The notes under the pieces: model-generated
Databases searched by the model: none
Seen by the model: the letters and a program-made list of their open reading frames with translations, nothing else
What the model was told of the DNA's origin: nothing
Shown: piece by piece, positions 1 through 48,027 of the stretch
Layout of the letters: each line of letters opens with the position of its first letter
Position numbering within the stretch: the stretch's first letter is position 1
Source of the DNA: Bacteroidales bacterium
GTDB lineage: Bacteria > Bacteroidota > Bacteroidia > Bacteroidales > FEN-979
DNA length: 48,027 nt
Assembly: GCA_016783905.1 (NCBI GenBank)
Contig: JADHVQ010000007.1
Location: 1 to 48,027 of the forward strand
Direction: 5' to 3'
Translations under genes and position numbers: made by a program

Positions 1-1991
1 TTGTCGATGATCCGCTGAAGCTCCTTTTTCGACCGGTATTTACCGCTCATGGCACGGCGGATCACATCCGATTCGCTCAGGTCGAGGCCGGCAAAATGGT
101 GGCAGATCTTAAGCACATCTTCCTGGTAGACCATCACACCGTAAGTCTCCTTCAACTGCTCTTCCATCACCGGATGGAGGTAGTTGAACTTTCCGGGATG
201 GTGGAAACGGTAGATATACTCCTTCATCATCCCTGAACGGGCTACCCCCGGCCGTACAATCGAACTGGCTGCCACAAGGGTACGGTAATCGTCGCACCGG
301 AGCTTTTTCAGCAGTCCGCGCATGGCAGGACTCTCCACATAGAAACAGCCGATGGTACGGGCTGATTGCAACAGCCTCTTCACCTCCGGATCCTCTTTGA
401 ACTGCTTCACCTGATGCACATCCACACTAACGTTGCGGTTCCGTTTCACGATTTCAGCTGTTTCAAAGATATGGCCGATCCCTCGCTGACTCAGGATATC
501 GAGTTTCTCAAAGCCGATATCTTCCGCCACGTACATATCCCACTGGGTAGTGGGAAACCCTTTTGGTGGCAAGTCCAATGCCGTATAACATGTAATCGGT
601 TGCTCAGAGATGAGCACCCCGCCGGCGTGGATGCTGCGGATGTTTGGAAAATCGACCATCATCTCCCCTATCCGGCTGATCTTTTCGATGATGCCGCTAC
701 GGTTGACCGCCTCTTCGGGATGCTTCAGAAATGCATCCATCTCCCCTTTTGGCAACCCATGAACCTTGCCCAGTTCCCGGTAGATGGAGTTTCCCTTGAA
801 TGTCGACATGGCTCCAAGCAGGGCCGTATGCTCATGCCCATATCGTTTAAAAATGTAGTCCAGCACCTCATCCCTATCCTTCCAGGAGTAATCGATGTCA
901 AAATCGGGAGGGGACGTGCGTTTGGGGTTGATGAACCGCTCGAAGTAGAGATCGAGTTCAATGGGATCCACATTGGTGATCTTCAGGCAATAGGCTACGA
1001 TGCTGTTAGCTCCGCTGCCGCGCCCCACATGGTAAAAACCGCGTGCCATGGAGTAGCGGATGACATCCCAGGCGATGAGGAAATAGGCGGCAAATCCCAT
1101 CTTGCAGATGATATCGATCTCGTGCCGGATCCGGTTGCGGGCTTCCACGTTGTTTTTCCCATAGCGGTAATCCAGCCCGTCGAGGGCAAGCTTCTCCAGC
1201 AACACCTGGTCATCGTATACATCTCCCGTGAAGGTTCGTTTGTTCTTACACTCCCGGAAATCGAAATCGATGCTGCAGGCTTCGATCAGCTTCTCCGTGT
1301 TCCGGATGATCTCCGGGTATTCCTGAAAAGGCTCAAGCAGCTCATCGAGTGGGTGCATCACCTCATCAGGAGATGCCAGTTGGTGCGGTTCCAACCGGGT
1401 GAGCAGGATGTTGTGATCGATCGCCCGGAGGTTGCTGTGCAGCTCCCATGTTTGCTCGTCAGCGACCGTGACCGGCGCCATGATGACCATGTGGTCGAGC
1501 AGGGGACGGTGGCGGGAGAGGATGATGGGGTTGACGTCGGAGGGGCGGAGGCCGATAAACGAAGGATGAATTTCACTATTTTGCATTGCAGACTGCGGAC
1601 TGCGGACTGCAGACTGGAATGGATACACCACCGCCACATCATTGAACTCCGGCGCTTTGTCAGGTAACGGTTGATACCGCAACGTGTGATAGGTCAGGAA
1701 TTCGTTCAGCTCGCGGAAGCCGTCGTTGTTTTTAGCCAGCCCGACGTAGAGCAGCTGATCCTCCCGGCGAAACTCAATTCCGGCAATGGGTTTTATGCCT
1801 TTCTCTTTGCAGGCTGCCACAAAATCCATGATCCCCGTGGAGTTGTTGATGTCGGTCATGGCCAGTGCCGGAGGGGCGATCCGGTGGGTCGCCCCAGCAA
1901 GATTGTACACATGAACCGCCTGTTCTACCAATTTTTCGATGGAAAGTGTGCCGTAGCGGAGGGAGTAATATGAGTGACAGTTTAAGTACAT
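1..1991 (-). CDS. dnaE: DNA polymerase III alpha subunit-like protein (DnaE/ImuC-type, short Bacteroidota form), partial; 3' end lies beyond the window
   Basis: Manual minus-strand translation from ATG at 1991 is open to position 1: MYLNCHSYYSLRYGTLSIEKLVEQA...FYHVGRGSGANSIVAYC...SPPDFDIDYSWKDRDEV...LSESDVIRRAMSGKYRSKKELQ. Not in the ORF track because the stop is outside the window. ATG overlaps the dinB stop. Confidence 0.93.
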   Translation of the reverse strand, partial: MYLNCHSYYSLRYGTLSIEKLVEQAVHVYNLAGATHRIAPPALAMTDINNSTGIMDFVAACKEKGIKPIAGIEFRREDQLLYVGLAKNNDGFRELNEFLTYHTLRYQPLPDKAPEFNDVAVVYPFQSAVRSPQSAMQNSEIHPSFIGLRPSDVNPIILSRHRPLLDHMVIMAPVTVADEQTWELHSNLRAIDHNILLTRLEPHQLASPDEVMHPLDELLEPFQEYPEIIRNTEKLIEACSIDFDFRECKNKRTFTGDVYDDQVLLEKLALDGLDYRYGKNNVEARNRIRHEIDIICKMGFAAYFLIAWDVIRYSMARGFYHVGRGSGANSIVAYCLKITNVDPIELDLYFERFINPKRTSPPDFDIDYSWKDRDEVLDYIFKRYGHEHTALLGAMSTFKGNSIYRELGKVHGLPKGEMDAFLKHPEEAVNRSGIIEKISRIGEMMVDFPNIRSIHAGGVLISEQPITCYTALDLPPKGFPTTQWDMYVAEDIGFEKLDILSQRGIGHIFETAEIVKRNRNVSVDVHQVKQFKEDPEVKRLLQSARTIGCFYVESPAMRGLLKKLRCDDYRTLVAASSIVRPGVARSGMMKEYIYRFHHPGKFNYLHPVMEEQLKETYGVMVYQEDVLKICHHFAGLDLSESDVIRRAMSGKYRSKKELQRIID
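1588..1615. repeat. heptanucleotide tandem array GCAGACT-GCGGACT-GCGGACT-GCAGACT inside dnaE
   Basis: Four 7-nt units read directly; encodes QSAVRSPQSA on the minus strand. Confidence 0.95.
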
Positions 1992-3199
1992 GTTGTTTCG
2001 CTTTTCGCTTTTCGCTTTTCGCTTTTCGCTACCTCGCTTCTTTCCACGGCAATCCCTCTTCTCACACTCTTCCTTCCATATTTGTCACGAATCCGGTCCA
2101 CTGCCTGATAGAGGTTGATCATCTCCGTGCTGTCTTCGAACATATCCAACTGCGGAGTGCCGGTGATAAGGCTGCTGAAGCGGACGCCGATCAGGCGAAT
2201 CAGCATGCGGCGCTGGTAAAGCCGGTCGAAGAGCTCTTTCACCACCGGAATCAGCACGTGATCGAACGCGGTATAGGGCACCTGTTTCTGCAATGTATGG
2301 GTATCGAAGTTCGAGTAGCGGATCTTCACCGTGATGCAGGAGGTGAGCTTCTGCTTATCCCGCAACTCATAGGATATCTTCTCCACCATCTTTACCAGGA
2401 TCTCCTTCATCCGCACGATATCGATGCTGTCCTGGTCAAAGGTACTCTCGGTGCTCACTGATTTGGCTTCGTGGTAGGGATGGACGGCCGTGTGGTCGAT
2501 GCCGTTAGCCCTTTCCCAGATCACGATCCCGTTTTTCCCCATCACCCGCTGCATCATCTCTACCGGCATCTGGCTGAGGGTATCGATGGTGACGATGCCC
2601 ATTGAACGCAGCAACCGGTAAGTCTTCTCCCCGATCATCGGGATCTTGCGGATTGAAAGGGGCGACAGAAACGGTTTCACGGCATCCTGCTGCACAAAAA
2701 GCTCTCCGTTTGGCTTCGCTTCACCGGTAGCGATCTTCGAAACCGTTTTGTTAACAGAAAGCCCGAATGAGATCGGTAAGCCGGTATGCCTGATGATCGC
2801 CTGCCTCAGCTCCTGCGTCCATTGCAGCAACCCAAAAAAACGGTCCATCCCCGTTACGTCGATGTAGTGTTCGTCGATGGAAGCCTTCTCGTACAAAGGC
2901 GATCGCTCCGCAATAATATCTGTCACCGTATGCGAATAGTTCGAATAGAGCTCCATGTCGCCCCGGATAAAAACAGCATCCCGGCAAAGGAGACGTGCCA
3001 TCTTCATCGGCATGGCAGAATGAACGCCAAACTTCCTCGCCTCATAACTGCAACTGGCTACCACTCCCCGGTCAGACATGCCGCCGATGATCACCGGTTT
3101 CCCCTCCAGTTCGGTGTTGACCAACCGCTCCACCGATACGAAGAAGGTGTCGAGGTCGAGGTGAACGATGTTGCGGGTATTTGATTTATTTCTAATCAT
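1982..3199 (-). CDS. dinB: DNA polymerase IV (Y-family, DinB/ImuB-like)
   Basis: VHLDLDTFFVSVERL, GVVASCSYEARKFGVHSAMP, KASIDEHYIDVTGMDRFF, SVNKTVSKIATGEAKPNG; repeat-encoded C-terminal tail AKSEKRKAKSE. Confidence 0.95.
   Translation of the reverse strand: MIRNKSNTRNIVHLDLDTFFVSVERLVNTELEGKPVIIGGMSDRGVVASCSYEARKFGVHSAMPMKMARLLCRDAVFIRGDMELYSNYSHTVTDIIAERSPLYEKASIDEHYIDVTGMDRFFGLLQWTQELRQAIIRHTGLPISFGLSVNKTVSKIATGEAKPNGELFVQQDAVKPFLSPLSIRKIPMIGEKTYRLLRSMGIVTIDTLSQMPVEMMQRVMGKNGIVIWERANGIDHTAVHPYHEAKSVSTESTFDQDSIDIVRMKEILVKMVEKISYELRDKQKLTSCITVKIRYSNFDTHTLQKQVPYTAFDHVLIPVVKELFDRLYQRRMLIRLIGVRFSSLITGTPQLDMFEDSTEMINLYQAVDRIRDKYGRKSVRRGIAVERSEVAKSEKRKAKSETTCT
1999..2040. repeat. heptanucleotide array (CGCTTTT)x4 plus degenerate CGCTACC-TCGCTTC, encoding the DinB C-terminal tail
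   Basis: Four perfect units 1999-2026; encodes SEVAKSEKRKAKSE. Confidence 0.95.
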
Positions 3200-3222
3200 T
3201 TCTCCGATTACAATATAATCAC

Positions 3223-3230
3223 TATATTTG
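3223..3230 (+). promoter_or_regulatory. Bacteroidota -7 box TATATTTG for the XRE-S24 gene; overlaps dyad ATATA-N5-TATAT (3213-3227)
   Basis: TAnnTTTG match in the 33-nt divergent intergenic gap; imperfect dyad is a possible autoregulatory operator. Confidence 0.55.
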
Positions 3231-3232
3231 CA

Positions 3233-4054
3233 ATGCCAAACTTTTTTGCCATGTTTTTTAGTTCAAATATTAAATTTCTGCGCAAACGCCGGGGCTGTAC
3301 CCAGGATGATGTTGCTGGTGTCCTGGAGATGAAGCGCTCCACCCTCAGCGGGTACGAGAACAACATTGCCCAGCCGGGAATGGAAGCGCTGATCTCCTTC
3401 TCCAATTACTATAAAATCGCGATCGACACCCTGATCCGGATAAACCTCACCGCGTTACCCGAAAGCCAGATGCGCCAGATCGAACGGGGGTACGATGTCT
3501 TTTTGAAGGGATCCAATCTCAGGATTCTGGCCTCCACCGTGGGTCCCGATAACGAAGAGAACATCGAGCTGGTGTCGGAGAAAGCCAAAGCAGGGTACAG
3601 CAGTGGTTTTGCCGATCCGGAGTACATCAGTATCCTCCCTACTTTCCGGCTCCCTTTTCTGTCGAGGCAGAAAAAATACCGTACCTTTCAGATCAGCGGG
3701 GACTCCATGCTTCCGATCCCTCATGGAGCTTATGTAACCGGGGTTTTTATCCAGAACTGGACCACCATACGCGATAAGGATGCCTACATCATCCTGACTG
3801 CGGAGGAGGGAATTGTGTTCAAGGTGGTGGAGAACCGGATAAAGAGTGAAGGGAAAGTGATCCTGCACTCCCTCAACCCGCTATACGATCCCTATGAACT
3901 GGAGGTTAAAGATATCCGCGAGGTATGGCAGTTTGTACATTACATCAGCCAGGAGGTTCCAGAGAACGCAAATGCTGAGAACTACTACCTCACGGAAAGT
4001 GTAAAAAAACTCCGGGAAGAGGTGAAAATCATCCAGACCAGGTTGAAATTGTAG
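3233..4054 (+). CDS. XRE-family HTH + S24 (LexA/UmuD-like) self-cleaving repressor; start may be 3251
   Basis: N-terminal HTH (LRKRRGCTQDDVAGVLEMKRSTLSGYENN); AKAGYSSGFADPEYISILPTFRLP with Ala-Gly candidate cleavage site; GDSMLPIPHGAYV Ser and EGIVFKVV Lys of the S24 dyad. Confidence 0.92.
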   Translation: MPNFFAMFFSSNIKFLRKRRGCTQDDVAGVLEMKRSTLSGYENNIAQPGMEALISFSNYYKIAIDTLIRINLTALPESQMRQIERGYDVFLKGSNLRILASTVGPDNEENIELVSEKAKAGYSSGFADPEYISILPTFRLPFLSRQKKYRTFQISGDSMLPIPHGAYVTGVFIQNWTTIRDKDAYIILTAEEGIVFKVVENRIKSEGKVILHSLNPLYDPYELEVKDIREVWQFVHYISQEVPENANAENYYLTESVKKLREEVKIIQTRLKL

Positions 4055-4118
4055 GTATCAACAATCTCTCGTCGATAAATATTTTGTACGTTGCTTGTAT
4101 TTTCTCCTTCTGATTTGA

Positions 4119-4126
4119 TATATTTG
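4119..4126 (+). promoter_or_regulatory. Bacteroidota -7 box TATATTTG upstream of ugd
   Basis: TAnnTTTG consensus in an intergenic region. Confidence 0.55.
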
Positions 4127-4172
4127 CCCCATCTTGTGTGGAATTCATTAACAACTACTAAACCTTGAAAAT

Positions 4173-5498
4173 ATGAAAGTCACGATTGTTGGGTCTGGCT
4201 ACGTTGGGCTGGTCACGGGTACCTGTTTTGCAGAAGTAGGGATTGAAGTAACGTGTGTAGATATAGACCAGAAAAAAATTGACAATCTCAAAGAGGGGAT
4301 CATCCCTATTTATGAACCCGGGCTTGAAGAGATGGTTCACAGGAACATGAAGAAAGGAAGGCTCAACTTTACTACCAGCATCAAGGAGGCCTTGAAAGAT
4401 AGCGAGGTCATTTTCAGTGCGGTGGGGACTCCTCCTGACGAAGATGGCAGTGCCGATCTGAAGTATGTTCTGGGAGTGGCTGGTGATGTTGGGAAATACA
4501 TGAACGATTACATCCTGATGGTGACAAAAAGTACTGTTCCGGTGGGTACTGCGGAAAAGGTACGGAAAGCAATCCAGGATCAACTGGACAAACGGGGCGT
4601 TAACCTGGAATTTGATGTAGCCTCCAATCCCGAATTTCTAAAAGAGGGTGCTGCGATTGATGACTTCCTGAAGCCCGACCGGATTGTGGTGGGCTGCGAC
4701 TCACCAAGGGCGGAGAAACTGATAGCTGCTCTCTATAAACCATTTACCCTGAATGGCCACCCGGTGATTTTCATGGATATTGTTTCGGCTGAGATGACCA
4801 AATATGCCGCCAACTCCATGCTTGCTACCAAAATCAGTTTTATGAACGACATCGCCAACCTTTGTGAAATCGTAGGCGCAAACGTGAATATGGTTCGAAA
4901 GGGAATTGGCTCCGACACCCGGATTGGTACTAAATTCATCTATCCGGGCGTGGGATACGGTGGAAGCTGCTTCCCAAAAGATGTCAAAGCCCTGATTAAA
5001 ACATCCGACGAATTTGGTCACTCTTTGCGTATCCTTAAAGCCGTTGAGGCTGTTAACGACGATCAGAAATCAGTCATGTTCAATAAGATCATGAAGTATT
5101 TCAACGGGAACCTCAAGGGCAAAGTGATAGCGCTCTGGGGACTATCTTTCAAGCCACAGACCGATGATATGCGTGAAGCTCCTTCACTGGTGATGATCAA
5201 GCAGTTCCTGGATGCCGGTGCAAAGGTAAAAGCTTACGATCCTGTGGCTATGGACGAGGCAAAGCGGATCATAGACAACAGCATCGAGTACGCTGATGAT
5301 CAATATGATGCTCTCATTGACGCTGATTGCCTGCTGATGATCACTGAATGGCCTGAATTTAAATTTCCCAACTGGAAGGTGATCAAAAAGCTGCTGAAAG
5401 GACACGTTGTGTTTGACGGTCGTAACATCTACGATGCCGAAGAGTTGAGTCAAAAAGGATTCGATTACTTCTGTATCGGCGTCAAAACTGCTAAATAG
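4173..5498 (+). CDS. ugd: UDP-glucose 6-dehydrogenase
   Basis: [41 protein letters not shown] catalytic Cys motif. Confidence 0.97.
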
Positions 5499-5505
5499 CG
5501 CTTTT

Positions 5506-6444
5506 ATGGTTAAAAAGAAGATCCTGGTTACCGGGGGAGCAGGCTTCCTCGGTTCTCATCTTTGTGAACAACTGCTCAGGGAAGGAAACGAGGTGGTATG
5601 CCTCGACAACTACTTTACCGGACAGAAGCAGAATGTGGTTCATCTCCTGGAGAATCCTTTTTTTGAGTTGATCCGGCATGATGTAACCATGCCCTTTTTT
5701 ATTGAAGTGGATGAAATCTACAACCTGGCCTGTCCCGCCTCTCCGATCCATTACCAGTACAACCCGATCAAAACAGTGAAAACATCTGTGATGGGAGCTA
5801 TCAACATGCTGGGATTGGCAAAACGGATCAAAGCCAAGGTGCTCCAGGCCTCTACAAGCGAAGTATATGGCGACCCGGAGATTCATCCGCAAACAGAAGA
5901 TTACTGGGGGCATGTCAACCCAATTGGCCCCCGCTCCTGTTATGATGAAGGGAAACGGGTTGCTGAAACACTCTTCGTTAACTATCATAAGCAAAATAAT
6001 GTGCGGATCAAGATCATCCGGATCTTCAACACCTATGGTCCCCGCATGCATCCCCGTGACGGAAGGGTAGTTTCCAACTTTATCGTACAAGCGCTTAATG
6101 GAGAAGATATCACCATTTACGGTGACGGTTCCCAGACCCGAAGTTTCTGCTACGTGGACGATCTGTTAGATGGGATGATCCGTTTGATGAACTCCCGTGA
6201 AGATTTCATTGGACCAGTCAACATTGGAAATCCCGGTGAATTCACCATGCTGGAGCTGGCGGAACTGGTATTGAAACTTACCGGATCCCGATCCAAAATC
6301 GTATACCTGCCCCTTCCTGCCGATGATCCCACTCAACGGCAGCCAAATATCGAACTTGCAAGAAAAGAGCTCGGATGGGAACCTGCCATCCCATTGGAAG
6401 AGGGATTGAAAAAGACGATTGACTATTTTAAAGCCATTGTATAA
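5506..6444 (+). CDS. UDP-glucuronate decarboxylase / NAD-dependent epimerase (UXS-like)
   Basis: [69 protein letters not shown]. Confidence 0.94.
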
Positions 6445-6455
6445 CAACCTAACCC

Positions 6456-7322
6456 ATGAAGATCCTGATAACTGGTTCGAAAGGTCAGATGGGGATGGAG
6501 TTCCAGGTAATCTCCAGGGGAGATCCCGTTAACCGGTATCTCTTCACTGACATCGAAGAACTGGATATCACAGATCCGATAGCTGTCACCAACCTGATCC
6601 GGAAGGAGAAACCTGAGGTCATTATCAATTGTGCCGGATATACCGCGGTCGACCAAGCGGAGCAGGAACCTGAGAAAGCGATCCTGATCAATGGAACCGC
6701 GGTGGAGATTCTGGCCAAAGCTGCCAACGAGACCGAATCCATTCTTATTCAACTATCTACCGATTACGTGTTCGATGGAACCGCATTCACCCCTTACCGG
6801 GAAGATACCCCTCCACATCCCCTGTCAGCCTACGCCAAGAGTAAGTTTGAGGGTGAACAGGCAGTGATCAATCATGCAAACCGGGGTGTCATCATCCGAA
6901 CATCCTGGCTCTACTCCTCATACGGCCAAAACTTTGTGAAAACCATTCTGAAATACGGACGGGAACGGGACAGCCTCAGTGTGATTTTCGATCAGATCGG
7001 AACACCTACCTATGCACGGGATCTCTGCAGAACCATTCAGGATATACTTCCCGCTCTGAACGATCACTGGGGAGTGGAATTGTTTCATTACTCCAATGAA
7101 GGAGTCGCTTCCTGGTACGACTTCGCCAAAGCCATTGCGGAACTGGCAGGAATGAACTGTCAGATCCTCCCGATCGAATCAAAGGACTACCTGCAGCTGG
7201 CTTCACGCCCTTTTTATAGTGTTTTGAATAAAGCAAAGATCAAAGCCCGGTTTGGCATATCCATCCCATATTGGCGGGATAGCCTGCTGGATTGCATCCT
7301 GAAGTTAACGGCAGGAGAGTGA
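6456..7322 (+). CDS. rfbD: dTDP-4-dehydrorhamnose reductase
   Basis: MKILITGSKGQMGMEF; NCAGYTAVDQAEQEPEKA; STDYVFDGTAFTPYREDTPPHPLSAYAKSKFEGE. Confidence 0.95.
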   Translation: MKILITGSKGQMGMEFQVISRGDPVNRYLFTDIEELDITDPIAVTNLIRKEKPEVIINCAGYTAVDQAEQEPEKAILINGTAVEILAKAANETESILIQLSTDYVFDGTAFTPYREDTPPHPLSAYAKSKFEGEQAVINHANRGVIIRTSWLYSSYGQNFVKTILKYGRERDSLSVIFDQIGTPTYARDLCRTIQDILPALNDHWGVELFHYSNEGVASWYDFAKAIAELAGMNCQILPIESKDYLQLASRPFYSVLNKAKIKARFGISIPYWRDSLLDCILKLTAGE

Positions 7323-7359
7323 TGAGGTGACGAAGTGATGAGGTAAAATTGAGCAAATT

Positions 7360-7387
7360 GCGGACTGCGGACTGCGGACTGCGGACT
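7360..7387. repeat. heptanucleotide array (GCGGACT)x4
   Basis: Four perfect units between rfbD and the phosphoglucomutase gene. Confidence 0.95.
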
Positions 7388-7405
7388 ATTAACAGGTAAC
7401 ATGGT

Positions 7406-9145
7406 ATGGAAAATATTGATCAGAACGTTTTAAAACGTGCACAGGCCTGGCTGGATGGGAATTTTGATGAAGAGACCAAGGCACAGGTAAAAAAACTAGT
7501 GATGGAGGATCCGGTTACGTTAACGGATGCTTTTTATCGCGACCTGGAATTTGGAACCGGTGGTTTGCGTGGGATCATGGGTGTTGGGACAAACCGGATG
7601 AATAAATATACGGTTGGGATGGCCACGCAAGGGCTGGCTAATTACCTCAAAAAGATGTTTCCGGAAATAGCTCCGATCAGCATGGCTATCTCTCATGACA
7701 GCCGGAATAACAGTCGTTATTTCGCACAAATTTCCGCGGAAGTGCTGGCGGCAAATGGATTCAAGGTCTTTCTTTTTGATGACCTGCGTCCCACCCCTGA
7801 GCTATCCTTTGCCATCCGCTACCTTGGGTGTCAGAGTGGAATCATGCTGACTGCATCCCACAATCCCAAGGAGTATAACGGATACAAAGCCTACTGGGAT
7901 GACGGTGCCCAAATGATTGCCCCTCATGATAAGAATGTGATCAAGGAGGTTCAAAAAATCACATCGGTCGACCAGGTAAAATGGCGCAGCAATCCTGAAC
8001 TGATCATTCCCATAGGAAAAGAGATTGACGAAGCCTATCTCGGACAGGTTCTTACACTCCGACTTTCCCCGGAATCCATTGCCCGACAAAAAGATCTGAA
8101 GATTGTATACACCCCGTTGCATGGCACAGGTCGGACGATGATTCCTGAGATCCTCAAACGATTTGGCTTCACCAACGTGATCGTGGTTGAAGAACAGGCA
8201 TCTGCCGACGGGAATTTTCCTACTGTCCACTCCCCTAATCCGGAAGAGCATGAAGCCTTGAACATGGCCATCCAAAGAGCTGAAAAGGAAGACGCAGACC
8301 TGGTGATGGCCACCGATCCGGATGCCGATCGGGTTGGGATAGCGGTGAAAGATCCTTCAGGCAAATTTATATTACTGAATGGCAATCAAACAGCCGCATT
8401 GCTCTTCTACTATATTCTGAACCGCTGGAAGGAACTAGGCCGCTACTCCGGGAAGGAATATATAATAAAAACCATTGTGACTACGGAACTGCTCCGCGAT
8501 ATCGCGCAGTCATTCAGCCTGGAATACATCGATGTGCTTACAGGATTCAAATATATCGCCGACATCATCAGACAACAGGAAGGATTGAAAACGTTTATTG
8601 TTGGTGGGGAGGAGAGTTATGGATATCTTGTGGGTGACTTCGTCAGGGATAAAGACGCCGTGAGTGCCTGCGCCATGATTGCGGAAACCGCAGCCTGGGT
8701 AGCTGACCAGGGGAAAACATTGTTTGACCTGCTCATCGAGATCTACATGACTTACTCATTCTACAAAGAGAGTTTGCTTTCTGTGACGAAGAAAGGAAAA
8801 GCAGGTGCTGAAGAGATCCAGCAAATGATGGTCAATTACAGGAAGCATCCAATGAAATCCATCAACAATATCAAGGTCACCGCCATCAAAGATTACCTTA
8901 CACTGGAGGAGAAAAACCTTGAAACAGGGACCACTACCCCTATCCTTCTTCCCGCATCCAATGTGCTGCAATTCATTTTGGAAGATGGAAGTGTGATCAG
9001 CGTCCGGCCTTCAGGAACAGAACCCAAAATCAAATACTATTTCGGGGTGAGAGAGCCTCTCAAGGAGAAAGGTGATTTCGACCGGATTAACAGCTATCTG
9101 GATGATAAGATTGTAGGCATCATCCTTGCCATGAAGCTGAGATAG
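7406..9145 (+). CDS. phosphoglucomutase/phosphomannomutase family protein
   Basis: ELSFAIRYLGCQSGIMLTASHNPKEYNGYKAYWDDGAQ; ATDPDADRVGIAVK; VRPSGTEPKIKYYFGV. Confidence 0.95.
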   Translation: MENIDQNVLKRAQAWLDGNFDEETKAQVKKLVMEDPVTLTDAFYRDLEFGTGGLRGIMGVGTNRMNKYTVGMATQGLANYLKKMFPEIAPISMAISHDSRNNSRYFAQISAEVLAANGFKVFLFDDLRPTPELSFAIRYLGCQSGIMLTASHNPKEYNGYKAYWDDGAQMIAPHDKNVIKEVQKITSVDQVKWRSNPELIIPIGKEIDEAYLGQVLTLRLSPESIARQKDLKIVYTPLHGTGRTMIPEILKRFGFTNVIVVEEQASADGNFPTVHSPNPEEHEALNMAIQRAEKEDADLVMATDPDADRVGIAVKDPSGKFILLNGNQTAALLFYYILNRWKELGRYSGKEYIIKTIVTTELLRDIAQSFSLEYIDVLTGFKYIADIIRQQEGLKTFIVGGEESYGYLVGDFVRDKDAVSACAMIAETAAWVADQGKTLFDLLIEIYMTYSFYKESLLSVTKKGKAGAEEIQQMMVNYRKHPMKSINNIKVTAIKDYLTLEEKNLETGTTTPILLPASNVLQFILEDGSVISVRPSGTEPKIKYYFGVREPLKEKGDFDRINSYLDDKIVGIILAMKLR

Positions 9146-11137
9146 ATGTTGAAAAAATCACCTATTTGTCCACTTTTCCTGTATCTTTTTTTATGCAGTT
9201 TTCCCATCCTGGTTTTTGGCCAAAAAGGTCAGCCTGACAAAGAAATACCGAAAGATATTCTTAAATATGATACGATCTCCTTTCCTGCGGGTATCTATTT
9301 TATCAGTCCTACCGACTATTATTTCTTCCCGAAAGATACAACCATCGTGATTACCTCATTTCGAAAAATCCGTTCCGAAGAGGCCAATGAGTTGCGTTCG
9401 CAAACACTTTACGATACGATCTTCAGGAAATTTGCCAAAAGCAAGCTTTCCAAACTCCTGTACAACCTTGCTTTTGTATCGCCAAATGTCAGTTCATTAC
9501 CAGATACTATTCAGACCCAAAAAATAGAGGTCCCTTTTCTCCCTTACCAGGGTATGTATATTCGGGAAGTCCACATCAAATCCCTGGACCCATTCGGAGC
9601 TACCATTTTCGATACCACAGGTCAGGCACAAACCGTTTTGGGCAGGTTTGGCAATCAGTTCCACATCAACACGCACGTCAGGGTTATCCAAAACCAGTTA
9701 ATGTTCAGGAAAGGTCAGCGGTTAAATGCGGAAAAGATTGCCGATAACATGCGGTTACTCCAAGAGCTTCCCTACATTGACGATGCCCGGATTGTCGTTA
9801 CCGAGATTGCACCCGGAAGCGATACCGTCGATGTAACGGTGATCACCAAAGACAATTGGTCGATCGGGGCCACGGTCGCGATCGTCGAACTGACAAGTTA
9901 TCGCGGAAGTCTTTATGATGCCAACTTCCTGGGCAGTGGCGATCGTTTATCTGTATTCTGGTCGATGAACAATAGTAGGGCGCCATTTTTCCGCTTTGAC
10001 GGGTTGTCCTATAACTTCACCAATATCAGTGGTTCATTTATTGACGGAATCATCTCGCTAACCCAGGATGACGATGGGAATCAAACCCTCTATACCGGCC
10101 TTTCCAGACCGTTTTTTAGCTATTCAACCAGACTGGCAGGAGGATTAAATTTCACCCTTGCGAAAACAGTGGTACCGTTGAGCGATACCTTGACCCAGGT
10201 AGCCTCTTACCACCAGGAAGGAGCCTGGCTGGGAATTTCCTCTCCACTGAACAGCTCGACTCCTGCTACGCGATTTGTAGTGGCGCAAAGTGTGCAGGTT
10301 CGTCGTTACTTAAGTCGCCCTGAGGTGACAATTGATTCAAACATCGGATATTACAACTCGACAACCATCCTGACTGGTTTGCAGATTTCTAAAAACAAGT
10401 ATTACAATACTGATTACATTCTGCAATTTGGTAAAATGGAGTCTTTCCCGTATGGATTTCTGGGTCAACTTACTGCCGGGCCTTCAATAACAGATTTTTA
10501 TACCCGTTTTTACATGAATGCAGGAGCATCAGGAGGGAATTTTATTAACAAATTCGGATACCTTTATGGCAGCATCAACCTGGGTGGATACCTCAACCGT
10601 GATGCTTTTGAAGATGGTCTGCTTAAATGCGAAGCGCAATATATGAGTTACCTCTATCATTCCAGATCCAAGCGGTTTAAATTCAGGTCCTACGTTTCCT
10701 TCCAGTTTAACTGCCAGTTCAACGAACGGGAGAATAACCGGGATTTCTATGACCTGGCAGACGAAGCGAGGATCAGATCGGTAACAACCGACTCCCTGTT
10801 AACCGGGAACAAAGTTGCTTTTCTCTCATTCTCAACTGTAGCATATGCGCCGTGGTATTTCTATGGATTTCGTTTTGCCCTTCAAGGGACTGTATGGGGT
10901 GGATTGTCAGCTCCGAAAGAGAGGTCGCTGTTGGATTCACCCTTCATGACCGGAATTGGGGTTGGTCTGCTGTTTAAAAACGACAACCTGATTTTTCCCA
11001 CCATCATGATCTCTTGTTTTGTCTACCCCACTACTCCAGGCGTTCCGTTCATTCAGTTTGACATGTTCGAGACCAGCAGTTATGATTTCAGGGATTTCAG
11101 CCCTACGGCACCATACGTTCAAACAATGAGAAATTAA
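9146..11137 (+). CDS. outer-membrane beta-barrel protein with POTRA-like region (BamA-related, uncharacterised)
   Basis: Signal peptide; KGQRLNAEKIADNMRLLQELPYIDDARIVV POTRA-like segment; aromatic-rich barrel; starts directly after the upstream stop. Confidence 0.75.
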   Translation: MLKKSPICPLFLYLFLCSFPILVFGQKGQPDKEIPKDILKYDTISFPAGIYFISPTDYYFFPKDTTIVITSFRKIRSEEANELRSQTLYDTIFRKFAKSKLSKLLYNLAFVSPNVSSLPDTIQTQKIEVPFLPYQGMYIREVHIKSLDPFGATIFDTTGQAQTVLGRFGNQFHINTHVRVIQNQLMFRKGQRLNAEKIADNMRLLQELPYIDDARIVVTEIAPGSDTVDVTVITKDNWSIGATVAIVELTSYRGSLYDANFLGSGDRLSVFWSMNNSRAPFFRFDGLSYNFTNISGSFIDGIISLTQDDDGNQTLYTGLSRPFFSYSTRLAGGLNFTLAKTVVPLSDTLTQVASYHQEGAWLGISSPLNSSTPATRFVVAQSVQVRRYLSRPEVTIDSNIGYYNSTTILTGLQISKNKYYNTDYILQFGKMESFPYGFLGQLTAGPSITDFYTRFYMNAGASGGNFINKFGYLYGSINLGGYLNRDAFEDGLLKCEAQYMSYLYHSRSKRFKFRSYVSFQFNCQFNERENNRDFYDLADEARIRSVTTDSLLTGNKVAFLSFSTVAYAPWYFYGFRFALQGTVWGGLSAPKERSLLDSPFMTGIGVGLLFKNDNLIFPTIMISCFVYPTTPGVPFIQFDMFETSSYDFRDFSPTAPYVQTMRN

Positions 11138-11166
11138 AGCTCTATATTTGCTAAAACCTTTGGTTC

Positions 11167-11733
11167 ATGGAATTCGAGTCTGCTGGTAGAGAAGCCGTAA
11201 TACAATCCAGGCAGGTATTGGAGATGCTGACCGTTGCCAACGATTTCACCCTCTTTATCGAGAAAGCAGAAGAGTATACCCGCGAACAGACCCTGGTTTA
11301 CCTGCAGCGGGTGTTTCCCGTCATCTATCTCAAAGCCTCCCTGTTGCCGGAAATTAAGGTAACCGATGAAGATGCGATTGAACATTACGTGACAGAAGAG
11401 CAATGGGAAACGATATTTAATACCATCAGGCAGAAACTGGGCCAGGAGGATCTCTACTATTTCATAGATTTACACGAGAAAACGCAGCAAGACGCTATCC
11501 TGGCCAGCATCGCCGAGAACATCACTGACATCTACCAGGATCTGAAGGATTTTATGCTCCTCATTCAAAAACCCCAGCTCACCTTCCAGGAGAATGCCGT
11601 AAGAGAGTGTCGTCAATTATTTCAAACACATTTTGGTTACAAGCTTGCGAACTGCCATACCGCCATTCATTACCTGCTTTTCCAGGAAGGAAATTCCGGA
11701 GGAGTTGCATCTGATTATCTTGATATTCTTTGA
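11167..11733 (+). CDS. DUF5063-like hypothetical protein
   Basis: Open ORF with TAnnTTTG box 16 nt upstream; sequence resembles Bacteroidota DUF5063 proteins. Confidence 0.65.
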   Translation: MEFESAGREAVIQSRQVLEMLTVANDFTLFIEKAEEYTREQTLVYLQRVFPVIYLKASLLPEIKVTDEDAIEHYVTEEQWETIFNTIRQKLGQEDLYYFIDLHEKTQQDAILASIAENITDIYQDLKDFMLLIQKPQLTFQENAVRECRQLFQTHFGYKLANCHTAIHYLLFQEGNSGGVASDYLDIL

Positions 11734-11766
11734 AATGATTATATTTGTATCCTCAAAACCGAGAAA

Positions 11767-12108
11767 ATGATCGATCGCGAAAGATTCAGAGAGAACTTTA
11801 TTTACCTTGATAAAGAGGTTGTTATAGAAATCATCGATATATTTCTAAGCGAATACGTTGAGCGTCTCTCTGCCATTCAGAAAAACATAACTGAACAGGA
11901 TTTTACAAGATTAAAATTCAATGCGCATAGCCTGAAAGGAGTGATCGCTAATTTCATGGACCCGGTTTCTATCGAACTTTCCCGCAAGCTGGATGAGCAT
12001 GCCAAGAATGAAACCAGCAAAGGACTTCAGGAATTATATAATAATCTGAAACGGGAAACAGAGTCCCTTGCCAAGGAATTACAGGAAATAAAAGCAGATT
12101 TTACCTGA
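11767..12108 (+). CDS. Hpt (histidine phosphotransfer) domain protein
   Basis: Short helical protein with FNAHSLKGVIANF phospho-His motif. Confidence 0.88.
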   Translation: MIDRERFRENFIYLDKEVVIEIIDIFLSEYVERLSAIQKNITEQDFTRLKFNAHSLKGVIANFMDPVSIELSRKLDEHAKNETSKGLQELYNNLKRETESLAKELQEIKADFT

Positions 12109-13126
12109 CATAACCGGCTTGATCCAACCGGTTTAAACCCGCTATCGCACGTGGATTGTTTACATCCAGCTTCAAGGTAGTTTTATAGTCATCGTAAGCC
12201 AGATCAGGCTGCCCGTTCAATTCATATGCATAGCCTCTGTTGAAAAACGCATCAGCATAGCCTGAATCGATGCGGATTGCTTCCGTAAAAGCGTCTATCG
12301 CCATTGGAAAATCAGTCAGGTAAACCAGGTAAATGTACCCCTTATTATAAGGTGCATTGCGAAATCCTGGGGATGTGGTATACAGTCTTTGATAGGTTTG
12401 TAATGCATTTTCAAACTGCTCAGTATTCTGATAATACATGCCAAGCAGATACAGGGCTTCTTTGTTATCAGGCCGAACGCGGAGTGCATTGATAAAATAC
12501 CCTTCTGCCAGCGGATCGTTTCGGAGAGAAAATAGCCCTCCCAGCTGCATGTAGGCATCGTAGAATTGCTGATCCTGATCAACAGCTTTCATCAAGTCTC
12601 CGACAGCCCTTGCGGTGTCACCAGTCTCCAGGTTGGCAATCGCCCGTAGGAAGTAAGCCCGGGGATTGTAATCATCCCGGGCGATCAGTTCATTGATCAC
12701 CCGGAAGGTTTCGGTGTAGTTGTGCAAAATAATGTATAGTTTAGCCAGTTTTAGCCGGGCTTCCTGGCTATCTGGATCCAATGCAGAAGCCCGGTTCAGG
12801 GCTGTCAGACAATTTTCCGTATGTCCCATCAGCAACTGAATATCCGAAAGGGTAATGTAATAATCCGGATTTTTGTCATTTAGCGAGATCGCTTTATTGA
12901 TATCCTTCAGGGCCCTGTTAAACTCAAGTTCAAGTAAAAAAAGGTTCGCTCGCTCATTGTACAAATCAGGATTTCGGTCATCATCTGCAATGGCCTGGTT
13001 TAGCTCCTCCATGTAGAATCCTGTTGAATCAACCGATGAGACTTCTTCAGAAGCAGGTTGCACGGGGCCACATCCTGTGAAAAAGATGACCAGGAGCAGA
13101 AAAAAACCTGAACAGCTGCTTCTCAT
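12101..13126 (-). CDS. TPR-repeat lipoprotein
   Basis: Lipobox-like LLLVIFFTGCGPVQP; multiple TPR motifs. Confidence 0.88.
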   Translation of the reverse strand: MRSSCSGFFLLLVIFFTGCGPVQPASEEVSSVDSTGFYMEELNQAIADDDRNPDLYNERANLFLLELEFNRALKDINKAISLNDKNPDYYITLSDIQLLMGHTENCLTALNRASALDPDSQEARLKLAKLYIILHNYTETFRVINELIARDDYNPRAYFLRAIANLETGDTARAVGDLMKAVDQDQQFYDAYMQLGGLFSLRNDPLAEGYFINALRVRPDNKEALYLLGMYYQNTEQFENALQTYQRLYTTSPGFRNAPYNKGYIYLVYLTDFPMAIDAFTEAIRIDSGYADAFFNRGYAYELNGQPDLAYDDYKTTLKLDVNNPRAIAGLNRLDQAGYVR

Positions 13127-13127
13127 A

Positions 13128-14138
13128 TTACTTCGGTTCTTTCAGCGCATCCATGATCTTGTTCTCCAGTTCATCGGCAAGCTCGGGATTATCTGTCAGG
13201 ATCTTCTTAACGGCATCTCTCCCCTGCCCCAATTTGGTATCCCCGTAACTAAACCAGGAGCCGCTCTTTTTAATGATGTTTAAATCAGTTGCCAGATCGA
13301 GGATCTCAAAGGTACGCGAGATCCCTTCTCCGAACATAATGTCAAACTCAGCTTTCCGGAATGGAGGAGCAACTTTGTTTTTCACCACCTTGACCTTCAC
13401 CCGGTTACCTATTGCTTCTTCCCCCTCCTTGATCTGGGACAGTCGTCGGATATCCAGCCTGACCGAAGCATAGAACTTCAGGGCATTCCCCCCGGTAGTG
13501 GTTTCGGGATTACCAAATATAATGCCGATTTTCTCTCTGAGCTGGTTGATAAAAATACAGCATGTAGCGGTTTTGGAGATGGTGGAAGTCAGTTTTCGCA
13601 GAGCCTGAGACATCAACCTGGCCTGTAGTCCCATCTTGGAGTCGCCCATTTCACCTTCGATCTCGCTCTTTGGTGTAAGTGCTGCCACCGAGTCAATCAC
13701 CAGGATATCGATAGCCCCGGAGCGGATCAGATTTTCGGTAATCTCCAGGGCCTGCTCTCCGTTATCCGGTTGTGAGACCAGCAGGTTCTCCACATCCACA
13801 CCGAGCTTCTGGGCGTAAAACCGGTCAAATGCATGCTCAGCATCAATGAAAGCGGCAATACCGCCTGCTTTCTGGGCTTCAGCGATTGCATGAAGGGCCA
13901 GCGTGGTTTTGCCCGACGATTCAGGACCATAGATCTCGATCACCCTACCACGGGGAAGTCCACCTATTCCCAGGGCTGCATCCAGCCCAATAGAGCCTGT
14001 TTTGATCACCTCTACCTTTTCCACGGGTGAGTCCCCCAACTTCATGACCGTACCTCTGCCATAAGTCTTCTCCAGCTTATCCAACGTCAGTTGGAGCGCT
14101 TTCATCTTCTCTTTGTTTTCCTCAGGATCTTTTACCAT
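13128..14138 (-). CDS. recA: recombinase RecA
   Basis: [57 protein letters not shown]. Confidence 0.99.
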
Positions 14139-14290
14139 TTTTTTCTCCTTTTTTGATTTTCTTCTCTTAATCCGGAATTAGGTCAAAAGGTAATACATAT
14201 TTTTCAATAAATTTTTGATGAGATGCTCGATTATCGAATTCAAAAATATAAAATTCTGCTGTGGGGCTAAGATTTTCAGGGAAGGAGTTA

Positions 14291-14941
14291 TCAACAACCT
14301 CCGGCATGCTCTCTTTGATAATAGCGGCAAAGCCCGGTGACTCCGCATTCGTTGCACTTTGGTTTCCTGGCATTGCATACATAGCGGCCATGAAGGATTA
14401 ACCCGTGGTGTGCGAGCGGGATCAACGCTTCCGGAATGTATTTGATGAGCTGCATCTCTGTCTGGAACGGATTTTTAGCCCCGGTGGTCAATCCGATTCG
14501 TGCTGACACCCGGTGAACATGCGTATCTACGGCCATTGCTGGTTTGTTGAATAACACAGCAGCGAGTACATTGGCTGTTTTCCGGCCTACACCCGGTAAC
14601 TTGAGCAACTCTGAAACCTCCGAAGGCATTATACCGTTGAATTCGGCCAGCAGGATTTTGGCCATGCCGATGAGGTTTTTGGTCTTATTGTTGGGATAGG
14701 AACAGCTTTTGATCCGTTCAAAGACCTCCTCCGGCTGCGCTTCAGCCAACGAGGCAACCGTTGGAAATTGTTGAAAAAATACCGGGGTAATCATGTTGAC
14801 CCGTTTATCGGTGCATTGAGCCGAAAGGATCACCGCTACAATCAACTGATAGGGATCGGTGTAGTGCAATTCCGTCTCCGCATCCGGATTGTGCTCCTGA
14901 AAATACCGGATGACCTCCTCAAACCGCTCCTTTTTCGTCAT
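14291..14941 (-). CDS. nth: endonuclease III
   Basis: LPGVGRKTANVLAAVLFNKPAMAVDTHVHRVSARIG; C-terminal 4Fe-4S cysteines. Confidence 0.97.
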   Translation of the reverse strand: MTKKERFEEVIRYFQEHNPDAETELHYTDPYQLIVAVILSAQCTDKRVNMITPVFFQQFPTVASLAEAQPEEVFERIKSCSYPNNKTKNLIGMAKILLAEFNGIMPSEVSELLKLPGVGRKTANVLAAVLFNKPAMAVDTHVHRVSARIGLTTGAKNPFQTEMQLIKYIPEALIPLAHHGLILHGRYVCNARKPKCNECGVTGLCRYYQREHAGGC

Positions 14942-15045
14942 CGTAAAATTTTCGTAAAATTAGAACATTTCACTTTGCCACGTCGCTCCGCTCCTCGCAA
15001 TGACATTTTTCTATTTCGCTACCTCTACCTCACCTCACTATTTAT

Positions 15046-15053
15046 TACTTTTG
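15046..15053 (+). promoter_or_regulatory. Bacteroidota -7 box TACTTTTG upstream of the reductase gene
   Basis: TAnnTTTG 6 nt before ATG 15060. Confidence 0.5.
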
Positions 15054-15059
15054 CCCCTG

Positions 15060-16289
15060 ATGCGCAGCCAGGAATTCGATATCGCCATCGTTGGAGCGGG
15101 ACCGGCCGGAACCACCCTGGCATTGAGTTTGGCCCCTACCGGAAAAAGTATCGTTGTAGTGGAGAAAGCACATTTTCCGCGTGAGGTTATCTGCGGGGAT
15201 GCATTAAGCGGTCAGGTCAACAACGTGCTCAAACGGATGCCTGACGGAATATACCAGGATTTTCTCCACACGGTCAAGAAGACCCCCTCCTGGGGGATCC
15301 GGTTTTTCTCTCCGGGACAAGATCCCCTCGATCTACCTTTTATCCTGACCCGCACCGAAGGCCAGGAGCCACCGGGGTATATCTGTCCGCGGGTAACATT
15401 CGATGATTTTCTTTTCCAGCGGTTGAAACGTTATTCCAATATTGTCATTCACGAAGGGGAAGCGGTTAAAACGCTGAATAGGTTCGAAGGCGGTATTGAA
15501 CTCTCGACAGATCATCGAACCATCCAGGCCAGGGTGATTGCCGGGGCCGACGGATTAAATTCGGTTGTTCGACAGACCTTCAGTGAACGACAGCTGGATA
15601 AATCCTATTTCTGCATGGCGACCCGGGCCTATTTTGAGGAAGTTACCGGATTCCATCCTGAAAACTTCATTGAACTTATCTTTCTCAAGGAACTGCTGCC
15701 CGGTTATTTCTGGATCTTTCCGGAAGTAAACGGAAGGGCCAACGTGGGTCTGGGCCTCCCCTTTAAAGATGTGATAGATAAACGGATCTGCCTCAAAGTG
15801 GTGATGGAGGAGATGATCCGGACTCATCCATTGATTGCCCCACGCTTCCGGAATGCTACCATGGTTACCAAACCCAAAGCCCGTGGACTGGCTCTCAGCC
15901 GCAACCTGAAAAACCTCTCAGGAGAGCGTTACCTCTTACTGGGAGATGCAGCCCTGCTGGTCGACCCTTTTACCGGTGAGGGAATTGGATTAGCCATGGC
16001 AAGCGCTGAGTCTGCTGCCGCGGTAATCAGAGAATCATTTGAATCCGGAGATTTTTCTGCTGCGACATTCAAGGCTTACGACAAGCGAATCGAACGGCGT
16101 ATGGGAATGGAACACTCCACCAGCGCTGCCATGCAGCGATTTGCCCGGTATCCCTGGTTGTTCGACAGGGTAGTCAGGAAAGCCAATAGAAACCAGGCCT
16201 TCAAAGAGCTCCTGGCCTCCACTTTCAACAATGACAATGTCCGTAAAAAGCTGGTAAATCCGCTGTTCTATGCGAGATTGCTGATATAA
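15060..16289 (+). CDS. geranylgeranyl reductase family FAD-dependent oxidoreductase
   Basis: FDIAIVGAGPAGTTLALSLA; VIAGADGLNSVVRQ; YLLLGDAALLVDPFTGEGIGLAMASAE. Start placed at 15060; the ORF extension from 15000 is repeat-derived. Confidence 0.92.
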   Translation: MRSQEFDIAIVGAGPAGTTLALSLAPTGKSIVVVEKAHFPREVICGDALSGQVNNVLKRMPDGIYQDFLHTVKKTPSWGIRFFSPGQDPLDLPFILTRTEGQEPPGYICPRVTFDDFLFQRLKRYSNIVIHEGEAVKTLNRFEGGIELSTDHRTIQARVIAGADGLNSVVRQTFSERQLDKSYFCMATRAYFEEVTGFHPENFIELIFLKELLPGYFWIFPEVNGRANVGLGLPFKDVIDKRICLKVVMEEMIRTHPLIAPRFRNATMVTKPKARGLALSRNLKNLSGERYLLLGDAALLVDPFTGEGIGLAMASAESAAAVIRESFESGDFSAATFKAYDKRIERRMGMEHSTSAAMQRFARYPWLFDRVVRKANRNQAFKELLASTFNNDNVRKKLVNPLFYARLLI

Positions 16290-16365
16290 GATGTAGGATA
16301 TAAGATGCCGCTGCCACGCTTCGCTCGCAGTGACGAGGATGCCAAATGCCCGATGGTGGAATTGA

Positions 16366-16421
16366 ATTTTGGATTTTAGATATTATTTGAGATTTGGAAT
16401 TTGGGCCTTGGAATTTCCTGC
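16366..16421. repeat. degenerate period-7 tract (ATTTTGG, ATTTTAG, TTGGAAT, TTGGGCC, TTGGAAT...)
   Basis: Seven to eight units on 7-nt spacing, intergenic. Confidence 0.7.
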
Positions 16422-17593
16422 TAGAATCCTCTCCCCAGGATATGGATCGCCCCGCGATAGACCTCATCCGCATACTGTCCCTGGCATTTCAGGATGTAAA
16501 AATAGACCCCGTCGGGAAGGTTCCTGCCATCCCAGTCACCACTTTTGTAGTTGACAGCATCGTAAACCTTCTTCCCCCACCGGTCAAATACCAGAAATTC
16601 GTTTCCCAGGTAAGCATCCTGAAACTCCAGGTTATCATAATTGGTGCTGGCCGGGTCGCTTTCCCTTAATATCTTGATCTCGAATTTGTCGTTCTTCCCA
16701 TCTCCGTTTGGTGTAAAGGCATAAGGGATCTTCAGCAAAGCGGTACGGATGATGACAGAGTCCTGAATGGTGGTGTCACAATCGTTCAGATCTGTCACTT
16801 TAAGGGTGATCAGGAACTCTCCGTTCTTATCATAGGCATGAGTTGCCGGGTTAAGATTGGGTATGGTATCCCCATCACCAAAGCGCCATACCCAACTCAC
16901 CAGGGAGTCGAGGTATTCTTCCGGGAACTTCACCGTTACATTCGGATTGGTCAGATAAAAGGTGTCGCGGGGCAAGTTGTAATCACGAAGGTATTTTATA
17001 AAGGGAACATCCGGGGTTTTGAGGTAATCCACAAAAAAGGTAGAGTCCACCATACAACCATGAACATCGGTAATTTCAACGGTGTAATCCCGGTCAGGGC
17101 ATAACCCCAGCACGAGTGAATCCTGCATATATCCTCCACCCCAAACATAGGACAAGGGCCGGTCGCCACCGGCAACACCCACAACAAACTGCGCTTTGCA
17201 GTTGGGTGAATAGGAACCGTCATCGTTCCGGGTTAGCCTGCATCCGATCTCATTGATCCGCGATAACTCAGAAATGGTCATGGCCGGATGCATTCTCAGG
17301 AAAGCCGGGTTGCTGGTGTCGCTTGCAGTACCGAGGGTAGCGATACAATAATATGCCCCCGTATCGACCTCCATCACTCTGGGGAAGTCCAGCGTATCGT
17401 TGGTAGCATCAGGAATGGCAACTCCGTCCTTCAGCCATTGAAATGTAGTGGGACCAATACTATCCACCTGTGCCACAAAGGCCATGCTGTCACGGGCACA
17501 TATCAGAGTATCAAAAGGGGTTACCACGCAGGTGATCTGACTGACTGCAAACAAAGGAATTAGAAGAGAATATAGGAGAAAGAGTCGCTTCAT
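16421..17593 (-). CDS. PKD/Ig-like protein with gliding-motility C-terminal domain (T9SS type B sorting, CHU_C)
   Basis: PKD-like WVWRFGDGDTIPNLNPATHAYDKNGEFLITLKV; IPYAFTPNGDGKNDKFEI...FLVFDRWGKKVYDAVNYKSGDWDGRNLPDGVYFYIL. Confidence 0.92.
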   Translation of the reverse strand: MKRLFLLYSLLIPLFAVSQITCVVTPFDTLICARDSMAFVAQVDSIGPTTFQWLKDGVAIPDATNDTLDFPRVMEVDTGAYYCIATLGTASDTSNPAFLRMHPAMTISELSRINEIGCRLTRNDDGSYSPNCKAQFVVGVAGGDRPLSYVWGGGYMQDSLVLGLCPDRDYTVEITDVHGCMVDSTFFVDYLKTPDVPFIKYLRDYNLPRDTFYLTNPNVTVKFPEEYLDSLVSWVWRFGDGDTIPNLNPATHAYDKNGEFLITLKVTDLNDCDTTIQDSVIIRTALLKIPYAFTPNGDGKNDKFEIKILRESDPASTNYDNLEFQDAYLGNEFLVFDRWGKKVYDAVNYKSGDWDGRNLPDGVYFYILKCQGQYADEVYRGAIHILGRGF

Positions 17594-17745
17594 GCGGTAT
17601 GATTCGAATTGGAGTGTAAAAGTACGAATAAAAACTGGACAAAAAGACTTATTTTTAGCACGCTGATTGTCAAATGGTCTTACAAACTTCAGGAAGATTC
17701 CACCGGCAGGATCTTTGTCAGAGCTGGATTTTTAATTATGACAAT

Positions 17746-19657
17746 ATGAACTTCAATAATTTCACAATTAAATCACAGGAGGCGGTTCATAAAGCAGGGG
17801 AGATTACCCAGGGCTTACCAGAACCAGGCTATTGAGACTTCTCATCTGCTCAAGGGGATGCTTACTGTGGATGAGAACTTCATCCCCTACCTGTTAAAGA
17901 AACTGAATGTTAACGTACCGGTCTTTTCCAAAGCACTGGACAAGATCATTGAATCCTATCCCAAAGTCTCCGGAGGAGAGCCCTACCTGAACCGGGAAGC
18001 GAATCAATCCCTGCAGAAAGCAGTGGCACTGAGCCAGGAGATGAAAGATGACTTTGTCTCGATTGAGCACATGCTACTTGGGATCCTCTCTGTCAGCGAT
18101 GCCACATCGCGGTTGATGAAAGACAATGGCATCACCGAAAAAGACCTGCTTGCCGCGATCAAACAACTTCGTCAGGGAAGCAATGTCAAGAGCCAATCGG
18201 CCGAAGAGAATTACAACGCCCTGAACAGGTATGCCCGGAATCTCAATGAGATGGCAAGGGAAGGGAAACTGGATCCCGTAATCGGACGGGATGAAGAGAT
18301 CCGCCGGGTACTGCAGATATTGAGCCGCAGGACGAAAAACAACCCGATCCTCATCGGAGAACCCGGGGTGGGCAAGACTGCCATTGCTGAAGGACTGGCT
18401 CACCGGATCATAGACGGCGATGTTCCCGAAAACCTGAAGAGCAAGCAGATTTATTCCCTCGACATGGGCGCACTCATGGCCGGGGCCAAATACCGGGGTG
18501 AACTGGAGCGACGCTTCCAGCCTGTGAAGGTCAATGAACCTGACACACTGGATGCCATCAGCATCCTCAGAGGACTGAAAGAACGGTATGAAACCCACCA
18601 CCATGTGCGCATCAAAGACGATGCAATCATTGCTGCCGTTGAACTTTCGCAACGCTATATTTCCGATCGTTTTTTGCCGGATAAGGCGATCGACCTGATC
18701 GACGAGGCGGCATCCAAGCTTCGCCTTGAGATCAACTCCCTTCCGGAGGAGCTGGAGAAGATCGAACGGAAGATCCGTCAGCTGGAGATCGAACGGGAAG
18801 CGATCAAACGGGAAAACGACAAGGAAAAGCTCAAGGAGCTGAATGAGGAGATCGCTAACCTCAGTGATGAACGCAATGAGATGAAAGCAAAGTGGCAGGC
18901 CGAAAAAGAGCTGGCAGAGCAGATCCAGAACCAGAAAAAAAAGATCGAGCAGATGAAGCTGGAAGCTGAACAGGCTGACCGGAGCGGCGATCTTGGACTC
19001 GTGGCAGAGATCCGTTATGGTAAAATCCCGGAAGCCGAGAAGTCTATTGAATCATACAAAGAGAAGCTTTCCGAGATCCAGAAGGACTCACCAATGGTGA
19101 ACGAAGAGGTGGGTGCCGAAGAGATTGCCGACGTGGTCTCCCGGTGGACAGGCATCCCTGTTGCCCGTCGCCCCATCGGCTCATTCATCTTCCTGGGGAC
19201 AACCGGAGTTGGTAAGACCGAGTTGGCCAAAGCCCTGGCCGAGTTCCTGTTCAACAACGAAAACAGCATGGTACGGATCGATATGTCGGAATATCAGGAA
19301 CGCCATACGGTAAGCCGGCTGATTGGCGCACCTCCGGGATATGTGGGATATGATGAGAGCGGACAATTGACCGAAGCGGTAAGAAGGAAGCCTTATTCGG
19401 TGGTTCTTCTGGATGAGATCGAAAAAGCCCATTCCGATGTATTCAATATCCTGCTTCAGGTGCTCGATGATGGACGGCTTACCGACAACAAAGGGAGAAC
19501 AGTGGATTTCAAGAACACCATCATCATCATGACCTCCAACATCGGCTCCCATATCATCCAGGAGAACCTGGAAAAGGTAAATAAAAACAACCGGGAGGAG
19601 ATCAAAGATGTGGTGAAGCTGCAGCTGGGTATTGTAGAGAAGATGCTGGATAACTGC
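17746..19657 (+). pseudogene. clpB: decayed ATP-dependent chaperone ClpB: +1 frameshift near 17815, three in-frame internal losses, missing C-terminus
   Basis: [23 protein letters not shown] then an extra T moves [22 protein letters not shown]... into another frame. Junctions [26 protein letters not shown] and [13 protein letters not shown] skip conserved ClpB segments; ORF leaves homology at MLDN next to the convergent gene. Confidence 0.88.
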
Positions 19658-20362
19658 CTACTTCTCCCCAAACTCCTCCGACTTCAACAATATCCCATCA
19701 TCGTAATACTCCTTCAGGGTTACCTTTCCCTTATCGTCGTAATAGGTCCATGTGCTATCCTGGTGGCCGTTGGTATAGAAACCTGAAACCAGCAGTTTTC
19801 CTGTTACAAAGAAGGTCCGGAGGGGGCCATCTTTTTCGTTGTTTTTATAAGCGCCTGTTAGTTTCGGAGCTCCGTCATCGTAAAATTGTTCCCATTTACC
19901 TTCTCTTACTCCTGTAATCCAGGGAATAATCTCCGCGACTCCTTTCCCCGGATAAAAGATCTTTTCAACCCCATGCTTCTTGCCATCTACATAAAACTCC
20001 TCGGAAACAAGAGCCCCGTCATATTCGCTGAAGAACTGCCATAGTGAATCGCGTTGCTGATTGAGATACTTCCCTTTTGCCATCAGTTTACCATTGGGAA
20101 ACCATGAGGAGGTATGAGCCACACCTCCATTCTCCGAGATCATAGAAATGGTTCTGATTTTGCCATTCCGGTAGTAATAGGTAAATTTTCTAAAGGGGAT
20201 ATCATCCCGGAACTGGCCTTCGTAAATCCGGAAACCCTCTTTGTCGTATTTACACCAGGATCCCTGTTTCCTGCCTTGCTCATCTACCTGGTTGATCGTA
20301 TCCTGAGAAAATGATCCTGCACTTATAATGAAATAGCCGATTACCAAAAAGGAACGCACCAT
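19658..20362 (-). CDS. MORN-repeat / YwqK-like secreted protein
   Basis: Signal peptide; repeated [16 protein letters not shown] and [24 protein letters not shown] motifs. Confidence 0.85.
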
Positions 20363-20382
20363 GTTTGGCGAATCTTTATCTT

Positions 20383-20390
20383 TATCTTTG
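20383..20390 (+). promoter_or_regulatory. Bacteroidota -7 box TATCTTTG upstream of recR
   Basis: TAnnTTTG consensus, 52 nt before ATG 20443. Confidence 0.5.
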
Positions 20391-20442
20391 CAAAGTAAAT
20401 TATTTTAACCACAGATTACACATTTATCTGCCGAAGTTTTTT

Positions 20443-21057
20443 ATGTACAACTTTCCGTCAAGGTTACTCGAAAATGCGGTAAATGAACTGGCAAAACTTC
20501 CCGGCATCGGGCGAAAGACTGCACTTCGTATGGCTTTGCACCTGCTCAGAACACCTCCTGAGGAGGTGGAGGCCTTCGGCGCTTCTGTGGTGAAGATGCG
20601 GCAGGAGGTGATCTATTGCTCCCGTTGCAAAAACATCTCCGATAAAGAACTATGCGACATCTGCGCCAATCCGAAACGTGATTCCTCAACAGTTTGTGTG
20701 GTGGAAGATATCCGTGATGTAATGGCCATTGATAATACAGGCCAGTACACCGGTGTCTACCATGTCCTGGGAGGGATCATCTCCCCGATAGAAGGAATTG
20801 GTCCACAGGATCTGAATATCGGTTCCCTGATTGAAAGGGCATCTTCGGGAGAGGTGAAAGAGATCATCCTGGCATTGCCAACCACCATTGAAGGAGACAC
20901 CACCAACTTCTACCTCTTCAAAAAACTGAACCCAATGAAAATAACCATCTCCATGATTGCCCGTGGAGTCTCCATCGGTGACGAACTCGAGCACACAGAT
21001 GAAGTTACGCTGGGGAGATCGATTCTGAACCGGACACCCTATGAGGGGATGAAGTGA
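20443..21057 (+). CDS. recR: recombination mediator RecR
   Basis: [44 protein letters not shown] region. Start chosen at [13 protein letters not shown]. Confidence 0.97.
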
Positions 21058-21063
21058 TCTCCG

Positions 21064-21137
21064 ATTGATTCGATTTTCGATTTGCCCCCCAACCCCCTAA
21101 AGGGGGAGTAAGTCCCCTTCAGGCGATTTAGGTGTGC
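21064..21137. repeat. composite repeat: CGATTTT heptads + GC-rich hairpin CCCCCTAAAGGGGG + AGTAAGTCCCCTTCAGGCGATTTAGGTGTG
   Basis: Shares its GC-rich half and heptad family with 41101-41210. Confidence 0.75.
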
Positions 21138-21140
21138 TTC

Positions 21141-21389
21141 CTAATGCTCTTCACTTTCAAACAACTGCAACTGATTCACTTTCTCATTGTTCATATTGAC
21201 TTCCAGGTCAGCATAGTTCTCAAATAGCGGGCGGATTGCTTTTTTGATGAGTTTATTTGTCGTGGTACGCCTGGATTTTGCAAAGCGTTCGAGGGAACGT
21301 TTTTGGCGGGTGGTCAGTTTGATGGTAAGGCTCTTGTACCGGATGGATTTACCTCTTTTTTTAGCTCTGGTTCGTGGCATGCCGGTCAC
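21141..21389 (-). CDS. small basic RHH-like hypothetical protein
   Basis: Arg/Lys-rich 82-aa ORF overlapping the glmM stop by 4 nt; LTIKLTTRQKRSLERFAKSRRTTTNKLIKKAI resembles ribbon-helix-helix. Confidence 0.6.
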   Translation of the reverse strand: MTGMPRTRAKKRGKSIRYKSLTIKLTTRQKRSLERFAKSRRTTTNKLIKKAIRPLFENYADLEVNMNNEKVNQLQLFESEEH

Positions 21390-22783
21390 TCTCCGTTGAT
21401 GATCTCTTTGAAATCGTTAAGGATTTTCCGGGCGAGGTGATCAGCCTTTTCAGGCATATCGCTCTCCGCATAGATCCGGATGATCGGTTCGGTATTGGAT
21501 TTCCGGAGATGGACCCAGGATTTTTCGAAGTGGATCTTCACCCCATCTATCCGGCTGATATCATAATCCTTATACCGTTCTTCAATCTTTTTCAAGATTT
21601 CATCCAACACTATTTCAGGTCCGAATGCTATTTTGTTTTTTGAAATGAAATAGCTCGGGTACTCAGCTCTTAGCGTCGAACAGGTTTTCCCTGATTTTGC
21701 CAGGTAAGTAAGGAATAATGCGATTCCCACCAGGGCATCGCGGCCATAGTGCAGGTCTGGGCAAATCACCCCGCCGTTGCCTTCTCCTCCAATCACAGCT
21801 TTTTTCGCCTTCATCATCTCTACCACATTGACCTCCCCAACAGCAGAGGCAAAATAGTGCCCACCTGCTTTTTCAGTAATGTCTTTCAGAGCTTGGGAAG
21901 AGGAGAGGTTAGACACCGTGTTCCCAGGCTTATGCTGAAGGACATAATCGGCAATGGCAACCAGGGTATACTCCTCCCCGAACGGCTCCCCGATCTCGTT
22001 GATGATAGCCAGACGGTCTACATCCGGATCAACAACAAACCCTACATCGGCTTTCTGCCTGACCACCTCTTCACAGATAGCCGACAGATGTTCGGGTAGA
22101 GGTTCCGGATTATGAGGAAATTGTCCTGTTGGATCACAATATAACCGATGGATGGTATTGACACCCAATACCTCCAGTAATAAGGGAATGGCGATCCCTC
22201 CGGTGGAATTCACAGCATCCACTACCACACTGAAGTGGGCATTTTTGATGGCATCGGGATCTACCAATGGAATATCCAGAATGCGGTTGATGTGCTTTAG
22301 AAGATATCGTTCGCTGGAGCTGTAAATCCCAAGGTTATCGACATCCACGTAGGAACAATCCCCCTGTTCAACAATCTTCATCAGCTCCGCTTCATCCCTG
22401 GCCGAAAGAAATTCCCCCTGTTGGTTCAGCAACTTCAGGGCATTCCATTGTTTGGGATTATGGCTGGCTGTAATGATGATTCCTCCGTCGGAATCACTCT
22501 CTGTAACAGCTACCTCAACCGTTGGAGTAGTGGTGAGACCAATATCCAGCACATCAATACCCATTCCGATGAGGGTCCCGCATACCAGGTTGCTGACCAT
22601 AGCTCCCGATATCCGGGCATCCCGGCCGACAACCACCTGCAGTTTTTTATCCGGAATCTTTGCCTTAATGAAACAACCGTAAGCACTAATATATTTAACG
22701 ATATCTGGTGGAGTCAGTCCCTCATCCGGCTTCCCTCCAATTGTTCCACGAATACCTGAAATCGATTTAATCAGTGTCATCAC
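21386..22783 (-). CDS. glmM: phosphoglucosamine mutase-type phosphohexomutase
   Basis: SISGIRGTIGG; GGIIITASHNPKQWNALK; FVVDPDVDRLAIINEIGEPFGEEYTL; RKSNTEPIIRIYAE. Confidence 0.93.
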   Translation of the reverse strand: MMTLIKSISGIRGTIGGKPDEGLTPPDIVKYISAYGCFIKAKIPDKKLQVVVGRDARISGAMVSNLVCGTLIGMGIDVLDIGLTTTPTVEVAVTESDSDGGIIITASHNPKQWNALKLLNQQGEFLSARDEAELMKIVEQGDCSYVDVDNLGIYSSSERYLLKHINRILDIPLVDPDAIKNAHFSVVVDAVNSTGGIAIPLLLEVLGVNTIHRLYCDPTGQFPHNPEPLPEHLSAICEEVVRQKADVGFVVDPDVDRLAIINEIGEPFGEEYTLVAIADYVLQHKPGNTVSNLSSSQALKDITEKAGGHYFASAVGEVNVVEMMKAKKAVIGGEGNGGVICPDLHYGRDALVGIALFLTYLAKSGKTCSTLRAEYPSYFISKNKIAFGPEIVLDEILKKIEERYKDYDISRIDGVKIHFEKSWVHLRKSNTEPIIRIYAESDMPEKADHLARKILNDFKEIINGE

Positions 22784-22916
22784 ACAGATTTTAAAACAAA
22801 TGTAAAGGATTTTTTACGGCATCCTCCGTGATGTTGAAAACTATTGAAATCTTGCGTTCCGAGACAAATGGAGCAGAAATCTGGGATTTTATTAATTTTG
22901 CAATGGAAAGTACGTT

Positions 22917-24323
22917 ATGGAAAACCCTTTTGATCCTTTTTACGATCCTGAGATCGCAGCCCTGATCCGCCGGTTTGAAGAACTGGCAGGTGATGGAAAA
23001 CATGGATTCTTTGACCTGGATGAGTTTGAGGATATCCTTGATTACTACCTGTTTCATAACAAGACTTCCCGGTTTCAGAGAACACTGGACATTGCACTGA
23101 AGCAGCATCCTGGAAGTATCTCCATTGTGTTGAAACAGGTTCAGTTTCTGATCAATTCCAACCGGGAAAAGCAAGCCCTGAAGTTACTGGCAGAAACCGA
23201 TCATGACCTGGCGCATGATTATGACATCCACCTCTCACGAGGTGCTTTGTACAGTCAGCTTAGCAAATATGAGAAAGCCATTGATGAGTTTAAGAAGGGG
23301 ATCCACGATACAGAAGAGCTGGACGAAATTTACGCGAGCATTGCCTATGAGTATGAAAACCTGGGCAAATTCGATAAAGCCATAGACTACCTGATAAAGG
23401 CGCTGAACCACAATCCGGATAACGAATCCGTTCTCTTTGAACTCTCTTTTTGCTGTGAAATAAACCAGCAAACAGAGAAGATAATCAGTTACCTGCAACA
23501 GTTTCTGGATCGTCACCCGTACAATAAGTCAGCCTGGTTCAACCTCGGTATTGCCTTTAGCAATCTGGAGTTGTTTGAGAAGGCAATCGATGCTTATGAT
23601 TTTACCCTGGCCATCGATGAATCATTTGCTACAGCATATTTCAACAAAGCCAACTGTTATGCCAACATCAATGAGTATGGGAAAGCAGTTGAAACATACA
23701 TGGAGACCTTCCTGTATGAAGATCCCGAGCCACTGACCCATTACTATATCGCTGAATGCTATGAAAAACAGCATCAGTATGAGTTTGCGATCGAACAATA
23801 TAAAAAAGCCATCAACCTCGATCCCGAATTTGCCGATGCCTGGCTTGCTGTCGGGATGTGTTTTGATGAGTTGGATAAACCCAATATTGCTTACGCATAT
23901 GTAAAAAAGGCGGTTCGCCTCTCTCCTACCATACCCGAATACTGGTTTATCCTTGGGGATATTCAGATTAAACTGCAACGGTATCCGGAAGGGATTTCCT
24001 CCTATCAGAAGGTAATCGGGCTGGATCCTGGTGATCCGGAAGTATGGCTGGCACTGGCCAATGTGCATGCCGAGCTGAAGGATTATGAGATGGCTGTCCA
24101 AACACTTGAAGAGGGATTGAAGCATCATGAAAGCCATGCAGATTTTTACTATTGCCTGGCCTATTTCCTGTTATTGAATGGCCGATCCAATCAGGCTCAC
24201 GGATATCTCTACAAAGCCATGGATCTTGATTCGGAGGGATACAAACGCTTGTTTGTCACCTTTCCTGACGCAGGGAAACATCCTGCCGTGGTTGATATCA
24301 TCTCCTCCTACCGCAAAGAGTAA
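22917..24323 (+). CDS. TPR-repeat protein
   Basis: About ten TPR units, e.g. AFSNLELFEKAIDAYDFTLAIDESFATAYFNKANCY. Confidence 0.93.
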   Translation: MENPFDPFYDPEIAALIRRFEELAGDGKHGFFDLDEFEDILDYYLFHNKTSRFQRTLDIALKQHPGSISIVLKQVQFLINSNREKQALKLLAETDHDLAHDYDIHLSRGALYSQLSKYEKAIDEFKKGIHDTEELDEIYASIAYEYENLGKFDKAIDYLIKALNHNPDNESVLFELSFCCEINQQTEKIISYLQQFLDRHPYNKSAWFNLGIAFSNLELFEKAIDAYDFTLAIDESFATAYFNKANCYANINEYGKAVETYMETFLYEDPEPLTHYYIAECYEKQHQYEFAIEQYKKAINLDPEFADAWLAVGMCFDELDKPNIAYAYVKKAVRLSPTIPEYWFILGDIQIKLQRYPEGISSYQKVIGLDPGDPEVWLALANVHAELKDYEMAVQTLEEGLKHHESHADFYYCLAYFLLLNGRSNQAHGYLYKAMDLDSEGYKRLFVTFPDAGKHPAVVDIISSYRKE

Positions 24324-24334
24324 GTTTTTGCTCC

Positions 24335-25090
24335 ATGAAAAAAGTTTTTGGTTTGATCGGATACCCGCTTGACCATTCGTGGTCTCCATCCTATTTTCAA
24401 CAGCAGTTTCAGGTGCATGGATTGCCAGATCACAGGTATCAACTCTTCCCCCTGAAAACGCTGAATGATTTTTTACCACTCCTTGATAACATCCCTGACC
24501 TCTGTGGTCTGAATGTGACCATTCCTTACAAGGAGACCATTATTCCCTGCCTCGATGAATCCGATCCTAGGGCGGCGGAGATCGGGGCTGTCAATACGAT
24601 ACTCATCCGTGGATCAGGACCGAACCGGACGTTGACCGGACACAATACCGATGCGGAAGGTTTTTTGCGTTCGGCCGATTTCTCCGGGCACCAATCTGCA
24701 TTGATATTTGGAACTGGAGGAGCCTCCAGGGCTGTATGTTATGCATTGCAGAAGATGGGAATCAGGTGCACGCTAGTTTCACGGTCAGGAACCCTGAGAA
24801 AAGCCATTTCTTACAAGGATCTGGATGATGAAATGATGTCAACTCACACACTCATCATCAACGCCACACCAATCGGTATGTATCCGGATGAAGGCCCCCC
24901 TCCCCCAATTCCATATCATCTGATTAATTCGCATCACTTCCTCTATGACCTGGTGTACAATCCCGAAGAGACCCACTTTCTGAAGGAGGGATTGAAGCGC
25001 GGAGCCAGGATCCAGTCAGGCCTGAAAATGTTGCACCTCCAGGCAGAACTTTCGTTTGAGCTGTTTATGGGAAGGGAGCCTGGGTCCTAG
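24335..25090 (+). CDS. aroE: shikimate dehydrogenase
   Basis: GLIGYPLDHSWSPSYF; GLNVTIPYKETI; GAVNTI; GTGGASRAVCYAL; INATPIGMYP. Confidence 0.96.
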   Translation: MKKVFGLIGYPLDHSWSPSYFQQQFQVHGLPDHRYQLFPLKTLNDFLPLLDNIPDLCGLNVTIPYKETIIPCLDESDPRAAEIGAVNTILIRGSGPNRTLTGHNTDAEGFLRSADFSGHQSALIFGTGGASRAVCYALQKMGIRCTLVSRSGTLRKAISYKDLDDEMMSTHTLIINATPIGMYPDEGPPPPIPYHLINSHHFLYDLVYNPEETHFLKEGLKRGARIQSGLKMLHLQAELSFELFMGREPGS

Positions 25091-25103
25091 ATGCTGGTAT
25101 CGT

Positions 25104-25198
25104 GTTTCGGGTTTCGGGTTTCGGGTTCCTCTTCCCTCTTCCTTCCTCCTTCGTCCCTCATTCTTCCTCCTTCGTCCCTCGTCCTTCGTCATTTCGTA
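25104..25198. repeat. multi-family heptanucleotide tract: GTTTCGG x3, then TTCCTCC-TTCGTCC-CTCATTC-TTCCTCC-TTCGTCC-CTCGTCC-TTCGTCA
   Basis: 7-nt spacing with a 21-nt higher-order repeat; a short out-of-phase stretch lies between the two blocks. Confidence 0.85.
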
Positions 25199-25433
25199 TC
25201 ACCTCAATCTTCAGGTTCGCGACCATTGCTGCCACGGCACCCACTGCAGCAAGTACCGGCGCAACCAGAGCACCGATCACACCAATGGTTACAGGGATCT
25301 CCAGGTAGGTTTTTCCCTCTTCATCCTTGATAATGATGCGACGGACATTCCCTTCGTGAATGAGCTCCTTGACCTTTCCGATCAGCTCCTCACCTTTGAT
25401 CCTAAACTCCTCTTTAAATGTTCCTTTTTCCAT
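25158..25433 (-). CDS. DUF4342-like small membrane protein with repeat-encoded C-terminal tail
   Basis: FRIKGEELIGKVKELIHEGNVRRIIIKDEEGKTYLEIPVTIGVIGALVAPVLAAVGAVAAMV; tail NDEGRGTKEEE lies in the heptad tract. Confidence 0.8.
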   Translation of the reverse strand: MEKGTFKEEFRIKGEELIGKVKELIHEGNVRRIIIKDEEGKTYLEIPVTIGVIGALVAPVLAAVGAVAAMVANLKIEVIRNDEGRGTKEEE

Positions 25434-25440
25434 AATTATT

Positions 25441-26244
25441 TCATTTTAGCAACCGTTTGATTAGCCTTAGCTTCTCCCCGTATGGCGGGTACCGGATCGG
25501 TATGTCCAGCCAGGTGACCTTCTTCATCACTGATCGTGGGTGCGAGAAGGTTTCGAAGCTATATTTTCCGTGATAGCGTCCGAATCCGCTTTGTCCTATT
25601 CCACCGAAAGGCAACCGCTTATTCGAAAAATGGATCAGGGTATCATTGATACACGCACCACCGGAAGAGGTAAGGGCCAACATCTTCCGCTCCTTCTTCG
25701 GATCTCCTGTAAATAAATAGAGAGCCAACGGTTTGGCGCCGGTATTGATAAAATCGATTACCTCGTCGAGGGAGTCATATTCCATCATTGGGAGAACTGG
25801 TCCAAATATCTCCTCCTGCATCAGCGGGTGACTTGACGAAATGCCGCCGACGATTGTTGGAGCGAGATACCGCTCTTGAGGGATCGCCTCCCCACCACAC
25901 AGGATCGTTGCATCATGCATGAGTTGAACCAACCGCTCCGTTTTTTTCTGTGTGATGATCCTCCCATAATCACTGCTCTGCTTCGGGTCATCACCAAAAT
26001 AGCTTCGGATATGCTTGAGGTGCATGGATATCTCTGCCAGAACGATCCCGATCTCCGTCGTGTATGCCTCAAATTTCGGCTTATGCAGATCCTGCCAAAG
26101 AGCATCACTGATTCGCTCTTCATATTCCAGGATCAGATCCCTTAGCGTAGATAGTTGAAGAATTCTGAATTCAATGTCCTTCGTCTGTTGTGAGTTATAG
26201 AAATCACGCTGGTTTTGGATGATCTTCGAAAATTGGGAGTTCAT
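25441..26244 (-). pseudogene. aldehyde dehydrogenase with a large in-frame internal deletion; lacks NAD-binding and catalytic Glu/Cys regions
   Basis: N-terminal FRILQLSTLRDLI...HLKHI runs directly into the late segment RSYFGDDPKQSSDYGRII...MQEEIFGPVLPM...SSGGACINDTLIHF...LPFGGIGQSGFG. 267 aa versus about 455 expected; frame open. Confidence 0.88.
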
Positions 26245-26312
26245 ATCAAAAAAGGGAAATAAGGGTAAAGATATAAGTTTAAAATTTATTTGTTGATGTG
26301 AAAGAAAAATAT

Positions 26313-26320
26313 TAATTTTG
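26313..26320 (+). promoter_or_regulatory. Bacteroidota -7 box TAATTTTG upstream of rpsO
   Basis: TAnnTTTG followed by a leader of about 50 nt. Confidence 0.55.
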
Positions 26321-26373
26321 CACCCGTTTTAGTAGGCTTTATCAAGGTAATCATAGAAAACAACCATCTACCA

Positions 26374-26643
26374 ATGAATTTTGCTCCTGAAGTAAAGAAG
26401 AAAACGTTTAAAGAGTACGGAAAATCAGAATTTGACACAGGTTCTACCGAAGCGCAGGTAGCACTTTTCACAATGAAAATCCAGCATCTGACAGAGCACC
26501 TGAAAAAAAACAAAAAGGATCTGGTAACAGAAAGGTCGCTTGTCAGAATGGTTGGTAAACGGCGGCATCTCCTTGATTATCTGAAGAGAAAGGACATCGA
26601 ACGATACCGTGCCGTGATCAAGAAATTAAAAATAAGAAAATAA
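26374..26643 (+). CDS. rpsO: 30S ribosomal protein S15
   Basis: FDTGSTEAQVALFTMKIQHLTEHLKKNKKD...LVRMVGKRRHLLDYLKRKD. Confidence 0.98.
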   Translation: MNFAPEVKKKTFKEYGKSEFDTGSTEAQVALFTMKIQHLTEHLKKNKKDLVTERSLVRMVGKRRHLLDYLKRKDIERYRAVIKKLKIRK

Positions 26644-26670
26644 CAAATATGTTTCTGACAGAACTGAAAG

Positions 26671-26695
26671 AGGCAATTCCCGGATTGCCTTTTTT
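26671..26695 (+). terminator. Rho-independent terminator/attenuator between rpsO and pnp
   Basis: AGGCAAT-TCCCGG-ATTGCCT, 7-bp stem followed by a T run. Confidence 0.8.
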
Positions 26696-26743
26696 AGCAT
26701 CTGTGGGTTACAACTCGAGAAAAAATTACAGATATAGAAAAAC

Positions 26744-28897
26744 ATGAATGCAATTATTAAAAAAATTCAATTTGACGACGGCCGTGAGATTACGATGGAA
26801 ACGGGTCGTCTTGCTCGGCAGGCTGATGGAGCTGTTGTGGTAAAAATGGGCGACACGATGTTGCTGGCCACAGTGGTTGCCAAAGCGGATGCTGGCGAAA
26901 ACGTAGACTACATGCCATTAAGTGTTGATTACCGTGAAAAATATGCTTCTACCGGACGATTCCCAGGTGGCTTCTTCAAACGGGAAGCACGTCCTTCCGA
27001 TAGTGAGGTGCTGACCTCCAGGCTGGTTGACAGAGCATTGCGCCCCCTCTTTCCGGATGATTATCATGCCGATGTACAGGTGATGATCACCCTGATCTCA
27101 GCCGACAGAAATATTCTGCCCGACGCCCTGGCTTGTCTGGCAGCCTCAGCAGCCCTTACCATCAGTGACATACCTTTCAACGGCCCCATTTCTGAGGTGA
27201 AGGTTGGCCGAATCGATGGAAAATTCATTGCTAATCCAGGGTATATATCCCTGGCCGAATCAGATATGGACATCATGGTTGGCGCTTCTGAGAACAACAT
27301 CATGATGGTTGAAGGAGAGATGAAAGAGGTAAGTGAGAAAGATATGGTTGAGGCCATCAAGTTTGCTCACAACATCATCAAAGCTCAGTGTCGGGCTCAG
27401 CTTGAATTTGCTGAGATGGTGGATAAATCAAGACCCAAACGGGAATATAGCCATGAAATAAATGATCCTGAGTTCAAGCAAACCATGCACGATGCCACAT
27501 ACAAAAAGGTTTACGACATGGCTGTTAAAGGGATCGCCAATAAGAAGGAGAGAAAAACCATCCTTGATACGATCAAAGAGGCGTTCGTTGAAACGTTAAG
27601 TGATGAGGAGAAGGAAGAGAAAAAGATGATGATCTCCCGGTACTACCACGAAATTGAACGTGAGGCCATCCGGAATGCCACCCTCGATTCGAAAATCAGG
27701 ATTGATGGAAGGAAACTCGACGAGATCCGCCCCATCTGGACAGAGGTTGACTACTTGCCTGCTGCCCATGGATCAGCAATCTTCACACGTGGCGAAACCC
27801 AGTCACTGACTACTGTGACGCTCGGAACAAAACTGGACGAACAAGTCATCGATGGAGCAGTTATCGAAGAGAGATCAAAATTCCTTTTACATTACAACTT
27901 CCCTCCCTTTTCAACGGGTGAGGTAAAACCACTGCGGGGCACAAGCCGCCGGGAGGTTGGACATGGGAACCTGGCTTTGCGTGCCCTTAAATTTATCCTT
28001 CCCAATTCAGACGATAACCATTACACAACCCGTATCGTATCAGACATCCTGGAATCGAACGGTTCTTCGTCCATGGCAACAGTTTGTGCCGGAACCCTGG
28101 CCTTGATGGATGCCGGTGTGAAGATCAAAAAACCGGTTTCAGGTATCGCTATGGGGCTTATCTCAGATAGCAAAACCAAGCGCTATGCAGTATTGTCTGA
28201 CATCCTGGGGGATGAAGACCACCTGGGTGACATGGACTTTAAGGTTTGCGGTACCCGCGATGGTATCACTGCCTGCCAGATGGACATCAAAGTGGACGGC
28301 ATGCCCTATGAAATTCTGGAAGAGGCACTCGAGCAAGCCAAAGCCGGAAGGTTACATATTATGGATGAGATGATGAAGACCATCTCAGAGCCAAGGGCCG
28401 ACTTCAAGCCATTTGTGCCAAGAATCACCCAGATGAAGATCCCAAAAGAATTCATTGGTGCGGTCATTGGACCAGGTGGCAAAGTGATCCAGGAGATGCA
28501 GCGCGAGACTGGCACTACGATCGTCATTGAAGAGGTAGGAGAGTTTGGTATCATCGATATCGTTGCCAACAATGTAGAGGCCAAAGATGCTGTTGTTGAG
28601 AAGATCAAACGGATCTGTGCTGTTCCTGAAGTGGGTGAGATCTATAAAGGAAAAGTGAAGAACATCACCACCTTTGGCGCTTTTATCGAGATCCTGCCCG
28701 GGCAGGATGGACTGCTGCATATCTCTGAGATTGAATGGAGACGACTGGAAAAAGTAGAAGATGCCCTGAAAGTGGGAGACGAAGTAGAAGTCAAGCTGAT
28801 TGATGTTGACCCAAGAACAGGCAAACTGAAACTCTCCAGGAAGGTACTTCTGGAAAAACCAGCGAACTATCAGGACAATCGGCCAAAAAAATTCTAA
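26744..28897 (+). CDS. pnp: polyribonucleotide nucleotidyltransferase
   Basis: [37 protein letters not shown] motif [16 protein letters not shown]1 domain. Confidence 0.99.
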
Positions 28898-28982
28898 ACG
28901 TCGTTGAAACCCGAAGCCCAAGTTTCTCGTAAACAAGGGACACTGTTAACTTCATCAATGTTTTGATATAAAAGAGATCCGG

Positions 28983-29846
28983 ATGAGACAACTAAAAATC
29001 ATAAAACAGGTTACCAACCGTGAGACTGCTTCCCTGGATAAATACCTGCAGGAGATTGGCAAGGTTGAGCTAATCACAGCAGATGAAGAGGTTACCCTCG
29101 CCCAGCGGATCAAACAGGGAGACCATACTGCACTGGAAAAACTCACCAAGGCCAACCTGCGTTTTGTGGTTTCTGTCTCTAAACAATATCAGAATCAGGG
29201 ACTTAGCCTTCCGGATCTCATCAATGAAGGGAATCTCGGACTCATCAAAGCTGCACAGCGGTTTGATGAAACCCGGGGATTCAAATTTATCTCCTATGCC
29301 GTGTGGTGGATCCGCCAGTCAATCCTGCAGGCACTGGCAGAACAATCCCGGATCGTTCGCCTGCCATTGAATAAAATCGGATCGATTAACAAGATCAATA
29401 AAGCCTATGCCCTGCTTGAACAGCAGTACGAACGAGAACCCAATATTGAAGAGATTGCCAAGCTGCTGGAGATATCCGAGAACGAAGTCAAGGAGTCGAT
29501 GAAGAATGCCGGACGGCACGTCTCCATGGATGCCCCTCTCGTTCAGGATGAAGATAATACCATGTATGATGTCCTGAGAGGGGAAGAGAATACTACCCCG
29601 GAGAACGGTTTGCTGTATGAATCCCTGAAACGGGAGATAGAACGGGCGGTCTCCACACTCACTCAGCGTGAAGCGGACGTGATCCGACTTTATTTCGGAC
29701 TGAACGGAAGCCACCCGATGACGCTCGAAGAGATCGGGGAGAAATTTGACCTTACCCGGGAACGTGTCCGCCAGATCAAAGAGAAAGCCATTCGCAGACT
29801 GAAGCATACCAGCAGGAGTAAGATCCTGAAGACGTACCTAGGCTGA
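28983..29846 (+). CDS. rpoD: primary RNA polymerase sigma factor (RpoD/SigA, short Bacteroidota form)
   Basis: [86 protein letters not shown]. Confidence 0.98.
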
Positions 29847-29900
29847 CAACTGACAACTTTTTAAATCGCAAATCGTAAATCGAATCAATCGTAAATCAAA
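29843..29900. repeat. heptanucleotide tract CTGACAA x2, then AAATCGC-AAATCGT-AAATCGA and ATCAATC-GTAAATC
   Basis: Read directly between rpoD and rpe. Confidence 0.85.
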
Positions 29901-30551
29901 GTGTCTCATCTCGTAGCACCTTCCCTTTTATCAGCCAATTTCCTCCAACTGGGGAAGGAGATCGAAATGGTGAACCGGAGTGAAGCCGACTGGTTGCATC
30001 TCGATATCATGGACGGCCTCTTCGTCCCCAATATTTCATTCGGATTTTCTATACTTAACAGGATCAAGAAGACAACCGAGAAACCCATGGATGTCCACCT
30101 GATGATTGTGAATCCCGACAGGTACATTGAGCAATTCAGGGAATCCGGAGCCTTCATCATAACCGTCCATTACGAAGCCTGCACCCACCTTCACCGAACC
30201 ATCCAGGCAATCAAACAAACTGGTGCCAAGGCAGGGATTTCTCTCAATCCTCATACACCGGTTATGTTACTGCAAGAGATCATCGGGGAGGTCGACCTGG
30301 TATTACTGATGTCAGTCAACCCAGGTTTCGGTGGACAGGAGTTCATCGAACAGACCTACCGGAAGAGTCGTGAACTGAAAACGTTGATCCTGGATCATGG
30401 ATCTGATACCCAGATTGAAGTGGATGGTGGGGTCACGCTCGGGAACGCCCGCTCACTGGTTGATGCAGGTGTGGATATCCTGGTTGCTGGCAATGCTGTC
30501 TTCGGTTCTCCCGACCCCACTGCAACAATCCATCAGCTGAAACATTGTTAG
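29901..30551 (+). CDS. rpe: ribulose-phosphate 3-epimerase (GTG start)
   Basis: VAPSLLSANFLQLGKEI; WLHLDIMDGLFVPNISFG; MSVNPGFGGQEFIE. Confidence 0.97.
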   Translation: MSHLVAPSLLSANFLQLGKEIEMVNRSEADWLHLDIMDGLFVPNISFGFSILNRIKKTTEKPMDVHLMIVNPDRYIEQFRESGAFIITVHYEACTHLHRTIQAIKQTGAKAGISLNPHTPVMLLQEIIGEVDLVLLMSVNPGFGGQEFIEQTYRKSRELKTLILDHGSDTQIEVDGGVTLGNARSLVDAGVDILVAGNAVFGSPDPTATIHQLKHC

Positions 30552-30555
30552 AAGC

Positions 30556-30608
30556 AGTCCGCAGTCCGCAATCCTAATTGCTAATCGCTATTCGCTGATC
30601 GCTAACCA
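30556..30608. repeat. heptanucleotide tract AGTCCGC x2 then CTAATTG-CTAATCG-CTATTCG-CTGATCG-CTAACCA
   Basis: Read directly between rpe and the HD gene. Confidence 0.85.
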
Positions 30609-30641
30609 CTATTTTTGTATTTTTATAGGAAAATTGCAAGG

Positions 30642-31244
30642 ATGGATTTTCCGGCTGCACGGGATTATATACTTTTCCGGCTTAAACATGAGCTTGATCA
30701 ACGGTTAATATACCACACGTACTCACATACCGTTGATGTTTTCAGGGCCGCAACGGAGTTATCTATCCTCGAAGCGCTTGGGGAAGAGGATCAGCGGGTG
30801 ATTGAGACAGCTGCCCTCTTTCATGACGCAGGGATGCTTACAGGGTATGACAATCACGAGGAGAGTTCGGTCCGGATGGCATCTGAAATTCTGAAGCAAT
30901 TCAACTACTCCGCTGATCAGATCGAGATGATTGGACAACTCATTCTTGATACCCGCATGCCTCAGATGGCTTTATCCATTCACGGACAGATCTTGTGCGA
31001 TGCCGATCTGGATTACCTGGGCAGAAGTGACTATTTCATCAACTCCTTTCGGCTCAAACTGGAGTGGCAACTATTCGGCATCAACCAGTTCTCCCTGTTC
31101 GACTGGTTCCTGGTTCAGGAGGAGTTTCTGCAAAGCCACACGTACCTCTCATCTGCTGCAAAAAAGTTGAGAAATGAAGGAAAAAAGCAGAACCTGGAAT
31201 CGATACAGGCACTCATTCACCAACGACACAAACAAACAAACTAA
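30642..31244 (+). CDS. HD-domain phosphohydrolase-like protein
   Basis: LIYHTYSHTVDV...ETAALFHDAGMLTGYDNHEESS...ILCDADLDYLG. Confidence 0.88.
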   Translation: MDFPAARDYILFRLKHELDQRLIYHTYSHTVDVFRAATELSILEALGEEDQRVIETAALFHDAGMLTGYDNHEESSVRMASEILKQFNYSADQIEMIGQLILDTRMPQMALSIHGQILCDADLDYLGRSDYFINSFRLKLEWQLFGINQFSLFDWFLVQEEFLQSHTYLSSAAKKLRNEGKKQNLESIQALIHQRHKQTN

Positions 31245-31246
31245 GC

Positions 31247-34188
<2,942 letters not shown>

Positions 34189-34191
34189 GCC

Positions 34192-34929
34192 TTATTTTGC
34201 CTGCTTTACGCTGCTGGCACCGGAGGTGTGGGCATTCACGCTGGCTCCACCTTTGTACCGTATGTCACAGGCACCCGAAGCTGAGATTTTCAGAACTCCT
34301 GAAGCATTCACATTCGCTTCCGTGGCTCCACTGGCATAAATCGACAGATCTTTCACTTCAAAATCGAAAGCATCCAACTTCGAAGCCCCCGAGGTTTCGA
34401 TGTTGACCTCCTGTGCCTGGCCAACCAGCTTGATTTCGCTGGCTCCGCTGATATCCATGTTGAGCTTTTGCAGATGCAAATTCAGATCGGCTTCTACAGC
34501 ACCACTAATATCAATCCCCATCTTCTCGCCCTTGATCTCGTTTTGCGTGGTGATCTCAACAGCTCCGCTGAGTGACAATGCGTTCAGGTCTGCAACAGTA
34601 ATATACACGTTGAGAGTATGGACATCGTTCATGAACTTCGGAGGAGTTTTTTTCATGCCAATTTTCAAGATGTTATCGCTTACCTCCGTGATGATGTAAG
34701 GGAGCACATCTGCATCAGCCTCCACCTCAACACCGGGTGTACCTGTCTGTTTAATGAAAACTTCAAAGGCACCCCCTACCTTGATAGCAGTAAAGGATCC
34801 TACGTTACGGGTCTCTTTTTTTACACTTTCCCCTTTATAGGAATTGGTTGATGGCATGGCTATAGCTGCCGACATTCCGGAAAGAAGAAAGATGATAAGG
34901 ATTGTTTTGATTTGGTTCATTGTTTTCAT
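34192..34929 (-). CDS. head-GIN / DUF2807 domain protein
   Basis: FTAIKVGGAFEVFIKQTGTPGVEVEAD; recurring xxSGAxx turns of a beta-helix. Confidence 0.88.
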   Translation of the reverse strand: MKTMNQIKTILIIFLLSGMSAAIAMPSTNSYKGESVKKETRNVGSFTAIKVGGAFEVFIKQTGTPGVEVEADADVLPYIITEVSDNILKIGMKKTPPKFMNDVHTLNVYITVADLNALSLSGAVEITTQNEIKGEKMGIDISGAVEADLNLHLQKLNMDISGASEIKLVGQAQEVNIETSGASKLDAFDFEVKDLSIYASGATEANVNASGVLKISASGACDIRYKGGASVNAHTSGASSVKQAK

Positions 34930-34963
34930 GATGTGAATTTTTAGGTTTACATTAGGGATTTGT

Positions 34964-34991
34964 TCTTATGTCTTATATCTTATATCTTAAA
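34964..34991. repeat. heptanucleotide array TCTTATG-TCTTATA-TCTTATA-TCTTAAA
   Basis: Four units between the DUF2807 and DUF4097-like genes. Confidence 0.9.
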
Positions 34992-35001
34992 GCTTTTTCA
35001 A

Positions 35002-36063
35002 TCACAGTTTAATACTGCCAAACTCGTTCCTGATTTTTATGGTTGCAGTGGGGGATGTTCCCACGGTTCCCTTATACTGTTCGTCCTGCCCGGAAACGGT
35101 TAATATCGAGAATGATGCATTTGTTTTAGGGAATTTAATAGATCCGAATTTTGATTCGGCATCCAGGGTATAACTCATCTCCTTTGGGATGCCGATCTCA
35201 ACACTGCCATGCTGGTTGTCTACCACCAGCGATTTGAAGTCAGGAGTAACCGTTTCAACCTTGAAGCTCCCAAATTCGGTATCGAGGTTGATCTTCTGTT
35301 TTACCGACCCGATGTTAAAACTCGAGAACCTGGTTTCCAGTGTAAGCACCGATGCGCGGTCCAGGTCAATCGTTCCCCCTTCGAAAGTTCCTTCCATCAT
35401 GATGACCTCTCCGGCCTGAATATCTGAGTATTTGGAGTTGATCTTCAGGCTGCCGGCATAATCGAGCCGCATCCTGGAGTACTGAATCATCACCACGGCT
35501 CCTTTCATTGATTCAACGGTAGCGCTGCCAAATGCTACCTCCAGGATGTTATCTCCATGATTGAGTCTTCCCAGCGATGCTTTCCCATATTCTACCCGGA
35601 TAGCACTTTTCGCGTTCAACTCTTTGATCATGACATCTCCGAATTTATTCCTCAGATCAAGGGAGACAGATGAGGGCATCATCACTTGGTAATCGATACT
35701 AAAATGACCTTTGGGATCCAGTCCTTTCGCCAGGTTGGTCACTGCCTCAACCTGTGAATCCGATCCCTTGAAAGCGATATCAATCTTGGAAAAGATTTTT
35801 TCGGCAACTGTTTCTGAAGTGGTCTCAACCGAAATGGTGACCTCAATAGCAATTTCGTTTTTACTCCAGATAGTACAGGATATATCTCCAAACCTGTTGT
35901 TCAACCGCAATGTGGCATCAGGTGAAACGGTGAACTCCTTTTTGATTATCTTTTTCAGCCCATTCTTCTGCCGGGCGTTACTCGCGGTAGGTGCGACCAG
36001 AAAGGCGATCAGAAGGAGGACGGTGTATCTCATGTTTTTCATCTTCTTGTTTATTAATTGCAT
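35002..36063 (-). CDS. DUF4097-like beta-helix secreted protein
   Basis: Signal peptide; LRNKFGDVMIKELNAKSAIRVEYGKASLGRL and repeated (K/R)FGS/(K/R)FGD turns. Confidence 0.75.
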   Translation of the reverse strand: MQLINKKMKNMRYTVLLLIAFLVAPTASNARQKNGLKKIIKKEFTVSPDATLRLNNRFGDISCTIWSKNEIAIEVTISVETTSETVAEKIFSKIDIAFKGSDSQVEAVTNLAKGLDPKGHFSIDYQVMMPSSVSLDLRNKFGDVMIKELNAKSAIRVEYGKASLGRLNHGDNILEVAFGSATVESMKGAVVMIQYSRMRLDYAGSLKINSKYSDIQAGEVIMMEGTFEGGTIDLDRASVLTLETRFSSFNIGSVKQKINLDTEFGSFKVETVTPDFKSLVVDNQHGSVEIGIPKEMSYTLDAESKFGSIKFPKTNASFSILTVSGQDEQYKGTVGTSPTATIKIRNEFGSIKL

Positions 36064-36596
36064 TTATTTATTTTTTCCTGAAGGATGGCATCATTCAGCA
36101 GGGATTCTTTGGCTTTACAATTCTGTATCAACGCAGTTTGCACGCGGTTGTCAGAAGGATTCTCTTTTAATGCCGATACCAGGTCATCCATATTTTTGTC
36201 GAGCTGATCCACCTCTTTTTGTGTATGTTTCATCAGTCTGGCGCCGTCTGGACATTCCTGAGCAATCTGGTTCAATTCGGTCATTTGCTGATCAGCCCGG
36301 CGTTCGTAAATGGAGATCACTTCAACAAGCTCTTCGGGCAAGCCCAGGGTAGCCTGCTGAAGGCTGGTCCGACCAGAGAAATCATGGGTTGCCAGCTCAA
36401 AAATGGCCAGTCCGGCAGTCATCAGGATGACAATCCCGGCAGCAATCTTCATCCAGAAGCGAAAAGGAGTTGTTTTCATATCGGACGCGTGAAGTCTATC
36501 CAGTCGTTGCCCGAACCGTTCGAAATGGCCTGTTGCCGGCTCCTGGTCATCAAACATTTCGGCATGGTCTCTTATAAATTTGTCGAGGTTGTTCAT
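36054..36596 (-). CDS. single-pass membrane protein, candidate anti-sigma factor
   Basis: One TM helix (FWMKIAAGIVILMTAGLAIFEL); directly downstream of the ECF sigma gene. Confidence 0.65.
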   Translation of the reverse strand: MNNLDKFIRDHAEMFDDQEPATGHFERFGQRLDRLHASDMKTTPFRFWMKIAAGIVILMTAGLAIFELATHDFSGRTSLQQATLGLPEELVEVISIYERRADQQMTELNQIAQECPDGARLMKHTQKEVDQLDKNMDDLVSALKENPSDNRVQTALIQNCKAKESLLNDAILQEKINKCN

Positions 36597-36598
36597 GG

Positions 36599-37171
36599 CT
36601 AGTTATAGTGAATTTCTCTGGTTAATCTGTTCTGGGTTATCATCTGTAAAAGCCTCTGACGAGCTCTGGAATAGCGTGTGCGGCTGTTATTATAAGAGAT
36701 CTTTAGAATTTCGCTGATCTCTTCATGATCGTACCCTTCCAGGAGGAATAGCGAAAGGATGATGCGGTATTCTTCCGGCAACCGGTTGATCGCCTCCCTG
36801 ATCTCCCGGACCTGAAGCTGAATCTCCTCTTCAGAAGCCTGATCCTCCTCGTCAGGGAAGTCGATGCCGGCCTCTTCAATGGAAACCTGCTCACGCCTCC
36901 TACGAAGTATATCCAATGCATTATTGACTACGATCCGCTTCAACCAGGAGCCGAACGTACCCTCGCCAGAATAATGATGAATCTTACGAAAGGCATCCAG
37001 GAATGACTCCTGCATGTTGTCTTCCGCTTCTGCTGTATCATTCAATATTCTGAGGCTGGTATTAAACATCGCTTTGTAGTATAGCTTGTAGATCTTAAAC
37101 TGGGCATTCCGGTTTCCCTCTTTGCAGGCTTCAATAAGATCCTGGTGAATGTGTTTCAGGTTATGCTCCAA
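36599..37171 (-). CDS. ECF-type RNA polymerase sigma factor
   Basis: TAEAEDNMQESFLDAFRKIHHYSGEGTFGSWLKRIVVNNALDILRRRR; INRLPEEYRIILSLFLLEGYDHEEISEIL. Confidence 0.95.
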   Translation of the reverse strand: MEHNLKHIHQDLIEACKEGNRNAQFKIYKLYYKAMFNTSLRILNDTAEAEDNMQESFLDAFRKIHHYSGEGTFGSWLKRIVVNNALDILRRRREQVSIEEAGIDFPDEEDQASEEEIQLQVREIREAINRLPEEYRIILSLFLLEGYDHEEISEILKISYNNSRTRYSRARQRLLQMITQNRLTREIHYN

Positions 37172-38152
37172 TTGGCAGGATTTTGGTCAAATGACTTGGC
37201 AAAGTTCTCTTTGTTACAAGATTTTATAAAAGTATTTAAAAAATGTAATTTTAATGCCTTGAAAAAGTTCCCAGTACCGGTCTACTTTTATGCCCTTGCA
37301 GCTATGTTGTTCTGGGGCATGTCTTTTATTTGGTCCTCCATCCTTCTGAAGTACTACCAACCCGTCTCCATTATCTTTATCAGATTGATTCTCTCTTCGT
37401 TCTTTCTGTTTATGATCATAGTCATCTTCCGAAAGTGGGAGTGGATGCGACGAAAGGATATCAAATGGTTTCTCCTGAGTGCTCTGTTCAATCCCTTTTT
37501 CTATTTCCTGGGTGAGAACTATGGTCTGAAATTTTCTACCAGTACAATCACCGCCGTGATCATCGCCACCATCCCGGTTTTCTCACCACTGGCAGGATAC
37601 CTGGCATTCCGTGAAAAGCTACGATGGTTCAACCTGGTTGGGATTGCTCTTTCATTCGGAGGGATCAGCATCATGCTTCTCACAAAAGGGCTGCAGTTGG
37701 TGATATCGGATACTGGCATCCTCTGTCTGGCCGGAGCGGTCTTTGCCGCACTGATATATTCTGTTCTGCTCAAGAAATTAGCGGAGAGCTATTCTCCCCT
37801 TTATATCATTGCAATTCAGAATCTCATAGGTGTTTTTCTTTTTCTTCCGCTTTTTTTACTTTTTGAGTCACAACAGGCATTTACTGTCATTCCAACCTGG
37901 GAGATCATCTCTTCGTTCCTGTTTCTGGCTATCTTAGCCTCTTCCCTTGCATTTGTCTTTTTTGCCCATACAATTAAGATCCTGGGTGTGAGCAAAGCCA
38001 ATGTATTCTCCAACCTCATCCCGGTATTCACGGCTATATTCTCCTTCTTCATCCTGGATGAACGCTTCACCTTACAAAAGATCATCGGGATGATCATCGT
38101 CATCTGCGGGGTCTATATTTCCGAGCTGAACCGCAAGAGAATCCGGCAATAA
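37145..38152 (+). CDS. DMT/EamA-family transporter (start probably internal, e.g. TTG at 37259)
   Basis: Two EamA-like halves, about ten TM helices; the ORF 5' end overlaps the divergent sigma gene. Confidence 0.9.
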   Translation: MNVFQVMLQLAGFWSNDLAKFSLLQDFIKVFKKCNFNALKKFPVPVYFYALAAMLFWGMSFIWSSILLKYYQPVSIIFIRLILSSFFLFMIIVIFRKWEWMRRKDIKWFLLSALFNPFFYFLGENYGLKFSTSTITAVIIATIPVFSPLAGYLAFREKLRWFNLVGIALSFGGISIMLLTKGLQLVISDTGILCLAGAVFAALIYSVLLKKLAESYSPLYIIAIQNLIGVFLFLPLFLLFESQQAFTVIPTWEIISSFLFLAILASSLAFVFFAHTIKILGVSKANVFSNLIPVFTAIFSFFILDERFTLQKIIGMIIVICGVYISELNRKRIRQ

Positions 38153-38206
38153 CACCATTATATTTTATTTTATACTTTTACAGGGTTAATCCCGGTACCT
38201 GCTATC

Positions 38207-39637
38207 ATGATATTCCGCCCTGAAATCCTGGCTATCAAAGATCAGCGGATAAAACCATTTATTGATCCCGGTGAGATCTGGGATCTGATCCACCACACTC
38301 ACGCACCGCGGGAACGTGTCAGGGATGTGATCGCTAAAAGCATGGACAAACAGCGTCTGACCCTGGAAGAGACAGCTCTCCTGATCAATGCCGAAGATCC
38401 TGAACTGATTGCAGAGATCAAAGAGAGAGCCAGACAATTGAAAGAGAAGGTGTACGGTCAGCGCATCGTCCTTTTTGCACCGCTTTACATTGGAAATCTC
38501 TGCTCCAACAATTGTGCTTACTGCGGATTTAAGGCAGATAACCAGAAGGTAAAGCGAGTCACATTAAACCGGGAAGAGTTGATTGAGCAGGTGAAGGCCC
38601 TCGAGGATGCCGGTCAGAAACGGCTGATCCTCGTCTATGGGGAACATCCCAATTACGATGCCCGGTTTATTGCTGAAACTGCGCAGATCGTTTACTCGGT
38701 AAAATCAGGTTCCGGAGAGATCCGGAGGGTGAATATCAATGCTGCGCCTCTCGACATTGACGGCTTCCGGATTGTCAAAGATGCGAACATTGGCACCTAC
38801 CAGATTTTCCAGGAGACATACCACGAAGAGACCTACCGGAAGGTTCATCTGGGAGGGATTAAACGGGATTACAACTGGCGGCTGACTGCCCTTGACAGGG
38901 CCCAGGAAGCTGGCATCGACGATGTGGGAATCGGGGCTCTTTTCGGATTGTATGACTGGCGTTTCGATCTTCTTGGACTGGTAAGGCATACCAACCATTT
39001 CGAAGCGGTCTACCAGGTTGGCCCACATACGATCTCATTCCCAAGGATCCAATATGCTTCCCAGCTACAAATCGACAAATCACACCTTGTCAGTGACGAC
39101 GAATTCACCCGGCTGGTGGCCATCCTGCGCCTGGCCGTCCCCTATACGGGGCTGATCCTCACGGCCAGGGAGCCGGCTTCTGTACGCAACGAGATCCTTC
39201 AATTTGGCGTCTCCCAGATCGACGGAGGCACAAATATCGAAATAGGTGGTTATTCGAAAAAGGGGGGTGGTGAAGCTCAGGATATCGATTTCGAACAGTT
39301 TCAGATCAATGACAACCGATCTCTTGATGAGATCATGGTGGAACTCATTGGCCACGGGTACATTCCCTCCTTCTGCACCGCCTGCTACCGGCTGGGCCGG
39401 ACTGGCGAGCATTTCATGGAGTTTTCGGTACCTGGTTTCATCAAACGCTACTGCCAGCCCAACGCCTTGATGACAATGGCGGAGTACCTGGAAGATTACG
39501 CTCCGGTTGAAACAAAAGAGAAGGGATATTGCCTGATACGGGAGAAACTGGTAGAGATGCCCGAAGATAAATTCAAAGTCCTGTTGATTGAAAAGCTTCA
39601 GCAAATCAAAGTTGGAAAACGAGATATATATTTTTAA
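38207..39637 (+). CDS. hydG: [FeFe]-hydrogenase H-cluster radical SAM maturase HydG
   Basis: Radical SAM CSNNCAYC (CX3CX2C) and C-terminal CTAC-X22-C second cluster motif both intact. Confidence 0.93.
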   Translation: MIFRPEILAIKDQRIKPFIDPGEIWDLIHHTHAPRERVRDVIAKSMDKQRLTLEETALLINAEDPELIAEIKERARQLKEKVYGQRIVLFAPLYIGNLCSNNCAYCGFKADNQKVKRVTLNREELIEQVKALEDAGQKRLILVYGEHPNYDARFIAETAQIVYSVKSGSGEIRRVNINAAPLDIDGFRIVKDANIGTYQIFQETYHEETYRKVHLGGIKRDYNWRLTALDRAQEAGIDDVGIGALFGLYDWRFDLLGLVRHTNHFEAVYQVGPHTISFPRIQYASQLQIDKSHLVSDDEFTRLVAILRLAVPYTGLILTAREPASVRNEILQFGVSQIDGGTNIEIGGYSKKGGGEAQDIDFEQFQINDNRSLDEIMVELIGHGYIPSFCTACYRLGRTGEHFMEFSVPGFIKRYCQPNALMTMAEYLEDYAPVETKEKGYCLIREKLVEMPEDKFKVLLIEKLQQIKVGKRDIYF

Positions 39638-39754
39638 CTTCTAATTGATTCATGAGGTTCGGAATTGAATTTCCGGCTACTCCGATCCGGAAACCTTTTA
39701 ACTACTAACTTTCTTTGTCATGCGTGAAAAATGGATATTAGGCATCCCTGTTTA

Positions 39755-40696
39755 CTAGACCAGCGTGATCCTGGTTCCGCCGTTATCGATTCCCAGCATG
39801 GTGGTCTTTGTAATGATGGTATCTTTCCCCGACCGCTCCACAAAATGAATAGCAGCCCGGATCTTGGGCCCCATACTTCCTTCCGGGAACTGTCCCTCTT
39901 CCAGGTACCGTTTTGCTTCTGCAATTGTCATCCTGTCGAGGCTCTTCTGTTCCGGCGTATTATAATTGAGACAAACTTTGGGAACATCCGTGAGGATAAA
40001 CAGCTTGTCGGCATTGATCTGTGAGGCCAGTAGCGCCGAAGCCAGGTCTTTGTCAATAACCGCATCGATGCCCTGCAGCTTGTTGGGAGCTATATAGAAG
40101 ACCGGGATCCCTCCTCCACCAACTGCGATGACGATCTGTCCCTCCCGGGAGATCCGTTCGATGGTCTTCTTGTTCATGATCACCAGCGGTGTGGGTGAAG
40201 CAACCACTTTCCTCCATCCACGTCCACGGGGATCTTCGGCAAACAGAGAACCGGTCTCTTCTGCCATACGATCAGCCTCCTCTTTGGTATAATAGGGTCC
40301 GATGGGCTTGGTTGGTTTCTCAAATGCCGGGTCATCTTTGTTTACCAGTACCTGGGTGGTGATGGTGATGATGTCCCGCTCCATATCATGTGCTTCCAGC
40401 ACATTCTTCAATTGCTGCTCAATGATGTAACCGATAAAACCCTGCGAATAGGCTACACAGATATCGAGTGGCATCTCGGGAATCCCAAACATCTTCTCCC
40501 CGGCTGTGTTGGCCAGCATGATATTGCCAACCTGTGGGCCATTCCCGTGAGTGATCACGATATTATACCCTCGTTTCAGTAATTTCACCAGACATTGGGA
40601 AGTAGCTTTTGCATTGGCTTCCTGATCGTCAATCGTACCTTTCTGACCACTTTGCAACAAAGCATTTCCTCCTAACGCAACAACAGCAAGTTTCAT
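39755..40696 (-). CDS. arcC: carbamate kinase
   Basis: VVALGGNALLQSGQKGT; VITHGNGPQVGNIML; AVGGGGIPV; IDKDLASALLASQI. Confidence 0.96.
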   Translation of the reverse strand: MKLAVVALGGNALLQSGQKGTIDDQEANAKATSQCLVKLLKRGYNIVITHGNGPQVGNIMLANTAGEKMFGIPEMPLDICVAYSQGFIGYIIEQQLKNVLEAHDMERDIITITTQVLVNKDDPAFEKPTKPIGPYYTKEEADRMAEETGSLFAEDPRGRGWRKVVASPTPLVIMNKKTIERISREGQIVIAVGGGGIPVFYIAPNKLQGIDAVIDKDLASALLASQINADKLFILTDVPKVCLNYNTPEQKSLDRMTIAEAKRYLEEGQFPEGSMGPKIRAAIHFVERSGKDTIITKTTMLGIDNGGTRITLV

Positions 40697-40753
40697 GACA
40701 GTTCTCTATATATATGACAAAAGTAGAAATTTTTTATGAAAATTTATCTTCCG

Positions 40754-40761
40754 TACTTTTG
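40754..40761 (+). promoter_or_regulatory. Bacteroidota -7 box TACTTTTG upstream of mtaB (leaderless-type)
   Basis: TACTTTTGCACCATG: box ends 4 nt before ATG 40766. Confidence 0.55.
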
Positions 40762-40765
40762 CACC

Positions 40766-42103
40766 ATGAAGCCGCCTACTATTGCCTTTCACCACTTTGG
40801 TTGCAAAGTAAATTTTGCAGAGGCCTCCTCCCTGTCGAGGCAGTTCTCCGAGAAAGGTTACCAACTGTCCGGATTTCATGAAAAAGCAGATATCTATGTG
40901 ATTAGCAGCTGTGTGGTAACAGCCACTGCGGAGAAGAAGTGCCGTGCTGCCATCAAGCAGGTTCATAACCTGAATCCGGATGCCAGGATCGCTGTCATCG
41001 GCTGTTTCCCGGAACTAAAACACAATGAGGTTGCTGAGATGGATGGAGTAGACGTGGTGCTGGGACATAACGAGAAGTTTAACCTGCTGGAGGAGATAGA
41101 GGGTGGATACCCCTCCCCCGGCCCCTCCCCAACAAGGGAGGGGAGTAAGCCCCCTTCAGGGGGTTTGGGTGTGCCATCGAAAATCGAAAATCGAAAATCG
41201 AAAATCGAATTCATCCCCTCCTACTCATTTGGAGACCGAACCCGCTCCTTCCTGAAGATCCAGGATGGATGCGATTACCACTGCTCCTACTGTGCCATCC
41301 CTCTGGCTCGTGGGAAAAGCCGTAGCGATACCATTGCCCATATTATGACTGCAGCGCGCGAGATTATCGCTTTGGGGGGTAAAGAGATTGTATTAACGGG
41401 AGTCAATATCGGGGATTTCGGGAAACATAACGGTGAGACCTTTTTCCAGTTAATCTCCTTGATGGAAGAGGAGATCCCAATACCACGGATACGGATCTCA
41501 TCTATTGAACCGGACCTGTTGTATGACGACATCATTGACCTGGTGGCATCCTCGAAGAAAATCCTTCCCCACTTCCATATCCCATTGCAATCGGGATCTG
41601 ACAAGGTTCTCCGGACGATGAAAAGGAAATACAAGAAACCACTTTATGCCGAACGGGTGAATAAAATCATAGAGCTCCTCCCCTATGCCTGCATCGCAGC
41701 TGATGTGATCGTAGGATTTCCTGGAGAGAGTGAAGAAGATTTCCTGGGAACGGTTGCATTTCTTGAGGATCTCCCGATCTCCTATATGCATGTCTTCTCT
41801 TACAGTAGGCGGGAAAATACATTGGCGGCAAGGTCGGCTAAAGATATTCCAAAAGCAGAAAAGAAGCGTCGTAGCGAAGAGTTACACCAACTCTCCGACA
41901 AGAAAAAAATAGCATTTTATAAGTCCAACCGGGGGCGAAAAGCGAATGTGCTGTTTGAGTCGGATAATAAAGAGGGCATGATGCACGGCTTCACGGAGAA
42001 CTACATCAAAGTGAAAACACCATATGATGCAACCCTTGTCAATGAGATCAGGACCGTAAGGCTGGAGGAGCTGGATGAGGATATGACGTATGTGGTGAGG
42101 TAG
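40766..42103 (+). CDS. mtaB: tRNA t6A37 methylthiotransferase-like protein (MtaB), with repeat-derived in-frame insertion
   Basis: AFHHFGCKVNFAEASSLSRQF; CDYHCSYCAIPLARGKSRS; insertion YPSPGPSPTREGSKPPSGGLGVPSKIENRKSKIE before FIPSYSFGDRTRSFLKIQDGC. Confidence 0.92.
   Translation: MKPPTIAFHHFGCKVNFAEASSLSRQFSEKGYQLSGFHEKADIYVISSCVVTATAEKKCRAAIKQVHNLNPDARIAVIGCFPELKHNEVAEMDGVDVVLGHNEKFNLLEEIEGGYPSPGPSPTREGSKPPSGGLGVPSKIENRKSKIEFIPSYSFGDRTRSFLKIQDGCDYHCSYCAIPLARGKSRSDTIAHIMTAAREIIALGGKEIVLTGVNIGDFGKHNGETFFQLISLMEEEIPIPRIRISSIEPDLLYDDIIDLVASSKKILPHFHIPLQSGSDKVLRTMKRKYKKPLYAERVNKIIELLPYACIAADVIVGFPGESEEDFLGTVAFLEDLPISYMHVFSYSRRENTLAARSAKDIPKAEKKRRSEELHQLSDKKKIAFYKSNRGRKANVLFESDNKEGMMHGFTENYIKVKTPYDATLVNEIRTVRLEELDEDMTYVVR
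41101..41210. repeat. composite GC-rich hairpin repeat + (ATCGAAA)x4-ATCGAAT, inserted in frame in mtaB
   Basis: Heptads at 41176-41210; GC-rich part 41110-41173 related to 21086-21137. Confidence 0.92.
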
Positions 42104-42135
42104 CGAGGTAGCGAAATAAATCGTAAATTGCAACT

Positions 42136-43317
42136 ATGTTTCCTAGAATCAGTGACTTAATCAATTATCTGCTGGGAACCGACCTTGATATCCCAATCCA
42201 GAGTTATGGGTTCATGGTTGCGCTTGCCTTTATTGCTGGCGCGGTTGTTCTTTACTTCGAATTGAAACGTAAAGAGAGGGCCGGTCAGATTCCTTCCCAG
42301 CAAAGAAAGGTGCTGAAAGGTGCTCCTGCAACGAGCCAGGAGCTGTTTTTCTCTGTCCTTTTTGGGTTTATCCTCGGGTGGAAGGGAGTTGGGCTGATCC
42401 TGAACTACAGCACATTCAGTCAGGATCCTCAAGCGTTTATTCTCTCCTGGCACGGCAGTGTGGTTGCCGGACTCCTTCTGGCCGCTGGATTTGCTGGGTT
42501 CAACTACTATATAAAACGGAAGGAGCGCCTGGATCCGCCGGTATGGGAAGAGGTGACGATCCATCCATACCAGCTCGCCGGAACCATCCTGCTGATTGCT
42601 GCCATCTTTGGAATCATCGGGGCGAAAATCTTTGACACCCTGGAGCACTTCGACGACCTGATCAGAGATCCGCTGGGGACCCTCTTTTCATTTGCCGGTT
42701 TGTCTTTCTACGGTGGATTGATCGTTGCAGCTTTTGCTGTGGTGTGGTATGCCCGAAAAAACAAAATCAGGTTCCCCTATATAGCAGATGCGATGGCACC
42801 AGCATTGATCCTGGCATATGCAGTTGGAAGGATCGGATGCCAGATCTCCGGGGATGGATGCTGGGGGATTGCCAATCCGAATCCCATGCCCCAATGGATG
42901 AGTTTCCTGCCAGAGTGGGTCTGGAGTTTCCAATACCCGCACAATGTTATTGATGAAGGCATCCCGATTCCCGGTTGTGAAGGTGACCATTGCTTTATCC
43001 TGCCTTACCGGGTCTACCCTACTCCACTTTATGAGACGGTGATGGGGTTATTGATCTTCGGGATCCTTATGGCGATCAGGAAAGCGCTAAAGATCCCCGG
43101 ATACCTCTTCTCCATCTACCTGATCCTGAACGGTGTTGAGCGATTCCTCATCGAAGGGATTCGGGTTAATAAATCCTATCATATCCTGGGAATGCAACTC
43201 ACCCAGGCGCAGGGTATTGCGGTAGGGCTTATATTTCTGGGAATTGCCGGGTTTTGGTATTTTTGGTGGTTAAATAAACGGTCAGAAGGTCATACAGTCA
43301 GTATGTCAGGAAGGTGA
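42136..43317 (+). CDS. lgt: prolipoprotein diacylglyceryl transferase
   Basis: GLSFYGGLIVAAF; AVGRIGCQISGDGCWG; TPLYETVMGLLIFG. Confidence 0.9.
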   Translation: MFPRISDLINYLLGTDLDIPIQSYGFMVALAFIAGAVVLYFELKRKERAGQIPSQQRKVLKGAPATSQELFFSVLFGFILGWKGVGLILNYSTFSQDPQAFILSWHGSVVAGLLLAAGFAGFNYYIKRKERLDPPVWEEVTIHPYQLAGTILLIAAIFGIIGAKIFDTLEHFDDLIRDPLGTLFSFAGLSFYGGLIVAAFAVVWYARKNKIRFPYIADAMAPALILAYAVGRIGCQISGDGCWGIANPNPMPQWMSFLPEWVWSFQYPHNVIDEGIPIPGCEGDHCFILPYRVYPTPLYETVMGLLIFGILMAIRKALKIPGYLFSIYLILNGVERFLIEGIRVNKSYHILGMQLTQAQGIAVGLIFLGIAGFWYFWWLNKRSEGHTVSMSGR

Positions 43318-43345
43318 TGTAGGGATGAGGTGATGAAGGGATGAA

Positions 43346-43365
43346 ATCGAAAATCGAAAATCGAA
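43346..43365. repeat. heptanucleotide array ATCGAAA x2-ATCGAA
   Basis: Between lgt and suhB; same unit as in mtaB. Confidence 0.85.
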
Positions 43366-43381
43366 TGAATCGTAAATTGTA

Positions 43382-44167
43382 ATGGATCTCGAACAATTGA
43401 CCCTCTCCGTTGGCCGGCTTTGCGAAGAGACCGGGGAGTTTCTGTTGCAGGAGGCCAGCCGTTTTAGCCGGTCTGATATCCGCGAGAAGGGTCATGCCAA
43501 TTTCGTTACCTATGTGGATGAGCAGGCGGAGCAAAGGTTGATGGAGGGATTATCGAAACTGATACCAGGTAGCGGATTCATTGCTGAGGAGAGTCCGGAA
43601 TTACTTCAGGGCGAATTCACCTGGATCATTGACCCGCTCGATGGCACCACCAACTATATTCACAGGATACCGGTCTTCAGCATCAGTGTCGGTCTCCGGA
43701 AGGAGGATGAGATCATCCTGGGGGTGGTTTACGAAGCCGGGCAACGCGAACTCTACTATACATGGCGCGATAGGCCCTCATATCTGAATGGGAAAGTGAT
43801 CAGGGTTTCCGATACGGCCATTTTGAACGACAGCCTATTTGCTACGGGATTTCCCTATTACGACTACAGCAGGCTTGACGAGTACCTGGAATTTTTCAGA
43901 TTTCTCCTGCAGCATACTAGAGGGGTCAGGCGGCTGGGTTCTGCTGCTGCTGACCTGGCCTACGTCGCGTGTGGGAGGCTGGATGGATTCTATGAGTATG
44001 GACTCAGTCCCTGGGATGTTGCTGCAGGAAGCCTTCTGGTTCAACATGCCGGCGGCAGGATCTGTGATTTCAGCGAAGGAGATAATTTCCTTTTTGGCAA
44101 AGAGATCATCGCCACCAATGGAAAAGTATACCAATCTTTTCTGGAACAGTTTAAAAATTATTTTTAA
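43382..44167 (+). CDS. suhB: inositol monophosphatase family protein
   Basis: FIAEES; WIIDPLDGTTNYIHRIPVFSIS; GLSPWDVAAGSLLVQHAGG. Confidence 0.94.
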   Translation: MDLEQLTLSVGRLCEETGEFLLQEASRFSRSDIREKGHANFVTYVDEQAEQRLMEGLSKLIPGSGFIAEESPELLQGEFTWIIDPLDGTTNYIHRIPVFSISVGLRKEDEIILGVVYEAGQRELYYTWRDRPSYLNGKVIRVSDTAILNDSLFATGFPYYDYSRLDEYLEFFRFLLQHTRGVRRLGSAAADLAYVACGRLDGFYEYGLSPWDVAAGSLLVQHAGGRICDFSEGDNFLFGKEIIATNGKVYQSFLEQFKNYF

Positions 44168-44177
44168 TTTACCCGCC

Positions 44178-44705
44178 ATGAAGTCCCGTATTGAACTTGT
44201 CCTGGGAGATATCACGAAAGTTACAACAGATGCCATCGTCAATGCCGCGAATCGATCTCTATTAGGCGGAGGGGGCGTAGATGGCGCTATACACCGGGCT
44301 GCAGGACCTGCTCTTCTTGAAGCTTGCCGAATGCTGGAAGGGTGTGAAACAGGTCAGGCAAAAATTACGGAAGGATTTCAACTTCCCGCCAGCCATGTGA
44401 TTCATACCGTTGGCCCCATCTGGTACGGAGGCAACCAGCAGGAAAAGGAGTTATTGGCTGCCTGCTACAGAAACAGTTTGGAACTTGCCCGCGATAATGG
44501 ATGTACCACCATCGCTTTTCCAAATATAAGCACGGGGATTTATCGGTTCCCTAAAAAAGAGGCTGCACGCATTGCTATTGCTGAAGTGAAAAAATATCTT
44601 TTTCATAACAAACTTCCGGAAAAGGTTTTTTTTGTCTGCTTTGATGAGGAGAACTTCAACCTGTATGAAGAGTTATTGGACGAAGGACTGCCAACTGCCA
44701 ACTGA
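44178..44705 (+). CDS. macro-domain protein (O-acetyl-ADP-ribose deacetylase-like)
   Basis: IELVLGDITKVTTDAIVNAANRSLLGGGGVDGAIHRAAG; FPNISTGIYRFPKKEAARIA. Confidence 0.95.
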   Translation: MKSRIELVLGDITKVTTDAIVNAANRSLLGGGGVDGAIHRAAGPALLEACRMLEGCETGQAKITEGFQLPASHVIHTVGPIWYGGNQQEKELLAACYRNSLELARDNGCTTIAFPNISTGIYRFPKKEAARIAIAEVKKYLFHNKLPEKVFFVCFDEENFNLYEELLDEGLPTAN

Positions 44706-44707
44706 AT
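44687..44707. repeat. heptanucleotide array ACTGCCA-ACTGCCA-ACTGAAT spanning the macro-domain gene's stop codon
   Basis: Read directly; encodes the terminal PTAN*. Confidence 0.8.
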
Positions 44708-44716
44708 TTTTACTGA

Positions 44717-47158
44717 ATGAGAATTATTTTTCTGTTACTTTTCGTTTTCACGTTTACCCTTCTGGGGATTCCCCAGGGTGCCAGAAAAAGCGTTTCTGCT
44801 ATTCCGACAACGGAATCGATTAAAATAGATGGGGTGCTGGATGAGGCAATCTGGGACGAAGCACCTATGGCCGAGGACTTTATCCAGCAACGGCCCTATA
44901 ATGGAGCGCCTGCCTCTTTTGCTGCGGAGGTTAGGTTACTCTTCGACAACTCCGGGCTCTATGTTGGTGCCATCCTGCATGATCCATCCCCTGACAACAT
45001 TCTGAAACAGCTTGGATTGCGGGATTCGGATGAACTCAACGCTGACTATTTCACCCTCCTGCTCGACCCGTTTGATGATGGACTGAATGGTTTTGCATTC
45101 CGGGTCTATGCATCGGATGTTCAGACAGATTATAAAGTATCAGGCGAGTTGGACTTTGACCTGGATGTGAGCTGGGATGCCGTGTGGCAGAGCAAAGCCC
45201 GAATTGGTGCCGAAGGATGGGTGGTGGAGATGAAGATTCCTTATTCCGCCATTCGGTTTCCCAAAACAGAGATTCAAACCTGGGGGATGAACTGTCAGCG
45301 GGATATCCGGCGTATCCGAGAGTTATCATCCTGGAATTTCATCGATTCCAAAATCCAGGGAACGATAAATCAATCGGGGCTTCTGACTGGCATCCGGGGT
45401 ATTAAACCTCCTCTCCGGCTCTCGCTAACTCCCTATGTCTCGGGGTACGTGGAAAAGAACCCCGACTACAAAGCATGGCAATTCTCTTATAACTATGGAG
45501 CCGACATGAAATATGGGATCAACCAGAGTTTTACCCTCGACATGACCCTGATCCCCGATTTCGGACAGGTGCCTTCGGATGATAAGGTCTATAACTTCTC
45601 GCCTTTTGAGATCTATTATTCCGAGAAGAGGCAGTTTTTCACAGAGGGGACAGAACTGTTTGACAAGGGTGGCATCTTCTATACACGCCGGGTTGGAAGC
45701 AAACCGGATGATTATGATCAGGTTTACGACCAGCTCGACAGCAATGAAGTGGTGAAGGAGAATCCGATGCAGACCCGCCTGATCAATGCAACCAAGGTCT
45801 CCGGACGTACCAATAAAGGGCTGGGGATCGGTGTGTTCAACGGAATGTCGGCCAACACCTGGGCCACCATCGAAGATACCACCACGGGGGATACACGCAG
45901 GTTTCTTACACAAGGATTTACCAATTACAATATGCTGGTGCTGGACCAGGCGCTGAAGAACAACTCCTATTTTTCAGTCCTGAACACCAATTTATACCGG
46001 GCGGATATCGGATACTGCGCCAACGTTTCGGGAATTGACTTCAAGTTTGCCAACCGGAAATATACCTACTCCGTTTCAGGGGATGCATTTATCAGTCAGA
46101 AATACCGCGCACACCAGGCTCCGGAATTCGGGTATGCCCTGCACTGGGGAGCCGGCAAGATCAGCGGTAATTTTCAGTACACCTACTACCAGGTTGTTGA
46201 GAACGAAACGTATGATCCCAACGACATGGGGTTCAACCAGCGCAACAACCGGTTTGAGAATGGAATCTACATTGAATACAATATCTATGAACCGTTCTGG
46301 AAGGTGCTGGAATGGTATAATGATTTTGAGGTTAAGTATTCTACGCTGTTCGATGGCCTGAAATATACCTCACTTCTCATTGAGGGATCCACCCGCGCAA
46401 CCACCAGAAAGTACCTGACCCTGGGAGGCGTTTTTGAAATCAAACCGGATGGGTATGATTATTATGAACCTCGCGTAGACGGATGGAAATATTGTACATT
46501 CGGATATGCCGCCATTGGGTTCTTTACCTCTTCAGACTACCGCAAGAAAGTGGCTCTTGATACGCGGGTAACCCTCGCCTACTCCTCCCGCTATCTGACT
46601 TCCTACTATGAACTGGAACTGAGGCCACGGTTCCGTCCGAACGACCGGCTCTTTTTCATCTATACCTTTTACATGGACCACCTGAACAATGATGCCGGGT
46701 ATGTACTCGATTCGCTCGATGTTTCAGGTTGTCAGGTGATCATTTTTGGACGCAGGGATGTTCAAACTATATCCAATATACTGGAAGGCAATTACATGCT
46801 TCGCAGCAACATAAGCCTGAACCTTCGCCTTCGCCATTACTGGGTGTGGGCTCATTATCTCTCATTTTATAACCTGAGGCCAGATGGATTCCTGATCCCG
46901 TCAGACTACCAGGCCAACGAAGATGTCGATTTTAACCTGTTTAACATCGACCTGAGCTTTATCTGGGATTTTGCCCCCGGAAGTCAGCTCTCTTTTGTTT
47001 GGAAGAACGCCATCACCACCCAGGATGACCAGATTGACTACAGCTTCTTCCGGAATTTCAGTAACACCATCAGCTCCCCTGCTGCCAACAGCTTCTCCAT
47101 CAGGGTTTTGTACTATATCGATGCGATGTACTTTAAAAGAAAAAAGAGATTGCCATAA
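44717..47158 (+). CDS. DUF5916-type outer-membrane protein with CBM9-like N-terminus
   Basis: IKIDGVLDEAIWDEAPMAEDFIQQRPYNGAPASFAAEVRLLFDNSGLYVGAILHD; QTWGMNCQRDIRR; barrel-like C-terminal half. Confidence 0.88.
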   Translation: MRIIFLLLFVFTFTLLGIPQGARKSVSAIPTTESIKIDGVLDEAIWDEAPMAEDFIQQRPYNGAPASFAAEVRLLFDNSGLYVGAILHDPSPDNILKQLGLRDSDELNADYFTLLLDPFDDGLNGFAFRVYASDVQTDYKVSGELDFDLDVSWDAVWQSKARIGAEGWVVEMKIPYSAIRFPKTEIQTWGMNCQRDIRRIRELSSWNFIDSKIQGTINQSGLLTGIRGIKPPLRLSLTPYVSGYVEKNPDYKAWQFSYNYGADMKYGINQSFTLDMTLIPDFGQVPSDDKVYNFSPFEIYYSEKRQFFTEGTELFDKGGIFYTRRVGSKPDDYDQVYDQLDSNEVVKENPMQTRLINATKVSGRTNKGLGIGVFNGMSANTWATIEDTTTGDTRRFLTQGFTNYNMLVLDQALKNNSYFSVLNTNLYRADIGYCANVSGIDFKFANRKYTYSVSGDAFISQKYRAHQAPEFGYALHWGAGKISGNFQYTYYQVVENETYDPNDMGFNQRNNRFENGIYIEYNIYEPFWKVLEWYNDFEVKYSTLFDGLKYTSLLIEGSTRATTRKYLTLGGVFEIKPDGYDYYEPRVDGWKYCTFGYAAIGFFTSSDYRKKVALDTRVTLAYSSRYLTSYYELELRPRFRPNDRLFFIYTFYMDHLNNDAGYVLDSLDVSGCQVIIFGRRDVQTISNILEGNYMLRSNISLNLRLRHYWVWAHYLSFYNLRPDGFLIPSDYQANEDVDFNLFNIDLSFIWDFAPGSQLSFVWKNAITTQDDQIDYSFFRNFSNTISSPAANSFSIRVLYYIDAMYFKRKKRLP

Positions 47159-47189
47159 ATTGCACATGAATTGCCATGGATTGCCATAC
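47149..47189. repeat. decanucleotide-type repeat ATTGCCATAA/ATTGCACATGA/ATTGCCATGG/ATTGCCATAC
   Basis: Four near-copies on 10-11 nt spacing across the DUF5916 gene's stop codon. Confidence 0.8.
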
Positions 47190-47197
47190 AGGAGCAG

Positions 47198-48027
47198 CTA
47201 GGACAATGGAACAGTAAAGACAAATGTACTTCCCTTGCCTTCTTCGCTTTCAGCCCAGATTTGTCCGCCATAGGTTTCGATGAACTCGTTGCAAAGGATC
47301 AATCCCAAACCGGTTCCGGTTTCATTGGCGGTTCCTTTTCGGCGGAATCCTGAATCGATCTTGAACAGAAAATCCAGATCTGTTTTTGAGATGCCAATAC
47401 CCTGGTCAATAATCGCTATTCCTATAAAGCCGGATGGTACTTTTCCCGAATCTGATGAAGGAATCACACAGATCCTGATGGTCTTGCCGAAGGGTGAAAA
47501 TTTTGTCGCATTAGAGATTAAATTGCGCAGGATCGTTTTGATTATGTTTCCATCTGCAAAAATAGTGGTATTGTCGGGGATTTCAATTTTCACCTGTATC
47601 CCCTTTTTCTCCAGGCTCAATTTGTCAACATTGAGGATCTCAAAAACCATGAGTCCGATATCCAGAGACTCGGGATGAAATTCAATGCCTCCCAACTGGA
47701 TCCGTGACCAATCCAGCAGGTTTTCCAACAGTTTATACACCTTGTTTAAGCCATCGACTACGCGCCGGATATAATTCAGGTGTTGTTCGGCTGAGGAGTT
47801 ATTGTACTCATCCAGTAATAAATTTGAAAATCCAAGGATGGTACTGAAGGGACTCTTCAGGTCATGGGCAATGATGGAAAAAAATTTATCCTTTTGCGAA
47901 TTAAGTTCCCTTAGTCGACTTTCAGACTCCCGAAGGCGGGCTTCCACGAGACTTCGTTTGTTTGACTCATCCTCCAGTTGATCCAGCATCTCATTCAGCG
48001 ATAAGGCGATAGAACCAATCTCATCAT
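47198..48027 (-). CDS. sensor histidine kinase, partial (5' end beyond the window)
   Basis: FFSIIAHDLKSPFSTILGFSNLL (H-box), LRNLISNATKFSP (N-box), GTGLGLILCNEFIETYGG (G-box); upstream frame stays open to the window edge. Confidence 0.95.
   Translation of the reverse strand, partial: DEIGSIALSLNEMLDQLEDESNKRSLVEARLRESESRLRELNSQKDKFFSIIAHDLKSPFSTILGFSNLLLDEYNNSSAEQHLNYIRRVVDGLNKVYKLLENLLDWSRIQLGGIEFHPESLDIGLMVFEILNVDKLSLEKKGIQVKIEIPDNTTIFADGNIIKTILRNLISNATKFSPFGKTIRICVIPSSDSGKVPSGFIGIAIIDQGIGISKTDLDFLFKIDSGFRRKGTANETGTGLGLILCNEFIETYGGQIWAESEEGKGSTFVFTVPLS

Follow-up and report, generated by a model that had tools for sequence, protein, structure and literature searches.

An in-frame palindromic element and heptad array in mtaB of a Bacteroidales bacterium, with DUF559 nuclease genes as candidate partners

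The repeat insert in the MtaB linker

In this Bacteroidales bacterium, the mtaB gene carries a stretch made up entirely of DNA repeats, which would add a peptide, GGYPSPGPSPTREGSKPPSGGLGVPSKIENRKSKIE, in the linker that joins the N-terminal and radical-SAM domains of the enzyme. What are these repeats, and how did they come to lie in frame there? In the window (the whole 48,027-nucleotide stretch of contig JADHVQ010000007.1 that was analysed), mtaB occupies positions 40766..42103 of the + strand, with an alternative upstream ATG possible at 40736. Its product is assigned as tRNA t6A37 methylthiotransferase by the TIGR01579 equivalog model (398 bits versus a cut-off of 357), and mtaB homologues are found in 61 of 61 relatives. 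Two repeats code for the linker, a GC-rich double hairpin at 41109-41172 and, directly 3' of it, an ATCGAAA array at 41176-41209; both are in frame and stop-free. An earlier sequence-only reading had described positions 41101-41210 as a GC-rich hairpin followed by ATCGAAA heptads, and TRF and RNA folding bear this out. Its view of an in-frame repeat insert that codes for the whole linker peptide and is apparently tolerated also stands, with the ORF open across the insert and the CDYHCSYC motif intact.

The palindromic element (41109..41172, + strand, ~64 bp), which has ACCCC...GGGTGT ends, would be translated as YPSPGPSPTREGSKPPSGGLGV and contains two inner hairpins in the RNA fold, the left one, CCCCTCCC-CAACAA-GGGAGGGG, at 41122..41143 and the right one, AAGCCCCC-TTCA-GGGGGTTT, at 41147..41166 (both + strand). 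These are enclosed by an outer stem of 41107-41112 with 41167-41172, in which ATACCC pairs with GGGTGT. The array that follows (41176..41209, + strand) consists of 4.9 copies of ATCGAAA with a 100% match in TRF and would be read as SKIENRKSKIE. Because the folding energy of the element is not unusual for its composition (RNA z -1.0), the evidence that it is an element is its dispersal rather than its folding.

Alignment of MtaB orthologues confirms the insert but not its reported size of about 33 added residues. Measured from anchor to anchor, the linker is 44 residues long here, compared with 20-65 (median 28) among 30 members of the family; it is 38-49 residues long in three congeners and 29.5 in other families. 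Since the linker varies naturally, we put the net gain of MtaB at about 16 residues. Nor does the insert lie in a conserved part of the enzyme, because this linker is hypervariable in all MtaB orthologues; judging from the alignment, the repeats have extended a region whose length and sequence vary naturally. The linkers of distant orthologues are unrelated to it in sequence, and the same linker was not found among them without the nucleotide repeat.

In all 5 of 5 congeners the linker site is repeat-derived, and each one is different. The linker of G004 contains the same hairpin element as the one described here (two G004 contigs end inside it), and in G001, G002, G003 and G005 the site is filled by heptads with different units (CCGGCAT, GGTCGAG, ATCCAG-type and AGCATCG). 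By this comparison, the mtaB linker site is a permissive loop that has been hit repeatedly.

Dispersal of the element and insertion within conserved genes

The genome that carries the window is a draft of metagenome type (128 contigs, 89% complete). A repeat-containing query gave 45 matches in it at E<=0.001. A pattern for the right end of the element matched 30 times in this genome, 147 times in G003, 81 times in G004 and 13-14 times in each of the other three congeners, and the reversed pattern, used as a control, gave 0 matches. Recurrence on this scale is far beyond chance. In G003, right ends are often paired in inverted orientation at a spacing of 63 bp, giving a BIME-like RE-RE unit. 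The window itself has a second, partial copy (21093..21137, + strand, by BLAST), which is intergenic and has a phosphoglucomutase gene (21389-22813) as its neighbour. The terminal inverted repeats are perfect in the copy in MurG (ACCCCT...AGGGGT) and imperfect in the mtaB copy.

About 38 element loci could be placed on the genome, and 14 of the 38 fall within long ORFs that extend at least 40 residues to either side, although the way these 14 were recognised, as lying in an open frame, accounts in part for their being in frame. We rejected an estimate that ~80% of copies are in genes (15/19, ORFs >=90 aa), which is biased to the most similar copies. In the right-end pattern sample, which comes mostly from relatives, copies are largely outside long ORFs. 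Besides mtaB, the interrupted genes include those for QueE, NadE, KsgA, MurG, HemW, an amino-acid permease, glycosyltransferases, M14 and C10 peptidases, a cysteine desulfurase-SelD fusion, a RapZ-C/kinase protein and an amine oxidoreductase; in congeners, they include ValS (L092) and a pyruvate-formate-lyase-like enzyme (L072).

Two of the six frames of the element are closed, and in different proteins it is read in several of the others. This bears on whether the enzyme has co-opted its linker peptide for some function. The element is at the same place in mtaB in this genome and in G004, as co-option would predict. However, we consider co-option very improbable, since other proteins use several different frames of this element, the linker differs in sequence and length in every congener and in the family, and the element sits in a variable part of MtaB.

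Three Pfam domains span an insert: RrnaAD of KsgA (276 aa for 231 model positions), Glyco_tran_28_C of MurG (166 aa for 151 model positions) and Radical_SAM of HemW (205 aa for 161 model positions). In alignments with PDB structures, the KsgA insert is 55 residues, compared with 5 in 3TQS, and lies just N-terminal of the GNFPYN motif; the MurG insert has ~17 extra residues; and an insert in AroA, which is made of heptads, is 70 residues, compared with 8 in 3NVS. From these models and alignments, insertion within folded domains is plain.

Congeners also show what these sites look like without the element. In G004, the nearest congener, the MurG site is empty, and in G003 and G005 heptads occupy exactly the same loop as the element does here. 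Compared with the empty site, the MurG copy replaces ~14 nt rather than forming a clean duplication. KsgA has the element and heptads in G004 and heptads only in G001, and AroA shows a congener pattern of the same kind. The draft contigs of G002, G003 and G004 break inside the mtaB and KsgA inserts, and gene predictions at those contig ends are likely truncated. No transposition or excision event was seen.

GC-rich hairpins can stall or redirect ribosomes, as in the mitochondrial byp elements and T4 gene 60, and the inserts occupy genes that are usually essential, such as those for MurG and NadE. Both points would fit an insert that is never translated, being either removed from the mRNA or skipped by ribosomes, so that the protein is normal. 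Against this, the in-gene copies are in frame and stop-free, although two of the six frames are closed and only one in three lengths keeps the frame. Among the 7 non-ORF copies checked, no gene is split by the element; these copies lie between different genes or at gene ends. Moreover, at the same sites in congeners there are heptads, not hairpins. Removal or bypass of the insert is thus hardly credible, and we take the inserts to be translated.

Heptad arrays at the same loops

Arrays of period 7 are by far the most frequent, with 26 in 288 kb, compared with 11 of period 8 and 0-3 of most other periods. They have many unrelated unit sequences, and any stop-free heptad reads as a 7-residue repeat in any frame. 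Heptads interrupt the genes for AroA, MurF and HutI. With a relaxed threshold for calling arrays, they adjoin 9 of the 14 in-gene element copies, compared with 4% of random positions; with a stricter one, they adjoin 5 of the 14, compared with 3.4%. The insert in mtaB had been called a composite repeat, which is right in that the hairpin and the heptads adjoin, but they are two separate kinds of repeat that share permissive sites. In congeners, heptads occur at mtaB, MurG, KsgA and AroA where the element is absent, so the heptads probably came first, or else both use the same permissive loops independently. At mtaB, heptads before the element is the probable order because all congeners have heptads there.

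Elsewhere in the window, TTTCGCT is repeated five times at 1996-2030, just upstream of the likely start of the ORF at 3-2084 (- strand), which, from its sequence, we take to be DnaE-like and which contains a short heptad peptide, QSAVRSPQSAMQNSE. Further arrays outside mtaB have GGTTTCG, TCCCTCG and TGCGGAC units (25096-25190 and 7359-7387). An 8-bp array (GGGGCACA-type, AQGHRGTE peptide) lies beside the element in KsgA (L112:5530-5580). Like the cyanobacterial STRR heptamers and the TAACTGA repeats of Beggiatoaceae, Cyanobacteria and Bacteroidetes (PMC4679880), the arrays described here are dispersed 7-bp direct repeats; in contrast to the TAACTGA type, they have many unrelated units and are often in coding sequence.

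DUF559 genes bracketed by hairpins

In genomes of the genus, genes for DUF559 (PF04480) are bracketed by GC-rich hairpins. We scanned for DUF559 loci in named genomes, mainly of Bacteroidota but also of Cyanobacteria, Proteobacteria, Ignavibacteria and Aminicenantes, using a narrowed alignment because the broader one was too diverse for a collection scan. Inverted flank repeats (score of at least 30) are present at 40 of 72 evaluable DUF559 loci, compared with 0 of 143 shifted positions and 10.7% of swapped flanks; for direct flank repeats, the values are 23 of 72, 5 of 143 and 7.1%. Among relatives, bracketing is found at 8 of 10 DUF559 genes, 7 of 26 Y1_Tnp genes, 4 of 24 GIY-YIG genes and 0 of 24 mtaB genes. 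A count of solo hairpins against the hairpin beside the local DUF559 gene gave 14 of 17 versus 19 of 44 genomes (Fisher p 0.009, uncorrected for phylogeny). Dispersal is weak in Planktothrix, where just 4 matches to the hairpin beside DUF559 were found and three of these lie close to the gene itself. At L068, L121 and L200, the DUF559 flanks carry ~4 to 7 tandem partial hairpin copies, as if added stepwise.

A direct link joins these flanks to the element: its MurG copy is made up of the hairpin upstream of the G001 DUF559 gene (29/30 nt) and the hairpin at the G002 DUF559 gene (32/35 nt), with the gene absent. The element therefore resembles a DUF559 unit that has its two ends but not the gene. 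In the mtaB copy, the left hairpin resembles both flanks of the G005 DUF559 gene (82-90% over 28-40 nt), and the right hairpin resembles the one upstream of the G001 DUF559 gene (82% over 34 nt). The DUF559 gene of this genome is flanked by a different hairpin, absent elsewhere in the 288-kb sample, and in G004 (95% complete) no DUF559 was found despite its 81 right ends; for these two reasons, DUF559 is at most a candidate for acting on the mtaB copy. No target-site duplication was evident around the DUF559 units.

The DUF559 protein has a predicted structure (AF2 pLDDT 83.7) whose best PDB match is 3HRL, from its own family, followed by 3R3P, the catalytic domain of the homing endonuclease I-Bth0305I. 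Together with the invariant acidic and histidine residues (E35, D64, E75, H81 and D90 in alignment A3), this argues for a PD-(D/E)XK/Vsr-like fold with catalytic-type residues.

The same observations could be accounted for if RPE-like palindromes had been dispersed in some other way (by RAYT, a different transposase, replication slippage or gene conversion) and DUF559 had homed into the hairpins. That the two halves of a DUF559 locus form the solo element reads the same whether DUF559 was inserted into an element or the element is a deletion derivative; G004 carries the element without DUF559, and after its own family the DUF559 fold is closest to that of a homing endonuclease. On the other side, RAYT (Y1_Tnp) gave 0 matches in G001, G002, G004 and this genome (G000, 89% complete), that is, in 4 of the 6 genomes of the genus, and we rejected it as the driver. 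The association of hairpins with DUF559 also recurs in many phyla with different hairpin sequences. We regard spread by another route as rather unlikely, though a serious alternative, and favour DUF559 as a candidate partner; from sequence comparison, its role here is that of an association.

Proposed origin and relation to known systems

We think it probable, though not strongly so, that the mtaB insert arose when two repeats, selfish or neutral, landed in an interdomain linker that tolerates them, and that its hairpin part is non-autonomous, DUF559-linked and translated. The hairpin part would be one copy of a ~64-bp MITE/REP-like element with two inverted hairpin ends; ends of the same class bracket a small gene for a DUF559 nuclease (Vsr-like, with a homing-endonuclease fold). 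This nuclease may cut at or near the hairpins, with repair or copying then seeding new copies. Within genes, a copy would persist only if it leaves the frame open and falls in a tolerant surface loop, and would then be translated as linker peptide. Slippage at this loop would have built up the ATCGAAA array, probably ahead of the element's arrival. The sequence comparisons show the dispersal of the element, its in-frame insertion within domains, an empty congener site, repeated occupation of the same loops and the bracketing of DUF559; translation of the peptide, mobility, the part played by DUF559 and the order of events are inferred from them.

Among known systems, the nearest are the Rickettsia palindromic elements (RPEs), which, as summarized in PMC10969869 from Ogata et al. 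(2000, 2002), are ~150 bp long and lie in ORFs in nearly half of the cases. Like RPEs as portrayed there, the element described here is a dispersed palindrome that lies in frame in unrelated conserved genes (here 14/38), with a stop-free frame and in a protein-compatible manner. It differs in its phylum, in its length (~64 versus ~150 bp) and in having heptads alongside, and the likeness to the RPEs of PMC10969869 is one of features, not of sequence. There is a candidate partner nuclease here, whereas none is named for RPEs in the parts of PMC10969869 that we drew on.

REP/RAYT REPtrons (PMC3733652) likewise have short GC-rich hairpins, solo or in inverted pairs, that bracket a small nuclease/transposase gene, with some in ORFs. 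Unlike in REPtrons, however, the bracketed gene is DUF559, of PD-(D/E)XK type, and not an HUH tyrosine transposase (PMC3733652). At the foot of the hairpins, neither a GTAG nor a CGTC tag is present in 12 of 13 copies, and the one GTAG/CTAC is in flanking sequence; membership in the GTAG/CGTC REPs was rejected since the tags are absent from the copies and RAYT is absent from 4 of the 6 genomes. The element is like MITEs in sharing its ends with a gene-bearing unit (the MurG copy) and in its terminal inverted repeats. As for DUF559 itself, Caulobacter VsrA is Vsr-like and has been discussed as a repair nuclease (PMC12907096), and DUF559 segments are recombination hotspots in Legionella (PMC12308824). 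Among open-licence papers, we found none linking DUF559 to palindromic repeats or repeat mobility, which is weak evidence.

The finding is genuine and larger than first noted: conserved genes of this genus carry both an RPE-like in-frame element and heptad arrays, and DUF559 is a candidate partner. Palindromes inserted in frame are familiar above all from Rickettsia, and this genus would be a second case. The repeats explain odd low-complexity peptides in predicted proteins (PSPGPSP..GEGSKPPSGG, IENRKSK and IQHPASS). With empty sites, repeated hits at the same loops in sister species and a candidate enzyme, the movement of protein-coding palindromes becomes testable, and DUF559, a little-studied and widespread family, gains a concrete hypothesis. 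We hold it quite possible, if somewhat doubtful, that a class of mobile elements found across bacteria has so far gone unrecognised, in which a Vsr/homing-type nuclease gene lies between inverted hairpins, solo hairpin copies are shed and the DUF559 protein is the mobilising enzyme. If this is true, the solo copies would be scattered over genomes, and in this genus they would also have entered protein-coding genes, where they are translated.
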